DNA from: Dyella choica
GTDB taxonomy: Bacteria > Pseudomonadota > Gammaproteobacteria > Xanthomonadales > Rhodanobacteraceae
Length of the DNA stretch: 64,000 bases
Direction: 5' to 3'
NCBI RefSeq assembly: GCF_003977665.1
Contig: NZ_RYYV01000006.1
Location: 248,001-312,000 of the forward strand
The number at the start of each line of letters is the position of its first letter. The first letter of the stretch is position 1. The position numbers were made by a program, and so were the translations under genes. Shown here piece by piece: positions 1 through 64,000 of this stretch. The notes below the pieces were generated by a model, which saw nothing but the letters and a program-made list of their open reading frames with translations, was not told where the DNA came from and made no database searches.

Positions 1-2
1 TG

Positions 3-1385
3 CCGCAAGGCTGGAAGTTCGGCTCCGCCCTGGCCGTGGACAGCCAATCGGGCAACACCATTCGCTTCAAGCCGCTGAGCTTCAACAACTTCGTCGACTC
101 GCCCCTGATCGCCGGCGCGAACTTCAACCGCGTCGACCTTAGCCCCAAGGGCAGTGCTCCGGTGTACTTGAACGTGGTGGGCGATGAAGCGAAGGATGTG
201 AAGCTCACCGACAAGCAGCTGGAGCAACAGCGCAACGTGGTGACGCAGACCAATCTGCTGTTCGGTGCGCACCACTACGATCATTACGACTTCCTGCTCA
301 CCCTGTCGGACCATACCGGACACTTTGGGCTGGAGCACCACCAGTCCAGCGACGATCGTCTGCCGGCCAATTTCTTCACCGACGAGGACATGCACCGGGT
401 AACCGCCAGCCTGATGCCGCATGAATTCGTGCATTCCTGGAACGGCAAGTTCCGCCGTCCGGCGGATCTGTGGACGCCCAACTTCAACCAGCCGATGCAG
501 GATGATCTGCTGTGGGTGTACGAGGGCCTCACCGATTACTGGTGCGGCATCCTCACCGCCCGCGCCGGCCTGTGGACGCCGGAACAGTATCGCGATTCGA
601 TCGCCAGCATCGCCGGCGAAATGAGCTATCGCACCGGTCGTGCGTGGCGCCCGCTGCAAGACACCGCCGATGCCGCGCCGCTCACCTATTACGGTTCGGA
701 AAGCTGGATCAACCGGATCCGTGATACTGATTTCTATCCCGAAGGCCAGCTGCTGTGGCTCGATGTCGATACGAAACTGCGCGAACTGAGCAACGGCAAG
801 CGTTCGCTGGATGATTTCGCGCACGCCTTCTATGGCATGGACAACGGCAGCTATGTCACCAAGACATACGCCTTCGACGACGTGATCAACACGCTCAACC
901 AGGTGCAGCCGTTCGACTGGGCGAAATTCCTGCGCGATCGCCTGGACTACACCGGGACGGAACTCCCCGAGCACGGCATCGAGCGTGGCGGCTGGAAGCT
1001 GGTGTTCAATGACACGCCCAACGCCGAGGAGAAGGTGTGGGAAGGTATTCGCCACGGCGCGAGCCTGGCGTATTCGCTCGGCCTGGCCGTCAGCCAGAAA
1101 GGCCGCATCGGAGACGTGCAGTGGAACGGGCCGGCATTCAAGGCCGGCCTGGTGCCGAACCAGACCATCGTCGCGGTCAATGGCCGCGACTTCTCCACCG
1201 ATGCGCTGAAGGATGCGGTCACGGCCGCCAAGACTTCGCAGGCGCCAATCGAGCTGCTGGTGAAGAACGTGGACGTGTACAGCACCGTGAAAGTGGATTA
1301 CCACGAAGGCTTGCGCTACCCGCACCTGGTGCGGGCGGATGGCAAGGATTTGATCGGGGCGATCGTGGCGCCGCGCAACAAATAA
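3..1385 (+). CDS. M61 family metallopeptidase with C-terminal PDZ domain, 5' end outside window
   Basis: The reading frame is open from base 3 with no start before it, so the N-terminal beta domain lies outside the window. A zinc-peptidase HEFVH motif begins at base 420 inside a PHEFVHSWNGK context typical of the M61 glycyl-aminopeptidase family, followed by a WVYEGLTDYW stretch that supplies the third zinc-ligand glutamate. The last ~100 residues (about bases 1080-1330) look like a PDZ domain with a GPAFKAGLVPNQTIVAVNG ligand loop, the usual arrangement in this family. Such enzymes are generally periplasmic aminopeptidases. The gene ends just before a palindromic repeat pair. GTG at 36 is not the real start because the conserved sequence continues upstream of it. 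Confidence 0.9.
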   Translation, partial: PQGWKFGSALAVDSQSGNTIRFKPLSFNNFVDSPLIAGANFNRVDLSPKGSAPVYLNVVGDEAKDVKLTDKQLEQQRNVVTQTNLLFGAHHYDHYDFLLTLSDHTGHFGLEHHQSSDDRLPANFFTDEDMHRVTASLMPHEFVHSWNGKFRRPADLWTPNFNQPMQDDLLWVYEGLTDYWCGILTARAGLWTPEQYRDSIASIAGEMSYRTGRAWRPLQDTADAAPLTYYGSESWINRIRDTDFYPEGQLLWLDVDTKLRELSNGKRSLDDFAHAFYGMDNGSYVTKTYAFDDVINTLNQVQPFDWAKFLRDRLDYTGTELPEHGIERGGWKLVFNDTPNAEEKVWEGIRHGASLAYSLGLAVSQKGRIGDVQWNGPAFKAGLVPNQTIVAVNGRDFSTDALKDAVTAAKTSQAPIELLVKNVDVYSTVKVDYHEGLRYPHLVRADGKDLIGAIVAPRNK

Positions 1386-1401
1386 CGCGGCAAGCGGCTT
1401 T

Positions 1402-1473
1402 GTAGGCTGGGATGACAATCCCAGCTTGCCATGTATGCGGCCCCGCGATGCTGGGATTGTCATCCCAGCCTAC
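1402..1473. repeat. REP-type palindromic pair (family A), copy 1
   Basis: Two copies of a 24-bp palindromic unit beginning GTAGGCTGGGATGACAATCC stand in inverted orientation (1402-1425 and 1450-1473) around a 24-bp spacer. Each unit can fold on itself and the two can pair with each other. The same unit recurs near 11.46, 30.62, 31.94, 32.58 and 51.27 kb. Here it lies after the M61 gene, where it may act as a transcript end or mRNA-stabilising structure. Confidence 0.9.
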
Positions 1474-1487
1474 GTGTTGGCCACCCA

Positions 1488-1514
1488 TCAAGCCCTGTCC
1501 ATCCCTGCCGATAA
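1488..1514 (+). promoter_or_regulatory. sigma-28 (FliA) promoter of the HDOD gene
   Basis: The -35 box TCAAGCCC (1488-1495) and the -10 box GCCGATAA (1507-1514) are separated by exactly 11 nt. The -10 box matches the enterobacterial FliA consensus in all eight positions, and the TCAAG -35 variant is the same as before cheV and fliC in this window. Transcription would start near 1521, 24 nt before the HDOD gene. Confidence 0.8.
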
Positions 1515-1544
1515 GCTGTCCCATGGGGACCAGCTAGGCCGGAT

Positions 1545-2570
1545 ATGAGTGGATTCTGGAAGCGACTGTTTGCAGGCGAAGCACCGCCACCGAAAGAGCG
1601 GGCTCGTTTCGGCGTGGTGCTGCCGTGGCCGGAGGAATGCGCGCCCCAGGAGCCGGTCCCGGCGCTGAGCAGTGCGGACATCCAGGACTGGTTCTACCGC
1701 CTGGTGCTGGGCATGCCCAGTTCCGAAACGGATCAGCTGCGGCTGCAGGAGCAGGTGATGTTGCGGCGACTGGACGAGTTGTGCGGCGGCGATCGCTTCG
1801 ATATCTCCACCTTGCCGCGCCTGCCGGAGGTGTTGCCGCAGCTGTTGCGCCTGCTCAAAAGCGAGCACTCCGACGGCACCAAGGTGGCCCGGCTGATCGG
1901 CCGCGACCCGGTACTGGTCGGCGAGGTGATGCGGGTGAGCCGCAGTGCGCATTATCGGACCGCGCGCACGATCTCCAGCTTGCAGCACGCAGTCGTGTTG
2001 CTGGGCCATGATGGCCTGCGCCAGATGGTGACCCAGCACGTGATGAAGCCGATCCTGCAGGCCAGCGCGGGCATGCTCGGTCACGCCGCCGGGCAGCGCC
2101 TGTGGGATCATGCGGAACGCTGCGCGCACGCCAGCACCTATCTCGCCCGCGGACAGGGTGACCCGTTCGAAGCGTATCTCGCCGGCATCGTCTGCAATGC
2201 GGGAGTGGGTGCGATGATCCGCGTGCTGGACCAGGAGGCGCCGCCCACGCTCGGCGTTTTCAGCCGCTCTTTCCTGATCGGCTACACCCATCTGGCGAAC
2301 CATCTCACCTTGCGCGCAGCCAAGCACTGGGAATTGCCGCCCAACGTGATCGTGGCACTGCGCGAGCGGCTGGATGTCCGCGCCAAAGCCCCGGTGACCG
2401 AATTGGGCAATGCGCTGCTGGCGGCCGATCACCTGGCGATGGTCCAGATGCTGGCTGACAATCACGTGATCGATCGGGCGACGCCGCCTGCATCGGTGCG
2501 GGCGGATCGCTTGCCGGAGGTATTGGTGGATCGCGCGCAGCAGGAGTTGCGCAGGGTGTTCCGAGCGTAG
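1545..2570 (+). CDS. HDOD domain protein under sigma-28 control
   Basis: The 341-residue protein carries an HDOD (HD-related output) domain from about residue 80 to 290, with the family stretch that begins at LPRLPEVLPQLLRLL and continues through the helix RDPVLVGEVMRVSRSA. No transmembrane segment or signal peptide is seen, so it should be cytoplasmic. HDOD domains lack the metal-binding HD pair and act as regulatory protein-protein modules. The preceding sigma-28 promoter places it in the late flagellar/chemotaxis regulon although it sits 8 kb from the nearest flagellar gene. It converges with the GGDEF-EAL gene, with only 12 bp between the stops. The precise function cannot be read from the sequence. 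Confidence 0.88.
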   Translation: MSGFWKRLFAGEAPPPKERARFGVVLPWPEECAPQEPVPALSSADIQDWFYRLVLGMPSSETDQLRLQEQVMLRRLDELCGGDRFDISTLPRLPEVLPQLLRLLKSEHSDGTKVARLIGRDPVLVGEVMRVSRSAHYRTARTISSLQHAVVLLGHDGLRQMVTQHVMKPILQASAGMLGHAAGQRLWDHAERCAHASTYLARGQGDPFEAYLAGIVCNAGVGAMIRVLDQEAPPTLGVFSRSFLIGYTHLANHLTLRAAKHWELPPNVIVALRERLDVRAKAPVTELGNALLAADHLAMVQMLADNHVIDRATPPASVRADRLPEVLVDRAQQELRRVFRA

Positions 2571-2582
2571 TTCACACGGTCA

Positions 2583-5057
2583 TCAGTCGCCGTTCACCAC
2601 GAGTCGCTCCTCGAACTTCTCCGCCGGCATCGGCGCGCCGAACAAGAAGCCCTGCATATGCGAGCAGCCTGCGTCGCGCAGGAATGCGCTTTGCACCTCG
2701 GTTTCCACGCCTTCGGCGATCACGTCCTTGTTGAGGCTGCGCGCCATGCCGATGATGGCGCGGGTGATCGCCGCGGTTTCCGCGTCCTGGGTGATGTCGC
2801 GCACGAAGGCACGCTCGATCTTCAACGCATCGACCGGAAAATGCTTGAGGTAGGAAAGGCTGTTGTAGCCGGTGCCGAAATCGTCCAGAGACAGCCTGAC
2901 GCCGCGTTGGCGGATACGCCGCAGCAGGCGGATGGTACCGTCGCCACCGCTCATCATGATGCGTTCGGTCAATTCCAGCTCAAGCAGCCGCGGGTCAAGG
3001 CCCGTCTCGTTGAGGATGGCGTCGAGCCGTTCGTAGAAGCCGGCGTACTGGAACTGCAGGGGCGAAACGTTCACCGAGATCGCGATCGGATGTCCATCGC
3101 GTTGCCAGCTGCGCGCCTGTAGGCAGGCTTCGCGCAGCGCCCAGGTGCCGATGGAAACGATCAGGCCGGTATCCTCCGCCACTGGAATGAACTGGTCCGG
3201 CGTGAACAGCTCTTCGCCGTTCACGTGCAGGCGCAGCAGCGCTTCGGCACCGACGATGTGGCCAAGCTTCGCGTCCACCTTGGGCTGGTATTGCAGCAAC
3301 AGTTCGTTGTGCACCAGCGCATGGCGGAGCACGTTTTCGATGCGCTGGCTGGCTGCGGTACGCTGGCTCATTTCCGGTGCGTAGAAGCAGTAGCCATCGC
3401 GGCCCTGGTTTTTTACTTCGTACATGGCGGCGTCGGCGGTGCGCACCAGCGCATCCGGCTCGATCCCGTCGCGCGGGAACAAGCTGATGCCGATGCTGGC
3501 GCGGACCTCCACGGGCGGCAGATTCGGCACCTGTGCCTGGGCGCAGGCATCCAGCAGCTTGCGCGCGAAGCTGGCGGCCTCGTCCGCGTCATCCACGCGC
3601 GGCAGCAGCACCACGAATTCATCGCCGTTGTAGCGGAACGCCATGTCCTCGCTATCGTGCAGCACACTGCGAATCTGCTGTGCCACCGCCTGCAAGAGCT
3701 GGTCGCCCACGCCGTGGCCAAGCGTGTCGTTGACGCGACGAAAGTGGTCGAGGTCCAGATAGAGCACGGCGCACTGGCGATGGCGCTGCGTCGCCATTGC
3801 CGTAGCCTGTTCGATACGCGCATACAACAGGCTGCGATTGGGCAGTCCCGTGAGCGTGTCGTGCTGGGCCAGCTGGATCATCTTCAGCGCCAAGGTGCGG
3901 GTTTCGCTGATGTCGTGGCAGACCAGCACCCCGCCGGTGACATTGCCGGTGTGGTCGTGGATCAGGGCGGAAGAGGTCTCGATCGGCGTCTCGAAACCGT
4001 TGCGGTGGAGCAGGATCGCGCGGCCGCTGAAATCCACGCTGGCATTGCGCCGCATCGCATGGCGTAGCGGGTTGTCGAGCGGCTGGCGGTCGTTGATGTC
4101 GCGCAGGCGGAAGACATCATCCAGCGGACAACCCTTCGCGTCGGCGCTGGACCAGCCGGTCATGGCTTCGGCGATGGGGTTGAGCGAGGTGATGTTGAGC
4201 GCGACGTCAGTGGTGATCACCGCGTCGCCGATCGAATTGAGCGTGACCTCCGCCAGCTGGCGTTCGCGGAACAAGGCATCCTCGTACTGCTTGCGCTTGG
4301 TAATGTCCTGGACCTGGCTTACCACGTAATTGAGCTGTCCGGAGTCGCTGCGCACTTGCGAGACGCTGACCAGCACATACACGGTATGGCCGTCGCGATG
4401 GAGGTAGCGCTTTTCCGTCTGGAACGCCTCGCGCCGGCCATTGATGATCTGCGTGGACAGTGCCTCGCTCAGCGGCAGATCGTCCGGATGCGTCACGTCG
4501 CGCCAGGTCATCGTGCGCATCTGCGCCTCACTGTAGCCGAGCATGTTGCACAGGGCGGCATTCACGCGCTGATAGCGGCCGTCGGGAAGGATTAGCGCCA
4601 TGCCGATCGAGGCGTGCTGGAACGCCTGCGAGAAGCGCTGCTCGCTTTCGCGCAATTGCTCTTCCAGCGCATGCCGCTCGGTGATATCGGTGAACACGGT
4701 GAACACGCCGCGCAAATGCCCCTGTTCGTCGCGATCCGGAGTGAAGCTGCCGTGTACATAACGGTGCTGCATACGATCGAACAGCTGGCCTTCGTAGCTG
4801 GAGGCATGGCCACCCAAAGCCTGCAGCAGGGCGGCGCGAATACGCAGGTAGCTTTCCGGATCCAGCACTTCGCTGACCGGCTCGCCCACGATCCGGGTCG
4901 GATCAAGGCCGAACCAGCGGCGGTGCGCTTCGTTGGCGAACACGAAGCGTTCGCGCGTATCGACATAGGTAATGAGCGCAGGCACGCTCTGCACGACGTG
5001 TGCTAGCAGATCCGGATCTGACGGATCGCCTTCGACGGGGTGCGTCAGCTTGGGCAT
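2583..5057 (-). CDS. Cytoplasmic triple-PAS GGDEF-EAL cyclic-di-GMP protein
   Basis: The 824-residue protein has three PAS/PAC units (about 15-130, 135-255, 265-390), a GGDEF domain (about 395-560) and an EAL domain (about 570-820). The GGDEF signature reads YNGDEF near residue 475, so the first glycine is asparagine, and the inhibitory RxxD site is missing its arginine. The EAL domain keeps its catalytic set: EALLR near 604, an NVS motif, ELTER, DDFGTGYNSL, a lysine in ALKIER and AEGVET. It is therefore most likely a phosphodiesterase whose cyclase domain is weak or regulatory. No membrane segment is visible, so sensing by the PAS domains would be intracellular. It is a single gene, convergent with the HDOD gene. 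Confidence 0.92.
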   Translation of the reverse strand: MPKLTHPVEGDPSDPDLLAHVVQSVPALITYVDTRERFVFANEAHRRWFGLDPTRIVGEPVSEVLDPESYLRIRAALLQALGGHASSYEGQLFDRMQHRYVHGSFTPDRDEQGHLRGVFTVFTDITERHALEEQLRESEQRFSQAFQHASIGMALILPDGRYQRVNAALCNMLGYSEAQMRTMTWRDVTHPDDLPLSEALSTQIINGRREAFQTEKRYLHRDGHTVYVLVSVSQVRSDSGQLNYVVSQVQDITKRKQYEDALFRERQLAEVTLNSIGDAVITTDVALNITSLNPIAEAMTGWSSADAKGCPLDDVFRLRDINDRQPLDNPLRHAMRRNASVDFSGRAILLHRNGFETPIETSSALIHDHTGNVTGGVLVCHDISETRTLALKMIQLAQHDTLTGLPNRSLLYARIEQATAMATQRHRQCAVLYLDLDHFRRVNDTLGHGVGDQLLQAVAQQIRSVLHDSEDMAFRYNGDEFVVLLPRVDDADEAASFARKLLDACAQAQVPNLPPVEVRASIGISLFPRDGIEPDALVRTADAAMYEVKNQGRDGYCFYAPEMSQRTAASQRIENVLRHALVHNELLLQYQPKVDAKLGHIVGAEALLRLHVNGEELFTPDQFIPVAEDTGLIVSIGTWALREACLQARSWQRDGHPIAISVNVSPLQFQYAGFYERLDAILNETGLDPRLLELELTERIMMSGGDGTIRLLRRIRQRGVRLSLDDFGTGYNSLSYLKHFPVDALKIERAFVRDITQDAETAAITRAIIGMARSLNKDVIAEGVETEVQSAFLRDAGCSHMQGFLFGAPMPAEKFEERLVVNGD

Positions 5058-5205
5058 GCGATTCCGATGCGCTCGTGTGTTCGCACATCATGCGCCGGAC
5101 ACAGTGCCAATTGCACCCTCCCGCTGGCTCGGCTTTGGGACCTTCCTGTCAGGCCGGGAGGCTGGAGTGGATCCTCGCCGATGGGAGGTCGTATTGCGCG
5201 CCAAA

Positions 5206-6333
5206 TCAATGCAATGCGGCGGCGGGTGCGCCCAGCAGGCCTTGTTCGTCGAGCTGGATACGGCCCATTGCATGCAGATCGCTGCTTGCGCCAAAGCGGT
5301 CAGCCAGCATGGTCACCACGGCGCCGAGAGCTGTCGGTTGCACGGGATAGGCATGGGCAAGCACCTGGGCGCGCCTGGCCGGGCCTGCTTGCGCCACCGT
5401 CACTGCCACCACGCCGAGGCCGGCCGCTTCGTGCGCGAACAGGGCCGGTGCGCCGTAGGCAGGATCGGCCTCGGCCAGGGTCTCGGCGAGCCAGCCGGGT
5501 CCGGCGAGCAGGGGTTCGCCTTCCAACTGCAGCGGCAGGCCATGCGCCTCAAGCAGTGCAGCGTATTGGCGCAGTTCGAACACGGCGCCGGCGAAAGCAT
5601 GCTCGCGCTTCGGCGTTTCGCTGCCCTGGGCGGCAAGCCAGCGTGCCGGCGATTGCATCCGGACCTTGCCGTCGGCATAGCGCAGCGCCAGACCACGCGC
5701 GCTCAACGTGGTCTCCGGCTGGTACGGCGTCAGCATCGCCGCTTCCAGCAATTGCCACAGCGGGGCCAGATTGACGTGTTCATACTGCACACAAGTGAGC
5801 GCCAGCAGATCGTTGCGGCTGAGATAGCGGGCGTGTTGCAACTGTATGCCGAAGCTGCGCATCAGCCAGTCGGCGGTGCGCGCTCCGGCCTCGCCGCGGC
5901 CGACCAGCTCGACCTCCAGGCGTTCGGACAGAGCCTCCGCCAAGTCCTCCGGTGCAAGCAGGCTCAGTGGAAGCAGGCGCATGGGGCCGTCGGCATAAGC
6001 GGAGTCGGGCTCCAGCGGCTGCGCCGGCATGCGGCCTTCGTGATGGCCGAAGGCCACCACGTTTTCGAGCTGGCCGCGCGGCACTCGGCGCGCCAGCTCG
6101 TCCAGGGTCGCCCACACCGGAAATCCGGGCCGCAGCAGTTCCACCGCGTCGAACACGGCCCCGCCCAGGCTGAGCCGCGCCTGGGCGACCTCCGGCAGCA
6201 ATGCGTGCAGGTCTTCGGCCACCAGTGCGGCCAGTTCGGCGGCTTCATCGCGGCTTAGGCTGAGACGCTGCGGCCGCTCGCCGGGCGACAGTTCCAGGGC
6301 GAGGACGGCGTGCAACGGGATGGTGGGATTCAT
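5206..6333 (-). CDS. Conserved protein of unknown function
   Basis: I do not recognise the family. The reading frame can be extended to 6444, but the internal ATG at 6333 (MNPTIPLHAVLALEL) is preferred, because the 37 residues before it are low-quality and lack protein-like composition; this gives 375 residues. The protein is rich in leucine, alanine and glutamate, acidic, without signal peptide or membrane segment. A central segment GQLENVVAFGHHEGRMP carries paired histidines that could be functional. It lies alone on the minus strand between the PAS-GGDEF-EAL gene and the divergent thiolase. Codon use matches its neighbours, so it does not look recently acquired. Confidence 0.7.
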   Translation of the reverse strand: MNPTIPLHAVLALELSPGERPQRLSLSRDEAAELAALVAEDLHALLPEVAQARLSLGGAVFDAVELLRPGFPVWATLDELARRVPRGQLENVVAFGHHEGRMPAQPLEPDSAYADGPMRLLPLSLLAPEDLAEALSERLEVELVGRGEAGARTADWLMRSFGIQLQHARYLSRNDLLALTCVQYEHVNLAPLWQLLEAAMLTPYQPETTLSARGLALRYADGKVRMQSPARWLAAQGSETPKREHAFAGAVFELRQYAALLEAHGLPLQLEGEPLLAGPGWLAETLAEADPAYGAPALFAHEAAGLGVVAVTVAQAGPARRAQVLAHAYPVQPTALGAVVTMLADRFGASSDLHAMGRIQLDEQGLLGAPAAALH

Positions 6334-6580
6334 GGGGGCGGGGAGCAGGCAATGGGGAACGGGCAGCGTGAGGTCCAGCGCGACGCAAGGACTTCCCGAA
6401 AAATCAAATGCTGTAGATCTAAGGACGCGAAGCATAAAGCACAATCGGACCTAGGCCTCATGTTCCCCGATCCCAGTCCAAATCCCAACCCCGGCTGATT
6501 CAAACGCTCGCACGGGCTTTCGCCAGGACGCCGAGCGGGTTAGCCTTGCTGAATCGATGTATTGGGACCCATTCAAGGCT

Positions 6581-7867
6581 ATGGAAAACACGCAGCAGCG
6601 CGTTGGCGTCGTCGGCGGTGTACGCATCCCGTTCTGTCGCAACAACACTGCCTATGCGGACGTCGGCAACTTCGGCATGTCGGTGAAGGTGCTGGGCGCG
6701 CTGGTCGAACGCTTCGGGCTGCACGGCGTGGAGCTGGGCGAAGTGGCGATGGGGGCGGTGATCAAGCACTCCTCCGAGTGGAACCTGGCCCGCGAGGCCC
6801 TGCTCAGCTCCGGCCTGGCCGCGACCACGCCGGGCATCACCACCGCCCGGGCCTGCGGCACTTCGCTGGACAACGCCATTCTGGTTGCCAACAAGATCGC
6901 CGCCGGGCAGATCGAGGCCGGCATTGCCGGGGGTTCGGACACCACCAGCGATGTACCGATCGTCTTCAGCCAGCGCCTACGCAAGCGCCTGCTGGCGGTC
7001 AATCGTGCCAAGACGCCGTTGGACAAGCTGAAAACCGCGGTACGCGGTTTTTCAATTCGCGAGTTGAAGCCGTCGTTTCCCGGCGTGGCCGAACCGCGCA
7101 CCGGCATGTCGATGGGCGAGCACTGTGAAAAGATGGCGCGCGAATGGCACATCGGCCGCGATGCGCAGGATCGCCTCGCGCTGGACAGCCATCGCAAGCT
7201 GGCGGCAGCCTATGAGGCCGGCTTCTTTGACGACCTGGTCGTGCCGTTCCGCGGCTTGAAGCGCGACGGCTTCCTGCGTCCAGATACCAGTATGGACAAG
7301 CTGGGCGGCTTGAAACCGGCCTTCGACAAGGGCTCCGGCCATGGCACCCTCACTGCCGGCAATTCCACCGGCCTGTCCGATGGCGCAGCAGCCGTGCTGC
7401 TCGCCAACGAAGCGTGGGCGGCCAAGCGCGGTTTGAAGATCCAGGCCTATTTGCGCGACGCTGAAGTGACCGCAGTGGATTTCGTGCATGGCGAAGGCTT
7501 GCTGATGGCGCCCACGATCGCCGTGCCGCGCCTGCTCAAGCGCAACGGTCTCACGCTGCAGGATTTCGATTACTACGAAATCCATGAAGCCTTCGCCGCA
7601 CAGGTGCTGTGCACGCTGCGCGCCTGGGAATCGGCCGATTACTGCAAGCACCGGCTGGGCCTTGACGCGCCGTTCGGCAGCATCGATCCGGCCAAGCTCA
7701 ACGTGAACGGCTCCAGCCTCGCCGTGGGCCATCCGTTCGCCGCCACCGGTGCGCGTATCGTCGCGACGCTGGCGAAAATGCTCGAACAGAAAGGTTCCGG
7801 CCGTGGCCTGATTTCCATCTGCACTGCCGGCGGCATGGGCGTAGTGGCCATTCTCGAACGTCCTTGA
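6581..7867 (+). CDS. fadI: Acetyl-CoA C-acyltransferase (thiolase, FadI-like)
   Basis: The 428-residue protein is a type II thiolase: the acyl-accepting cysteine in ACGTSLDNA is residue 92, the catalytic histidine in HEAFAAQ is residue 335, and the second cysteine in CTAGGMG is residue 414. A GHPFAATGAR loop completes the active site. It would perform the last step of fatty acid beta-oxidation, cleaving 3-ketoacyl-CoA. The sequence resembles the FadI/trifunctional-beta type more than FadA. The start at 6581 is chosen over 6557 because AAGG sits 3-6 nt before it. The gene is followed after 6 bp by the TonB-like gene. No fadJ partner is in the window. Confidence 0.85.
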   Translation: MENTQQRVGVVGGVRIPFCRNNTAYADVGNFGMSVKVLGALVERFGLHGVELGEVAMGAVIKHSSEWNLAREALLSSGLAATTPGITTARACGTSLDNAILVANKIAAGQIEAGIAGGSDTTSDVPIVFSQRLRKRLLAVNRAKTPLDKLKTAVRGFSIRELKPSFPGVAEPRTGMSMGEHCEKMAREWHIGRDAQDRLALDSHRKLAAAYEAGFFDDLVVPFRGLKRDGFLRPDTSMDKLGGLKPAFDKGSGHGTLTAGNSTGLSDGAAAVLLANEAWAAKRGLKIQAYLRDAEVTAVDFVHGEGLLMAPTIAVPRLLKRNGLTLQDFDYYEIHEAFAAQVLCTLRAWESADYCKHRLGLDAPFGSIDPAKLNVNGSSLAVGHPFAATGARIVATLAKMLEQKGSGRGLISICTAGGMGVVAILERP

Positions 7868-7873
7868 GTCCTT

Positions 7874-8401
7874 ATGCCACGTCTACGTATTACTGCCACC
7901 CTGAGTCTGCTTGCGCTGGTGATCGGCGCGGCCGCTACCCAATGGCTGAGTGATCAGACGGCGGGACGTGCCACCCCACCGGAGACGGGGCCGCGCATCG
8001 CAAACATTCATCTGTTGCGCCGCGGCCACCTGCACGCCAAGGCTACGATGGCGTTAGTGCGTCCTCGCTACGTCCCGGCACGGGGTGAGCTTGCCGCAAC
8101 ACCCGCCGCTCCCGTCGGCTACTCCGCTACGTTGCAGCCGATAGCGACGCCCATGTCATCGTTGCCCACGGCGCGGATGGAAGATCATGCCGTGGGCAAC
8201 GTGGTGCTGCACCTGACGGTCGACGGACAAGGACAGGTCACAGCCGCCACGGTCGCGCAATCCAGCGGCGATGCGATCCTCGATACGAACGCCATGGACC
8301 TCGCGCGGCACTGGCGCTTTGCGGTGCCGGCGGATCATCCACAGGGCTTGAGCGGCGATTTGCCGATGCGCTTCACGGGTGAGTTGGCGCAGGCTCAGTG
8401 A
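7874..8401 (+). CDS. TonB C-terminal-like secreted or anchored protein
   Basis: The 175-residue protein starts with a hydrophobic segment (about residues 5-25) preceded by arginines, fitting a membrane anchor or signal peptide. Its last ~75 residues resemble the TonB C-terminal fold: NVVLHLTVDGQGQVTAATV, then SSGDAILDTNAMDLARHWRF. In TonB proteins this domain binds outer-membrane receptors, but the proline-rich spacer of classical TonB is short or absent here, and no ExbB/ExbD is nearby. It may instead be a stand-alone TonB-domain protein. It begins 6 bp after the thiolase and is probably co-transcribed. Confidence 0.7.
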   Translation: MPRLRITATLSLLALVIGAAATQWLSDQTAGRATPPETGPRIANIHLLRRGHLHAKATMALVRPRYVPARGELAATPAAPVGYSATLQPIATPMSSLPTARMEDHAVGNVVLHLTVDGQGQVTAATVAQSSGDAILDTNAMDLARHWRFAVPADHPQGLSGDLPMRFTGELAQAQ

Positions 8402-8525
8402 CGCTTGCACGAGCGGCACTGATCTCACCAGCGGAGAGTCACGTGGAAAGCAGCTGAGGCGGCAATCCCGGCAGCGAGCGGGTTGCGCGCATGGCAATGC
8501 CGGGGTTTGCGCCCCAGGCTACGCT

Positions 8526-9812
8526 TCAATGCGGCCGCTGCTCCGCAAACGAATACACCTGGTCCGCCCATTGCGTTGCCGCGAAATACGCGCTGGCCAT
8601 CTTACGGATGTCCTGCGGCTGCATTTGCGCGCCCCTGAGGTCGCCGGCTTCCCAGGCGTAGACCTGTTCGAGCAGCGGTGCGAATGGACCGCGTTCTTCC
8701 ACCAGCGCATCGCGAATCTCCGGCGCCAGCGGCAGATGACTCAACACGAATTCCATCGGCGCGCACAGCAGCGTATCGAGCAATGACAAGAGCCCTGCCA
8801 TGAAGGCCATTTCCTGTTGCCCGGCCGGCATACCTTGCGCGAGCTTCTCGCACATGTGCGCGCGGATCAGCGCGGTGCGCAGTAGCTCCGGCGGGCGATC
8901 GTCGGTGCTGGCCAGCGACATGGTGTAGATCCAGTTGCGCAGGCGCGCCACGCCGAAGAAGATCGCCGCCTGCTGGATCGACTTCAATTGCCGAGGCAAT
9001 GCGAAGTAGGCGGAGTTCACACAACCCAGCAACTTGTAGCTGAGCACCGCGTCGTCACGGATGATTTCGCCCAGTTCCACCGGACCGGCGTTGCTGTCCT
9101 GCAGGGCGCCCATCAGGCGCAGCATGCTCAGTCGGCTGGGGGTGAGTACGGGTACTTCGATCTGCTGGGGTACCAGCAGATGGCGACCCTGGATCGCCTG
9201 GAACGGCAGCGCCCTGCAGCGCGCGTAAGTGGCGTGGTCGTCGACGTTGCCGGCGATCACGCCGATTCCTCGCTCGAACAATTGCCGGCTGCGAGTGGCC
9301 AGCGTATCGGCGTCAAGCGCCTTGGCATCGAGGCGCACGTAGCTCGCCAGTCGCAGCAGTGGCTCCAGCGGGCCGTGCGGTTCGCTGGAGGCGGGATCGA
9401 GGTCGCCGAGGTCCAGTAGCAGCGGGCACTTGCGCAAGGCGAGTTGCTGCAGGCGCGGCAGTACTGCCGCATCGCGCACGTGGATCGGATGCATGATCAC
9501 GCCCAGGCGCGGCGTATGCGCCAGGATGTCGGTCTCTTCCAGTAGCAATTTGCGCGGCAGGCGCATGAATGCGCGGTTGCCGCGCACCAAACGGGTGATC
9601 GCGCCGTCGGTGATGCCGGAGAGCACGCCGCCCACCAGCGTGGTGTCGGCATCGGTGCCGGCGCCCTGTCGGTAAAAAACGAGTTCGTAGGCGAACAGCT
9701 CTTCCTCGAGGTCCAGCATCGGACTACGCACCACCGGCAGCAGCATGTCGCTGAGCACGTTGCCGTCGTTGTTCGAGGGCCTGGTCGCCGATTCAACTGT
9801 ACTCGTCATCAT
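8526..9812 (-). CDS. Degenerate EAL-HDOD (YuxH-type) signalling protein
   Basis: The 428-residue protein has an N-terminal EAL-like domain (about 25-210) joined to an HDOD domain (about 225-400). The position of the EAL motif reads ELV (FAYELVFYR), and the DDFGTG and other metal-binding motifs are not recognisable, so phosphodiesterase activity is unlikely. The HDOD part has the usual family helices, such as IRDDAVLSYKLLGCVNSAYF. Proteins of this architecture act as regulatory scaffolds and are linked to motility in several bacteria. It lies downstream of flgM and flgN on the same strand with a 78-bp gap after flgN, so it may be transcribed from the sigma-28 promoter of flgM. Confidence 0.85.
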   Translation of the reverse strand: MMTSTVESATRPSNNDGNVLSDMLLPVVRSPMLDLEEELFAYELVFYRQGAGTDADTTLVGGVLSGITDGAITRLVRGNRAFMRLPRKLLLEETDILAHTPRLGVIMHPIHVRDAAVLPRLQQLALRKCPLLLDLGDLDPASSEPHGPLEPLLRLASYVRLDAKALDADTLATRSRQLFERGIGVIAGNVDDHATYARCRALPFQAIQGRHLLVPQQIEVPVLTPSRLSMLRLMGALQDSNAGPVELGEIIRDDAVLSYKLLGCVNSAYFALPRQLKSIQQAAIFFGVARLRNWIYTMSLASTDDRPPELLRTALIRAHMCEKLAQGMPAGQQEMAFMAGLLSLLDTLLCAPMEFVLSHLPLAPEIRDALVEERGPFAPLLEQVYAWEAGDLRGAQMQPQDIRKMASAYFAATQWADQVYSFAEQRPH

Positions 9813-9890
9813 GGCAGGGGTACCAAACTTGAGGGTGAAGCGAGTGCTACGAGCCGGTCGCCTGCAGGCAGCACGATCGGAGAAATTCGT

Positions 9891-10337
9891 CTATGCCTGC
9901 GCGAGCTGTACGGACCGGTGCGCCTCCCGCAGCGATCCGTTCTGTCCGTAAGTGCGCTCTTGCGTGGCATTGCCGGTAAGCACGGCAAGCGCGCGCCGTA
10001 CCTGTGTCAGGCGCTGGCCCACCAGCGCGCCGTTGTGTTGATTCTGGTCGCGGCAAACCGCCAGCGATTTCAGCAATTCCTGCCATCGCGCCTCTACCTG
10101 TTGCGCGGCTTCGGCCGAAGTACTGCAAAGGTGCAGGCGTTCGACGTCAAGCTGTTCGAGCCGGCGCATCAGCATCTGCTTGGCTTCGCCGGCGCGGTTG
10201 AGCGCTTTGGCGTCGGCGACGTTGAGCGCTTCGCGTTCTTCGTCCAGGACGGCAATGAGCTGCGAGGTGGTCGCACCCATTTCATCCAGGACGGCGCGCA
10301 GCGCGGCACCGAGTTCAGCCTGCAGGTTCGGGCTCAT
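9891..10337 (-). CDS. flgN: FlgN, export chaperone for hook-associated proteins
   Basis: The 148-residue protein is almost entirely helical and charged, matching FlgN in size, and follows flgM as in most flagellar systems. FlgN binds the C-termini of FlgK and FlgL and takes them to the export gate. The first helix (LGAALRAVLDEMGATTSQL) and the long heptad-rich middle fit the family. It is separated from flgM by 12 bp and is probably in one transcript with it. Confidence 0.85.
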   Translation of the reverse strand: MSPNLQAELGAALRAVLDEMGATTSQLIAVLDEEREALNVADAKALNRAGEAKQMLMRRLEQLDVERLHLCSTSAEAAQQVEARWQELLKSLAVCRDQNQHNGALVGQRLTQVRRALAVLTGNATQERTYGQNGSLREAHRSVQLAQA

Positions 10338-10349
10338 GGCATCGATTTC

Positions 10350-10661
10350 TTACTTCTTGCCGCCGATCTGGCCTTCCAGCGAAACGAGCTTGCTGGCGAT
10401 GGCGTGCGGGTCGACCTTGTAGGTGCCGGTGGCCAGGGCATGTTTGATCTGCTCCACCTTCTGGGTATCGATCGGCGCGTGGGCACTGCTCGCCTGCTGC
10501 AGGGCACGGGCCGAATCGGTCAGCTGCACGCTGTCGCTGGCCTGCGTGGCCGGGGAACCGGCGGAGGGCGCAGCCGTGGTGGCCTGCGCGGCGCCGTTTT
10601 CCGCGCTGGTCGTCGTAAGCGGGAGTTGCGGCAAGCCGTTGGACGAGATTGTGGTGTTCAT
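10350..10661 (-). CDS. flgM: FlgM, anti-sigma-28 factor
   Basis: The 103-residue protein has a low-complexity, disordered N-terminal half and a C-terminal sigma-binding region: VQLTDSARALQQA followed by IDTQKVEQIKHALATGTYKVDPHAIASKLVSLE, the conserved FlgM pattern. The start at 10661 (MNTTISSNG) is chosen because the sigma-28 promoter at 10697-10723 lies between it and the next upstream ATG region. FlgM holds FliA inactive until it is exported through the finished hook. Auto-control of flgM by sigma-28 closes the feedback loop. Confidence 0.92.
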   Translation of the reverse strand: MNTTISSNGLPQLPLTTTSAENGAAQATTAAPSAGSPATQASDSVQLTDSARALQQASSAHAPIDTQKVEQIKHALATGTYKVDPHAIASKLVSLEGQIGGKK

Positions 10662-10696
10662 GGTTCTTGGCGTTCTCTCGATATGCCTTACGGGGG

Positions 10697-10723
10697 GTAT
10701 CGGCATCCTCCCGGAAAACTTTA
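10697..10723 (-). promoter_or_regulatory. sigma-28 (FliA) promoter of flgM
   Basis: On the minus strand the -35 box is TAAAGTTT (10723-10716), identical to the enterobacterial consensus, then exactly 11 nt, then GCCGATAC (10704-10697), seven of eight matches. Transcription would start near 10690, about 30 nt before flgM. This is the best sigma-28 site in the window. Confidence 0.88.
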
Positions 10724-10772
10724 AGGGCTAGCTCAAAGGCCGATCGCCTGAAGTATGTCGATTCGTACCCGC

Positions 10773-11555
10773 TTAGGGGAGGGCCTGCACGCGGCCTTCC
10801 CCGATCACTACGCCGTTGACGATCCGGCCGGAGTTGTCATTACGGACCCTCAGGCGGGCGCCGGTGTCCCCGCCGTCCAGGGCCATGCCCCGGGTTCGCA
10901 CCTGAATGCCATCCAATTGCGCGACCAGCTCGACCTCCTCGCCGGAATGCACGGTCTGGCGGCCGTTGAAGTCCCCCGGTTCCAGCACCACGCCGGCGAT
11001 CAGCGGCCGGCCGAGCGAATGGCCCAGGATCTGGTCAAGGCTTTCGATATAGCCATAGCCTAGCCGTGCCACGTCGCGCTCCTCGGTGCGCACATCGCCG
11101 GCGGCTGGCATGTCGCCACGTGCCAGCGGGTGGTTGGTGACCAATACGTTGCGGAAAACCTGCATCTGCACCGGCACCTGTATGGTCCAGCCCTTCGCGT
11201 CGGGGCAGCTCACCGCTACGGCCACGCGCGAGGGCGTGCCCTGGCGTGCAGGCAGGCGCGTTTGCAGCGCCTGCGGACAGGCGGCCAGGTGCAGGCGTGG
11301 ATTGAGCGGGGTGGGCACGATGACGACGCGGCTGCCGGCCGTACCATATTGCGCGCGGACGGCCTGTTCGGCGGCGGTTCGCAGGTCGGCAGCAGTGGTA
11401 TCGGCGTGGGTGATGCTGGCGAATGCCAGTAGCAACGTCGCGGCGAACGCCGCCCGTGTAGGCTGGGATGGCAATCCCAGCTTTCTTCGTGGTCGGCTGA
11501 TGCTGGGATTGTCATCCCAGCCTACGCGCTTCGATTGGGCGCGCATGAGCATCAT
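10773..11555 (-). CDS. flgA: FlgA, periplasmic P-ring assembly chaperone, with repeat-encoded leader
   Basis: The C-terminal two thirds match FlgA, including a SAF-like region ([19 protein letters not shown]) and the terminal [21 protein letters not shown] stretch. FlgA assists FlgI polymerisation in the periplasm. The ATG at 11555 overlaps the stop of the preceding methyl-accepting gene (ATGA), suggesting coupling. The signal peptide core [17 protein letters not shown] comes only after residue 34; residues 11-33 are encoded by a complete family A palindromic repeat at 11458-11525. TTG at 11474, inside the repeat, would give a normal-length leader and is a possible alternative start. Confidence 0.88.
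11458..11525. repeat. REP-type palindromic pair (family A), copy 2, inside flgA leader
   Basis: Inverted 24-bp units at 11458-11481 and 11502-11525 with a 20-bp spacer, same family as at 1402. On the minus strand the whole element lies in the open flgA frame and contains no stop in that frame. Confidence 0.9.
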
Positions 11556-12862
11556 GCCCCATCGCCCGCCAGGATCGCCGCCAACTGGCTGTTGATCAAT
11601 TCACGCTCGCTCTCCAACTGGTTGGACATCTGCGCCGCCAGTTCGAATTTCCCGCTGCCGAGCAATTCCATGAAGGTTTCGCCATGCTCGCGCAAACGCG
11701 CGGCGGATTCTTGCAGGCTCGCGCTGGAAGCATGGCTGCCCCGCCGCGTGGCAAGCCGGTCGATGCTGCGCTTCAGTACCTCGGTGTCGAACCAGCGCCG
11801 GTCCAGCGACGTGGGCTCCTGCAGCGCCAGCTCCATGCTCTGGCGCAAGCCGGTCACCGATTCGCGCACGGTCAGGCTGAGGCTGGCGATGTCGCCGCCG
11901 CTTTCGCCTTCCAGCCAGCCCAGGCACAGGCGATGGGCCAGCGCCGCGGCGCGGCCCAATGCCTCGCCGTGACGGCGCGTTTCGTATGCGCGGCGCTGCA
12001 AGGCACCCAGCGTCGCTTTCAGAGTAGTGGCGCGCACCTGCGAGGCGTCCTGGCTATCGCGCAGCGAACGCAGGCGTCCGCCCGCGTCCTGCAATGTTTC
12101 GCTACCTTGCTGCAAGCTGCGCTCGGTAGCCGTGACGCCAGCCTGAGCGCGTTCGAGCCGTTGCAGGCTCTGCTGCACGTTGCCGTTCATCTGCAGCGAG
12201 AATTCGCCGATCGAACTGGTGACCGTTTCGATTTCCGCCGTGGCGTGGGCGGTTTTTTCCGCCAGTTGTTTCACTTCGTCGGCGACCACGGCAAAGCCGC
12301 GGCCGGCGTCGCCCGCGCGTGCTGCTTCGATGGCGGCGTTTAGGGCGACCAGATTGGTCTGGTGGGCAATGTCCTGCACGCTGGTGGTGAGCGCGCGGAT
12401 CTGCGCCACCTGCTCGGTCAGCAGGCTCTGGCTCTGGTTCATGGCGGACAGCGCGCTGCGCAGCAGGCGTAGCTGGCCGTTGAGCTCGCTCACATTCGCC
12501 GCGCTCTGCTCCCCGGCCCCGGTTGCCTGCTCGATGCAGCTCTGGGCCTGCAGCAAGCTGGCCGACATCCCGGCGCTGCCATCCGTCAACTGTCCGACGC
12601 TGTCACGGCTTTCCCCGATCGATTGCTCCAGCGCGGACTGCTCGCGGTGCACGGTCTGCGAATGAGTCAATACCAGGCTCTGTTGTTCCAGCGACTGCAG
12701 GGCCACCGCTGCCGGCGCGCGCGGCGCAAGGCGCGCGAACATCGGTGCGAGCAAGTTGGCCGCGGCCGGATGCTTGCGGCTGAGCCGTGCGACTTCGGCC
12801 TCGTTCCCGGCGAGTGCGGCTTGGATCAGGACGGCCACGGGCTGGCTGCGGATCAGGCTCAT
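11552..12862 (-). CDS. Soluble methyl-accepting chemotaxis-type signalling protein
   Basis: The 436-residue protein has the conserved MCP hairpin tip with [19 protein letters not shown] and [18 protein letters not shown], which binds CheW/CheA. No transmembrane segment is present, so it is a cytoplasmic receptor. The N-terminal ~60 residues and the C-terminal ~150 residues match no sensor domain I can name. The frame is open to an ATG at 13006, but the start at 12862 is chosen because a sigma-28 promoter (12894-12920, minus) lies inside that extension, giving a transcript beginning near 12888. The stop overlaps the flgA start. It is divergent from cheV. Confidence 0.88.
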
Positions 12863-12893
12863 AGACAAAAGCGTTCCGTTGATGGGTTTCCAG

Positions 12894-12920
12894 ACATCGG
12901 CGGGAAAAGTCGAAAGTTGA
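12894..12920 (-). promoter_or_regulatory. sigma-28 promoter of the soluble methyl-accepting gene
   Basis: On the minus strand: -35 TCAACTTT (12920-12913), 11-nt spacer, -10 GCCGATGT (12901-12894). Transcription would start near 12888, 26 nt before the gene. It is back to back with the cheV promoter. Confidence 0.72.
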
Positions 12921-12965
12921 GGAAGCAAAGCGTGTGCCACAGCTTTTTTTACATAGGCAGACGCC

Positions 12966-12992
12966 TCAAGTCGGCTGCCCCCCAGCCGATAG
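12966..12992 (+). promoter_or_regulatory. sigma-28 promoter of cheV
   Basis: The -35 box TCAAGTCG (12966-12973) and the -10 box GCCGATAG (12985-12992) have the exact 11-nt spacing. The expected start near 12999 is about 25 nt before the cheV ATG. Confidence 0.82.
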
Positions 12993-13023
12993 ATGCATGT
13001 CTCCATCGCTATCCAGGAACTGC

Positions 13024-13947
13024 ATGAGCACCGCCACCCTGCTGGACAGCGTGGAAAGCCACACCCGGCTGGCCGGTCACAATCGCGTGGCGATGCTGCT
13101 GTTTCGCCTGGGCGACCGGCAACTGTTCGGCATCAACGTGTTCAAGGTGCGCGAGGTATTGCGCAAGCCGGCGATGGAAAAGCTGCCGGGCATGCACGTA
13201 TGGCTGGCGGGGAGTTTCGACTACCGCGGAAAGACCATCCCGGTGATCGACCTAGGGCTGGCGATGGGCTATCCGCCGCTGGTCGAGCTGGCTAGTGCGC
13301 ACGTGGTGGTCACCGAGTTCAGCCGCTCCATGCAGGGTTTCCTGGTGGCGGATTTCCAGCGCATCGTGCATTGCAGCGGCGAATCGCTGGAAGCGCCGTC
13401 CGCGGCGCTCGGCTTCGGCAACCGTGTCAATGCAGTGAGCCGTATCGACGGCCAGCTGATGGCGGTGATCGACGTGGAGCACGTGCTCGCCAGCATCGAT
13501 GACACGGTGGCAGAGATTTCGCCGCATCTGCAGCAGGCAGGACAGCGAAACCCGGGTTTGTGCCGCATCATGGTGGTGGACGACTCCGTCGTCGCGCGCG
13601 GGCGGCTGATCAACCTGTTCAAGCAAATGCACATCGACTGCGTGATTGCCCAGGACGGGCAGGAGGCCCTGGATTTGCTCTCCAACATGGCGCAAGGCGA
13701 TGGCGAAAGCGTTGCGCTGGTGGTCTCCGATATCGAAATGCCACGCCTGGACGGTTATGCCTTGACGCGCGCGATTCGCGAAACCCCCGCGTTGCGCCCG
13801 CTCAAGGTGGTGCTGCATAGCTCGCTCAGCGGCATATTCAATGAAGCGCTGGTGCGCGAAGTCGGCGCCGACCGCTTCATCGCGAAATTCCAGCCCGATC
13901 TGCTGGCGATGACGGTGCTGGAACTGATGGGTCCGTCAACAAATTGA
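13024..13947 (+). CDS. cheV: CheV, CheW-receiver coupling protein
   Basis: The 307-residue protein joins a CheW-like domain (about 20-165, with [13 protein letters not shown] and [16 protein letters not shown]) to a response-regulator receiver domain (about 178-307, [14 protein letters not shown], phospho-acceptor Asp in [13 protein letters not shown]). CheV couples receptors to CheA and adapts the signal by phosphorylation. The ATG at 13024 is preceded by CAGGA and follows the sigma-28 promoter, so the upstream frame extension to 12934 is rejected. It precedes the flgB operon by 192 bp. Confidence 0.93.
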
Positions 13948-14082
13948 CGGTGGATTCGCCGCGGCGCTGATGTCGGGAATCCGTCCTTAGCGCGCCGGTA
14001 TAACGTCGCATGCCTTGCGCGCGCGCCGCGCACATGCGCGAAAATGGCTGTGCCATGCGGTTTTCATCGCATCGGCAAACGG

Positions 14083-14098
14083 TGGCATGCAACTTGCT
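14083..14098 (+). promoter_or_regulatory. sigma-54 promoter of the flgB operon
   Basis: TGGCATGCAACTTGCT: the -24 GG (14084-14085) and -12 GC (14096-14097) are separated by the required 10 nt, and the sequence matches the TGGCAC-N5-TTGCT consensus with one change (T for C). The start would be near 14109, about 31 nt before flgB. FleQ is the likely activator. Confidence 0.85.
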
Positions 14099-14139
14099 CA
14101 AACACCTCGCAGGCGGCTATCGCCGCGGGGGTTCATGGC

Positions 14140-14553
14140 ATGAGCAACATTCTCGACAACGTGTTCGGCTTGAGCGGCCAGGCGCTGGATGTATGGCAGC
14201 GCCGTTCCGAAGTGATCGCGTCGAACATCGCCAACGCCGATACGCCCAACTACAAGGCGCGTGACGTCGACTTTCGCGAGGTACTGCAGCAAGCGAGCGG
14301 CGAGGACGATGCTTCGAAAATGCTGGAACCGCGCACGCCGACGCCAGGTCAGGTCGCCGCCACGAACCAATCCTTGGACGCCTTGAAATACCGTGCGCCG
14401 CTGCAGCCGAGCATGGACGGCAATACCGTCGATGCACAGGTCGAGCAGTCCGCGTTCGCCAGCAACATGGTGCATTACCAGGCCAGCCTCAGCTTCATCA
14501 ACGGCACGATCCAGCAGTTGCGCCTGGCCATCAATGGTGGAGGACAAAACTGA
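14140..14553 (+). CDS. flgB: FlgB, proximal rod protein
   Basis: The 137-residue protein shows the FlgB pattern: N-terminal ALDVWQRRSEVIASNIANADTPNYKARDVDF and a C-terminal helix HYQASLSFINGTIQQLRLAI, both needed for coiled-coil packing in the rod. Start 14140 (MSNILDNVF) is chosen over the upstream ATG at 14044 because the sigma-54 promoter at 14083-14098 lies between. The stop overlaps the flgC start (TGATG). First gene of the rod/hook operon. Confidence 0.95.
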   Translation: MSNILDNVFGLSGQALDVWQRRSEVIASNIANADTPNYKARDVDFREVLQQASGEDDASKMLEPRTPTPGQVAATNQSLDALKYRAPLQPSMDGNTVDAQVEQSAFASNMVHYQASLSFINGTIQQLRLAINGGGQN

Positions 14554-14981
14554 TGTCCCTGATGAAGGTTTTCGATACGGCCGGGTCCGGCATGGCCGCC
14601 GAATCGCTGCGACTCAACACCGTCGCCAGCAACCTGGCCAACGCCAACAGCGTAAGCAGCAGCCCCGATACCGCCTACAAGGCGAAGGAGTTGCTGTTTG
14701 CTCCGTTGCTGCAGCAACAAGGCGGCCCCGCCGCAACGACCGATTCCACCAGTGTCGGCGTGCACATGGCGGGTGTGACCGAAAACCAGCAACCGGTGGA
14801 ATCGCATTACGAGCCGGGCAATCCGATGGCGGATGCGAATGGCTTCGTCTATGGCAGCAACGTCAATCCGATCGACGAGCTGGTGAACATGATTTCCGCG
14901 TCGCGTTCGTACCAGAACAACGTGGAAGTGATGAACACCACCAAGCAGTTGATGCTCAAGACCATCAGCCTGGGCAGTTGA
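14553..14981 (+). CDS. flgC: FlgC, proximal rod protein
   Basis: The 142-residue protein has the typical rod N-terminus (FDTAGSGMAAESLRLNTVASNLANA) and the C-terminal motif SASRSYQNNVEVMNTTKQLML. It builds the proximal rod with FlgB and FlgF in the periplasm and is exported by the flagellar type III system. The start codon shares its A with the flgB stop, so translation is coupled. flgD follows after 2 bp. Confidence 0.95.
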   Translation: MSLMKVFDTAGSGMAAESLRLNTVASNLANANSVSSSPDTAYKAKELLFAPLLQQQGGPAATTDSTSVGVHMAGVTENQQPVESHYEPGNPMADANGFVYGSNVNPIDELVNMISASRSYQNNVEVMNTTKQLMLKTISLGS

Positions 14982-14983
14982 GC

Positions 14984-15661
14984 ATGAATGCCATTAGCAC
15001 CTTCAGTCATTCCGTCTCGGGCCTGAGCCTTACCGGCAGCACGGTAACCAGCACGCCGAGCGGTACGAGCATGACGCAGTCGGATTTCCTGCAACTGCTG
15101 ACCACGCAGCTGAAGAGCCAGGATCCGACGAAGCCGATGGACAACTCGCAGATGGCCGCCGAGCTGGCACAGTTCGCCCAGCTCGGCACGCTGCAAAACA
15201 TCCAGAGCGGCCTCACCGGTTTGAGCAGCAATCTCAGCAGCGACCTGCAGACCTCGCAGGTGCTCAGCTCGGCAAGCCTGGTCGGCCGCCAGGTGCTGGT
15301 GCCTTCCAGCACGCTTGCCTATAGCGGTAGCACGGTAAACGGCGCGGTGAACGTGAGCACCGCGAGCGACGTGGTCGTCAGTATCAAGGACAACAGCGGC
15401 AACGTGGTCAACACCATCGATCTGGGGCCGCAGCAGGCCGGCCTGGCGCAGTTCTCATGGAACGGCAAGGACAGCAGCGGCAACGCCGTAGCCAGCGGCA
15501 CGTACACGATCTCGGCCAGCAACGGCGGACGTAGCGCGCTTCCCACGTACGCGGCCGGCGAAGTGACCGGCGTCGGCTATGGCGGCAGCGGCACTGGAAC
15601 GTATTTGCAGGTAGCTGGCATTGGCGGCGTGCCGCTGGGCCAAGTGGTACAGATCAACTGA
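14984..15661 (+). CDS. flgD: FlgD, hook cap (hook assembly scaffold)
   Basis: The 225-residue protein has the FlgD N-terminal domain (DFLQLLTTQLKSQDPTKPMDNSQMAAELAQFAQL in outline) and a C-terminal FlgD Ig/tudor-like part around QFSWNGKDSSGNAVASG. It caps the growing hook and is lost when the hook is complete. The start 14984 (MNAISTFSH) lies 2 bp after flgC; the longer frame from 14393 lies inside flgB/flgC and is rejected. Confidence 0.94.
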   Translation: MNAISTFSHSVSGLSLTGSTVTSTPSGTSMTQSDFLQLLTTQLKSQDPTKPMDNSQMAAELAQFAQLGTLQNIQSGLTGLSSNLSSDLQTSQVLSSASLVGRQVLVPSSTLAYSGSTVNGAVNVSTASDVVVSIKDNSGNVVNTIDLGPQQAGLAQFSWNGKDSSGNAVASGTYTISASNGGRSALPTYAAGEVTGVGYGGSGTGTYLQVAGIGGVPLGQVVQIN

Positions 15662-15710
15662 CGCGCAGGCTTGTCGCCGGCATCGTCATCATCCAGGGGG
15701 TAGCAAGAAC

Positions 15711-16937
15711 ATGGCACTCAATCAGGCGCTCAGTGGCATCAATGCGGCCCAGTCGCAGTTGAACGTCATCTCCAACAACATTGCCAATGCGGGCACGGTG
15801 GGTTTCAAAGGCTCCACCGCCCAATTTGCCGAAGTCTACGCGGTCACCGGCCTCAATCTCAGTTCGGTGGCCGTGGGCAGTGGCGCTGAGCTCACCGACG
15901 TCGCCCAGCAGTTTTCACAGGGCGACCTCGAAACCACCAACGGCAGCCTCGACATGGCGCTGAGCGGCAATGGCTTCTTCATCGTCAACAACGGTACCGG
16001 CAACCAGTACACGCGCGATGGCGCGTTCCATGAGAACGCCGCCGGCTACGTGGTGACCGCAGACGGTTCCAATCTGCAGGTTTATCCGCCGAACCCAACG
16101 GGTGGCTTCAACACCAGCACGCTGACCAATCTGCAGCTCAACACGGCGCAGAGCGCGGCAACGCCGACCAGCACCATCACGGTGAGCTCGAACCTGCCGG
16201 CGGGCGCCGCGGTGCCGGCCAACACCCCCTTCAATCCGACCGATTCCACCACCTACAACAATGCCTCGACCCTGACGGTGTACGACTCGCAGGGTGGTTC
16301 GCACTCGGCAACGATCTACTACGTCAAGAGCGCCAACAACAGCTGGAACGCGCACCTGTACATCGACGGCAACAGCGCAGGTACGGCGGCGATGAACTTC
16401 AGCACGGCCGGCGCGCTGGTCACGCCGTCCAACGGCAATCTCAGCTTTACGCCGGTGCCGCCGACCAATGGTGCCAGTTTCCCAGCCACCATGACGTTGA
16501 ACGTGACCAACACCACCCAGTTCGGCACCGCCTACGCGCCCGGCACCATCAACCAGAACGGCTTCCAAGCCGGCGTGCTGGACAACGTCACGATCGGCAC
16601 TGACGGCGTTGTCACGGCGATCTATTCCAATAACCAGACCAGCCAGCTGGGCCAGATCGCGGTGGCCAACTTCGCCAACTTGCAAGGCTTGCAGCAGATC
16701 GCGAACAACCGCTGGGTGGGGACGCAATCGTCAGGCACCGCGGTGCTGGGGACGGCCAGCGTCGGCCAGTTCGGCAACATCGAGCAGGGCCAGTTGGAAA
16801 CCTCCAACACCTCTGACACCACCGCGCAGCTGGTCAACATGATCCAGGCGCAGCAGGACTACCAGGCGAATTCACAGATGCTCGGCACGGTGAACTCGTT
16901 GTCGCAGTCGCTGTTCCAGGCCGTCTCCCGCGGGTAA
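15711..16937 (+). CDS. flgE: FlgE, hook protein
   Basis: The 408-residue protein carries the flagellar rod/hook N-terminus (LSGINAAQSQLNVISNNIAN), the GFKGSTAQFAEV segment, a central hook domain rich in Thr, Asn and Gly, and the C-terminal NMIQAQQDYQANSQMLGTV helix. It polymerises into the universal joint. The ATG at 15711 is preceded by a GGGGG tract 10-14 nt upstream; the frame extension to 15621 overlaps flgD and is rejected. Confidence 0.95.
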   Translation: MALNQALSGINAAQSQLNVISNNIANAGTVGFKGSTAQFAEVYAVTGLNLSSVAVGSGAELTDVAQQFSQGDLETTNGSLDMALSGNGFFIVNNGTGNQYTRDGAFHENAAGYVVTADGSNLQVYPPNPTGGFNTSTLTNLQLNTAQSAATPTSTITVSSNLPAGAAVPANTPFNPTDSTTYNNASTLTVYDSQGGSHSATIYYVKSANNSWNAHLYIDGNSAGTAAMNFSTAGALVTPSNGNLSFTPVPPTNGASFPATMTLNVTNTTQFGTAYAPGTINQNGFQAGVLDNVTIGTDGVVTAIYSNNQTSQLGQIAVANFANLQGLQQIANNRWVGTQSSGTAVLGTASVGQFGNIEQGQLETSNTSDTTAQLVNMIQAQQDYQANSQMLGTVNSLSQSLFQAVSRG

Positions 16938-16952
16938 TCGAGTCAAAAGCGC

Positions 16953-17693
16953 ATGGACCGTCTCGTCTACATTGCCATGACCGGAGCCACGCAGACCATG
17001 CGTGCGCAGGATGCGGTGAGCCACAACCTGGCCAACGCATCCACCGTGGGCTTCAAAAGCGAGCTGAGCGCATTTCAAAGCGTGCCGGTGCTCGGCCCGG
17101 GCGCCAACACACGCATCAATGCGGTGGCTCAAGGCGTGGGACAGGACCAGGCGCAGGGATCGATCCAGCACACCGGCCGTCAGCTTGATGTCGCGGTGAA
17201 CGGCCCGGGCTGGATCGCGGTACAGGCGCCGGACGGCAGCGAAGCCTACACACGTGCGGGCGATCTGCAGCTCGGCGCCGACGGCAGCCTCAGCGACGCG
17301 CGCGGCAATCCGGTGATGGGCGCGGCGGGTCCCGTCACTGTTCCCGACAGCGCGCAGATCGCCATCGGCAAGGACGGCACCATTTCGACGGTACCGAAGG
17401 GACAGGGGCCCGGCACCATCGCCGCAGTCGGACAGATCAAGCTGGTCAATCCGGACCCCACGCAGATGGCTGAGGGCGCCGATGGCCTGATGCACATGAA
17501 CGACGGCAGCTCCGCCGATGCCGACAGCACGGTGACGTTGACTTCGGGTGCGCTGGAAGCCAGCAACGTCAACCCCTCCACGGAACTGGTGAAGATGATC
17601 TCGCTGTCGCGCCAGTACGAAATGCAGGTGCGTTCGCTCAAGACCGCCGAAGACGACGCGGACGACAGCACCAAGTTGCTGCAGAACAGTTAA
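16953..17693 (+). CDS. flgF: FlgF, proximal rod protein
   Basis: The 246-residue protein begins MDRLVYIAMTGATQTMRAQ, the FlgF-type N-terminus, contains HTGRQLDVAVNGPGWIAVQ (rod domain) and ends in NPSTELVKMISLSRQYEMQV, all conserved in the FlgF/FlgG family. It is exported to form the rod section between FlgC and FlgG. It follows flgE by 15 bp and precedes flgG by 20 bp. Confidence 0.95.
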   Translation: MDRLVYIAMTGATQTMRAQDAVSHNLANASTVGFKSELSAFQSVPVLGPGANTRINAVAQGVGQDQAQGSIQHTGRQLDVAVNGPGWIAVQAPDGSEAYTRAGDLQLGADGSLSDARGNPVMGAAGPVTVPDSAQIAIGKDGTISTVPKGQGPGTIAAVGQIKLVNPDPTQMAEGADGLMHMNDGSSADADSTVTLTSGALEASNVNPSTELVKMISLSRQYEMQVRSLKTAEDDADDSTKLLQNS

Positions 17694-17713
17694 CGCCTAT
17701 CACGGAGCAGCCC

Positions 17714-18499
17714 ATGTTCTCTTCCCTCTGGATCGCCAAGACCGGCCTGGATGCGCAGCAGACGCAGATGGACGTGATCTCCAACAACCTGGCCAACGCG
17801 AGCACCACCGGCTTCAAGACCTCGCGTGCCTCGTTCCAGGACCTGATGTACCAGAACGAAGGCCAGCCCGGCAGCCAGACCACCCAGCAGACGCAATCGC
17901 CCACCGGCCTGTTGCTCGGTACCGGCGTGAAAGTGGTCGGCACCGAAAAACTGTTCACCCAAGGCGCGATCACCCAGACCGGCAACTCGCTGGATGTGGC
18001 GATCCAGGGCGACGGCTTCATTCAGGTGAGTTTGCCGGATGGTACGGTCGCTTACACACGCGATGGCTCGCTGCACGAGGATTCCACCGGCCAGATCGTC
18101 ACGGGCGACGGTTATCCGCTGGTGCCGTCGATCACCCTGCCGGCCAACGTCAACAGCATCACCATTGGCACCGATGGCACCGTCAGCGCCACCAGCAACG
18201 GCTCCACCAAGCCGACGCAGATCGGCGTGATCCAGCTGGCGAACTTCGTCAATCCCGCCGGCCTGCAGCCGATGGGGCAGAACCTCTATCTGGAAACCCA
18301 GTCCAGCGGCACGGCCCAGACCGGGCAGCCCGGCCTCAACGGCATGGGCACGCTCGCGCAAGGCTCGCTGGAATCCTCCAACACCAGCGTGGTGGCAGAG
18401 ATGGTGAACATGATCGAGGCCCAACGTACCTACGAAATGAACTCCAAGTCGATCAGTGCCGTGGACGACATGTTGCAGTTCGTAATCAACAAGACCTGA
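17714..18499 (+). CDS. flgG: FlgG, distal rod protein
   Basis: The 261-residue protein matches the highly conserved FlgG: FSSLWIAKTGLDAQQTQ, NNLANASTTGFKTSRA, SLDVAIQGDGFIQV and C-terminal SNTSVVAEMVNMIEAQR. Its length equals the usual 260-262 residues. It forms the distal rod through the P and L rings. GGAG stands 9 nt before the ATG. Confidence 0.96.
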   Translation: MFSSLWIAKTGLDAQQTQMDVISNNLANASTTGFKTSRASFQDLMYQNEGQPGSQTTQQTQSPTGLLLGTGVKVVGTEKLFTQGAITQTGNSLDVAIQGDGFIQVSLPDGTVAYTRDGSLHEDSTGQIVTGDGYPLVPSITLPANVNSITIGTDGTVSATSNGSTKPTQIGVIQLANFVNPAGLQPMGQNLYLETQSSGTAQTGQPGLNGMGTLAQGSLESSNTSVVAEMVNMIEAQRTYEMNSKSISAVDDMLQFVINKT

Positions 18500-18508
18500 T
18501 GGTGATTT

Positions 18509-19201
18509 ATGCCCATGCCGATGTTGTTACGTATTGCATCCGTTTCGCTGCTCGCCGCGGCGCTGGCCGGTTGCGGCGCCATCCAGGAGCACCAGCGGCT
18601 GGAAGACGCGAAATGGGCCGCCACCGCGCCGGTTGAGCAAGCCACGCCGGCGGCGGCAGATGGCTCGATCTACCACGACATGCAGAACATGGAGTTGTTC
18701 AACGATGCGCGCGCGCACCGCATCGGCGACATTCTGACCATCAACCTGGTCGAGGCGATGCAGGCCAGCAAGAAGTCCGAAACCACCACCAGCAAGACCG
18801 ACAAGGTGAATGTCGGTGCGCCGCAGATCCTCGGGCAGTCGCTGCGCATTGCCGGCCAGACAGCCAATTCATCGCTCAACTCCGCCAACAGTTTCGACGG
18901 TGCCGGCAGCAGCACGCAGAGCAACCAGCTCTCCGGCCAGCTCACGGTAACGGTGGCACAGCGTCTTTCCAACGGCAACCTGCTGGTGAAAGGCGAGAAG
19001 TGGCTGACCATCAACCAGGGCCAGGAGCTGATCCGCATCTCCGGCATCGTGCGCGCCCAGGATATCGGGCAGGACAATTCCGTCGATTCCACGCGCGTGG
19101 CCGATGCACGCATCACCTATACCGGCCGCGGCAGCTTGAATGAAGCCAATACGCAAGGCTGGCTGGCCAAGTTCTTCAACTCCAAGTGGATGCCGTTCTG
19201 A
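18509..19201 (+). CDS. flgH: FlgH, L-ring lipoprotein
   Basis: The 230-residue precursor has a lipoprotein signal peptide with lipobox LAGC (cysteine at residue 22), so it is lipidated and placed in the outer membrane. The conserved FlgH core [23 protein letters not shown] and the C-terminal [24 protein letters not shown] stretch are present in outline. It builds the L-ring bushing. Its stop overlaps the ATG used for flgI (TGATG). Confidence 0.95.
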
Positions 19202-20487
19202 TGAGCATGCGAATTCTCATGGCTAGCCTCAGACAGCTCCCTCCCCTACGTGGAGTAGGGGAGGGTTGGGGGGGGGTGAAGCAGCCTCGAGACAAATTCC
19301 AAATCGCGGCAAGCTCGTGCGACCCCACCCCAGCCCTCCCCAGCACGCAGGGGAGGGGACAAGTTTCGGCCAGTTGGCGACATCACGCATTGAAGCCTGT
19401 TGTGCTGTTAGCGGCATTCGCCATGCCGTTTGCCGCCCACGCCGACAAAATCCGTGATCTGGTCCAGGTGGCCGGCGTGCGCAGCAACCAGCTCGTCGGC
19501 TATGGCCTGGTAGTGGGGCTGGACGGCACCGGTGACCAGACCACCCAGGCGCCGTTCACCACGCAAAGCCTGGAAAACATGCTCAAGCAGTTCGGCGTGT
19601 CGATTCCTTCCACCGGCATCCAGCCGCAGCTGAAGGACGTCGCCGCGGTGACCATCACCGCCGAGCTACCGCCTTTCGCCAAGCCAGGTCAGGCCATCGA
19701 CATCACGGTGGCGTCGATCGGCAACGCCAAAAGTCTGCGCGGCGGCGAGCTGCTGATGTCCCCGCTGCGTGGCGCGGACGGCAACGTCTACGCTATTGCA
19801 CAAGGCAGTGTCGTCGTCGGTGGCGTAAGCGCATCGGGCCGCAGCGGTTCGAGCGTGCAGATCAATGTCTCCGCCAGCGGGCGCATTCCCAATGGCGCCT
19901 CGGTCGAACGCGTGGTGCCGAATTCCTTCAGCAGCGGCGGCGATATCGTGTTGAACCTCAATACGGCCGATTACGCCACCGTCAACCACATCGTGGATGC
20001 GATCAATCATCTCTACGGTGCCGGCACGGCGCGTGCGCTCGATGGCGGTTCGGTCGACGTGCGCGGTCCGGCCGACCCGGGCCAGAAAGTTGCCTGGCTG
20101 GGCGCCATCGAAGCGCTCGAAGTCGCCCCCGGCGACGCGCCAGCACGCGTGATAGTCAACTCGCGTACCGGCACGGTGGTGATCGGGTCGGATGTGCGGG
20201 TCAGCACGGCTGCCGTGGCGCACGGCTCGATCCAGGTGACCATCAGCGAGCAGCCGCTGGTAAGTCAGCCCGGGCCTTTCAGCAATGGGCAGACCGCGGT
20301 GGTGCCGAACAGCTCCGTCTCGGTCACCCAGCAGGGCGCGCACATGTTCAAGTTCGGTCCCGGCGTAAGCCTCGATTCGATCGTGCGCGCGGTGAACCAG
20401 GTCGGTGCCACCCCGACGGATCTGATTTCGATCCTTGAGGCGCTCAAGCAGGCGGGCGCCTTGCATGCCGATCTGGTGGTGATCTAA
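19201..20487 (+). CDS. flgI: FlgI, P-ring protein, with repeat-encoded leader extension
   Basis: From the signal-peptide core [18 protein letters not shown] onward the sequence is a standard FlgI, with [19 protein letters not shown] and the C-terminal [22 protein letters not shown] in outline. It forms the periplasmic P-ring. The coupled ATG at 19201 (TGATG with the flgH stop) gives 428 residues; about 41 codons of the leader come from a family B repeat at 19237-19359, read in frame. A TTG at 19390 would give 365 residues, the usual FlgI length, with a normal signal peptide and is a real alternative start. Confidence 0.92.
19237..19359. repeat. Family B palindromic element in the flgI leader
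   Basis: An imperfect palindrome: the left end CTCCCTCCCCTACGTGGAGT and GGGGAGGGTT pair with a right end carrying CCCTCCCCAGCACGCAGGGG. It is 123 bp, open in the flgI frame, and related to the copies at 21478-21608 and 53856-53974. Confidence 0.85.
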
Positions 20488-21447
20488 ATGGCCGACATCG
20501 GTAGCGTCGCTGCGCAAAGCCTGAGCACCTGGACCGATCTCTCCGGGTTCGGCGCGCTGCGTCATCAAGCCGATACGGACAGCAATGCCGCACTGCCGGC
20601 GGTGGCCAGGCAGTTCGAGTCGATGTTTACCGAAATGTTGCTGAAGTCGATGCGCGCAGCGAATTTCGGCGATCCTTTGTTCGAAAGCCAGGCCACTGAC
20701 GCCTGGCAGGACATGTATGACCAGCAGCTCTCCTTGGATCTTTCCCAGCACGGCAAGGGATTGGGGATCGCCCAAATGCTGATTCACCAGCTCGGCGGAC
20801 ACGGCCAGGCGCAAGGCGAAGCAAACCAGGCTGCTGCGGCAGGCCCGCACGCCGCCGGCCTGGCCGACGGGTGGAAGCAACGTCTGTTCGAAGTGGCCGA
20901 CGCCACGCACTCTGCCGCGCGCAAGGCGATGGCCTGGTTGCCGCAGGATGCGGAAAGCTTCGTGCGCGAACTCGCGCCGCAGGCCAGCATCGTGGCCAAG
21001 GAACTTGGCTTGTCGCTGCGCACGGTGCTGGCGCAGGCCGCGTTGGAAACCCATTGGGGCCAACACATGCCCACCCACTCCGACGGCAGCAGCAGCTTCA
21101 ACCTGTTCGGCATCAAGGCCGGCGGCGGCTGGGATGGCGCACGCGTGAACGTGCCTACGGTGGAATACGAAGGCGGCATCGCGGTGCGCAAGCAGGCGCA
21201 ATTCCGCTCCTACCCGTCCACGGCAGATTCCTTGGCCGATTACGCCGAGCTGGTCGGCAAGGATCCGCGCTATGCCGGCGCGCTCGGCCGCGGCGACGAC
21301 GTGCTGGGCTATGCCCGGGCGCTGGTCGCCGGTGGCTATGCCACCGATCCGGAATACGCGGGCAAGGTAGCGGCGATCGCCAACAGCAGCGCCATGCGGC
21401 AGGCCCTGGATGCGCTCAAGAAATCAGTGGGCGTGCCGAATTTATGA
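20488..21447 (+). CDS. flgJ: FlgJ, rod cap with peptidoglycan hydrolase domain
   Basis: The 319-residue protein has an N-terminal rod-binding domain (about 30-105, VARQFESMFTEMLLKSMR) and a C-terminal glucosaminidase-type domain (about 165-315, AALETHWGQHMPTHSDGSSS and NLFGIKAGGGWDG). It would cut the peptidoglycan to let the rod through. The two-domain form is the one of beta/gamma-proteobacteria. It begins directly after the flgI stop. Confidence 0.94.
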   Translation: MADIGSVAAQSLSTWTDLSGFGALRHQADTDSNAALPAVARQFESMFTEMLLKSMRAANFGDPLFESQATDAWQDMYDQQLSLDLSQHGKGLGIAQMLIHQLGGHGQAQGEANQAAAAGPHAAGLADGWKQRLFEVADATHSAARKAMAWLPQDAESFVRELAPQASIVAKELGLSLRTVLAQAALETHWGQHMPTHSDGSSSFNLFGIKAGGGWDGARVNVPTVEYEGGIAVRKQAQFRSYPSTADSLADYAELVGKDPRYAGALGRGDDVLGYARALVAGGYATDPEYAGKVAAIANSSAMRQALDALKKSVGVPNL

Positions 21448-21477
21448 ACGAGATTTCCCGTTGCTCCCAATATCGAC

Positions 21478-21608
21478 TCCCTCCCCTGCTTGCAGGGGAG
21501 GGTTGGGGTGGGGTTGGTCAAGCTTGCGCCGAGGCAAGTGTGTGCAACCCCCTCCCAACCTCCCCCCCGGATCAAGTCCGGGGCAGGCTCTGCAAGCAGG
21601 GGGAGGGG
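21478..21608. repeat. Family B palindromic element between flgJ and flgK
   Basis: A copy of the element found in the flgI and fliP leaders: left arm CTCCCTCCCCTGCTTGCAGG continuing into GGAGGGTTGGGGTGGGG, right arm ending CAAGCAGGGGGAGGGG. It lies in the 208-bp gap between flgJ and flgK and can fold into a long hairpin, which may separate expression of flgKL from the upstream operon. Confidence 0.88.
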
Positions 21609-21655
21609 CGTAAGACTCATCGGGATTCGGCTTTTACACTTAAGGAAATGCTCCC

Positions 21656-23551
21656 ATGTCCGGCATCCTAAACATCGGCATTTCCGGCCTCAACGCCGCC
21701 CAGGTAGCGTTGAGCACGGTCAGCAACAACATCGCCAATGCCAGCACCAGCGGCTACAGCGAGCAAAGCGTGCTGCAGTCCGAGGTCGTCTCGGGCGGCA
21801 ACAGCCAATACACCGTGGGTTCGGGCGTGAACGTGGTGGCGGTGCAGCGCGCCTACAGCCAGTACCTGACCCAGGCGCTGTGGAGCAGCAACAGCAGCCT
21901 GCAGGGCGCCACCACCAGCAACGGCCTCACCACCTCGCTCAACGGTTTCCTGAGCAGCAGCGGCAATCTGCAGACCGCGCTGGACAACCTCTACAACGGC
22001 TTCAGCAGCGTCGCGAACTCGCCAACTTCCTCCTCGGTGCGGCAAGCAGCGCTGGGTAGCGCGTCTTCGCTCACCAGCGTGTTCAACACGCTCGGCCAGC
22101 AGCTCAGCCAGCAATCGACCCAGGTCAACCAGCAGATTGGCAGCACGGTCGGCAACATCAACGGTCTGGCTGCGCAGATCGCCAAGCTCAACAACCAGAT
22201 CCTGCAGGCAGGCACCACCGGCAATCCGAACGCCCTGCTCGATCAGCGCGACGGCCTGGTGCAGCAGCTGGCGGGGCTGACCGGTATTTCCGCCTCGACC
22301 AACAACGATGGTTCGATCAGCGTTTACACCTCCGCCGGCGGAACGCTGGTGAGCGGCGCGCAGTCGTATGCGCTGTCCAGCGCGGCCAATCAGTACGATC
22401 CCGGCAGTACTGACGCGTTCGACAGCGCCGGCAACAATGTCACCTCGCAGCTGAGCGGCGGCAACCTGGGTGCGCTGATCAGCTATCGCGACAATGTGTT
22501 GCAGCCCGCGCAGAACACCTTGGGTCAGTCGGCGATCGCCCTGGCTTCCAGTGTCAACGCACAGCAGGCCGCAGGCCTGAATCTCAATGGCCAACAGGGC
22601 CAGCCGATTTTCAGTGTCGGTGCGCCTGCGGTGTTGCCGTCAAGCAAGAATGCCAGCGGCGGTGCCACGGTGACAGCATCCGTGAGCAACGTCTCGCACA
22701 TAACGACGTCGGACTACGTGTTGCGCTACACCGGTACAGGCACGGGTACCAACGGCTGGACGCTATCGACCAGCAGTGGCCAGGGCGTTGCACTCACTGC
22801 GAACGCCAACGGCACGCTGTCCGCGGATGGGCTTACTTTGAGCGTGGCAGGCAGCGCGCAGATTGGCGACAGCTATGCAATCCAGCCTACGCGCAATGCC
22901 TCCACCTCGCTTGCGGTGAGCTTGACCGATCCGAACGGCATCGCCGCCGCTGCTGCACTCACTGCCTCGGCAGGCACGAGCAACACCGGCACCGGCAAGG
23001 CGGGCCCGGTGAGCGTGACCAATTCGGCCAATGCCAACCTGCTTTCCGGCGCCACTGTCACGTTTGGCGCGGGCGGCAACTACGCGATCACGGATGGCGC
23101 AGGCAATACCACGACTGGCACGTACACCTCCGGCCAGCCGATCACGGCGGACGGCTGGAGCCTGAGCCTGAGCGGTGCGCCGGCCAGTGGCGACAAGTTC
23201 ACCGTGGCGGCCAATACCAATGGCCTCAACGACAACAGCAATGCGTTGTCGCTGGCTGCACTGGCAAACACCGGCGTGATCAACGGCGGCAAGACTTCCG
23301 TCGTGGCCAGCTACGCCGATCTTACGGCGCAGATCGGCAGCGCGGGCAGCCTGGCAAGTTCCAATCTCGCCACGCAGACCAATATCCACAACCAGGCGAT
23401 GGGCGCGCAGCAAAGCTATGCCGGCGTGAACCTGAACCAGGAAGCGGCCAACCTCGTGCAATTCCAGCAGGCCTACCAGGCTTCGGCGCAGGTGATCAGC
23501 ACCGCCGAACAGATCTTCAGCAGCCTGATCACCGCTATTCAGTCCCGTTAA
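21656..23551 (+). CDS. flgK: FlgK, hook-associated protein 1
   Basis: The 631-residue protein has the FlgK N-terminus (LNIGISGLNAAQVALSTV, NNIANASTSGYSEQSV), the FlgK region ALDNLYNGFSSVANSPTSS and the C-terminal VNLNQEAANLVQFQQAYQA motif. It forms the first junction zone between hook and filament. It is longer than the E. coli protein (547 residues), because of a central insertion (about 340-560) that contains a module also seen in FlgL. ATG at 21656 is preceded by AAGGAAA. Confidence 0.94.
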   Translation: MSGILNIGISGLNAAQVALSTVSNNIANASTSGYSEQSVLQSEVVSGGNSQYTVGSGVNVVAVQRAYSQYLTQALWSSNSSLQGATTSNGLTTSLNGFLSSSGNLQTALDNLYNGFSSVANSPTSSSVRQAALGSASSLTSVFNTLGQQLSQQSTQVNQQIGSTVGNINGLAAQIAKLNNQILQAGTTGNPNALLDQRDGLVQQLAGLTGISASTNNDGSISVYTSAGGTLVSGAQSYALSSAANQYDPGSTDAFDSAGNNVTSQLSGGNLGALISYRDNVLQPAQNTLGQSAIALASSVNAQQAAGLNLNGQQGQPIFSVGAPAVLPSSKNASGGATVTASVSNVSHITTSDYVLRYTGTGTGTNGWTLSTSSGQGVALTANANGTLSADGLTLSVAGSAQIGDSYAIQPTRNASTSLAVSLTDPNGIAAAAALTASAGTSNTGTGKAGPVSVTNSANANLLSGATVTFGAGGNYAITDGAGNTTTGTYTSGQPITADGWSLSLSGAPASGDKFTVAANTNGLNDNSNALSLAALANTGVINGGKTSVVASYADLTAQIGSAGSLASSNLATQTNIHNQAMGAQQSYAGVNLNQEAANLVQFQQAYQASAQVISTAEQIFSSLITAIQSR

Positions 23552-23565
23552 GGGCAGGACCCACG

Positions 23566-24804
23566 ATGCGCATCTCCACCGTCTGGACGTATCAACAGCA
23601 GCTCAGCACGATGCTGAACCAGCAGGCCACGCTGGCGCAGACCCAAAACGAGGTGAGCACCGGCCTCGCCATCAACGTGGCTTCGGACAATCCCACCGGT
23701 GCCGCGCAGGTCGTGGGGCTGAATCACATTCTTGCCCAGAACACGCAATACGCCAGCAACATCAACGCCGCCAATACGCGCTTGTCCACCGAATCCTCGA
23801 CGCTCACCACTGTCAGCAATTTGCTGAGCAGCGTGAATGACATCGGCCTGGGCGCCATTAACGGGGCCATGTCGTCCACCGACCTCAGCAACATGGCCAC
23901 GCAGCTCACGCAGTATCGCAACCAGCTCGTGCAGCTTGCCAACACCACCGACGGGAACGGCCAGGCGCTGTTTGCCGGCACCAGTACCACCACCGTGCCG
24001 TTCGTAACAAACAGCAGCAGTGGTGCGGTCACTTATGTCGGCAACGAGCAGCAGTCCTTCACCTCGATCGGCACCGGATTGCAGGTGGCCAGCAGCGACG
24101 CCGGCAGCGATATTTTCATGAACCTGGCCGCAGGCAACGGCTCTTTTGTTGCAAGTGCCAGCAGCAGCAACACCGGCACGCTGGTGGTGGGTTCGAACAG
24201 CGTCACCAATACTGCTGCATGGAGCGCCGCCACCGCGTCTGGACCGGTAAATGACACCATCACTTTCGGCGCCAACGGCAGTTACAGCGTGACCGACGCT
24301 GCTGGCAACCCCGTGACCGACAGCAGCGGCAATCCCATTGCGGGGACGTACACCGACGGCGGCAGCATCAGCTTCAACGGCGTCGCCATCAACATGAGCG
24401 GCACGCCGAAGGCTGGCGACACGGTCAAGCTGCAATCCGACAACACGTCCAACAATCAGGACGTCTTCACCACGCTCAACAACATGATCACCGCTTTGCA
24501 GAGCGGTGGCAGCTCGACCTCCATCACCAACACGCTGAACCGTCAGCTCGAATCACTCAACCAGGCGATGAACGCCGTTTCCACTGCGCAGGTCTCCGTG
24601 GGCAGCCGCATCGATACCCTGCAGCATCAAAGCACCAGCTATTCCGATCTCAACCTGACCTATAAGAGCGCGCTGTCGGACGTGCAGGACGTCGACATGG
24701 CCACCGCCATCAGCAATCTTTCGCTGCAATCCACCGCACTGCAGGCGTCACAACAGGTGTTTGCCAAGATCCAGGGCACCAGCCTGTTCGATTACCTACG
24801 CTGA
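23566..24804 (+). CDS. flgL: FlgL, hook-associated protein 3
   Basis: The 412-residue protein begins MRISTVWTYQQQLSTMLNQQ and has LNEVSTG-like and SDNPTGAAQV segments, and ends ALQASQQVFAKIQGTSLFDYL, the FlgL C-terminus. It forms the second junction protein before flagellin. A central domain (about 190-290) repeats the FITFGANGSYSVTDAAG type of module seen in FlgK. It follows flgK by 14 bp. Confidence 0.93.
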   Translation: MRISTVWTYQQQLSTMLNQQATLAQTQNEVSTGLAINVASDNPTGAAQVVGLNHILAQNTQYASNINAANTRLSTESSTLTTVSNLLSSVNDIGLGAINGAMSSTDLSNMATQLTQYRNQLVQLANTTDGNGQALFAGTSTTTVPFVTNSSSGAVTYVGNEQQSFTSIGTGLQVASSDAGSDIFMNLAAGNGSFVASASSSNTGTLVVGSNSVTNTAAWSAATASGPVNDTITFGANGSYSVTDAAGNPVTDSSGNPIAGTYTDGGSISFNGVAINMSGTPKAGDTVKLQSDNTSNNQDVFTTLNNMITALQSGGSSTSITNTLNRQLESLNQAMNAVSTAQVSVGSRIDTLQHQSTSYSDLNLTYKSALSDVQDVDMATAISNLSLQSTALQASQQVFAKIQGTSLFDYLR

Positions 24805-24844
24805 CGCTCGTGCGTGGCCGAACGCATCCGGAGTTTCTCTCATC

Positions 24845-25513
24845 ATGCAACAGACACCTGTCAATCAAATTCACAACCAGGATGTGCTCAATCTGATGCC
24901 GCTGGACCGGCGGCGCGTCGTAGAGATCGGATGCAGCTCCGGCGTGCTCGCCCGCGAGTACAAGAAGCGCAATCCGCACGCGCACTACGTGGGCGTGGAT
25001 ATCGTGCCCGAATACACCCAGATGGCGGCCGCCCATTGCGACGAGGTGCTTTCATTCGACATTGAATCGAAAGACAAGGACTTTCTCCGCGATCGCTTTC
25101 ATGCCGACTGCTGGGTTTTTGCCGATGTGCTGGAGCATCTGCGTGATCCGTGGCAGCTGCTGGCCAAGCTGCGCGAGATCATGCCTGCTGACGGCTGCCT
25201 GCTGGCCTGCGTCCCGAACGTGCAGCACTGGAGCATCCAGGCACGCTTGAGCTGCGGAGATTTCCGCTACGAACCAGCCGGCTTGCTGGACCGCACCCAC
25301 CTGCGCTGGTTTACCCGCGTCACCCTGCTGGAGATGTTCCAGCAAACGGGTTTCGGCATTGTCACCGGCATCACGCGCATGCTCAACAATTCCCATGGCG
25401 CGCAGTTCGCCCCTTACATCCGCGCCATGGCGCAGGCGGCCGGTGGGGATCCGGAGCAGGCCGTACAGGATGCGAACGTGTTCCAGTTTGTAGTGAAGGC
25501 CATCCCGGTCTGA
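24845..25513 (+). CDS. SAM-dependent methyltransferase, first of pair after flgL
   Basis: The 222-residue protein has the class I methyltransferase motif I VVEIGCSSGVLAREY (near residue 25), an acidic end of strand 2 in VGVDIVPEYTQMA, and FADVLEHLRDPWQLL, a feature of the UbiE/Methyltransf_11-type. The start at 24845 (MQQTPVNQIHNQD) lies 40 bp after flgL, so it is probably co-transcribed with it. The target is unknown. Together with the next gene and the giant glycosyltransferase it could modify flagellin or its glycan. The extended frame start at 24761 lies inside flgL and is rejected. Confidence 0.82.
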   Translation: MQQTPVNQIHNQDVLNLMPLDRRRVVEIGCSSGVLAREYKKRNPHAHYVGVDIVPEYTQMAAAHCDEVLSFDIESKDKDFLRDRFHADCWVFADVLEHLRDPWQLLAKLREIMPADGCLLACVPNVQHWSIQARLSCGDFRYEPAGLLDRTHLRWFTRVTLLEMFQQTGFGIVTGITRMLNNSHGAQFAPYIRAMAQAAGGDPEQAVQDANVFQFVVKAIPV

Positions 25514-25559
25514 TTCGACTTCCATCCATTCATCGACCCCTATCCCTGGCAGGCCCGGC

Positions 25560-26279
25560 ATGCTGCGGCAAGTTCTCAAAGACTATCAACAGATCGATTC
25601 CATCCACACGCAGCTGCTGCCCGCAGGTGATTCGGCGTCCCCGAAGGAGCTGATCTTCCACATCATGCAGGACAACGCCGCGGACGTCGAAGTGCTCGAC
25701 ATCGGCTTCGGCAAGGGGGGCTTGGGCGAATTGATCAAAAGCCATCCGGCCACCCGGCACTGGTCCGTCGACGGCGTGGACGGTTTCGAGGGCGCCTTCG
25801 CCAACCAGGCCCTGTTCGAACGCAGGATCTACCGCAACGCCTGGCACGGCCTGGCGCAAAGCATCCCTTCCGACCGCCTGGCCCAGTACAACATCATCTG
25901 CCTGCTCGACGTGATCGAGCACCTCAACGCGGAAACCGCGAAGTGGCTGCTGCGCACTCTGCTTACTGGCATGGGCAACGATTCCTTTCTCTTCATCAGC
26001 ACGCCGCTGTGGTTCTACCCCCAGCACAGCCAACAGAGCGGTGACCTGGAAGAACATTTGATCGGTGTGCCGGCCAGCTCCATGATGGCGTTGATCCCGA
26101 TGATGTATGCGGTCAATCCGCCGCTGATCGGCGGCTTCGTGCTCGGCAAGCGCAGCCTCGACTTCGTCGAATTCTTCCAGCCGACCACGGACAAGAATTT
26201 CTCCTACCAGCGCGGCACGATGCTGGCCAGTGCGACTGGCTTTCAGAACGTGCCGGGGAAACTGTTCAAGCTGACTTGA
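25560..26279 (+). CDS. SAM-dependent methyltransferase-like protein, second of pair
   Basis: The 239-residue protein contains motif I as VLDIGFGKGGLGELIK (near residue 45), an acidic residue in SVDGVDGFEGAF and a CLLDVIEHLNAETA segment, so it is a class I SAM methyltransferase by pattern. No target domain is recognisable. It begins 46 bp after the first methyltransferase on the same strand. Its place beside flgL and the absence of other modification genes here make flagellin or glycan methylation a reasonable guess, no more. Confidence 0.75.
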   Translation: MLRQVLKDYQQIDSIHTQLLPAGDSASPKELIFHIMQDNAADVEVLDIGFGKGGLGELIKSHPATRHWSVDGVDGFEGAFANQALFERRIYRNAWHGLAQSIPSDRLAQYNIICLLDVIEHLNAETAKWLLRTLLTGMGNDSFLFISTPLWFYPQHSQQSGDLEEHLIGVPASSMMALIPMMYAVNPPLIGGFVLGKRSLDFVEFFQPTTDKNFSYQRGTMLASATGFQNVPGKLFKLT

Positions 26280-26590
26280 TGGCAGGCAGATGCTGAAATT
26301 ACGCCTTGCCGTAGGGGGCAAAAAGGCGTATTGACTCAGGGAGAATTCAAGCGCAGCCTAGATGGCTAGGGGCTTCCTAGGTAGTGCAGGCAGCGCATGG
26401 ATCTGTGCGGCCAATGTCACCTTTCATCATATGGGAACCGTTTGCGCGGGGCTGGTTTCATGCTCATTGTGCTCGCTTGTGGAGCATGCGCATCGCGATG
26501 CGATCGCTCTGATAAGCGATATTAACTACCTGCTTTCCGTTTTTTTCTCATGGGGTAGAACACCAAAATCCAACGATTGGGAGTCGTGCT
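26280..26590. other. 311-bp gap without a supported gene
   Basis: The base composition is more AT-rich than the flanking genes. It is expected to hold the promoter of the multicopper oxidase gene, whose ribosome site GGGAG lies at about 26579-26583, but I see no clear -35/-10 pair. An 80-codon open frame at 26362-26604 overlaps the oxidase start and does not look like a protein. Confidence 0.6.
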
Positions 26591-28282
26591 ATGCGCTCGC
26601 TTAGTTGGTTGTGCTGCTGTTTGCTCTCCATGCTTTCAGTGCTGGTGATGGTTGGTCGCATCAGCGCCCAATCCTTGGATCATCCAGCCCCTGTTGCGCC
26701 GGTGGAAAATCCGTGCCCGCGTCCCGCGGCAGGCAGCGTAGTCGAAAGAGAGTCGGCGCTTTACGCCCGCAGCGGCGAATTGCGCGTTCGCTTTTCCTAT
26801 CAGAGCCGAAGGGACGAAGCGGGGCGCGTTCTGTATTGCTTCATGACGCCGGACGGCAAGCAGAATCCGACGTTGCATCTGCGCCCAGGCGATCACCTGC
26901 TAATCACCTTGACCAACAATCTGCCGGCAGGTTCGGGTGCCATGGCGATCAGCGGGCCGATCTGCGGTGCGGCCATCATGGACAGCAGCTCGGTCAATAT
27001 TCACTTCCATGGCGGCAACATCTCGCCCACCTGCCACCAGGACGAAGTGATCAAGACGATGGTCAATTCGGGGCAAACGTTTCGGTACGACATGAAGATC
27101 CCCGCCAACGAGCCTCCGGGACTGTACTGGTACCACACCCATATCCATGGCTTGTCGGAATCCATGCTCCAGGGTGGAGCGGCGGGGGCCATCGTGGTGG
27201 AGGGCATCGAAAACGTGCAGCCCGTCGTGGCTGGACTGCGCCAGCGTGTTCTGGTGGTGCGCGATCAACTCGTGCCAGGCGCGCCCAGTCCGGGCGGAGA
27301 TATCCCTTCCTGGGACGTATCGCTCAATTACGTACCGATTACCTCGCCCTCTGCCGAATCGCCGCACTTCGTGCCAGCCGTACTGTTGATGCAGGGGGGG
27401 GAGAAACAGTTCTGGCGCGTTGCCAATGCCTCGGCGGACACCATCCTGGACCTGCGCTACTTATGGGATGGAAAAGCGCAGACCATGCAGCTGGTGGCGC
27501 GAGACGGCGTGCCGATCGATTCGCAGGATGGCAAGCGTACGGGCGAGTCGATCGGGCTCGGGCACATCTTGCTGCCCCCGGCGGCGCGGGCCGAATTCAT
27601 CGTCGAGGCACCGCCGCAAGGCGTGAAGTTGGCGCAACTGGTTACGCAGAATATCGACACGGGGCCTTTGGGTGACAACGACCCCACGCGTCCCTTGGCA
27701 ACGATACGAACGGGGGATGCGTTCGCATTGCAAGCTGAGGCCGACGCTGCGGATCGCCTGCCGGCATTTAGCGGGGCGAGCACCGGTCAGCAGCGATTTG
27801 CCGGCTTGGCACAAGCCCCGTTGGCGAAGGTGCGGACCGTCTATTTCGATGAAATACAGCCCACGGCCTTCTTCATGGCGGTGGAGGGGCGGCCCAAGCA
27901 CGTCTTCGACCCCAGCCTGCCGCCGGACATCGTGGCCAGGCAGGGCACGGTGGAGCAATGGGTGATTCAGAACCGCACTATGGAAAACCACGAGTTCCAT
28001 ATTCACCAGATCCATTTCCTGATCGAATCGCAGGACAACTTCGAAATCAACGGCTCCCCCCAGCCTCCCGGCATCGCCGGCCAATACCTGGATATGGTGC
28101 AAGTGCCGTACTGGGACGGCAATCCGCAACATCCGTATCCCAGTGTCAAAGTGCGTATGGATTTCCGTGGGCCGGACGTGGGTGATTTCGTCTTTCATTG
28201 CCACATCCTCCAGCACGAGGATTTGGGCATGATGAATATCATTCGTGTGGTGCCGCGCGGTTCGCCTGGCGAGGGGCGCTAG
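26591..28282 (+). CDS. Multicopper oxidase, secreted
   Basis: The 563-residue precursor has a signal peptide (about 1-27, ending ISAQS). The four copper-binding clusters are intact: NIHFHGG (near 138), YWYHTHIHG (near 180), HEFHIHQIHF (near 467) and FHCHILQHEDLGMM (near 536), supplying the trinuclear site and the type 1 copper Cys-His pair with methionine. It would oxidise phenolic or metal substrates with reduction of O2 to water in the periplasm. CueO/CopA-type methionine-rich loops are not evident. It is an isolated gene inside the flagellar region. Confidence 0.88.
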   Translation: MRSLSWLCCCLLSMLSVLVMVGRISAQSLDHPAPVAPVENPCPRPAAGSVVERESALYARSGELRVRFSYQSRRDEAGRVLYCFMTPDGKQNPTLHLRPGDHLLITLTNNLPAGSGAMAISGPICGAAIMDSSSVNIHFHGGNISPTCHQDEVIKTMVNSGQTFRYDMKIPANEPPGLYWYHTHIHGLSESMLQGGAAGAIVVEGIENVQPVVAGLRQRVLVVRDQLVPGAPSPGGDIPSWDVSLNYVPITSPSAESPHFVPAVLLMQGGEKQFWRVANASADTILDLRYLWDGKAQTMQLVARDGVPIDSQDGKRTGESIGLGHILLPPAARAEFIVEAPPQGVKLAQLVTQNIDTGPLGDNDPTRPLATIRTGDAFALQAEADAADRLPAFSGASTGQQRFAGLAQAPLAKVRTVYFDEIQPTAFFMAVEGRPKHVFDPSLPPDIVARQGTVEQWVIQNRTMENHEFHIHQIHFLIESQDNFEINGSPQPPGIAGQYLDMVQVPYWDGNPQHPYPSVKVRMDFRGPDVGDFVFHCHILQHEDLGMMNIIRVVPRGSPGEGR

Positions 28283-28329
28283 CCGGCGGCAGATGGCTCG
28301 GAATGTGCTGCTGCCGGGTTTACAGAGAG

Positions 28330-29208
28330 TCACTTGGCCTCGGCTAGATAGCTCCATAAGGCCCGGGCGACCGGGCCGACGGGGCGCCCGCGCAGCCTTG
28401 CTGCGACGAGGTCGAGTTTCGAGCGCTTGAAATGGCGCCCTTCGAGCGAAATCAGCTTCCCTGTACGCAATTCCTTTTCCACCAGATGCAAGGGCATGTG
28501 TCCCCAACCCATGCCCTGCACGATCAATGCCTGCTTGGTGTGTTGGTCGGCTACTGTCCAACTGGGTGCGTCCTTGATCACGAAGTAGTCGCGTCCGGGC
28601 TGTCGCGCCGTGTCGCGAATGATCACCTGCACGTAGGCACGCATCTGCCCGGGCGTCAGATCACGAGTGACAGCTTCGGCAAGGAAGCCGGGCGCGGTCA
28701 CCGGCAGCAGGGTCACCGTGCCGAGGTCGACCCATTCGAAGCGCGCGTCGCTCTTGTCGATGTGATGAATGATCAGGTCGGCTTCCTCCGCCAACAGACG
28801 TTCCCAAGGGCCGCCGATCACCTCGAAATGCAAGTGCAAGCGGGTTTTTGGGTGAGCCTTGAAGAAGCGTTTCAGTCTGCGCAGTACTTCTTCCGTCGGC
28901 GTGAGGTCGCCAACTACCACGCGCAAGTCGGTTTCCTCGCCCTGGCTCAGCTGCAGCCCCAGGGTTTCCAGCGCAGCAGCCTCTCGCAGCACTGTGGCCG
29001 CCTGGCGGCGAAAAGCTTCTCCGGCCGGCGTGAGACCGACCCGGTATTGGCTGCGGTCGAGCAGGGCCACGCCAAGCCGCTGCTCCAGATTCTTCACCGC
29101 GGCATGGACGGCAGGATGGGTGCGATGAAGCTTCTCGGCAGCAGCCTGGAAACTGCCTTCGGCGATGACGGCATCGAGGCAGGCCAGCTCGTGCAGGGAG
29201 AAAACCAT
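28330..29208 (-). CDS. LysR-family transcriptional regulator
   Basis: The 292-residue protein has the LysR winged helix-turn-helix at 1-60 (CLDAVIAEGSFQAAAEKLH, then LEQRLGVALLDR) and a periplasmic-binding-protein-like effector domain to the end. It is divergent from the reductase gene (96 bp between starts), so it most likely controls that gene and the following YciI gene. The inducer is unknown. Confidence 0.9.
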   Translation of the reverse strand: MVFSLHELACLDAVIAEGSFQAAAEKLHRTHPAVHAAVKNLEQRLGVALLDRSQYRVGLTPAGEAFRRQAATVLREAAALETLGLQLSQGEETDLRVVVGDLTPTEEVLRRLKRFFKAHPKTRLHLHFEVIGGPWERLLAEEADLIIHHIDKSDARFEWVDLGTVTLLPVTAPGFLAEAVTRDLTPGQMRAYVQVIIRDTARQPGRDYFVIKDAPSWTVADQHTKQALIVQGMGWGHMPLHLVEKELRTGKLISLEGRHFKRSKLDLVAARLRGRPVGPVARALWSYLAEAK

Positions 29209-29304
29209 TGTCCGATCTCCTTACAGTGATTGGCTTGAATATTAAATTTCTTACGGAGGCTGCCAAGCCTAGCCTAAAACCTTCCAAGCAGAAGGAGGCA
29301 TGGC

Positions 29305-30288
29305 ATGAAGGCGATCGTGCGGCAGCAATACGGCGGACCGGAGCAGCTTTTGCTCGAAGAGGTGCCTGACCCGGTAGCGGGTTCGGGTGAGGTGCTGGTT
29401 CGCGTCAGAGCGTTCGGTATCAACCGCGCGGAACAGTATCTCCGGCGCGGCTTATGGGGTGAAGTTGCGCCCATTTCGGGCATCGAATGCGTTGGTGAAG
29501 TGGTGCATGACCCCAATGGTGGTTTGCTTGCCGCGCAGCGTGTATTTGCCTTGATGGGAGGCATGGGGCGAACGCGCAACGGTAGTTACGCCGAGCTCGT
29601 TGCCGTTCCCGCCCCCAATGTGGTGCCCATTCGCAGCACGCTCGATTGGGCCCAACTGGCGGCCATACCTGAGTCCTACGCAACAGCATGGAGCTGCCTG
29701 TTCGATAACCTGTCGCTGACGCGTGGCGACGTGATACTGATTCGTGGCGCCACCTCCGCGCTGGGATTGGCTGCACTCGATCTCGCTCGCTACGCACAAG
29801 CCAAGGTTGTCGCCACTGTACGCACGGCCGAGGGCGCACCGGCTGCACGAAATCACGGTGCCGATGAAGTGCTGGTTGATGGCAGCGAGCTGGAGAATGG
29901 GCTGAAGCACATCGCCCCGCATGGCGTCGATGCCGTGCTTGATCTGATCGGCACGGCCACCCTGCTGGAATCCTTGCGCCTGACCAAACGGGGTGGACGA
30001 GTGTGCGTGGCAGGCTTTCTGGGCGGCCATGAACCGATCGCTGCCTTCGACCCTTTGTTGCATTTGCCCAGTGGCCGGCATCTCAGCTTCTTCGGCAGCG
30101 CTTTTGTGTATGGCACGCCGGAATACCCGCTGACCGACATTCCCTTCCAACGGATCGTCGATCTGGTCGAGGCGGGCACGTTGCGCGCGAAGCCGGCGCG
30201 ATCGTTCGACCTGGAAGAAATCCAGCAAGCGCATCGGGTGCTGGATGAAGGAACGGCGGGCGGAAAGATGATCGTCCGCGTTCGCTGA
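29305..30288 (+). CDS. Zinc-independent MDR-family quinone reductase/alcohol dehydrogenase
   Basis: The 327-residue protein has the GroES-like N-terminus (MKAIVRQQYGGPEQL, VLVRVRAFGINRAEQYL) and a Rossmann fold with IRGATSALGLAALDLARY near residue 145 for NADPH. The zinc-binding cysteines of classical alcohol dehydrogenases are missing, as in the quinone oxidoreductase (QOR) group. The substrate is unknown. It is probably regulated by the divergent LysR gene and co-transcribed with the YciI gene 30 bp downstream. Confidence 0.88.
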   Translation: MKAIVRQQYGGPEQLLLEEVPDPVAGSGEVLVRVRAFGINRAEQYLRRGLWGEVAPISGIECVGEVVHDPNGGLLAAQRVFALMGGMGRTRNGSYAELVAVPAPNVVPIRSTLDWAQLAAIPESYATAWSCLFDNLSLTRGDVILIRGATSALGLAALDLARYAQAKVVATVRTAEGAPAARNHGADEVLVDGSELENGLKHIAPHGVDAVLDLIGTATLLESLRLTKRGGRVCVAGFLGGHEPIAAFDPLLHLPSGRHLSFFGSAFVYGTPEYPLTDIPFQRIVDLVEAGTLRAKPARSFDLEEIQQAHRVLDEGTAGGKMIVRVR

Positions 30289-30318
30289 AACGTTGCATTC
30301 CCTACGGAGAACTCGCTC

Positions 30319-30621
30319 ATGAAACACTTTCTTTTGGAAGGCAGGCATCTCGTACCGTTCGAGGAGCTCGCCGAGCTGGTGCCCGCTCATCATGCGTTTC
30401 TGCAGAAGGGCTATGACCAAGGGTATTTCCTGTTTTCCGGTCCGCAGGTGCCGGCGCACGGCGGTTTCCTGGTGGCGCGAGCCGCATCACGCGAGGAACT
30501 GGACGCCTTGCTGGCGGATGAGCCCTTCGTCCAGGCGAACAAGATGCACTTCAGCCGCATCGTCGAATTCGATGCGGCGCAGTGCCAACCCGTCCTGCAG
30601 CAATGGTTCAACGTTGCGTAG
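30319..30621 (+). CDS. YciI-family small protein
   Basis: The 100-residue protein shows the YciI dimeric ferredoxin-like fold pattern: HAFLQKGYDQGYFLFSGPQ with the conserved histidine, then FLVARAASREELDALLADEPF. Family members are small enzymes or binding proteins, often in oxidoreductase operons. It starts 30 bp after the reductase and is followed directly by a repeat pair. Confidence 0.85.
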   Translation: MKHFLLEGRHLVPFEELAELVPAHHAFLQKGYDQGYFLFSGPQVPAHGGFLVARAASREELDALLADEPFVQANKMHFSRIVEFDAAQCQPVLQQWFNVA

Positions 30622-30685
30622 GCTGGGATGACAATCCCAGCATCAGTCGCCCGTAATGAGAGCTGGGATTGTCATCCCAGCCTAC
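30618..30685. repeat. REP-type palindromic pair (family A), copy 3
   Basis: Inverted 24-bp units at 30618-30641 and 30662-30685. The first unit starts inside the last codons of the YciI gene, so the repeat overlaps the gene end by 4 bp. It separates this gene from the convergent AAA ATPase. Confidence 0.9.
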
Positions 30686-30701
30686 ATCGCCCGATGGACG
30701 C

Positions 30702-31868
30702 TTATCGCTCGGGCCAATACCAAGCCGGTTCATCCAGTTCTCGTTGCCCAATGATGCGAGTCTGGCTCAGCTCCTTTTCGAGCGAGATGCTATTGCAGGA
30801 AGGAAGGTCTTCGAGTGCAGCGATAAGCCGTGAAGCATGCGATATCACCCACACCTGGCTCTTCGCAGCAGCCTGCCCGATCAGGCGGGCCAGCGCTGGC
30901 AGAAGATCGGGATGCAGGCTGGTTTCCGGCTCGTTCAGCACCATCAGGGACGGTGGTCGCGGAGTGTGCAGCGCGGCGATCCACAGTAGGTAGCGCAGTG
31001 TTCCATCCGACAGCTCGCTGGCGGAAAGTGGACGCAACAAGCCATGCTGACCGAAGCTCAGGCCGAAGCGGCCGTCGCGCACTTCTACTTCAACCGATGC
31101 GCCGGGGAAGGCGTCTTCGACGGCCTCGTTCAGCGCTTCCCGATCGCCGATCTCGCGGATGGTCTGCCAGGCTGCCGCGAGGTCTCCGCCATCATGACTT
31201 AGTACTGGGGTGCGTGTGCCCAGTTGCGCCAAGCGTGCCGGTGCGTCCCGGTCCGAGCGGAAATGGTCGTAGAAACGCCAGCCGCGTATCGCCTCGCGCA
31301 TCGAAAGCACTTCCGGTGCGCGTTCGGGATCGGCCAGTTGTGTAAACATGCTTTCGAACGGGTTGAGATGCTTGGCCACGACGCGCCAGCCACGCCCTTC
31401 CTTGACCTTGGCCAGGGCGCCATGCCGGTCGACCAGCGCGTTCGATGAACGCAGGAAAGGTCCTGCCCAGATCGCCTCGCGCTTGATTTCCGGGTCGAGG
31501 CTGAATGCCGTAGGCGCATTGGAAGGTGCGGGGAGACCGAGGTCGATGGCATAGCCGTAGTCGTCGCCGGCAAAGCCAAGCCTGAGCGCAATCGGTTCCT
31601 GGCGCGGCCCGCCCTGCACCGGCACTTCGCCTTGCAACATCCGGCGCGAGATGCGTTCGGGGCCGGCCCACAGCGTTGAGGACAATCCGCCCTCTCGCGC
31701 CAGCGCGTTCACGACACCGCCATGTGCAGTTTCGGCAAGCAAGCGCAAGGCGCGGTAGAGATTCGACTTGCCGCTGCCGTTGGCGCCTGTGATCAGGTTC
31801 AATGGACCCAGCGGGAGGGTGAGCGATCGCAGGGAACGGTAGTTGGCTATCGCCAGTGTTGTCAGCAT
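30702..31868 (-). CDS. AAA-family ATPase (RecF/OLD-like single gene)
   Basis: The 388-residue protein has a Walker A GANGSGKSNLYRAL near residue 30 and a Walker B region VLNEPETSLHPDLLPAL near 315, with an ABC-type signature around ASELSDGTLRYLLWI. This is the SMC/RecF-like ABC-ATPase class (AAA_21 type). No nuclease or toprim domain is attached. The start at 31868 (MLTTLAIANYRSL) is the family-typical N-terminus; the frame runs on upstream to 31997 only because the family A repeat there is open. Function is unknown; such stand-alone ATPases can be parts of defence or repair systems, but no partner gene is next to it. Confidence 0.82.
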   Translation of the reverse strand: MLTTLAIANYRSLRSLTLPLGPLNLITGANGSGKSNLYRALRLLAETAHGGVVNALAREGGLSSTLWAGPERISRRMLQGEVPVQGGPRQEPIALRLGFAGDDYGYAIDLGLPAPSNAPTAFSLDPEIKREAIWAGPFLRSSNALVDRHGALAKVKEGRGWRVVAKHLNPFESMFTQLADPERAPEVLSMREAIRGWRFYDHFRSDRDAPARLAQLGTRTPVLSHDGGDLAAAWQTIREIGDREALNEAVEDAFPGASVEVEVRDGRFGLSFGQHGLLRPLSASELSDGTLRYLLWIAALHTPRPPSLMVLNEPETSLHPDLLPALARLIGQAAAKSQVWVISHASRLIAALEDLPSCNSISLEKELSQTRIIGQRELDEPAWYWPER

Positions 31869-32181
31869 GCGCTTTTCGTCCAAGCAAGGCAGCCGGAACG
31901 CGAATGAGTACATGAAGCAGGTTGTCAGGGCAAGCGTAGGCTGGGGTGACAATCCCAGCATCGCGGCTTGCACGTATGCCAATGCTGGGATTGGCAACCC
32001 GGCCTACGATTATCATCCCAGTCTACGCATTGTTCCCTCTGCACTTACATCGCTATGATGACGCGGCCGATGCGAACGCGAAGCGGGGGCGCACGGCGCA
32101 AGCCATCGGATGTCTTGCGAGCCAGCGTGCCCTTTATTCCGGCAGGAGCAGCCGCGACTTTTTACTCAATGGAGATGAATC
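31869..32181. other. 313-bp gap with repeats
   Basis: It lies between the divergent ATPase and YiaA-like genes. It contains the family A repeat pair at 31936-32007 and a further half unit at about 32012-32026. No gene-like frame remains after the repeat-derived frames are removed. Promoters for both genes should be here, but I could not define them. Confidence 0.6.
31936..32007. repeat. REP-type palindromic pair (family A), copy 4, diverged
   Basis: Units at 31936-31959 and 31984-32007 with several base changes, followed by an isolated half unit ATCATCCCAGTCTAC at 32012-32026, suggesting a decayed third unit. Confidence 0.85.
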
Positions 32182-32577
32182 ATGCAGGGTTCCGTACAGA
32201 AGCCGTCCTTCGCCTTTGTTGCCGCGTCCTGGGTGGCCCTGTTGGCCGGGGTCGTGGCCTTTCTTGTCGGGCTTTGGCATGCCGACATGCAGCTGAATGA
32301 AAAGGGCTACTACTTTGCGGTGCTGATGTACGGGCTGTTCGCAGCCATTTCCGTGCAAAAGAGTGTGCGCGACCGCCTTGAGGGCATTCCCGTCACCGCG
32401 ATCTACTACGGCCTGGCCTGGGTCTCGACGCTGATCGCCATCGCTTTGCTAGTGATAGGACTCTACAACGCCACTCTGTCCGCCAGCGAGAAGGGCTTCT
32501 ATGGCATGGCTTACGCATTGAGCCTGTTTGCTGCCATTGCCGTGCAGAAGAACACTCGCGACAGCCAGTTCGCATGA
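32182..32577 (+). CDS. YiaA/YiaB-family inner-membrane protein
   Basis: The 131-residue protein has four hydrophobic segments in two matching halves: [19 protein letters not shown] and [20 protein letters not shown], then [26 protein letters not shown] in outline and [19 protein letters not shown]. The repeated end AISVQK/AIAVQK is the YiaAB domain signature. Role in the cell is not established; it sits in the inner membrane. Single gene, divergent from the ATPase. Confidence 0.85.
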
Positions 32578-32582
32578 ATGCC

Positions 32583-32610
32583 GTCGGCTGGGATTGGCAT
32601 CCCAGCCGAC
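32583..32610. repeat. Single REP-type unit (family A), copy 5
   Basis: One palindromic unit, GTCGGCTGGGAT, loop TGGC region, ATCCCAGCCGAC, lies 6 bp after the YiaA-like gene and before the convergent glycosyltransferase stop, where it could serve as a two-way transcript end. Confidence 0.8.
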
Positions 32611-32640
32611 GAAGTGCTCCCCGCGCACGAAAGTGCGCGG

Positions 32641-35600
32641 TCAGTTCGGCAACCATGCATCCCGCCAAGCCACCAGCTTTTCGCCCTCCAGCATCCAGTC
32701 CTTGCGCACTGCCTCGTGCAACGCATCGCCCGTCCTCGCCGTGGCATCCAGGTCGTCCAGGTGCATGCGGATCGCGTTGACCCAGTCCTTGTAGCGGTTC
32801 TTCACGCGTGTCACCGGCAGATCGCCTTGATAGGGGACGATGTCGGTGCAGATCACCGGGAAGCCGCAGGCGCCGTATTCGAGCAGGCGCAGGTTGCTCT
32901 TGCATTCGTTGAACGCGTTCTCTTCGAGCGGTGCCAGGGCGAGGTCCAGGTTCAGCGAGGCCAGCTTGCGCGGGTATTCCTCGATCGGCACGCCGGTGTG
33001 GAATTCGTGCACGTAAGGGCGCAGCTTGTCGGGGCACATGCCGAAGAACACCCATTCCACTTCGCCGGCCAGGTCGCGCACGACGTCGGCGATCAGTTCC
33101 AGGTCGCCGCGATGGCTGGAGCCGCCGCCCCAGCCGACGCGCGGTTTGCGGCCGACGCGCCGCTGTGCCTGCAGGCCACCCCACCAGTCCACCGGCAGGT
33201 GGTTCAGCACCACGCGGATGTCGGAGTGGAAGCCTTTGAATTCTTCCGCGAGTGAAGGGGTGGAGACGACGAAGCGGTCCATGGCCGATAGCGCGCGTCG
33301 CAGCGACTTGACCACATCCTTGGGCATGATGCCGTGGAAGGCGCTCTTCACCGGGATCTGCTGGATCAGGTCGTCCAGCTCGAACACCTTGAAAGCCTTG
33401 GAGTAGTCACGATAGCTTTCCAGTAGCTTGATCTGGTGTTCGTGGATCTGCCGCTGCATCACCAGTGAGGTGGGCTGGAAGCGTTCCATCGCCACCGGGG
33501 TCAGATGGACGCCGGCGATGAGGCCCTCGATCATGCCTTCGCGCTGCATGGAGGCGAACGGCTGGCGAATGCGGTAGTGGCCGCAGCCGTGCTCGTCGGC
33601 GGCGACACAGAACAGGCGCGGCCGGAGCGGGCTGGCGAAGGGTTGCCACGCCTTGCTGCGCATGGGGTCCAGTTCGAAGCCCGAGCCGTCGACGCTGAGG
33701 TTGGTGCTATAGGCGGGGTCGCGCGCAAGCAGCTTCAGCCACTTTCGGTACATCGCGCCTTGTTCGCCCTCGAAGCGTTTCTGCTTGGCCTCCTGGGCGG
33801 TCGTGTCGACCTTGGTCTGGCTGACGCTGCCCACGTGCATCAGGCGCGCATACGGCGTCCACACGGTCAGGTAGCCGGCTTGTTGCACTTTCAGGCATAG
33901 ATCGACGTCGTTGTAGGAAACCTTGAAATCCAGCTCGTCCAACCCGCCAACCTCGTCGTAGACGGACTTGCGGATCATCAGGCACGCGGCTGTCACCGCG
34001 GTGTAGTTCTGATCCACGCGCAGACGATGCATGTAGCCGTCCGCCTCCATCGCCAGGCCGATGAAAGGATGGTCAGCAGGGCCGCGCAAGCCCAGCACCA
34101 CACCACCGTGCTGAATGCGCCCATCGGGAAAATGCAGCTTGGCGCCTACGATACCGACCTCCGGACGCTGCGCATGATTGAGCAAGGCATCGATCCATTC
34201 GGCATGCAGTACGGCGGTGTCGTTGTTGAGCAGGATCAGGTATTCCCCCCGCGCCTGCGCTGCCGCGAAATTGTTGATGGCGGAATAATTGAACGGATGC
34301 GGATAGCGCAGTACGCGCAACTGCGCACTGTTGAGCCGTTCGATCCCGTCGAGATACGCGCAGGCTGCCGGCTCCGAGGTGTTGTTGTCGACGATCAGGA
34401 GCTCGTAGTTGAGGTAGCTGGTCCTGGACAGCAGGCTGTCGATCAGGCCGTTGAGCAGGGGCAACTGGTCCTTGGTCGGCACGATGATCGACACCAGCGG
34501 CTGCTGCGCGTGCTGGTACACCACACGGTTGAAACCGGGCAGGGCGCCGGCTTCCATGCGGTGCGGCACGCGAATGCGCGTCAAGTGTTGGGAGACGATC
34601 TCGGCGCTGTGCGCCTTGACCGTCTCCGACGCCAACCATTGGCCGTAAGGCAGTGCGGCACGGTGCATGACTTCGGCGATATGGCCGATGGACTGCAGTC
34701 CGTCCGTTTCGATCAGGCGGAACAGAAGGTCGTAGGGTGCCATGTCGCCATAGCGCGCCTGGAGATTGCCCAGTTCTATGCAGCACCGGCGCTGGAAGGC
34801 AAGCGCGCGGCCGGCATACGGATAGCTGCGCAGCAGGTCGAGATTGAAATCAGGCTTGAAGATCGGGTGCTCGAACGTGCCACGGCTATGGGCGTCTTCA
34901 TCGAAATAGACGGCGCGTAGATAGGGATCCGCCACCGCGCGCTCGGCCAGCAGCAGCAAGGCGGCAGGATGCAACAAGTCGCCTGCATGCAGCAGCTGGA
35001 TCCAGTCTGCGTCGCCGGCAGTAATTTCTCCAGGCAGGCGTTGCATGGGATCGTCGCCGCTGATCACGCTCAGTTGGTAATGCGGGTAATGCTGGGCTTC
35101 CAGGCTGGCCTGGGTCGCCTGCACGGCTTCCACGTCATTGCCGTGGTCGATCACGATCACCTGCATGCGTGGTGCGCCATGCTTCTCGATACGGTGCATG
35201 GCCTGCGCCACGGCCATATTGCTGAGCTGCAACTGCTCCTGCCATTGCTTGTAGAGATCCGAAGGCGGCAACGATATCAGCCATTCCGGCAGGATCTTCA
35301 GATGGCGGTCGGTGCGGTTCCAGCAACCGTCTTCATGGGTTTCGCGCGCAAAGGCTTCATTAAGGTTGCGGCCATGTCCGATCCATTCCGCCGAGGCATC
35401 GATCTGCAAGCGCTTGCACAACCAGGTAACGCGTTCGGCCGGCGAGGCCAGGCCGAGCAGGTCTTCCAGCCCGGCTTCATAGGCGATCTGCCACAGACCC
35501 ATGTAGACTGGAATCTGCTTCTCCACGGGTTGCCGCGCGCGCCATTCGCCGCCTCGGAAGGCGAGGGTCTCGCCATCGGCTTGCAGATAGATGTGGGCAG

Positions 35601-37629
35601 GCAGCGCGTCCAGCCATTCGCCGGGAATCTTGTCCTCGCCGTCGGCTTGCGCGTAGATCAGCGCGCTCCATTTGCGCAGCAGGCCTGCCAGCAGGTCGAT
35701 GCGCTGCTCGTGGATGGCCCTGCGCAGCAATACCAGCAGTGAGCGCCCCGCCGGGAGCAAGTAGGGTTCGTGCACGGGATCGAATGCGGACCCGTACCAG
35801 CTCAGTCCGGGCTGCATGGGGCGCGGCACGGCCTGGATGGCTCCTCCGCGCCGCACATATTCGGTGATCGTGTTGAGTGCCGGCACCCGATTGTCGGTGA
35901 AGCTGTGCGCGAGGACATCGGTGCGCAGCAGCGAAGGCGCGCCGTCGCGACTGGCGATCCATAGCCATCCCGGCGCATGTTCGCCCAGCGTGCCCGCTTG
36001 AGCGTGAAGCTCCCACTGCGTTGCCTCCTTGCCGGCTTCGCGCAGCAGCGGGCGCTGTGCGATCAGATCGTCTGGGCGCCATGCTGGGGTCGCTTGTGAC
36101 GCGTGGGCCGAGATCAACACTTCCGGCAGCAGCGCATCGGGAAACGCGAGCTTGATGTCGATCTGTGCAAGCCCCGTAGCGCGCAGCATGGCATCGACCT
36201 GCACGCGCGTGGGCAGATAGTGTTGAGCGGGAAAAGCCTGGCGATTGGGCGTGGCCAGGATCAGCGTGCCCTCCGGTTTCAGCGCGCTCGCCGCCATGGC
36301 AAGTGCTTCGCTCAAGGGGGTGCCGTGCGGCCAAGCCTCGGCGTAGTCGTCCGCTAGTGTCAACGAAACGATGTCGTAGTCCGGTTGCAGCGACAGCTCG
36401 CGCAAGCTGGCCTGAAACACGCGCACTTGCGGACAGTCGCGCAGTCGCGCCGCCGCCACCCTCGCCCAGTGCGGCGCAAATTCGACGGCATCCACGCTGC
36501 AGCCGCGCTCGGCCCACGCCAGGGTGGATACGCCGCCGCCGCAACCGATGTCCAGCACGCGGCAACCTTTGGGAACAGGATCGAGCATATGCAATGCATT
36601 GGCGCGCCTGGGCGAGAGATGCAGGGCGCTGGTGCGGCTGTGAATCTCTTTCGCCAGGGCTGCCGAATACAGGCTCGTGTCCGGCGCTTCACACACAACG
36701 CCGTGCAGGTGCGTAGCGGTGGCGTGGATGGCCTTGTGCGGGGGATGCTCGCGCAGCGGTGAATGCCACACGCCTTCCTGGTTGCGCATGAAGGTTTCCA
36801 GCGGCCACATCGGCGGCTGCACGCCCAGCTGTGCGATGACGCGCAGCACGACGTCGTCGTGCACTTCGTTGAGGACTTTTTCGTGCTGCAGAAACCAGTT
36901 CCAGTCCCTGGAACCCTTGCTGTCGGCCAGGGGCTTGGCGAATTTCAGCCGGCACTCCGCTTCGGACTTGCTCCAATAATGGTTGATGCGCAGTTTTTTC
37001 ACCGACACCTGCTCGGTGAAGGGGCCGTCGATAGAACGACCGTTTTCATCCACTGCGTGCGCGTTGTCCATATAAAGCATGAAGTGCGGATTGGTGCATG
37101 CGAGGACCTTGGCCGGCTGCACGATGCTCTTGATGTGCGCGTTCTCCGGGCGATAGCTGCCATCCGCCTGGGCGTAAGGAATACCGCCGTCGAGCGTACC
37201 GCGGCGCAGATAGTTCTCCAGTACGCCGCCCGGCGGCTTCGCCGTGTGACCGGCGGAACCGAACATCACCCAGTTGACGCCTACGCCGGGGTGGTCCGCA
37301 TACTCGGCCAGCACATCGGGCAAAAGCCTGGCGTCGGGCGCGAACAGGAACTCGTCCAGGTCGATGAAGGCGATCCAGTCGGCTTCGCTGCCGTGGGTCT
37401 TCAGGCAATGCTCGTAGGCCTGCAACTGCGCCGGGTGCCGCGGCCACTCGTGCAGCACCACTGTGCCGGAGGCCATATGCGGTTGCAGCGCGTCGAGGTA
37501 GGGATCGGAGCTATTGTTGTTGTACAGGTAGAAGCGTTCCACGCCCATGAGCTGGTGGAACTCGACCCATTCGCGCAGGTATGCGGCCTCGTCCTTGAAC
37601 ACGGCGCAAATGGCTAGTACGCAACGCAT
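32641..37629 (-). CDS. 1662-residue multi-domain glycosyltransferase/methyltransferase, likely flagellin glycan enzyme
   Basis: Modules in order: a GT92/GT2-like domain (1 to ~250) with AFIDLDEFLF near residue 90; a class I SAM methyltransferase (~345-480, motif I VLDIGCGGGVSTLAWA near 357); an unassigned segment (~490-800); a degraded GT2 (~820-1030, with YFDEDAHSRGTFEHPIFKP); a full GT2 (~1040-1290, VSIIVPTKDQLPLLNGLID, LLIVDNNTS, LLNNDTAVLHAEW); and a C-terminal GT1/GT4-type domain (~1335-1662, FNECKSNLRLLEYGACGFPV near 1590). No membrane segment, so it is cytoplasmic. It is divergent from fliC and has its own sigma-54 promoter, so it belongs to the flagellar regulon. Sugar and acceptor are unknown; flagellin glycosylation is inferred from position and regulation. 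Confidence 0.88.
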   Translation of the reverse strand: MRCVLAICAVFKDEAAYLREWVEFHQLMGVERFYLYNNNSSDPYLDALQPHMASGTVVLHEWPRHPAQLQAYEHCLKTHGSEADWIAFIDLDEFLFAPDARLLPDVLAEYADHPGVGVNWVMFGSAGHTAKPPGGVLENYLRRGTLDGGIPYAQADGSYRPENAHIKSIVQPAKVLACTNPHFMLYMDNAHAVDENGRSIDGPFTEQVSVKKLRINHYWSKSEAECRLKFAKPLADSKGSRDWNWFLQHEKVLNEVHDDVVLRVIAQLGVQPPMWPLETFMRNQEGVWHSPLREHPPHKAIHATATHLHGVVCEAPDTSLYSAALAKEIHSRTSALHLSPRRANALHMLDPVPKGCRVLDIGCGGGVSTLAWAERGCSVDAVEFAPHWARVAAARLRDCPQVRVFQASLRELSLQPDYDIVSLTLADDYAEAWPHGTPLSEALAMAASALKPEGTLILATPNRQAFPAQHYLPTRVQVDAMLRATGLAQIDIKLAFPDALLPEVLISAHASQATPAWRPDDLIAQRPLLREAGKEATQWELHAQAGTLGEHAPGWLWIASRDGAPSLLRTDVLAHSFTDNRVPALNTITEYVRRGGAIQAVPRPMQPGLSWYGSAFDPVHEPYLLPAGRSLLVLLRRAIHEQRIDLLAGLLRKWSALIYAQADGEDKIPGEWLDALPAHIYLQADGETLAFRGGEWRARQPVEKQIPVYMGLWQIAYEAGLEDLLGLASPAERVTWLCKRLQIDASAEWIGHGRNLNEAFARETHEDGCWNRTDRHLKILPEWLISLPPSDLYKQWQEQLQLSNMAVAQAMHRIEKHGAPRMQVIVIDHGNDVEAVQATQASLEAQHYPHYQLSVISGDDPMQRLPGEITAGDADWIQLLHAGDLLHPAALLLLAERAVADPYLRAVYFDEDAHSRGTFEHPIFKPDFNLDLLRSYPYAGRALAFQRRCCIELGNLQARYGDMAPYDLLFRLIETDGLQSIGHIAEVMHRAALPYGQWLASETVKAHSAEIVSQHLTRIRVPHRMEAGALPGFNRVVYQHAQQPLVSIIVPTKDQLPLLNGLIDSLLSRTSYLNYELLIVDNNTSEPAACAYLDGIERLNSAQLRVLRYPHPFNYSAINNFAAAQARGEYLILLNNDTAVLHAEWIDALLNHAQRPEVGIVGAKLHFPDGRIQHGGVVLGLRGPADHPFIGLAMEADGYMHRLRVDQNYTAVTAACLMIRKSVYDEVGGLDELDFKVSYNDVDLCLKVQQAGYLTVWTPYARLMHVGSVSQTKVDTTAQEAKQKRFEGEQGAMYRKWLKLLARDPAYSTNLSVDGSGFELDPMRSKAWQPFASPLRPRLFCVAADEHGCGHYRIRQPFASMQREGMIEGLIAGVHLTPVAMERFQPTSLVMQRQIHEHQIKLLESYRDYSKAFKVFELDDLIQQIPVKSAFHGIMPKDVVKSLRRALSAMDRFVVSTPSLAEEFKGFHSDIRVVLNHLPVDWWGGLQAQRRVGRKPRVGWGGGSSHRGDLELIADVVRDLAGEVEWVFFGMCPDKLRPYVHEFHTGVPIEEYPRKLASLNLDLALAPLEENAFNECKSNLRLLEYGACGFPVICTDIVPYQGDLPVTRVKNRYKDWVNAIRMHLDDLDATARTGDALHEAVRKDWMLEGEKLVAWRDAWLPN

Positions 37630-37721
37630 GTGGTTTCCTCGTCTGATCGATGAAGCCTGGACACGCGAGCGTCGGAAATCCGACGCATCCGGCGTGGACC
37701 AAGCCGATATGCGAGGGTGGG

Positions 37722-37737
37722 AGCAATGTTGGTGCCA
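37722..37737 (-). promoter_or_regulatory. sigma-54 promoter of the giant glycosyltransferase
   Basis: Read on the minus strand: TGGCACCAACATTGCT. GG and GC are 10 nt apart and both boxes match the RpoN consensus TGGCAC-N5-TTGCT exactly. The transcript would start near 37711, leaving an 80-nt leader. Confidence 0.82.
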
Positions 37738-37825
37738 ACTTGGGTGCTTACGCCCTCTCGCTTTCGAGGACAGGGTTGCGCTGATGGGACAACCTGGCGA
37801 AGTTGTTGCATCTTGTGTGGCGAGA

Positions 37826-37879
37826 CATTGCCTGCGGCGCTTTCGGTCCCTTTAGGGACCGAAAGCGCCGCAGGCAATG
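37826..37879. repeat. Perfect 25-bp inverted repeat with 4-nt loop
   Basis: Arms 37826-37850 and 37855-37879 are exact reverse complements around TTTA; the arm contains GCGGCGCTTTCGGTCCC. It lies between two divergent promoters, so it is not a simple terminator of either gene. No run of T follows. Confidence 0.92.
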
Positions 37880-38079
37880 CACGCACTCGCAAGTTGGATG
37901 CTGGGATTCGCCAATTCGCATCCCCCGCCTAAATCGCGCAAAGAGCCTTCATGGTGAAATCACCCGTTCGATGCGCCAACCACACAACAGCCCCGCACAT
38001 CGACAGCACCGGCCAAACCTTTAGCGTCATCCATCACACTTTTCGCGCCCATCCCCTTGGCCCGGCGCCAAAAAATTTC

Positions 38080-38106
38080 TCAAGTAATGCCCACCAGCGC
38101 CGAAAA
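38080..38106 (+). promoter_or_regulatory. sigma-28 promoter of fliC
   Basis: The -35 box TCAAGTAA (38080-38087), exactly 11 nt, then -10 GCCGAAAA (38099-38106). Transcription would start near 38113 with a ~74-nt leader, and AGGAG stands 9-13 nt before the fliC ATG. Confidence 0.85.
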
Positions 38107-38186
38107 AGTCCCTGAGGCGGTCGGCACGGCAAGGTGACGGGATCCCGCCGGTTCGAGTACCACCTATCCGGTTTCAGGAGACTTCC

Positions 38187-39419
38187 ATGTCACTCGTTCT
38201 TAATACCAACATTGCTTCGCTGCAGGCCCAGAACAACTTGAGCAAGTCGGGCAGCGCGCTGAGCACCGCCACTCGCGACCTGTCCTCGGGTCTGAAGATC
38301 AACAGCGCAGCGGACAATGCCGCCGGCTTCGCGATTGCTTCGCGTTTCCAGACGCAGATCGGCGGCCTGGGCCAGGCCAGCACCAACGCCAGCGATGCCA
38401 TCAACCTGGCGCAGACCGCGGGTTCCGCGCTGAGCCAGATCACCTCCAACCTGCAGTCTATCCGTGACCTGGCCGTGCAGTCCGCCAACGGCACGTACCA
38501 GTCTTCCGACCGCGCCGCGATCGACACCTCGGTGCAGCAGTACCTGTCGGAAATCACCCGTATCGCCAACCAGACCAGCTTCAACGGCACCAACGTGTTG
38601 AACGGATCGGTCGGCCAGCTGTCGTTCCAGATCGGCTCCAACGTAGGCCAGCAGATCAACGTGAACCTCGGCCAGGGCGCCACCACCTCCCAGGTCGGCC
38701 AGATCTCGGAGATTTCCACCGCCAACATCAGTGGTGCGTTCGTCAACGGCAGCGGCGTGTCGGGCCAGTCGATCAGCTTGAGCGGCCTGAGCATCGAAGG
38801 CGCGGACGGCAAGAGCTACAGCCTCAGTGGCGCCAGCGCCAACAGCGCACAGGGCGTGGCGGATGCGATCAACGCAGCCGGTATTGCAGGTGTGAGTGCG
38901 GCCGTGAACAAGAACGGCGGTATCAACGTCTACTCCACTGGCGTACTTGCGGTCTCCGGTGCATCGGTGACGGGTGCTGCGGGCACAGCGTTCAACCTGA
39001 CCACGGGCGCGGTCGCGTTCGGCGCCAGCGGTGCCGGTTCAACGGCTACCGGTTTTGCGGCTACCGGTGCGGCCTACACCGACGGCTCGGTGATCACGTC
39101 CTCCGGTTCGCTGGCCGGCGGCGATGTTTTGACGGTGGACGATTCCAACAACCTGATCTCGCGCGTCGACGTGGCGCTGACCCAGGTGAGCAACTTCCAG
39201 AGCCAGCTGGGCGGCGTGCAGAACCGCTTCCAGTCGACGATCGCCACCTTGAGCGCACAGCAGACCAACCTGACGGCTTCGCAGAGCTCGATTCAGGACA
39301 CGGACTTCGCGGCAACCACCGCGCAGTTGAGCAAGTCGCAGGTGTTGCAACAGGCGGGTATCTCGGTGCTGGCCACCGCCAATGCCCAGCCGCAGCAGAT
39401 CCTCAAGCTGCTGGGTTAA
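38187..39419 (+). CDS. fliC: FliC, flagellin
   Basis: The 410-residue protein has the conserved flagellin ends: N-terminal VLNTNIASLQAQNNLSKSG and SGLKINSAADNAAGFAIA, C-terminal QSSIQDTDFAATTAQLSK and QAGISVLATANAQPQQILKLL. The D1 segment LQSIRDLAVQSANGTYQ corresponds to the usual TLR5-facing region. The variable middle (about 175-300) is rich in Ser, Thr, Gly and Ala, with many possible O-glycosylation sites. It is the only flagellin gene in the window and ends in a strong terminator, so it is transcribed alone. Confidence 0.96.
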   Translation: MSLVLNTNIASLQAQNNLSKSGSALSTATRDLSSGLKINSAADNAAGFAIASRFQTQIGGLGQASTNASDAINLAQTAGSALSQITSNLQSIRDLAVQSANGTYQSSDRAAIDTSVQQYLSEITRIANQTSFNGTNVLNGSVGQLSFQIGSNVGQQINVNLGQGATTSQVGQISEISTANISGAFVNGSGVSGQSISLSGLSIEGADGKSYSLSGASANSAQGVADAINAAGIAGVSAAVNKNGGINVYSTGVLAVSGASVTGAAGTAFNLTTGAVAFGASGAGSTATGFAATGAAYTDGSVITSSGSLAGGDVLTVDDSNNLISRVDVALTQVSNFQSQLGGVQNRFQSTIATLSAQQTNLTASQSSIQDTDFAATTAQLSKSQVLQQAGISVLATANAQPQQILKLLG

Positions 39420-39428
39420 CCGGTACGA

Positions 39429-39460
39429 CCGGCCATGGCGCAAGCCATGGCCGGGTTTTT
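39429..39460 (+). terminator. Rho-independent terminator of fliC
   Basis: A perfect 11-bp stem CCGGCCATGGC / GCCATGGCCGG with loop GCAA is followed by GTTTTT. It lies 9 bp after the fliC stop. Confidence 0.93.
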
Positions 39461-39597
39461 GCTTCAAGGGGTCTGACGGCCCTCAAGGCGTCAGAAAACC
39501 CACGCGAGCGGCGGGCAAAGCTCTCTTTCGATCCCCAGCAGGAACGTGAGCTTTGGCGGCGGTTCGATGGCGCCAGAAACCCTTCGATGAGGCCTTC

Positions 39598-41061
39598 ATG
39601 AGCAGCATTTCCGGTGTGAGCAGTACTTCGAGCGCGCTTGCCGGCGCGATCAGCGGTGCCGGCTCCACTTCCAGCACGGGCAGCTCCAGCAGCGGCGGCA
39701 ACATCAGCGGTACCGGCTTGCTCAGTTCGCTGGGCCTGGGTACGGGACTGGACGTCAACTCCATCATCACGGCGCTGGTCAACGCGCAGGAAGCCGGTCC
39801 GCAGGCGCAGATCACTAACCAGAGCAACGAAGACAACAACAAGATCGCCGGCCTCACCGCATTGCAGACGTCGTTGTCCGGTCTGCAGTCCGCGCTGAAC
39901 GAGCTGACCTCCAGCAACACCTACAGCACTTTCAACGCCACCCTGTCCAGCACCTCGCTTGGCACGGTGACGACGCTGCCGGATGCCTCGCCAGGCAGCC
40001 ATAGCCTCAACGTGACCCAGCTCGCCACCGCCCAGAGAAGCATCAGTGCAGCGCAGTCCAGCACCGCTACGGTGGGCACGGGCACGCTCAACATCGCGGT
40101 GGGCGGCAAGAGCGTAAACATTACGGTCGGCACCGGCGACACGCTGTCCTCCATTGCCAGCAACATCAATAATGCCAACGGCAATCCCGGTGTGACCGCC
40201 ACCATCGTGGCGGGCGTGAACGGCAACCAGCTCGTACTGACCTCCACCAGCACGGGCACCGCCAACGCCTTCAGCGTAAGTGCCGGCAGTGGCAGCAGCG
40301 GCGGTGTCACGGCGCTGGCGAATGCGCTCAATACGCCGAGCACCACGGCCAGCAATGCGCAGCTGACGATCGATGGCATCTCCGTCAGCAGCGCCACCAA
40401 CAGCGTGAGCGGCGCACTGACCGGCGTGACCTTGAATCTCGCCGCTACCGGCAGTTCACAGCTTACCGTCGCGCAGAGCACAACACCGATCAACACGGCG
40501 GTGAACGATTTCGTCTCCGCGTACAACACCTATGCCAGCACGGCAAACCAGCTGCAAAGCTACAACAGCACCACCAAGGTAGCTGGCGTGCTGCTGGGCG
40601 ATGCCACGCTTTCGGCGGTGCAACGACAGATTTCCCATGTGTTGAGCAGCAAGGTTTCCACCAGCAGCACCAGCAGCTTGGCCAGCCTGGGGATTACCCG
40701 CAACGCAGACGGTACCTTGGCACTGAACTCGACCACGCTGGCCAATGCTCTGTCCAGCAATCCGTTGTCGGTGCAACAGCTTTTCACGGGGACCACCGGC
40801 ATTGCCACGCAGCTGAGCTCCCTGGTCACCGGGTTCAATAGTAAATCCGGTGCGCTGCAATCGCGCATCACCAACCTCAACAGCGACCTGACCAAGCAGT
40901 CGTCGCAACAGACGGCCTTGAATGCCCGTATGGCGGTCTATCAAAAGCAGCTGGTCACGCAATACACCAGCCTGAGCTCGCTGGTGTCGTCGCTCAACAA
41001 CACCAGTTCCTATCTCACCCAGGCTATGAACGCGCTCACCGGGACCAGCAGCAAGGGCTGA
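39598..41061 (+). CDS. fliD: FliD, filament cap (HAP2)
   Basis: The 487-residue protein has the FliD N-terminal domain (LGLGTGLDVNSIITALVNAQEAG, then ITNQSNEDNNKIAGLTALQ) and a C-terminal domain with FNSKSGALQSRI and QQTALNARMAVYQKQLVTQY. It caps the filament and guides flagellin folding. The start at 39598 (MSSISGVSS) is chosen over 39553, whose extra residues are not family-like. It is followed by fliS after 2 bp; its own promoter could not be identified. Confidence 0.94.
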   Translation: MSSISGVSSTSSALAGAISGAGSTSSTGSSSSGGNISGTGLLSSLGLGTGLDVNSIITALVNAQEAGPQAQITNQSNEDNNKIAGLTALQTSLSGLQSALNELTSSNTYSTFNATLSSTSLGTVTTLPDASPGSHSLNVTQLATAQRSISAAQSSTATVGTGTLNIAVGGKSVNITVGTGDTLSSIASNINNANGNPGVTATIVAGVNGNQLVLTSTSTGTANAFSVSAGSGSSGGVTALANALNTPSTTASNAQLTIDGISVSSATNSVSGALTGVTLNLAATGSSQLTVAQSTTPINTAVNDFVSAYNTYASTANQLQSYNSTTKVAGVLLGDATLSAVQRQISHVLSSKVSTSSTSSLASLGITRNADGTLALNSTTLANALSSNPLSVQQLFTGTTGIATQLSSLVTGFNSKSGALQSRITNLNSDLTKQSSQQTALNARMAVYQKQLVTQYTSLSSLVSSLNNTSSYLTQAMNALTGTSSKG

Positions 41062-41063
41062 TC

Positions 41064-41498
41064 ATGAGTTACATGTCACGAAACGGCAGTGCACTGTATG
41101 CCCAGACGCGCGCGCAAGGCAGCCTGGAGGGTGCTGACCGCCACCAGCTTCTGGCGATGCTGCTCGATGGCCTGGTCGATCGCATCAACCAGGCGCGCGG
41201 CCATATTTTGCACAAGGACATACCCGCCAAGGGCCAGGCGTTCGGCAAGGCGATCGGCATCCTCGTCGCCTTGCGCGAGAGCCTCGACCATACCGTGGAA
41301 CCCACGCTGACCGGTCGCCTGGATGCCTTATACGACTACATCACCCGTCGCCTGCTGCATGCGCAGCTCAATGACGACCTGCGCGCGCTGGATGAATGCG
41401 AACGCCTGATCGCGCCGATCCGCGAAGCCTGGCATGCGATCCGCGAGCCGTACCTGGCTGAACTTGCCCAGCTGAAGGCGCAAGTAGCGGTACCATGA
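41064..41498 (+). CDS. fliS: FliS, flagellin export chaperone
   Basis: The 144-residue helical protein matches FliS: SRNGSALYAQTRAQGSLEGADRHQLLAMLLDGLVDRI (start of helices 1-2) and later LYDYITRRLLHAQLNDDLRALDE. It holds the flagellin C-terminus unfolded until export. Translation is coupled to fliD (2-bp gap) and to fliT (ATGA overlap). Confidence 0.94.
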   Translation: MSYMSRNGSALYAQTRAQGSLEGADRHQLLAMLLDGLVDRINQARGHILHKDIPAKGQAFGKAIGILVALRESLDHTVEPTLTGRLDALYDYITRRLLHAQLNDDLRALDECERLIAPIREAWHAIREPYLAELAQLKAQVAVP

Positions 41499-41800
41499 GC
41501 GGTACGGTACAAGATGAATTGCACGAGGCCCTGGCGCTCACCATCGAAATGTGCGCAGCGGCCGGCGACGGCAACTGGACGTTGGTGGCTGAACTCGATA
41601 AGAAGCGACAGTTGCATTTGCAACGGATGCAGAGTGAGTCGCTCGGTATGCAGCAGCATGAAGCCTTGGCAGCCCTACAGACGCAAAACAACGCGTTACT
41701 GGAACGCGCGCGCGAAGTGCATGCGGTGGTGGAAGAGCAGCTCAGCCAGCATCAATACAAGCATCGAGCGTTGCGCAGCTACGTTACGTCATCTTTCTAG
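41495..41800 (+). CDS. fliT: FliT-like FliD chaperone
   Basis: The 101-residue protein is a short all-helical, charged protein with heptad-like spacing (LQTQNNALLERAREVHAVV), located directly after fliS, as fliT usually is. The ATG overlaps the fliS stop by four bases. Sequence conservation in FliT is low, so assignment rests mainly on size, composition and place. FliT would escort FliD and may regulate the flagellar activator. Confidence 0.7.
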   Translation: MSGTVQDELHEALALTIEMCAAAGDGNWTLVAELDKKRQLHLQRMQSESLGMQQHEALAALQTQNNALLERAREVHAVVEEQLSQHQYKHRALRSYVTSSF

Positions 41801-41891
41801 CGTCCGGCCGTCTCGGCGCCTATGGCACGCCTCATGAATGACTCTTGTTTATAGCCGGCGTTCTGTCATAAAGCCGGCACAGGAGGGTGTC

Positions 41892-42479
41892 ATGCAAACC
41901 GAAGAAAGATGGCAGGCGTTTTCCGAACGGGTGACCTACGAGGGGCCGGTGCATCTGGCCATCGAGCCCTTTGAGCCCACGCCCGAGGACGTCGCGCGTC
42001 TTAACGAGCGCAACCTGCATGTTCTGCGCTCGCTCGCCTCGCTGGATGAGCACAAGGCCGACATCGCCAATGACGGCGACACTCCGCTGATGCAGGAGCT
42101 GCAGCGGATGGACAGCAAGCTCAACGTATTGCTCGACATCGTCGACCGGTTGTTGCTTCCCGTCGCGCTGCTGCCGCCACGCCAAGTAGTGAGCTTCAAC
42201 GTAATAGGCCTGATCGTACCGAACCAACTTGTTCCGCCTGACAGCGGCCTGCGCGTGCGCCTGCATTTTGACGCCTGTCGCGCTTTGCCATTGGAGTTGC
42301 TGGTGGAGCGCGGAAAGGCCGTTGGCGATGACAACGTTTTCCTTTTCTTTCGTGAATTGAGCGAAATGGTCGAGGATGGGTTGGAACGTTTCGTTTTTTG
42401 TCACCATCGACGCAAAGTGGCCTCGGCGAGACTGACAGGCACTGCTGAAACTGTGTTAGGGAGCAAGCACAGAATGTGA
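41892..42479 (+). CDS. PilZ-like protein of the fli cluster
   Basis: The 195-residue protein starts at 41892 after a strong ribosome site AGGAGG (41881-41886). The C-terminal half has the beta-rich pattern of a PilZ domain (VVSFNVIGLIVPNQLVPPDSG, RVRLHFDA, FRELSEMVEDGLERFVFCHHRRKVASA in outline). The usual RxxxR and NxSxxG c-di-GMP motifs are not clear, so binding is uncertain. PilZ-type genes stand in the same place in Xanthomonas flagellar clusters. It might link c-di-GMP to FleQ or flagellar output. Confidence 0.62.
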   Translation: MQTEERWQAFSERVTYEGPVHLAIEPFEPTPEDVARLNERNLHVLRSLASLDEHKADIANDGDTPLMQELQRMDSKLNVLLDIVDRLLLPVALLPPRQVVSFNVIGLIVPNQLVPPDSGLRVRLHFDACRALPLELLVERGKAVGDDNVFLFFRELSEMVEDGLERFVFCHHRRKVASARLTGTAETVLGSKHRM

Positions 42480-42843
42480 TGGTTATCACGCGATGAAACA
42501 TCCGGGCACGCCGGTTTTCCGCCCCGCCTACGCGGGGTCCAGCGTTTTGGGCAGCTGAACTGCCCACGTCATTGAGTATAAAAATCGATCTAAGTCATTG
42601 ATGTAAACGGTTTCTTTTGCGGCACACAAATGTGAATGCGTCGACGTACGGTGTGCGAAATCCGTCACGCGGCAAATGGGATGTATCGCACAGACCCAAA
42701 TGGACGCGAAATTTTTGGCGTTCTTCTTGCTGGATTGGCACACGTGTCGCGGCGAATCGCTGACACACAGGGGACACACGACATTTGAGGCGGAATCGTC
42801 GTTGTTCATTAGCAGTCGCAGTAGAGCAGCAGGACTTGTGTTC
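42480..42843. other. 364-bp gap before fleQ
   Basis: AT content is higher than in the neighbouring genes, as expected of a promoter region. It contains a short palindrome CCCCGCCTACGCGGGG (42522-42537), which may end the upstream transcript. The fleQ frame runs upstream to 42676, but the part before 42844 does not resemble FleQ. I could not fix the fleQ promoter. Confidence 0.6.
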
Positions 42844-44304
42844 ATGCCAAATAGCAACGTACTCATCATCGAATCCAACGGGACCCGTGCCGATATCGTC
42901 ATATCGGCCATGCAATTCATGGGGTTTTTACCGCAGCGATGGGATGCATCCTTGCCGACCGGCTCGATTGCGCACGACTGGCGAGCGGTTTACATCGGTG
43001 GGATCGAGGACGAAGGGCTTTGCGAACAACTGCTGGCATCGCTCGACGTGCCGCCTGAGCAGTTGCTGGTGCTGGTGGGGTCCGACTCGCCGCAGCTGGA
43101 GCGGCTGACCAAAGCCGGCTGTCCTCATGCTGCGCAGATCGAGGTTTTGGACTTTCCGCTGCGCTACGAACGCCTGGCCGAAGCAGTGCGCCGCGCGCCG
43201 ACCCTGCGCACCAGCAGCAGCCCCGCGCCATTGCGCCTGGTGGGTGGTTCCATCGCGATGGGGCGCGTCAATGCGTTGATCCGCCAGGTGTCGCCGTTCG
43301 ATTCCAGCGTGCTGGTGCTGGGGGAGTCTGGCACCGGCAAGGAAATGGTGGCACGCGCGATTCACGACTGCTCCCCGCGCCGCGACAAGCCGTTCGTGGC
43401 CATCAATTGCGGCGCCATTCCGGCGGAACTGCTCGAAAGCGAACTGTTCGGCCACGAGAAGGGCGCGTTCACCGGCGCCATCAGCACCCGCAAGGGACGC
43501 TTCGAGATGGCCGAGGGCGGCACGCTGTTCCTCGATGAAATCGGCGACATGAGCCTGCCGATGCAGGTGAAACTGCTGCGCGTGTTGCAGGAGCGTGTGT
43601 ACGAACGGGTCGGCAGCAACCGTACGCAGCGCTGCGATGTGCGCATCATCGCTGCCACCCATCGCAATCTGGAGACGTCCACTTCCGAAGGGCGCTTCCG
43701 TGAAGACCTGTATTATCGCCTCAGCGTGTTTCCGCTGGAGATGCCGCCGCTGCGCGAGCGCCTGGAGGACATGCCGGAGCTGATCGCCGAATTCAACCAG
43801 CGCCTGCAGCGCCGCGGCTTGCAGAGCGTGCGCTTCAGCGGCAGTGCGCTGCAGGCGCTACGCCAGCATCCGTGGCCGGGCAATGTGCGGGAATTGTCCA
43901 ACCTGGTCGAACGTCTTGCCATCCTCTATCCGAACGGCGAAGTGCGCGCCAGCGACTTGCCGGAAAAATACCGTGGTGCGCAGCCGATCGACGAAACCGG
44001 CGGCAGCGTGATCCGCGCGATGCTCGATGGCCAGGCCAAGCCTGCGCAGGCGCATCATCGCAGCTTGCTGGATACCGACGTGCTGCTGCCAGAGGGCGGC
44101 GTGGATCTGAAGGATCACCTGGCCGACATCGAAGTGGGGCTGATCCGCCAGGCGCTCGACATTACCGATGGCGTCGTGGCGCATGCCGCGAAGCTTCTGC
44201 GCATGCAGCGCACCACGCTGGTGGAGAAGCTTCGCAAGTACGGCCTGCAAGCGGCCTGCCGCGGCAACGAGGCGTCTCCCGAGAATGGCACAGCCGTTGC
44301 TTGA
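42844..44304 (+). CDS. fleQ: FleQ, sigma-54-dependent master flagellar activator
   Basis: The 486-residue protein has an N-terminal divergent receiver-like domain (1-120), an AAA+ domain (about 130-370) with Walker A GESGTGKEMVARA near 160, the sigma-54 contact loop GAFTGA at residues 207-212, and a Fis-type helix-turn-helix at the end (DGVVAHAAKLLRMQRTTLVEKL). FleQ opens RpoN promoters and is antagonised by FleN and c-di-GMP in Pseudomonas and Xanthomonas. The start at 42844 (MPNSNVLIIES) gives the family-like N-terminus. The last codons contain the fliE promoter. No rpoN gene lies in the window. Confidence 0.93.
   Translation: MPNSNVLIIESNGTRADIVISAMQFMGFLPQRWDASLPTGSIAHDWRAVYIGGIEDEGLCEQLLASLDVPPEQLLVLVGSDSPQLERLTKAGCPHAAQIEVLDFPLRYERLAEAVRRAPTLRTSSSPAPLRLVGGSIAMGRVNALIRQVSPFDSSVLVLGESGTGKEMVARAIHDCSPRRDKPFVAINCGAIPAELLESELFGHEKGAFTGAISTRKGRFEMAEGGTLFLDEIGDMSLPMQVKLLRVLQERVYERVGSNRTQRCDVRIIAATHRNLETSTSEGRFREDLYYRLSVFPLEMPPLRERLEDMPELIAEFNQRLQRRGLQSVRFSGSALQALRQHPWPGNVRELSNLVERLAILYPNGEVRASDLPEKYRGAQPIDETGGSVIRAMLDGQAKPAQAHHRSLLDTDVLLPEGGVDLKDHLADIEVGLIRQALDITDGVVAHAAKLLRMQRTTLVEKLRKYGLQAACRGNEASPENGTAVA
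44286..44301 (+). promoter_or_regulatory. sigma-54 promoter of fliE inside the fleQ 3' end
   Basis: TGGCACAGCCGTTGCT, with GG and GC 10 nt apart, matches the RpoN consensus exactly and ends at the base before the fleQ stop codon. The start near 44312 would be 29 nt before fliE, so the basal-body operon can be transcribed independently of fleQ. Confidence 0.88.
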
Positions 44305-44340
44305 AGCTCTTAGTAACCGCTCAAGCGCTGGAAAACCGAC

Positions 44341-44673
44341 ATGAGTCAGATCGACGTCAACAGTGTGCTTTCGCAAATGCGCGCACTCAGTTCGCTGGCC
44401 ACCGGCACGATGCCGACCGCTTCGCTGCCTGCTGCATCGAATGGGACCGGCGTGGATTTCGGCACGCTGTTCAGGCAGTCCATCGGATCGGTGGCCGCGC
44501 AGCAGAATGAAGCGCAAAAGCAGGTCGGCGCGTTCGAGCGTGGCGATCCCGGCGCCGATATCGTCAAGACGTCGATCGCGGGGCAGAAGGCGGATCTCGC
44601 CTTTCGCGGTCTGGTGGAAGTGCGCAACAAGCTGGTGGATGCGTACACCACCATCATGAACATGCCGGTTTGA
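44341..44673 (+). CDS. fliE: FliE, MS-ring/rod junction protein
   Basis: The 110-residue protein shows the FliE pattern: GVDFGTLFRQSIGSVAAQQNEAQ, then FERGDPGADIVKTSIAGQKADLAF and a terminal EVRNKLVDAYTTIMNMPV. It joins the MS ring to the rod and is the first exported substrate. It follows fleQ by 36 bp, with its own sigma-54 promoter, and is separated from fliF by a 122-bp repeat. Confidence 0.94.
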   Translation: MSQIDVNSVLSQMRALSSLATGTMPTASLPAASNGTGVDFGTLFRQSIGSVAAQQNEAQKQVGAFERGDPGADIVKTSIAGQKADLAFRGLVEVRNKLVDAYTTIMNMPV

Positions 44674-44682
44674 CCCAACTGG

Positions 44683-44804
44683 GTCATCCCCGCGAAAGCG
44701 GGGGCCCCTTGCATCGACCACGCGCTCGAAGGACGCCAACATAAAACGCCCTGCGTGCTTCGCACCAAGTACCAAGACGGGATTCCTGCGTTCGCGGGAA
44801 TGAC
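44683..44804. repeat. Palindromic element (family C) between fliE and fliF
   Basis: The left end GTCATCCCCGCGAAAGCGGG is matched by a right end GATTCCTGCGTTCGCGGGAATGAC in inverted form, so the 122-bp block has terminal inverted repeats that begin and end with GTCAT/ATGAC. It has no coding capacity. It lies inside an otherwise compact operon. Confidence 0.85.
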
Positions 44805-44831
44805 GGCAAAAATAACTACTAATTCACCCTC

Positions 44832-46505
44832 ATGGCCGACAATATTCCTGCCACCACGCCATCGCGCCAGGACCAGCTGAAAATCCTGCTGCGCAATCCG
44901 ATGACTCGCCTGCTGATGCTGCTGGTGGGCGTTGCCGCGGCAGTGGCCCTGGGCGTCGGCATTGTGCTGTGGTCTCGCGGCCCCAGCTTTGCCTTGCTGT
45001 ATGCCGGGCTCGATCCGAAAGATGCCGCGGCGGTCACGCAGGCTCTGCAAAGCAGCAACACGCCGTTTCGGCTCGGCGCGGATGGCGCTTCCATTTCGGT
45101 GCCGGCCGACGTATTGGCGGACGCGCGACTGAAGCTCGCAGCGCAAGGATTGCCGCAAGGCAATACCGCCGGCGCCACCTTGCCGCAAAGCGATTCGCCT
45201 TTCGGCATGAGCGACCTGGCCGAAAGCACGCGTTATCGCGAAATGCTGGAAACGGATCTGGGCAACACCATTGCCGGCCTCCAGTTCGTGCGCGCTGCGC
45301 GCGTGCACCTGGCCCTGCCTAAACCTTCCGCCTTCATCCGTGACAATCATCCGGCCAGTGCGTCCGTGCTGCTCACGCTGTATCCCGGCCGCCAGCTCGA
45401 CAGCAGCCAGGTCCAGGCCATCGTGCATCTGGTGTCTTCCAGCGTGCCGGATCTCGATCCCGCGCAGGTGTCGGTGGTGGATCAGCAGGGCTCGCTGCTC
45501 ACGAATTCCGATCCCAACAGCCCTGCCGCGGTGGGTGATGCGCACATGCGCCTGGTGACGCGCATGGAAAACAGCTACGCGCAGCGCGTCGAAACGTTGC
45601 TCACGCCGCTGGTCGGCAACGGACGCGTGCGCGCCCAGGTCAACGTGGCGCTCGATTTCAGCGAAACCGAAAAAGCCAGTGAAAGCTATGACGGCGACAA
45701 GCCGGCGTTGCGCAGCGAGCAAACCAGCAGCGAACAAAAACGTGACGGCGGCAATGGCGAGATCGCTGGTGCATTGAGCAACCAGCCGCCCAATTCCGTG
45801 GCGCAGCCAACGGCGGCCAAACCCAACGCCGGCGCGCCACCGGCCGCGAACGCCGCGGCAAGCAGTGCTGCCAGTGCAACGCCGACTGACACTTCGTCCA
45901 GTGCCACGCGCAACTACGAACTCGGCCGCACCGTCAGCCACGTCACCGATCCGGCCGGCCGGCTGACGCGTTTGACGGTCGCCGTGGTGGTCGACAACAA
46001 GCCCGCGCCGGACGGCAAGGGCAAGAGCGTTCCGCTCACCACGCAGGAATTGCAGCACCTGAGCGATCTCACCAAGAACGCAGTGGGCTACAACGAACAG
46101 CGCGGCGACGGCGTCACCGTGATCAACCAGGCGTTTTCTGACGATACGGCGAGCGACGTTGCGCCGGTGGCGCAGCCATTCTGGTTGCGTCCGGGCATGC
46201 TCGATCTGATCAAGCAAGGCGCCGGCATTCTGATCGCCCTGCTGATTGCGTTTGGCTTGCTGCGGCCCCTGCTCAAGGGGCTGCTGCGCGGGCCGGAACC
46301 GATGACCGCGCTGGCCGGACCGGTTCCCACGGTTTCCGTACGCATCGCCGACGACGATCGCGATGAGCCGGTGCGCATCACTTCGCCGCAGATCCAGAAC
46401 ATGGCGTACGAGCAGAAGATCGGCCTCGCACGCAAGCTGGTGCAGGAAAACTCCAAGCAGGTCGCGCAGGTCGTGATGAACTGGGTGGGCGAAGATGGCA
46501 GCTGA
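44832..46505 (+). CDS. fliF: FliF, MS-ring protein
   Basis: The 557-residue protein has two membrane segments (about 28-50 and 457-482) that border the periplasmic ring-building domains. LYAGLDPKDAAAVTQAL and ARVHLALPKPSAFI are conserved ring-building segments. A Ala/Pro-rich linker (about 320-350) precedes the second membrane segment, and the cytoplasmic tail would bind FliG. It is the first ring assembled in the inner membrane. The gene overlaps fliG by 11 bp. Confidence 0.95.
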   Translation: MADNIPATTPSRQDQLKILLRNPMTRLLMLLVGVAAAVALGVGIVLWSRGPSFALLYAGLDPKDAAAVTQALQSSNTPFRLGADGASISVPADVLADARLKLAAQGLPQGNTAGATLPQSDSPFGMSDLAESTRYREMLETDLGNTIAGLQFVRAARVHLALPKPSAFIRDNHPASASVLLTLYPGRQLDSSQVQAIVHLVSSSVPDLDPAQVSVVDQQGSLLTNSDPNSPAAVGDAHMRLVTRMENSYAQRVETLLTPLVGNGRVRAQVNVALDFSETEKASESYDGDKPALRSEQTSSEQKRDGGNGEIAGALSNQPPNSVAQPTAAKPNAGAPPAANAAASSAASATPTDTSSSATRNYELGRTVSHVTDPAGRLTRLTVAVVVDNKPAPDGKGKSVPLTTQELQHLSDLTKNAVGYNEQRGDGVTVINQAFSDDTASDVAPVAQPFWLRPGMLDLIKQGAGILIALLIAFGLLRPLLKGLLRGPEPMTALAGPVPTVSVRIADDDRDEPVRITSPQIQNMAYEQKIGLARKLVQENSKQVAQVVMNWVGEDGS

Positions 46506-47508
46506 GCAGAATCACGCGCTCAACGGCGCGCAACGCGCCGCCATCCTGCTGCTGACGCTGGGCGAACAGGATGCCGCCGAGGTGCTCAAGCACCTGAGTG
46601 CGCGCGACGTGCAGGCGGTTGGCACCGCGATGGCCACGCTCAGCAACATTTCACGCGACCAGGTGGAGCATGTGCTCGGTCGTCTCAGCGACGACATCGG
46701 CCGCCAGACCGCGCTCGGCGTGGGCACCGAGGACTACATCCGCAAGGTGCTGGTCAGCGCGCTGGGCGAAACCAAGGCCGGCAGCCTGATCGACCGCATC
46801 CTGCTGGGGCGTTCCACCAAGGGTCTGGAATCGCTGAAGTGGATGGAAAGCCGCGCCATCGCCGAGATGATCGGCATGGAACATCCGCAGATCATTGCGC
46901 TGGTGCTGGCACATCTAGAACCGGACCAGGCCGCCGAGGTGATCGGTTACCTGCCGCAGCGTGTCCGCAGCGATGCGGTCATGCGCATTGCCAACCTCGA
47001 CGGCGTGCAGCCGCAGGCGCTCAACGAACTGGACGAGATCATGGAGCGCCAGTTTTCCGGCAGCTCGAGCAAATTGAAGTCGGCCACCGTCGGCGGCCTG
47101 AAGGCGGCCGCGGACATCCTCAACGCGATGGAAACCTCGCGCGAAGCCGAGTTGATGAGCGCGATCCGCAGCCACGACGCCGGCCTCAGCACCAAGATCG
47201 AAGACCTGATGTTCGTGTTCGACGACCTGGCAGGGATCGACGACCGCAGCATGCAGACCCTGTTGCGCGAAGTGCCGTCCACGCGCCTGATCATCGCGCT
47301 GAAGGGCTGCGAGCCCTCCGTGCGGGAAAAAATCTTCGCCAACATGTCCAAGCGTGCCGCCGACATGCTGCGCGACGACCTGGAAGTGAAGGGCCCGGTG
47401 AAGCTCAGCGAAGTCGATGCCGCGCAAAAAGAGGTGTTGCAGATCGCACGCAAGCTGGCGGATGCGGGGCAGATCAGCCTGACGGCCGGTGGCGATGAGT
47501 TTGTGTGA
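46495..47508 (+). CDS. fliG: FliG, motor switch protein
   Basis: The 337-residue protein has the N-terminal FliF-binding domain, the EHPQ motif (MEHPQIIALVLAHL near 127) and the C-terminal torque domain with the charged helix around DLMFVFDDLAGIDDRSMQTLLREV. Length equals the family norm (about 330). It couples ion flow through the stator to rotation. The start overlaps the fliF end, and the stop shares bases with the fliH start. Confidence 0.96.
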   Translation: MAAEQNHALNGAQRAAILLLTLGEQDAAEVLKHLSARDVQAVGTAMATLSNISRDQVEHVLGRLSDDIGRQTALGVGTEDYIRKVLVSALGETKAGSLIDRILLGRSTKGLESLKWMESRAIAEMIGMEHPQIIALVLAHLEPDQAAEVIGYLPQRVRSDAVMRIANLDGVQPQALNELDEIMERQFSGSSSKLKSATVGGLKAAADILNAMETSREAELMSAIRSHDAGLSTKIEDLMFVFDDLAGIDDRSMQTLLREVPSTRLIIALKGCEPSVREKIFANMSKRAADMLRDDLEVKGPVKLSEVDAAQKEVLQIARKLADAGQISLTAGGDEFV

Positions 47509-48143
47509 TGCCTAACGTTCTCAGCCGCGAAACCATTGCCGGCTTCGACCGCTGGGAGCCCCCTTCGGTCGGCGCCGATCAAGGCACGCCGGAACCTGCG
47601 GCGCCACCTGGCCCCACCCTCTATGAGCTGGAGGAAATCGAACGCCAGGCGCGTGAAGAGGGCTATGCGGCTGGCCTGGGCGAAGGCCGTGCCGCGGCCA
47701 AGAAAGAACTCGACGAACGTCTGGCGCGCCTCGATGCCATCTGCACCGCCGCAGCGCGCCCGCTGGCCGGGATGGACGACGCCGTCGAGCGCGAGCTCGC
47801 GCTGCTCGCCACCGTGATTGCCCGCCGCGTGATAACGCGCGAATTGCAGCTCGATCCGTCATTGATCGAACGCGCGGTGCGTGAAGCTGCCGCGGCCTTG
47901 CCGTCGGCAGCACGCGACTTGCGCGTGTGGGTGCATCCCGGCGACATGGATCTGCTGCGCGAGCTCGGCGCCGCCGAGACGAATTGGCGCTTTGGCGCGA
48001 ACCCGGCCCTGCAGCGCGGCGATTGCGTCCTGGAAAGCGCGAGCTCGCGCCTGGACGCGCGAGTCAGCACGCGGCTGGCGGCTGTGGTCGATGCGGTGAT
48101 CGGCGACGATCTTGACGACGGCGAGGATGAGGTTTCCGCATGA
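47508..48143 (+). CDS. fliH: FliH, regulator of the export ATPase
   Basis: The 211-residue protein has a GxxxG-like helix ([21 protein letters not shown] in outline) and a C-terminal V-ATPase subunit E-like region ([16 protein letters not shown]). FliH binds FliI and carries it to the export gate. ATG at 47508 is preferred over GTG at 47505 because it forms the TGATG overlap with fliG. It overlaps fliI by 4 bp. Confidence 0.92.
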
Positions 48144-49501
48144 CCGCCTCGGCGCCAAGCAGACACCAGCGCTGGCGCCGGCAGCTTGCCTTGCGTACCC
48201 AGCATGCGCGTTCCGCGCAGATGCTGACGGCCGAAGGTCGTTTGCGTCGCGTGGTTGGCTTGACGCTGGAGGCCGAGGGCTGCGAAGCGCCGCTGGGTGC
48301 GCGCTGCCTGGTCGACGCAGCTGATGGCACTGAACTGGATACCGAAGTGGTGGGCTTTGCCGACGAACGTCTGCTGCTGATGCCGGTAACCGAGATGCAT
48401 GGAGTGCTGCCGAATGCGCGGGTGCGGCCTTGTTCGCGTGCGGGCGGCCTGCCGGTGGGCGAGGCTTTGCTGGGACGCGTGATCGGCGCTGACGGGATGC
48501 CGCTGGATGGCGCAGGTCCGTTGCATGCGGAAAGCCACGCGGCGCTGAAGCGCGAGCCGATCAATCCGATGGCGCGCAAGCCGATCGATACGCCGCTCGA
48601 TACCGGCGTGTGTGCGATCAACGCCTTGCTGACCGTGGGGCGCGGCCAGCGTATCGGGCTGTTTGCCGGTTCCGGCGTGGGTAAATCCACTTTGCTCGGC
48701 ATGATGACGCGTTACACCGACGCCGACGTGGTCGTGGTCGGCCTGATCGGCGAGCGCGGCCGCGAGGTGAAGGAATTCGTCGAGCAGACGCTGGGCCACG
48801 AGGGTCGCGAGCGCGCGGTGATCGTCGCCGCGCCGGCCGATGCGCCGCCGTTGAAGCGCTTGCGCGGTGCGCAATATGCCACCGCGATCGCCGAATGGTT
48901 CCGCGATCGCGGCCAGCGTGTGCTGCTGCTGATGGATTCGTTGACGCGTTACGCCCAGGCCCAACGCGAAATCGCGTTGGCGATCGGCGAGCCGCCGGCG
49001 ACCAAGGGTTATCCGCCGTCCGTGTTCGCCATGCTGCCGGCTTTGGTCGAGCGAGCGGGCAATGATGCGCAAGGACGCGGTTCCATCACCGCGTTCTATA
49101 CCGTGCTGACCGAGGGCGACGATCATCGCCACGATCCCATCGCCGATGCGGCGCGCGCCATCCTGGACGGCCATATCGTGCTGTCGCGCGATCTCGCGGA
49201 GGCAGGGCATTACCCGGCGATCGATATTGAAGCCTCGATCAGCCGCGTGATGCCCGCCGTGGTGGCGAAGGATCAGATGCGCGCTGCGCAGCGATTCCGC
49301 CAGGTCTATTCGGCTTATCGCCAGCGCCAGGACCTGATCGCGGTGGGGGCGTACCAGAAAGGGTCCGACCATCAGGTCGACCTGGCCATCGCACTGTATC
49401 CGCGCCTGCAGCGATTCCTGCAACAGGAGGTCGACGAGCCCGTCGAACTGCAAGCTGCCCAGGAACGGCTCGAGTCCATTACCGCGGAGATCAAGGCATG
49501 A
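48140..49501 (+). CDS. fliI: FliI, flagellar export ATPase
   Basis: The 453-residue protein is an F1-beta-like ATPase with Walker [16 protein letters not shown] near residue 177 and Walker [16 protein letters not shown] near 260, plus the conserved [15 protein letters not shown] segment. It releases chaperone-substrate complexes at the type III gate. The coupled start overlaps fliH by four bases. Confidence 0.96.
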
Positions 49502-49935
49502 CATCGCGCTCGGACCGGTTGCAGCCTGCCGTGGACCAGGCCCAGCGCCGCCAGAAAGAGGCGTTGCAGCGCCTGGCCGAGCATCAACAGAAGCTTGCGC
49601 AGGCCGAACAGCAACTTGAGGAGCTGCATCGCTACCGGCGTGAATACGGCCTCAGCGACGGCGGGCTGACAGTGAGCGCGCTGCTCAACCGTCAACAATT
49701 CGTCGAGCGCATCGACCAGGCCATCGTGCAGCAAAGCCGCCTGATCGAACGCCTGCAGCGCCTGCTCGAGGGCGCGCGCGAACGCTGGCTGCAGGCGCAT
49801 GCGCGCGAGAGCGCGCTGGGCAGCGTGGTGGAGCGTTTGCGCAAGCAGGAACACCAGAGCGAGCAGCGCCTCGAGCAGGCGGAAGTGGATGAGCGGATGC
49901 AGTACCGCGGCCGCCGGGCAGGCTCACCATCCTGA
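49498..49935 (+). CDS. fliJ: FliJ, export chaperone/ATPase stalk
   Basis: The 145-residue protein is a single long coiled coil of Arg, Gln, Glu and Leu, typical for FliJ, with [15 protein letters not shown]-like sequence near residue 40. FliJ inserts into the FliI ring like the gamma subunit of F1. The ATGA overlap links it to fliI. Confidence 0.88.
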
Positions 49936-49996
49936 AGCCTGCCAATGGCCTGGTTCTTGCCTCTATCCCCCCTAACTTCAAGACGAGTACTCGCGC

Positions 49997-51241
49997 ATGA
50001 GCGCCACTCCGCTACTTGCACTACCGGTCACTCCCGCGACACCGAGCCATCTGGCGCCGTCGACGGGCAGCCGCAGCCTGCACAGCGGCGGTAGCTTCCA
50101 TTCACACCTGGAGTCGGCGCAGCAGGACCAGCAGTCATCGCAAGACGCGCAAAGCACTTCGTCGAACGGCGATCAACGACAGAGCGGCAACAACGCCCGG
50201 AGCGACAGCACACCGGCTGGCGACACTTCCAGCAACACCAGCAAACCCGGCGACGATGCAGCACAGAACGAGCGCGCTCCTGGCATCGATCTCACCGGTG
50301 CTGCCGGCAGCCTGGCGGGTATGGTGCTGAGCCTGATCGACCATGCGAATGGTGATCACCCAGGTGCTGCACCGAGCCCGGCCAAGCAGGGCGCGAGCAA
50401 CAAGCAACCTGCCGCCCCGCTGCCGGCAGCGTCGACGGCAACCATGGCTCCAGTACCGTTGCCCGCAATCAATCCGCTGCCCTTGGCGGCAACGGGTTCA
50501 AGTGCGCCGCAAACGGGTGCTGCATTGACCGATGCCATCGGCAGCGCCTTGTCAACCAAATCGTCCCTGGAATGGGACGTCAAAGGCGGCGACAGCAGTG
50601 CGGGCGATGCTACTGCGGCCGGGACGCCCGTCGGCACGGATACCGGCAGCCCAATCCAGGGCATCGCCGATGGCGTGCAATCGCTTGCGGGCAGTGCGGC
50701 CGCAAGCGCGCATGCTGCGCTACCGGCAGGCGCGACGTTTACCCCGGACACCACCTCCGGCATGACTGCGCTGGGCAATCTCACCGCTACACCGGTGGTT
50801 CCTTCAAGCAACGCCACGCATAGCCTGAGGGTGGACGCGCCCGTTGGTTCCTCCGGCTTCGCCAAGGAACTCGGCCAGCAGATTACCTGGCTCAGCGGTC
50901 AGGAAGTGAAGCAGGCACAAATACGCCTCAATCCGCAGGGCCTGGGCCCGCTCGACGTGAAGGTGAGCGTGGATCGCGGCCGTGTGGATGTGAGCTTCAT
51001 GACGCAGCATCCCGCCACTACCGCCGCCGTACAGCAAGGACTGGATCAGCTCCATCAGATGCTGGGCGGGCAGGGTTTGTCGCTTGGTCACGCCACGGTT
51101 GGCCAGCACGCGCAACAGCAGTTCGGCGGGCGGTCGGAACAGCAGGCCCAGGCTTCCGGCAACTCGAACGACGAACCCGCCGATACACCGGTCGCTATGG
51201 CGGCACGTGTTGCGATAGGTCTGGTTGACGCGTTTGCCTGA
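49997..51241 (+). CDS. fliK: FliK, hook-length control protein
   Basis: The 414-residue protein has a long disordered Ser/Gln/Asp/Ala-rich N-terminal part and a C-terminal Flg_hook domain (about 285-370) with QAQIRLNPQGLGPLDVKVS and VQQGLDQLHQMLGGQGLSL. FliK measures the hook and switches export specificity through FlhB. ATG at 49997 follows a 61-bp gap after fliJ. The next gene lies beyond a repeat pair. Confidence 0.93.
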   Translation: MSATPLLALPVTPATPSHLAPSTGSRSLHSGGSFHSHLESAQQDQQSSQDAQSTSSNGDQRQSGNNARSDSTPAGDTSSNTSKPGDDAAQNERAPGIDLTGAAGSLAGMVLSLIDHANGDHPGAAPSPAKQGASNKQPAAPLPAASTATMAPVPLPAINPLPLAATGSSAPQTGAALTDAIGSALSTKSSLEWDVKGGDSSAGDATAAGTPVGTDTGSPIQGIADGVQSLAGSAAASAHAALPAGATFTPDTTSGMTALGNLTATPVVPSSNATHSLRVDAPVGSSGFAKELGQQITWLSGQEVKQAQIRLNPQGLGPLDVKVSVDRGRVDVSFMTQHPATTAAVQQGLDQLHQMLGGQGLSLGHATVGQHAQQQFGGRSEQQAQASGNSNDEPADTPVAMAARVAIGLVDAFA

Positions 51242-51265
51242 CACTCCACGAATGGGATAACAATC

Positions 51266-51338
51266 GTAGGCTGGGTTGCCAAACCCAGCATCGCGCGACT
51301 GCATGCATGGCAATGCTGGGTTTGGCAACCCAGCCTAC
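51266..51338. repeat. REP-type palindromic pair (family A), copy 6
   Basis: Units at 51266-51289 and 51315-51338 carry the variant GTAGGCTGGGTTGCCAAACC and its reverse complement, with compensatory changes on both sides of the stem (TTGCCAA in place of ATGACAAT). Compensation supports a selected hairpin. Confidence 0.9.
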
Positions 51339-51480
51339 GCCGCTGCGTCCCAATCAACGCTGGCGCAACGTCGAAATTCCCTCACCCGTTCACGCGCCTG
51401 TATCCCGGCACGCGTCAATAAAACGCCGTTCCATTGCTGCACGAATCACGCAAACCGCACCATGGCGCGCTTTCAAAGCG

Positions 51481-51496
51481 TGGCACGCCGCTTGCT
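51481..51496 (+). promoter_or_regulatory. sigma-54 promoter of the fliL operon
   Basis: TGGCACGCCGCTTGCT is a full match to the RpoN consensus TGGCACG-N4-TTGCW with correct 10-nt spacing between GG and GC. The start near 51507 precedes fliL by 60 nt. Confidence 0.9.
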
Positions 51497-51566
51497 AAAA
51501 ACCCCGTAGCCAAGCCCGCTTCGATTCGAGGCGCGGCGTCATGTCTTGTATGGAATGGGGTTGTTC

Positions 51567-52055
51567 ATGGCTAACGCCGACAATAGGGAAGACGAAGCTC
51601 CTGCCACAACGACCAAGAAGAAGGGCGGCAGGGCGATGATGTTTGCTGGGATTGCCATGCTCGTACTGCTTGGCGCAGGCGGCTACCTGTACACCCGCGG
51701 CCATGGCGCGCAAGCCGCGGCCACGCCGCCGAAGCCGCCAGAATTGTTCTTGCCGCTGGATCCTGCGTTCGTGGTGAATTTCCAGGATCAGGACGCCACG
51801 CGCTACCTGCAGGTCGGAGTGACGGTGATGACGCACGACCCGGCCGCAGTGCAGGCGATGAAAGAAAGTGATCCGGTGATCCGCAATGCGCTGGTGATGC
51901 TGTTCAGCAGCCAGACCTACGCGGGACTCAGCGACATTACGGGCAAGCAGAAGCTGCAGAACCAGGCGCTGGACGCCGTGCGCAAGGTCGTGGCCGACAA
52001 GACCGGCAAGCCGGATGTCGATGCCCTGTACTTCACCAGCTTCGTAATGCAATGA
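51567..52055 (+). CDS. fliL: FliL, basal-body/stator-associated membrane protein
   Basis: The 162-residue protein has a short charged cytoplasmic N-terminus, one membrane helix (about 24-42, MMFAGIAMLVLLGAGGYLY) and a periplasmic domain with FLPLDPAFVVNFQDQDATRYLQV and VIRNALVMLFSSQTY, characteristic of FliL. It surrounds the stator and supports torque. The start at 51567 is chosen because GGGG stands 8-11 nt upstream; ATG at 51555 and TTG at 51546 are other options. First gene after the sigma-54 promoter. Confidence 0.92.
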   Translation: MANADNREDEAPATTTKKKGGRAMMFAGIAMLVLLGAGGYLYTRGHGAQAAATPPKPPELFLPLDPAFVVNFQDQDATRYLQVGVTVMTHDPAAVQAMKESDPVIRNALVMLFSSQTYAGLSDITGKQKLQNQALDAVRKVVADKTGKPDVDALYFTSFVMQ

Positions 52056-52068
52056 CGGAAACGACGCG

Positions 52069-53085
52069 ATGAGCGACCTGCTTACCCAGGAAGAAATCGA
52101 CGCACTGCTCAACGGTGTCGACGGCGGCCAGATCGAAACCGAAGGCGACTTGCCGCCGCCGGACGGCGCGGTGCTGGATTTCGACTTCACCCAGCAGGAC
52201 CGCATCGTGCGCGGCCGACTGCCCACGCTGGAGATGATCAACGATCGCTTCGCGCGCTTCTTCCGCACCCAGCTGTTCGGTGTGCTGCGTAAAACGTGCG
52301 AGGTGTCGGTGCTCGGCGTGAAGATGCAGAAATTCAGCGAATACGTGCACGGCCTGAACGTGCCGAGCAATCTCAACCTGATCAAGGTGAAGCCGCTGCG
52401 CGGCACCGCGCTGGCGGTGATGGAGCCGCGCCTGGTGTTCACTGTGATCGACAATTTCTTCGGCGGCGACGGACGCTATCACGCGCGCATCGAAGGCCGC
52501 GATTTCACGCCGACCGAAAACCGTGTGATCCAGATCCTGCTCGCCGAGGTATTCGTGGCGATGGCCGAAGCCTGGGCGCCGGCCATGCAGGTGCAGTTTG
52601 AATTCCTCAATTCCGAGATCAATCCGCAATTCGCCAACATCGTCAGCCCTACCGAAACCGTGGTGGTCTCGCGTTTCCATGTGGAACTCGATGGCGGTGG
52701 CGGCGAAGTGCACCTGACCTTGCCGTACTCGATGGTGGAGCCGATCCGCACCATGCTCGACGCCGGCGTGCAGAGCGACCGCATGGGCGAGCGCGACGAG
52801 CGCTGGATCAACTGCCTGCACGAAGAAGTCATGGATGCGGAGGTGGAACTCACATCGTTGCTGCTGGAAACCAGGATCAGCATCGGCGAGTTCCTGGGGC
52901 TGCGCATCGGAGACGTGATCCCGATCAACTTGCCCGACGTCACCACCGTGTTCGCCGAAGACGTACCTATCTTTCGCGGTGAATACGGCCAGACCAACGG
53001 CCGCTACGCCATTCGCTACAAAACCCAGGCCGGTCGCCGCTCGCCGCGTCCTGCAGTTGACTTTGCCCCGGAAAAAATCGCATGA
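52069..53085 (+). CDS. fliM: FliM, motor switch protein and CheY receptor
   Basis: The 338-residue protein starts MSDLLTQEEIDALLNGVDGG, the CheY-P-binding peptide, followed by the CheC-like middle domain with LPTLEMINDRFARFFRTQLF and GTALAVMEPRLVFTVIDNFFGG, and a C-terminal SpoA domain. It forms the C-ring wall. It overlaps fliN by 4 bp. Confidence 0.96.
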   Translation: MSDLLTQEEIDALLNGVDGGQIETEGDLPPPDGAVLDFDFTQQDRIVRGRLPTLEMINDRFARFFRTQLFGVLRKTCEVSVLGVKMQKFSEYVHGLNVPSNLNLIKVKPLRGTALAVMEPRLVFTVIDNFFGGDGRYHARIEGRDFTPTENRVIQILLAEVFVAMAEAWAPAMQVQFEFLNSEINPQFANIVSPTETVVVSRFHVELDGGGGEVHLTLPYSMVEPIRTMLDAGVQSDRMGERDERWINCLHEEVMDAEVELTSLLLETRISIGEFLGLRIGDVIPINLPDVTTVFAEDVPIFRGEYGQTNGRYAIRYKTQAGRRSPRPAVDFAPEKIA

Positions 53086-53441
53086 GCCATAACTTCGATT
53101 CCCTGTCCGGCCCGAACGGGGCCACCCATAGCGGCGAGCCGCACACCGAATTCGATGCCTTGAGCGGCGGGGACAAGGCAGACGTCAGCCTGGACATGAT
53201 CCTGGACGTGCCGGTGACGCTGGCGATGGAAGTAGGCCGCACGCGCATCAGCATTCGCAACCTGCTGCAGCTCAATCAGGGCTCGGTGGTGGAACTGGAC
53301 CGTGCCGCGGGCGAGCCGCTGGACGTATTCGTCAACGGCACCCTGGTGGCCCATGGCGAAGTGGTGGTGATCAACGAGAAGTTCGGCATCCGCCTGACCG
53401 ACGTGATCAGCCCGGCCGAACGGGTGCGCAAACTCAGATGA
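53082..53441 (+). CDS. fliN: FliN, C-ring protein
   Basis: The 119-residue protein ends in a SpoA domain (about 40-119): [40 protein letters not shown] and [20 protein letters not shown], all conserved in FliN. With FliM it forms the base of the C-ring and docks FliH. Its stop overlaps the fliO start. Confidence 0.95.
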
Positions 53442-53824
53442 GCACTGCATGGGACTTGCTGGCGCGCGCGCCGGCGGCGAGCGTGCCCGATATCAACGTG
53501 ACCGGCGAGTTGCTTCGCCTGATGTTGAGCCTGGGCGCCATCGTGGCGCTGATCTTCGCCGTGGGCTGGCTGACGCGCCGCCTGCAATCGCGGCAGTTCG
53601 GCGGCGGGCGCCGCCTGCGCTGCATCGAAACGATGCCGATCAGCACGCGCGAACGCGTGCTGCTGATCGAGGCCGACGGCAAGCGCCTGTTGCTAGGCGT
53701 GGGTGCCGGCGGCATCCGCGCGCTGCATGTCTACGAAGGCACGGTGCCGGCGGAACCTGCGCTCGCGCCGGCACCGGTTCCGCCGTTTGCAGAGTTGTTG
53801 GGCCGGCTGGGGCGCAAATCATGA
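53438..53824 (+). CDS. fliO: FliO, export-gate assembly membrane protein
   Basis: The 128-residue protein has one membrane helix (about 25-50, [21 protein letters not shown]) and a cytoplasmic part with [21 protein letters not shown] and [14 protein letters not shown], typical for FliO. It helps assemble the FliP ring. It overlaps fliN and fliP by 4 bp each. The C-terminus is rich in proline and alanine. Confidence 0.92.
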
Positions 53825-54783
53825 AAATGCATTTCCTCGAAACAGCTGAGCGGTTCTCTCCCCTGCGTGCAGGGGAGGGGCAGGGAGGGGTTGCACGAGC
53901 TTGCCGCACCGTTAACGCCCAGCGCGAGGTTGGCCTTACCCCGCCCCAACCCTCCCCTGCAAGCAGGCGAGGGAGCCGTTTCCGGTACTTCATAGGCTGC
54001 CTCGCACTGTTATTGCTTTTGCTTATTGTTTCGTGCGCGGATGCGGCAACGACAACCAGCTCCCAGGCGGTTGCACCGATGGTCCCCATCGCCCCGATCT
54101 CGCAGTCCGCCGGCATCCCCGTGCTGACCGTGCAGAACGCAAGCGGCGGCCAGAACTGGAGCCTGTCGCTGCAGGTGGTGGCACTGATGACGGTGCTGAC
54201 CCTGCTGCCGGCCGTACTGCTGATGATGACCTCGTTCACACGCATCATCATCGTGCTGAGTTTCCTGCGCCAGGCGCTTTCCACGCAGTCCACGCCACCG
54301 AACCAGGTGCTGCTGGGGCTGGCGTTGTTTCTCACATTCTTCGTGATGTCGCCGGTGCTCAACCATGCCTACCAGGATGGGGTGAAGCCCTACATGGATC
54401 ACCAGATTGGCGCGGAAGCCGCGATTCCCGCCGCCGCCGCGCCGTTCAAGCATTTTATGCTCAACCAGACGCGCGATGCGGATCTGCAGCTGTTCACGCG
54501 CCTGGCCAAGGAACAGCCCTATGCCAGCCGGGATGACGTACCGTTCCGAGTGGCGATGCCTGCTTTCGTCACCAGCGAGTTGAAGACTGCGTTCCAGATG
54601 GGCTTCCTGCTGTTCATTCCGTTCCTGGTGATCGACATCGTGGTGGCGAGCGTGCTGATGTCGATGGGCATGGCGATGGTATCGCCGTCAATCATCTCGT
54701 TGCCGTTCAAGATCATGCTGTTCGTGATGGTGGACGGCTGGTCGCTGCTGGTCGGCACCCTGGCCGGGAGTTTCTACCCATGA
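53821..54783 (+). CDS. fliP: FliP, export-gate protein, with repeat-encoded leader extension
   Basis: The body matches FliP with [45 protein letters not shown] and the final [20 protein letters not shown]. It forms the pentameric core of the type III gate. The precursor is 320 residues, against about 245 in E. coli. The extra length lies before the signal-peptide core ([18 protein letters not shown], from about residue 60), where about 40 codons come from a family B repeat at 53856-53974. The ATG at 53821 overlaps the fliO stop, and no other plausible start exists before the hydrophobic core. Confidence 0.93.
53856..53974. repeat. Family B palindromic element in the fliP leader
   Basis: Left arm CTCTCCCCTGCGTGCAGGGG and right arm with CCCTCCCCTGCAAGCAGGCG in a 119-bp block, open in the fliP frame and encoding [13 protein letters not shown] near its start. 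The frame is the one also used in the flgI copy (PLR-GEG-GGV). Confidence 0.88.
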
Positions 54784-55049
54784 CGCCGGAATGGGTGATT
54801 CACTTCGGCCAGCATGCCTTGTACATCGGCATGCTCGTGGCCGCCCCGTTGCTGCTCACCGCGTTGCTGGTCGGCCTGTTGGTCGGCGTCATCCAGGCCG
54901 CCACGCAAATCCACGAAATGACGCTGAGCTTCATCCCGAAGCTGCTCGCCATGGCGGCGGTGGGCCTGATAGCCGGGCCGTGGATGCTGCGCACGCTGGT
55001 GCAATTCACCCACGACATCATTGTGCGGCTGCCGGAGGCGATCAAGTGA
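54780..55049 (+). CDS. fliQ: FliQ, export-gate protein
   Basis: The 89-residue protein has two membrane helices (about 15-40 and 55-78), with [30 protein letters not shown] as the family core. It wraps around the FliP/FliR core of the gate. It overlaps fliP and fliR by 4 bp each. Confidence 0.95.
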
Positions 55050-55813
55050 CGATCGAGCTGGCCGTGTTGATCCACTGGCTGTCCGGGATGTTCTGGGCGC
55101 TGGGTCGCGTGGGCGGCTTTTGCATGGCGGCGCCGATCTTCAACGCCACGGTGTTGCCGGCACGCATTCGCGCCGCGGTCGTCATCGTGCTGACGCTGGT
55201 GCTGGCGCCGCTCGCGCCGATGCAGCAGGACCTGATCAGTGCGGAAGGCGTGGCAACCATGGCTACGCAATTGCTGATCGGCGCCAGCATCGGCTTCGTG
55301 CTGCAACTGGTTTTCCAGGCTGTCTCCTATGGCGGCATCCTGATCGGGCAAAGCATGGGCCTGGGTTTCGCCGAACTGGTCAGTCCCACCAGCAACACCA
55401 GCGTGCCGGTGCTGGGGCAGTTCTACATGGCCATGGTGAGCCTGCTGTTCCTGGCAATGGATGGTCACCTGCAAGTGATCGAGCTGCTGGCGCAAAGCTT
55501 TCGTGCCCTGCCGCCCGGCGCCACGGGTATCGACAGCCAGTCGTTGTGGGCACTGGTGATGGCCGCTGGCGATCTGTTCGCCGGCGCGCTGCGTGTGGCC
55601 TTGCCGGCGATGACGGCGCTGTTGCTGGTGAATATCGGGTTCGCCGCGACCAGCCGTGCTTCGCCGTCGATGAACCTGTTTGCGGTCGGCTTCCCGATTA
55701 GCATCTCAATGGGCTTCATTGCGTTGTGGCTGGCTCTGCGCGGGCTGACCGGCGCGTATTCGGCGCTGCAGGCACAGGCTTGGGATTTGATGCGGCATCT
55801 GGCGGGGTTGTAG
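55046..55813 (+). CDS. fliR: FliR, export-gate protein
   Basis: The 255-residue membrane protein starts at GTG 55046, which overlaps the fliQ stop (GTGA) and follows GGAGG 7-11 nt upstream, so the longer frame from 54791 is rejected. Six or so hydrophobic segments and motifs such as FNATVLPARIRAAVVIVLTL and GQSMGLGFAELVSP are FliR-like. It completes the FliP5-FliR1 core. flhB follows after 3 bp. Confidence 0.94.
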   Translation: MTIELAVLIHWLSGMFWALGRVGGFCMAAPIFNATVLPARIRAAVVIVLTLVLAPLAPMQQDLISAEGVATMATQLLIGASIGFVLQLVFQAVSYGGILIGQSMGLGFAELVSPTSNTSVPVLGQFYMAMVSLLFLAMDGHLQVIELLAQSFRALPPGATGIDSQSLWALVMAAGDLFAGALRVALPAMTALLLVNIGFAATSRASPSMNLFAVGFPISISMGFIALWLALRGLTGAYSALQAQAWDLMRHLAGL

Positions 55814-55816
55814 GCC

Positions 55817-56956
55817 ATGGCCGAAACCGAAAACGAAGACCGCACCGAACAGGCGTCGGAAAAACGCCGCCAGGAGGCCCGCGAAAAAGGCGATATTCCA
55901 CGCTCGCGCGATCTTTCCGGCGCCATGGTGGTGTTGGCGGGCGCGAGCATCCTGCTCTCCTACAGCTCCAGCATGTACGCAGATATGCGGCACATCTATG
56001 CGCTTGGTTTGGGCTATTCCCGCGAGGCCTTGTTCAGCGACATGCTGATGTCGCGCGCGATGCATGCTGCGCTGGGCGACATGCTCGGTCTGCTGCTGCC
56101 GGTGTTCACGGCAACGCTGCTGGCCGCCGTGGGTTCGTCTGTATTGATCGGCGGCCTGAGTTTCAGTGCGCAGGCGCTGACGCCGAACTTCCAGCGGCTT
56201 GATCCGATCGCCGGGTTCGGGCGGCTGATTTCGCTCAATGGCCTGATCGAGTTGGCGAAGTCCCTGTTGAAAGTCGCTTTCATCGGATTTTCGCTGGTGC
56301 TGTTGCTGCGCCACGACGAAGCCGCCGTGATGGCGACCGGCCACGAAGCCATTGGCGCGGGCGTGGGGCATGCGTTGTCGCTGGTGGCGCATGCAGCGCT
56401 GCTGTTCGCAGTGATCCTTGGCGTGATCGGCGGCATCGATGCGCTATGGCAGCGCTTCGACTACGAACGCAAGCACCGCATGTCCAAGCAGGAACTGAAG
56501 GACGAGCACAAGGAAGCCGAGGGCAGCCCGGAGCTCAAGGGCCGCATCCGCCAGATGCAGCAGCAGATCGCGCGCCGCCGCATGATCCAGGACGTGCCGA
56601 AGGCCGACGTAGTGGTGGTCAATCCTACGCATTTTGCCGTGGCGTTGCGCTATGACGACGCGCGCATGCGTGCGCCGCGCGTGGTCGCCAAGGGCCTGGA
56701 CGTGATGGCCATGCAGATCCGCCTGGTGGCGGATGCGCACCGCATTCCGCTGGTGGAAGCGCCGCCGCTGGCACGTGCGCTGTATGCCACCACCGAGATC
56801 GGCCACGAGATTCCGTCCGCGCTGTACGTCGCGGTCGCGCAGATCCTGGCTTATGTCTATCAGTTGAAACAGGCCGCCGAGCGAGGCGGCCCCCCTCCCG
56901 AGGCCCCGCGTCCGGATATCGACCCGGAACTGCAGGGCCGTTACCGCCAACCGTAA
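55817..56956 (+). CDS. flhB: FlhB, substrate-specificity switch of the export gate
   Basis: The 379-residue protein has four membrane segments and a cytoplasmic domain with the self-cleavage motif NPTH, its asparagine being residue 269 (DVVVVNPTHFAVALRYDDA). Cleavage there lets FliK switch export from hook to filament subunits. The N-terminus EDRTEQASEKRRQEAREKGD is typical. The last ~25 residues are proline-rich. It lies between fliR (3 bp) and flhA (12 bp). Confidence 0.96.
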   Translation: MAETENEDRTEQASEKRRQEAREKGDIPRSRDLSGAMVVLAGASILLSYSSSMYADMRHIYALGLGYSREALFSDMLMSRAMHAALGDMLGLLLPVFTATLLAAVGSSVLIGGLSFSAQALTPNFQRLDPIAGFGRLISLNGLIELAKSLLKVAFIGFSLVLLLRHDEAAVMATGHEAIGAGVGHALSLVAHAALLFAVILGVIGGIDALWQRFDYERKHRMSKQELKDEHKEAEGSPELKGRIRQMQQQIARRRMIQDVPKADVVVVNPTHFAVALRYDDARMRAPRVVAKGLDVMAMQIRLVADAHRIPLVEAPPLARALYATTEIGHEIPSALYVAVAQILAYVYQLKQAAERGGPPPEAPRPDIDPELQGRYRQP

Positions 56957-56968
56957 AAGGCGTCACGC

Positions 56969-59059
56969 ATGGCAAGCGCAAGCGTTCTGGATACCTTCAA
57001 GCAGGTCAGCCGCCGCGGCGCCGGTGCGCCGATCGTCATGCTTGCCATGCTGGCGATGCTGATGCTGCCGCTGCCGCCGTTCGTGCTGGATATCCTGTTC
57101 AGCTTCAACATCGCGCTGTCGCTGGTGATCCTGCTGGCGGTGGTGTACGTGATGCGTCCGCTGGAATTCGCCGCGTTTCCCACCGTAGTGCTGCTCGCCA
57201 CGCTGCTGCGCCTGGCGCTCAACATTGCCTCCAGCCGCGTGATCCTGCTGCATGGCCACGACGGCGCCGGCGCCGCGGGCAAGGTGATCGAGGCCTTCGG
57301 CGAATTCGTGATCGGCGGCAATTTCGCCGTGGGCCTGGTGGTGTTCGCGATCCTCACCATCATCAACTTCGTGGTGGTTACCAAAGGCGCCACCCGCGTG
57401 TCGGAAGTGACCGCACGCTTCACCCTGGATTCGATGCCGGGCAAGCAGATGGCGATCGACGCCGATCTCAATGCGGGCTTGCTGACCCAGGAGCAGGCGC
57501 GCGAGCGCCGCCAGGAAGTGCGCGAAGAGGCCGATTTCTACGGCTCGATGGATGGCGCCTCCAAGTTCGTGCGTGGCGATGCCACGGCGGGCATCCTGAT
57601 CCTGCTGATCAACATCGTCGGCGGCTTCTTCGTCGGAGTGCTGCAGCACGGCCTCTCCGCCGGCGAGGCGGCGCGCACCTATACCTTGCTCACCATCGGC
57701 GACGGTCTGGTCGCCCAGGTGCCGGGGTTGATGTTGTCGATCGCCACGGCAGTGATCGTCACGCGCGTGTCCAAGTCGCACGATATGGGCAAACAGGTGG
57801 TCAGCCAGGTGTTCGCCCAGCCGCGCGCGCTGGCCGTGGCCGGCGTGGTGCTGGGCACGATGGGCCTGATTCCCGGCATGCCGAACATCGCGTTCCTGAT
57901 GCTGGGCGCGGTGTGCGGTGGTGCGGCGTGGCTGATGATCAAGCGCGAAAGGGAAACCAAGGAGAGCCAGACCAAGGCCGCCACCGAAGCGCTGCCCGCG
58001 CCGGCCTCCAGCGAGCGTCTGGAGCTGGGCTGGGAAGACGTCTCCAGCGTGGATCCGGTTGGACTGGAAGTGGGCTACCGCCTGATCCCGCTGGTGGACA
58101 AGCAGCAGGGCGGTGAGCTGATGGCACGCATCAAGTCGGTACGCCGCAAGCTTTCGCAGGAATTGGGGTTCCTGGTCGCGCCGGTGCATATCCGCGACAA
58201 CCTCGATCTGGGGCCCAATAGCTACCGTATCTCGCTGATGGGCGTACCGATGGGCGAGGCGGAGGTGTATACCGAGAGGCATCTCGCGATCAATCCAGGC
58301 CGCGTGCACGGCACACTGCACGGCGTGGCCACGCGTGATCCAGCCTTCGGCCTGGAAGCGGTATGGATCGAAAACAACCAGCGCGATCACGCCCAGGCGC
58401 TGGGCTACACAGTGGTCGACCCGGCCACGGTGATCGCGACGCATCTCTCGCACATCCTGCAGAACCACGCGCACGAGCTGCTCAGCCACCAGGACGCCCA
58501 GCAACTGCTGGATCGCCTGGCACAGGTCGCGCCCAAGCTGGTGGAAGACCTGGTGCCCAAGCGCCTTTCGCTGGGGGTGGTGGTGAAAGTGCTGCAGAAC
58601 CTGCTGGCCGAACGAGTGCCGGTGCGCAACATGCGCAGCATCGTCGAGTCTTTGGCGGAGCACGCCGGGCAAAGTCAGGATCCTGGCGCCTTGACCGCCT
58701 ATGTCCGGGTCGCACTGGGCCGTCAAATAGTGCAGGAGATCGCGGGTTTGGGCACGGAAATCCCGGTGTTGACGCTTGCTCCGGAGTTGGAACAGATCTT
58801 GCTCGGATCGCTCTCGAGCAGTGGTGCGGCTGGTGCGGCGGTGGAGCCGGGGCTCGCTGACCGCCTGCAGCAGAGCGTCGCCGAAGCGGCGCGGCGGCAG
58901 GAGGCCAGCGGCGAACCGGCGGTGATGCTGGTGCAACCGCAACTGCGGCCATGGCTTTCGCGCTTCACGCGTCACGTGGCTCAGAACCTGCATGTGCTGG
59001 CCTACAACGAAGTACCGGACAACCGTCGCGTGCGATTGGTGCAGGCGATTGGACGTTGA
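56969..59059 (+). CDS. flhA: FlhA, export-gate ion channel and docking platform
   Basis: The 696-residue protein has eight hydrophobic segments in its first ~330 residues, the conserved FHIPEP-family stretch FAAFPTVVLLATLLRLALNI and FTLDSMPGKQMAIDADLNAG, and a large cytoplasmic domain binding chaperone-substrate complexes. Length agrees with the family (about 690). It ends the fliL-flhA group; three hairpins follow before flhF. Confidence 0.96.
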   Translation: MASASVLDTFKQVSRRGAGAPIVMLAMLAMLMLPLPPFVLDILFSFNIALSLVILLAVVYVMRPLEFAAFPTVVLLATLLRLALNIASSRVILLHGHDGAGAAGKVIEAFGEFVIGGNFAVGLVVFAILTIINFVVVTKGATRVSEVTARFTLDSMPGKQMAIDADLNAGLLTQEQARERRQEVREEADFYGSMDGASKFVRGDATAGILILLINIVGGFFVGVLQHGLSAGEAARTYTLLTIGDGLVAQVPGLMLSIATAVIVTRVSKSHDMGKQVVSQVFAQPRALAVAGVVLGTMGLIPGMPNIAFLMLGAVCGGAAWLMIKRERETKESQTKAATEALPAPASSERLELGWEDVSSVDPVGLEVGYRLIPLVDKQQGGELMARIKSVRRKLSQELGFLVAPVHIRDNLDLGPNSYRISLMGVPMGEAEVYTERHLAINPGRVHGTLHGVATRDPAFGLEAVWIENNQRDHAQALGYTVVDPATVIATHLSHILQNHAHELLSHQDAQQLLDRLAQVAPKLVEDLVPKRLSLGVVVKVLQNLLAERVPVRNMRSIVESLAEHAGQSQDPGALTAYVRVALGRQIVQEIAGLGTEIPVLTLAPELEQILLGSLSSSGAAGAAVEPGLADRLQQSVAEAARRQEASGEPAVMLVQPQLRPWLSRFTRHVAQNLHVLAYNEVPDNRRVRLVQAIGR

Positions 59060-59075
59060 TGGCAAGGCCGTCAAC

Positions 59076-59126
59076 GTCCGCGGGCCACGGATGGCCCGCC
59101 GTGAATCAAGCGCTCGTGCTTGATTC
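59076..59126 (+). other. Two short hairpins after flhA
   Basis: GCGGGCC/GGCCCGC around ACGGAT (about 59080-59100) and GAATCAAGC/GCTTGATTC around GCTCGT (59103-59126) stand one after the other. Neither has a T tract. Together with the terminator that follows they form a structured 3' end. Confidence 0.6.
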
Positions 59127-59132
59127 AGCGAA

Positions 59133-59164
59133 GTAGAAAAAAGGGCAGGAGCCCTTTTTTCTAC
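59133..59164. terminator. Bidirectional terminator between flhA and flhF
   Basis: A perfect 14-bp stem GTAGAAAAAAGGGC / GCCCTTTTTTCTAC with loop AGGA. The A-run and T-run flank a GC core on both strands, so it can stop transcription in either direction. Confidence 0.88.
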
Positions 59165-59273
59165 ATCAATACGAATGCGTTTGCTTGAGTGGGGAGTGTC
59201 TAACAGTGAGCATCAGCATGAATACGAAGCGGCCACTGCGCGCAACGACCGTCGCTGCGCGCCGGAGCTTCAC

Positions 59274-60620
59274 ATGAAGATCAAACGCTTCCTCGCCCCC
59301 GACATGCGCCAGGCGATGCGCGACGTACGCACGGAGCAGGGCGCCGATGCGGTGATTCTTTCCACGCGCCGCCTTGAAGAAGGCATCGAAATCATCGCCG
59401 CCGTCGACTATGACGAAACGCTGATGCGCGAAGCTGCGCGCGTCAATGCACCGCAGGCTACTGCTCCTGCACCAGCACCCACCAGGCCGCCGGTCACCGA
59501 AGCGATGAAAGAGCCATTGAAGGAACGCGCCAAGGAGACGCCCAAGGAAACGTCGAAGGAAGCAGTGAAGGAAACGCGTGCAGCCACGCCGCCGCCTCCT
59601 CCTCCTCCCCCGCCCTTGCCTTTGCCTTTGCCAGCCAACGAACTTGCCGTGTTGCAGCCGGTGATCGAACAGCATGCGCTGGAAGCCGCGCGCATGCGCA
59701 CCGAGCTTGGCGGCCTGCGCCAATTGCTCGAACAGCAGCTTTCCAGCCTTGCCTGGAACGACATGGAGCGCCGCAGTCCGATGCGCGCTCGCGTGCTACG
59801 TGACATGTCGCGCCTTGGCATCGATACCGATGTGGCGCGCCAGCTGATCGACGAACTGCCCGAAGACATCAATGCCGACCAGGCGCGCTATCTGCCTCTG
59901 GGCCTGCTCAGTCGCAGCCTGAAAGTCAGCGGCCGTGCGCTGGCCGACGTTTGCGGTGTGATCGCACTGGTTGGTCCGACCGGCGTGGGCAAGACCACCA
60001 CCATCGCCAAGCTCGCCGCCTGTGCGGTGAAGCATCACGGTCCGGTCAAGGTCGCCCTGGTCAGCACCGACCACTATCGCATCGGCGCCGCGGCGCAGCT
60101 GGAACACTACGGCCGCCTGCTCGGAGTGCGCGTATATCCCGCCTATGACGCGATCGGACTGGCGCAGACGCTGCACCTACTGCGCGATCACCACACCGTG
60201 TTGGTCGATACCGCCGGCGTGTCCGGCAACGATCCGCGCCTGCAACAGCAGATGGACGTACTGCGCGAAGCCAGCGCGCACGGCGCTTCGCAATTGCGTA
60301 CCTGCCTGGTGCTGGCGGCGAATGCGCAGTCGCCCGCGCTGGATGATTCGGTGCGCGCGTACCTGCCGATCAGGCCCAGTGCCTGCATCGCCACCAAGCT
60401 GGATGAAGCGCCGAGCCTGGGTGGCCTGCTTTCCGTGTTGATCCGTCATCGCATTCCGTTGGATTGCACCACCGATGGCCAGCGCGTTCCCGAGGACATC
60501 AGCGCCGCCGACGCGCGCGTGCTGGTCTGTCGCGCGGCGCAACAGCAGCGCAAGCTCGGCTTCGTGGGCGACGACCTGGATATGGCCGAGCGCTTCGGCA
60601 TGGCGGTGGCGGGTCTATGA
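59274..60620 (+). CDS. flhF: FlhF, SRP-type GTPase for flagellar placement
   Basis: The 448-residue protein starts MKIKRFLAPDMRQAMRDVR, the FlhF N-terminus, preceded by GGAG. A Lys-Glu-rich stretch and nine consecutive prolines (about residues 75-120) form a linker to the NG GTPase domain (about 225-440) with G1 GPTGVGKTTTIAKLAA, VSTDHYRIGAAAQL and VDTAGVSGNDPRL. FlhF recruits the first MS-ring proteins to the pole. Its stop overlaps the fleN start. Confidence 0.94.
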   Translation: MKIKRFLAPDMRQAMRDVRTEQGADAVILSTRRLEEGIEIIAAVDYDETLMREAARVNAPQATAPAPAPTRPPVTEAMKEPLKERAKETPKETSKEAVKETRAATPPPPPPPPPLPLPLPANELAVLQPVIEQHALEAARMRTELGGLRQLLEQQLSSLAWNDMERRSPMRARVLRDMSRLGIDTDVARQLIDELPEDINADQARYLPLGLLSRSLKVSGRALADVCGVIALVGPTGVGKTTTIAKLAACAVKHHGPVKVALVSTDHYRIGAAAQLEHYGRLLGVRVYPAYDAIGLAQTLHLLRDHHTVLVDTAGVSGNDPRLQQQMDVLREASAHGASQLRTCLVLAANAQSPALDDSVRAYLPIRPSACIATKLDEAPSLGGLLSVLIRHRIPLDCTTDGQRVPEDISAADARVLVCRAAQQQRKLGFVGDDLDMAERFGMAVAGL

Positions 60621-61558
60621 ACAAGGCACTGCACATGAACCAGGCCGCCGGCTTGCACAATCTTTTTTCCGCCGCGCAGGCGCCGCGTGAGGACCTGGAC
60701 GTGTTTCACCAGGCGGCAAGCCTGCGTCCGGTGGTACCGCGGACCCGCATCACGCGCACCATCGCGGTGGCGGGCGGCAAGGGCGGCGTCGGCAAGACCA
60801 CGATAGCCGTCAATCTCGCGATGGCGATGGCCATGGCGGGGCGCGACGTGATGCTGCTGGATGCCGACATGGGCGTCGCCAATGTGGACGTACAGCTCGG
60901 CCTCAATCCAATGCGCCACGTGGGCCACCTGCTGGAAGGCCGATGCACGCTGCAGGACCTGATCATGCCGGCGCAGCACGGCCTGAAGGTGATACCGGGT
61001 GGTTCGGGCGTGCGCCGGCTGGCCAAGATGGGCAATGGCGAACATGCCGCGGTGATCCGCGCGTTCGACGAACTGCTGCAGCCGCCGGAATTCCTGGTGG
61101 TGGATACGGCGGCAGGCGTGGCCGATAACGTTGCCATGTTCGCTGCGGCGTCCGATGACGTGTTGATCGTGGTGTGCGATGAGCTCGCTTCACTCACCGA
61201 TGCGTATGCCTTGATCAAGATTCTTGCCCACGATTTCGGCGTGCGGCGTTTCCACATTGTCGCCAACATGGTCCGCCAGGCGGGCGACGCCAAGAAACTG
61301 TTCGAAAAACTCGCTCGTGTATGCGGGCGCTTCCTCGACGTGGCGCTGGACTACATGGGCATGGTGCCGCATGACGAATGGTTGCGGCAGGCGATCCGCC
61401 GCCAGGGCGCGGTGGTCGACCTGTGGCCTTCCAGCCGCGCGGCGATCGGATTCAAGCAATTGGCAGGTGCGGTCGATACATGGGGAAAACCCCTGTGCCC
61501 GGACTTTGGCCGAATTGCCTTTTTCAGCGGGCAGAGCCTGCCGGCTGCGGGGTGGTGA
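60617..61558 (+). CDS. fleN: FleN (FlhG), MinD-like flagellar number regulator
   Basis: The 313-residue protein has a deviant Walker A GGKGGVGKTTIAVNLAMAM near residue 53, LLDADMGVANVDVQLGL and the MinD-like DTAAGVADNV. An N-terminal DQAAGL-like motif (MNQAAGLHNLF) for FlhF activation follows the start. FleN limits flagellar number and inhibits FleQ. ATG 60617 overlaps the flhF stop; ATG 60635 is a weaker alternative. fliA begins 1 bp after the stop. Confidence 0.94.
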   Translation: MNKALHMNQAAGLHNLFSAAQAPREDLDVFHQAASLRPVVPRTRITRTIAVAGGKGGVGKTTIAVNLAMAMAMAGRDVMLLDADMGVANVDVQLGLNPMRHVGHLLEGRCTLQDLIMPAQHGLKVIPGGSGVRRLAKMGNGEHAAVIRAFDELLQPPEFLVVDTAAGVADNVAMFAAASDDVLIVVCDELASLTDAYALIKILAHDFGVRRFHIVANMVRQAGDAKKLFEKLARVCGRFLDVALDYMGMVPHDEWLRQAIRRQGAVVDLWPSSRAAIGFKQLAGAVDTWGKPLCPDFGRIAFFSGQSLPAAGW

Positions 61559-61559
61559 C

Positions 61560-62294
61560 ATGAATGTGGCTTCGGAATATCTGCAGCTGCAACGCGAAGA
61601 CGCGGACCAACTGGTGCGCAAGCATGCGCCGCTCGTGCGGCGCATTGCCTACCACCTGATGGGCCGGCTGCCTCCGAGCGTTGACGTGGGAGACCTGATG
61701 CAGGCGGGCATGATCGGCTTGCTGGAGGCGGCGCGAAATTTCACGACCGATCGCGCGGCCAGCTTCGAGACGTATGCGGGCATCCGCATCCGTGGCGCGA
61801 TGCTGGACGAATTGCGGCGCACCGACTGGACCCCACGTTCGGTGCACCGCAAGGTGCGCGAGGTGGCGGAAGTGGTGCGCAAAATCGAAAACGAAACCGG
61901 CGCCGATGCGGACAGCGCCGAGGTGATGAAACGGCTCGGCATGACCGCCGAGGAGTATCACCAGGTGCTGTCCGACGCGACCAGCGCGCGCCTGCTGAGC
62001 CTGACGGCGCCGGATGACGGCGAAGGCGGCGAGGCCGGCGCACTGGACGTGATCGACAACGACGGTGTGGGGCCACAGGACAGCTTCGAGCAGGAAACTT
62101 TGAGCGAGGCCCTGGCCGAGGCGATCGGCACGTTGCCCAAGCGCGAACAACTGGTGATGTCCCTGTACTACGAGCAGGAGATGAACCTGAAGGAAATCGG
62201 CCTGGTGCTCGGCGTGACCGAATCGCGTGTGTGCCAGATCCATGGCCAGGCGCTGGTGCGGCTCAGGGCGCGGATGGGTGATTGGCGCGGATGA
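61560..62294 (+). CDS. fliA: FliA, sigma-28
   Basis: The 244-residue protein is a group 3 sigma factor: region 2 with RKHAPLVRRIAYHLMGRLP and FETYAGIRIRGAMLDELRRTDW, region 3 with PRSVHRKVREVAEVV, and region 4 with LPKREQLVMSLYYEQEMNLKEIG in outline, ending in a helix-turn-helix VTESRVCQIHGQALVRL. It recognises the GCCGATAA-type promoters listed here and is held by FlgM. It follows fleN by 1 bp. Confidence 0.96.
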   Translation: MNVASEYLQLQREDADQLVRKHAPLVRRIAYHLMGRLPPSVDVGDLMQAGMIGLLEAARNFTTDRAASFETYAGIRIRGAMLDELRRTDWTPRSVHRKVREVAEVVRKIENETGADADSAEVMKRLGMTAEEYHQVLSDATSARLLSLTAPDDGEGGEAGALDVIDNDGVGPQDSFEQETLSEALAEAIGTLPKREQLVMSLYYEQEMNLKEIGLVLGVTESRVCQIHGQALVRLRARMGDWRG

Positions 62295-62343
62295 TTTTCA
62301 GGGGCGGGTGGACTGCGCGCTCCTTGGCTTTTAGGAGATTGGC

Positions 62344-62751
62344 TTGGACAAGAACATGAAAATCCTGGTGGTGGACGACTTCTCCACCATGCGGCGAATC
62401 GTTCGCAACCTGCTGGTCGAGCTGGGTTTCAGCAACCCGCTCATCCAGGAAGCCGACGACGGCCACAACGCTATGGCGATGCTCAAGGCCAACAGCTTCG
62501 ACATGGTCGTCACTGACTGGAACATGCCGAACATGACCGGCATCGAGCTGCTGCAGGCCATTCGCGCCGAGCCGAAGCTGAAGAGCCTGCCGGTACTGAT
62601 GGTCACGGCGGAAAACAATCGCGAGCAGATCATCGCCGCCGCCCAGGCCGGCGTGAACGGCTACATCGTCAAACCCTTTACCGCGAATACGCTCAAGGAA
62701 AAGCTCGACAAGATCTTCGAGCGCCTGGCCGCCAGTGGAGCTTCTGCATGA
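62344..62751 (+). CDS. cheY: CheY, chemotaxis response regulator (TTG start)
   Basis: The 135-residue protein is a single receiver domain: acidic pair in [18 protein letters not shown], phospho-acceptor Asp in [17 protein letters not shown], Thr in VLMVTAENN and Lys in YIVKPF. TTG at 62344 is chosen because AGGAG (62333-62337) lies at the right distance of 6 nt, while ATG at 62356 would be 18 nt away; CheY proteins usually have 4-5 residues before the first beta strand. It binds FliM to reverse the motor. It overlaps cheZ by 4 bp. Confidence 0.94.
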
Positions 62752-63389
62752 ATGCCGTGACCGCCCCTGTAAACGACAGCCTTCCGCCGGAAGTGCTCGA
62801 TTTGCTCAACAGCAAGGACGGCACCGCGTTCGAGCAGGCGCTGGATGCCATGGTGCGCCAGCGCGAGCAGCATCTGTTCCGTGCGCTCGGCGTGCTTGCG
62901 CGCGACCTGCACGGCGCCGTGTGCCGCCTCGGCAGCGACCTGGCCAACGGCGGCATGCCCGACAGCATGGTCGATGCACGCAACTACCTGGCCGAGGTCC
63001 TTCAGATGAGCGCGCAGGCCGCGCATCGCAGCCTGGATTTCGTCGACCGTATCCGTCCGGAGGCCGAGGCGCTGTCCAACAACGCCAACGCCGTGCTGGA
63101 ATCCAACCGCAGCGAGACCGACCCGGCCGCGGTGTTGGCGCGCCAGGCCCAGGTGTTCGCGAGCGCTTGCTGCGACGGCCTCAACGACATGGTGCTGGTG
63201 CAGTCCTGGCAGGACCTGGCCGGCCAGCGCGTGAAGAAGGTCGTGAGCTTCATCGAGAGCGTGGAATCGTCGCTGCTGGAACTGGTGCGGCTCACCGGCG
63301 CGCTGGCCGGACGCGAAGCACCGGTGGAAGTGGCGAAGGTGCACAGCCAGGACGAAGTGGACCGTCTGCTTAGCGAATTTGGGTTCTGA
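62748..63389 (+). CDS. cheZ: CheZ, CheY-P phosphatase
   Basis: The 213-residue helical protein has the catalytic region [22 protein letters not shown], in which the QxWQDLxGQ motif supplies the glutamine, and a C-terminal peptide [12 protein letters not shown] that binds CheY. Both are family hallmarks. Start overlaps the cheY stop. Confidence 0.95.
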
Positions 63390-63394
63390 GCTTG

Positions 63395-64000
63395 ATGGAC
63401 GCCAACCTCGACAGCGAGCTGCGCGACGATTTCCTGGTCGAAGCCGGGGAATTGGTGCAGCGGCTGGGTGAACAGCTGGTCGAGCTGGAAGCCGCGCCGC
63501 ACGACCGCGAACTGCTCAATGCGGTGTTCCGCGTCTTCCACACGGTAAAGGGCGGCGCCGGCTTCCTTGGCGTCGAGCCGATGGTGCAGCTGTGCCATTG
63601 CGCGGAAGAATTGCTCAACGACGCACGCAACGGCCGCCTGGTGCTGAACTCGGCGCACATGGATGCGCTGCTCGAAGCGCTGGACCTGCTCAATGTGATG
63701 ATGGCCGCACTAGCGAGCGGAGCGACGATGTCGCCGCCGCCTGCGGCCTTGCTCGAGCGTCTACAGCCCGCAAAGGCAGCGCCGATGGTTGAGCCGGCCA
63801 AGCCGGTGCGATCGGCCGATCCCATCGAGGCGGAATTCGAAGCCCTGCTCGACACGCTGTACGGGCAGGGCGGTGCGCCGGGCGCAACCAAACACGATTC
63901 CGGCGAAATCAACGACGACGAATTCGAAAGCCTGCTCGATGCGTTGCATGGCCAAGGTGGCGCACCGGGAGCGGTGAAAGCCGCCGAGCCGGAAAAGAAG
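63395..64000 (+). CDS. cheA: CheA, chemotaxis histidine kinase, 3' end outside window
   Basis: The first 202 residues are present. The Hpt (P1) domain spans about 1-110, with the phospho-accepting histidine in VFHTVKGGAGFLGVEPM. After it comes a linker with two near-identical repeats, EFEALLDTLYGQGGAPGA (from residue 147) and EFESLLDALHGQGGAPGA (from residue 176). The rest of the kinase lies beyond the window. ATG 63395 follows cheZ by 5 bp. Confidence 0.94.
   Translation, partial: MDANLDSELRDDFLVEAGELVQRLGEQLVELEAAPHDRELLNAVFRVFHTVKGGAGFLGVEPMVQLCHCAEELLNDARNGRLVLNSAHMDALLEALDLLNVMMAALASGATMSPPPAALLERLQPAKAAPMVEPAKPVRSADPIEAEFEALLDTLYGQGGAPGATKHDSGEINDDEFESLLDALHGQGGAPGAVKAAEPEKK

Follow-up and report, generated by a model that had tools for sequence, protein, structure and literature searches.

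A six-module fusion protein beside fliC in Dyella choica: predicted flagellin glycosylation by an Fgt1-type core with a variable N-terminal front

The stretch of DNA analysed (hereafter the window) comprises 64,000 nucleotides of a contig of the soil bacterium Dyella choica (NZ_RYYV01000006.1, positions 248,001 to 312,000). An open reading frame on its minus strand, at 32641-37629, begins with ATG, has AGGAAA immediately 5′ of this codon (read by eye), contains no internal stop and encodes a protein of 1662 aa with the modules GT92, SAM methyltransferase, degenerate kinase-like domain, GT2a, GT2b and GT-B, in that order. Residues 1-1662 were found at full length in 14 of 16 Dyella genomes, its own included, at 74-100 % identity, and this confirms the giant intact ORF of the sequence-only reading. 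A chance ORF was ruled out by the full-length, stop-free frames in these 14 genomes. The C-terminal part only (789-1662) was present in G011, and neither part in G012.

The fusion gene and fliC are divergent and lie 557 bases apart. The plus-strand gene at 38187-39419 (410 aa) matches Flagellin_N in Pfam, in agreement with the earlier placement of the giant gene opposite fliC, and its product is the probable substrate; Ser and Thr make up 24 % of FliC residues 151-320 (alignment of 17 flagellins). An RpoN promoter had also been proposed, and a perfect sigma-54 site, TGGCACCAACATTGCT (TGGCACN5TTGCT), was located at 37722-37737 on the minus strand, 108 bases 5′ of the start codon of the fusion gene. 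Four perfect sigma-54 sites were observed in the window against 0.13 expected, a count reached by 0 of 100 shuffles, and the site lies 106-109 bases before the start in all ten Dyella-type loci checked (L003-L012). Ten other loci gave a slightly looser site in four cases (L017-L020), which overlaps the chosen start in L018, and none in six. The labels FlgK, FlgL, FliD, FliS, FliF and FleQ are our assumption, guided by position; Flagellin_N alone was tested by Pfam.

Two stand-alone methyltransferase-type genes are encoded on the plus strand. MTa (24761-25513), a SAM methyltransferase gene after flgL, encodes a product 28-34 % identical to fused methyltransferase modules that the core proteins of L023, L037, L038 and L042 contain. 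MTb (25560-26279), methyltransferase-like with Pfam matches below the cut-off, also occurs in L003, L009, L010 (cut by the end) and L011. MTa and MTb may share glycan work with the fusion protein. The MTa counterpart in L012 (15057-15725) is located directly 3′ of the giant gene. The genes that separate the giant gene from the flagellar genes (26591-32577) encode a multicopper oxidase, a LysR regulator, a zinc alcohol dehydrogenase, an AAA ATPase and YiaAB, and the spacing of flgL and the giant gene varies among Dyella loci. A near-perfect 54-base palindrome is present at 37826-37879, between the glycosyltransferase promoter and fliC; its relatives across the genome gave 71 alignments (both strands counted), some of them paired about 420 bases apart in the manner of a small mobile element.

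All six modules are encoded on the minus strand. Pfam matches above the cut-off confirmed the GT92, SAM methyltransferase and intact GT2 domains that had been recognised from the sequence. The GT92 module (36760-37629; residues ~1-290) matches PF01697 at residues 7-194 (E 9e-25; 88.1 bits against a cut-off of 23), and its DxDEF motif, which we take as the defining motif of GT92, is kept in 14 of 14 aligned Dyella-type proteins. The methyltransferase module (35950-36702; residues ~310-560) exceeds the cut-off of four Pfam models in region 351-465 (best E 2.8e-9) and has a (D/E)xGCGGG motif in 13 of the 14 proteins, that of L010 being one residue short. The kinase-like module (35260-35952; residues ~560-790), with a degenerate D....N / D.EW pattern, was identified by hhalign and alignments, and GT2a (34525-35172; residues ~820-1035), a GT-A fold without a canonical DxD, by the structural model, Foldseek and a motif table. 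GT2b (33640-34521; residues ~1037-1330) has an NNDT motif and matches PF00535 at residues 1047-1225 (E 9.1e-17). The GT-B module (32644-33624; residues ~1336-1662), with the motif CKSNLRLLEYG, was recognised from the model, Foldseek and motif. It corresponds to the GT1/GT4-type C-terminal domain proposed earlier, which is upheld as a GT-B fold by the model and by the relative L077, and falls short in Pfam, where the GT-B-like match of the Dyella protein at 1535-1596 is under the curated cut-off (15.5 against 25 bits). The assignment is made because PF13524 exceeds its cut-off in L077 (26.8 against 25 bits) and the fold is predicted. Invariant columns within the 14 aligned proteins amount to 32 % in the methyltransferase (the lowest of the six modules), 51 % in GT92 and 74 % in GT2b.

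Relatives were found by six peptide patterns and the best 80 of 239 were kept, with distant ones under-sampled. GT2b and GT-B share one ORF in all 80, joined by GT2a in 79. Counted from a point 30 residues N-terminal of GT2a through to the C-terminus, the core measures 863-893 aa in 69 non-Dyella relatives. Alignments A1 and A2 comprise 16 and 42 chosen rows, and the mean column identity of the core alignment (42 rows) is 63 %. A core tree built by a quick method groups Dyella with Rhodanobacter (SH-aLRT 100). Residues 790-1662 were well modelled by AlphaFold (pLDDT 91.9, pTM 0.86) as two GT-A domains followed by one of GT-B type, in line with the glycosyltransferase part of the earlier domain reading. 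The best Foldseek matches of this model were the tandem GT-A polymerases K4CP (E 2.6e-16) and heparosan synthase 2 (E 1.8e-15), the next included polypeptide GalNAc-transferases, and GlgM, a GT-B enzyme, was matched over 401 columns. GT2a had been called a degraded GT2. The canonical DxD is absent as described: the position reads AGD in 26 of the 42 rows, AGE in five, GGD, NGV and AGV in two each, and five single others. Since Asp comes first in none of the 42, the change is family-wide, in a well-predicted GT-A domain, and decay particular to the Dyella gene was ruled out.

A segment of about 300 residues had been left without assignment, and at residues ~560-790 it indeed has no Pfam match and no PDB profile match; profile comparison now points to a kinase-like domain. 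The segment aligns with a domain of L013 and L033 located after their methyltransferase. A search of 274 genomes of the class with the L033 domain returned eight loci, six of which were aligned with L013 and L033 (8 rows; L100 and L102 were excluded as motif-less). D432, N437, D450, E452 and W453 (L033 numbering) are invariant in this alignment. The strict D....N / D.EW pattern is present in four of the eight loci and in L033, in looser form in L098 and L101, and in neither L100 nor L102; in L103 the motif is DLHPGN. We take it to be of the aminoglycoside-kinase type, the kinase label of the family coming from this likeness, and Pfam detected no kinase family even in relatives with an intact kinase-like motif. 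Compared by hhalign with the kinase-like part, the Dyella segment without its methyltransferase tail scored 96.0 % (E 4.3e-9, a single pair), against at most 1.3 % for four control domains. The AlphaFold model of residues 470-860 was poor (pLDDT 57.5) and gave no Foldseek match at E 0.001, the best being Ret kinase (E 0.078), followed by other kinases and LysR-type domains.

The segment is labelled kinase-like because of the motif pattern, the profile homology and the published case of Klebsiella O7, in which an unannotated 223-residue domain after the methyltransferase is a kinase (PMC11231755). All 14 Dyella-type proteins retain the first Asp of the motif, three retain the Asn and none retains the second Asp; the second Asp is present in all eight aligned members of the methyltransferase-kinase-like family. 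A long coiled coil was not predicted in models of residues 470-1662, where the longest helix has 27 residues (470-860 being of low confidence). The kinase-less WbdD of E. coli O8 is described as methylating sugar hydroxyls directly (PMC3482155). This precedent and the loss of the second catalytic Asp are the grounds on which direct O-methylation is proposed for the Dyella protein, and by sequence it would be likelier than methyl-phosphate capping.

Relatives differ in the N-terminal module, and the core of about 870 residues is constant. When the sequence N-terminal to the core was scanned with Pfam in 28 proteins, 13 had one or two GT2 copies, four had RgpF (rhamnan synthesis), accompanied in one of them by a GT4-like part, one had RgpF plus a methyltransferase, two had a GT4-like part, two had a methyltransferase and four had an unrecognised front; the remaining two were a methyltransferase-kinase-like front (L033) and a GT92-methyltransferase-kinase-like front (L013). 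RgpF modules are fused to the core in L022, L023, L035, L036 and L061, and the front of the core protein in G011, a Dyella genome lacking the full-length form, is a GT2 (L107). A GT92 profile built from Dyella matched only L013 among the ORFs of L013-L082. L013, from Pseudomonas toyotomiensis, carries GT92, methyltransferase, kinase-like, GT2a, GT2b and GT-B modules in the Dyella order at 41 % identity; the domain order, earlier regarded as unfamiliar, thus recurs outside the genus. The core tree nests Dyella in a Rhodanobacteraceae clade (SH-aLRT 100), and the other members of this clade that were scanned carry different fronts; L013 is placed with L033 among Pseudomonas (SH-aLRT 99). In the Dyella line, the L013 line or both, the front therefore has a history different from that of the core.

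Flagellar genes were detected by blastp with the window proteins in the loci of 78 of the best 80 of 239 relatives, and a FliC match in 51 of these 80; the two exceptions are L004, on a 5.9-kb contig, and L022. Across 78 genomes of the family, 12 of the 48 with flagellin gave a near-complete GT2b-GT-B match and none of the 30 flagellin-less ones did (Fisher p 0.0024, uncorrected for kinship), and 11 further genomes of the family, some of them flagellin-less, match part of GT2b only. As 36 of the 48 flagellin-bearing genomes are without the full core, flagella do not need the enzyme. G009 has a shorter second copy beside its full-length one. This second core protein (L106, 9245-13381; 1378 aa) has a GT4-like front and lies on a separate contig; the window flagellar proteins have no match in the 19 kb around it, and it may therefore be a core member that does not act on flagellin. 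The rmlC gene was found in 16 of 16 Dyella genomes, among them G012, which has no enzyme. ORFs resembling GT2a-GT2b (37-40 % identity) are located 6-9 kb from rmlC and away from flagellar genes in three Dyella genomes (G004:C8:446304, G007:C9:555756 and G011:C11:309517). The GT2 pair consequently has relatives in probable LPS loci, and seems common to flagellin and polysaccharide synthesis.

Among the nearest known systems is Fgt1 of Pseudomonas syringae / P. amygdali pv. tabaci, with which the Dyella protein shares a GT2a-GT2b-GT-B core encoded between flgL and fliC. At L077 (Pseudomonas amygdali) the order is flgL, an ORF of 1191 aa, an ORF of 1001 aa and fliC, and the two ORFs were taken as Fgt1 and Fgt2 by species and place alone. 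The Fgt1-type ORF is 40-52 % identical to the Dyella protein across its modules; it has an N-terminal GT2 and an Fgt2-like ORF next to it, and its GT2b Asp is lost, whereas the Dyella protein has the GT92-methyltransferase-kinase-like front and an intact GT2b motif, without an Fgt2-like ORF at its loci. According to the published accounts, Fgt1 moves rhamnose onto Ser (PMC3927599), flagellin of fgt1 mutants is unglycosylated (PMC3402453, PMC12915359) and that of an fgt2 mutant is partly glycosylated (PMC12915359). Terminal modified viosamine is reported to restrict rhamnose elongation in P. syringae, and a vioM mutant retains the unmethylated terminal sugar (PMC3927599), so in that organism the sugar and not the methyl group is the cap. 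By analogy with this terminal sugar, the GT92 sugar could be the cap in Dyella.

Other published proteins resemble the fusion protein in part. FgtA (PA1091) of PAO1, compared by description only, likewise joins a flagellin glycosyltransferase to a second activity in a single gene, and its mutant has unglycosylated flagellin; it differs in that the partner is a phosphotransferase and the methyltransferase gene is separate (PMC11833859). The front half appears to resemble O-antigen chain-capping enzymes. ORF6(O7) of Klebsiella O7 is described as a methyltransferase-kinase with two rhamnosyl GT2 modules, joined to the kinase part through a coiled coil, that terminates and builds the chain (PMC11231755). 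In this protein and in E. coli O9a WbdD a methyltransferase is followed by a kinase domain (PMC11231755, PMC3482155); at the corresponding place the Dyella protein has the putative kinase-like segment. ORF6(O7) and WbdD, compared by description only, have an active kinase and a coiled-coil ruler; in the Dyella protein a kinase Asp is lost, a long coiled coil is not predicted in residues 470-1662 and the locus is flagellar. Enterobacterial flagellin glycosylation islands encode fusions of a glycosyltransferase with a methyltransferase domain in one protein (GT41, GT2-30), mostly of another glycosyltransferase family, and the portion of that account available mentions no GT92 or kinase-like module (PMC4875605). 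A ten-gene glycosylation island is reported in Xanthomonas oryzae (PMC8657755). Among the matches listed in a literature search on the domain combination, none describes the Dyella protein, judged by title and the start of the abstract. Within the literature searched, the kind of protein is known; a front cassette that includes a degenerate kinase-like domain seems new, as does the module-exchange pattern.

Flagellin glycosylation by the fusion protein, already suggested by the sequence-only reading, is a well-supported prediction from the homology of the core to the Fgt1-type ORF, the locus, the promoter and the co-occurrence with flagellin, and synthesis of a whole methylated oligosaccharide by the one enzyme is plausible. 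We consider it probable that the protein belongs to the Fgt1 kind of flagellin O-glycosyltransferase and carries a finishing cassette of its own at the N-terminus, acting as follows. Under sigma-54 flagellar control, the protein would meet FliC in the cytoplasm, and GT-B would attach the first sugar to Ser/Thr in the exposed middle of FliC; this sugar would most likely be L-rhamnose, with dTDP-rhamnose as the donor. GT2b would then add the next residue or residues, with GT2a as a non-catalytic GT-A partner, and GT92 a further sugar. Growth would stop when the methyltransferase O-methylates the chain end; the kinase-like domain, its phosphorylation activity presumably lost, may serve as a scaffold or gate.

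The assignment of the attaching step draws on the pattern of conservation in the core. Of 83 core rows, 78 carry the CKSNLRLLEYG motif of GT-B unaltered, four deviate by single changes and one deviates more strongly. In GT2b, 51 of the best 80 of 239 loci retain the Asp of the NND motif and 29 have lost it, the Fgt1-type ORF of L077 among the latter. An Fgt2-like ORF (~970-1000 aa, with GT2b and no GT-B match) accompanies 23 of the 29 Asp-less loci and none of the 51 Asp-keeping loci; it adjoins the Fgt1-type ORF in L071, L077 and L079 and lies about 5 kb from it in L066. Six Asp-less loci, some on short contigs, have no Fgt2-like ORF, and at Dyella-type loci, where the Asp is kept, none was found. 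A stricter NND cut gives 23 of 35 against 0 of 45 loci (Fisher p 1.2e-11), but all 23 Fgt2-bearing loci belong to one Pseudomonas clade of 27 rows, so they may go back to a single event and the p value is not evidence of many. Since the GT-B motif is kept almost everywhere and GT-B is absent from the Fgt2-like partner, GT-B is proposed as the attaching domain; on the simplest reading of these sequences it would attach the first sugar, and GT2b, or Fgt2 where GT2b has decayed, would extend. An unlikely alternative is that GT2b (or GT92) makes the bond to flagellin, GT-B extends and the methyltransferase modifies an inner sugar without capping. It is consistent with the intact GT2b motif in Dyella, a mean identity of 63.3 % for GT2b against 61.2 % for GT-B in 32 non-Dyella rows, the polypeptide GalNAc-transferases among the Foldseek GT-A matches and the P. 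syringae vioM mutant, by which methylation need not end a chain (PMC3927599). It conflicts with the L077 Fgt1-type ORF, which is without the GT2b Asp, yet fgt1 mutants are reported to lose all glycan (PMC3402453, PMC12915359), and with the Fgt2-like ORFs, which have GT2b and no GT-B match, fgt2 mutants losing only part (PMC12915359). In the L077 Fgt1-type ORF, the N-terminal GT2 looks intact, and this domain could be the one that links sugar to flagellin instead of GT-B.

Two further readings question the target and the activity of the front. That the enzyme serves LPS or another surface polysaccharide, its proximity to fliC being an accident of gene order, is very improbable: flagellar genes accompany nearly all relatives, the flagellar-type promoter recurs in all ten Dyella-type loci and the near-complete core is absent from all 30 flagellin-less genomes, as against a methyltransferase-kinase-GT2 order like that of an O-antigen terminator (PMC11231755), a donor pathway common with LPS and the GT2a-GT2b-related ORFs near rmlC in three Dyella genomes. 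The absence of the catalytic Asp from the kinase-like domain in all 14 proteins, the low conservation of the methyltransferase and the shortened SAM motif of L010 would fit a relic N-terminal half, with GT92 and/or the methyltransferase inactive and the C-terminal core alone at work; the DxDEF of GT92 in all 14 proteins and the open frame in all 14 genomes carrying the gene argue against such a relic, and it too is given little credence.

On the preferred reading, an Fgt1-kind enzyme with a finishing cassette, a wider proposal can be made, tentatively. In many proteobacteria, flagellin glycans may be built by one polypeptide with a fixed C-terminal core that attaches and extends and a freely swapped N-terminal cassette that finishes, a module swap giving a new flagellar sugar coat; the Dyella cassette would derive from methyltransferase-kinase chain terminators, its kinase having become a non-catalytic gate, and would bring chain-length termination into protein O-glycosylation. 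Mutants of fgt1 and pa1091 are known, and a domain-by-domain dissection is absent from the literature covered, as far as its available portions go. If the proposal is true, there would be a testable assignment of the domain that joins sugar to protein in a widespread family, and O-antigen chain capping would be linked with the finishing of flagellin glycans. The diversity of flagellar glycans would then be readable largely from one gene, the core telling that flagellin is decorated and the N-terminal module how.
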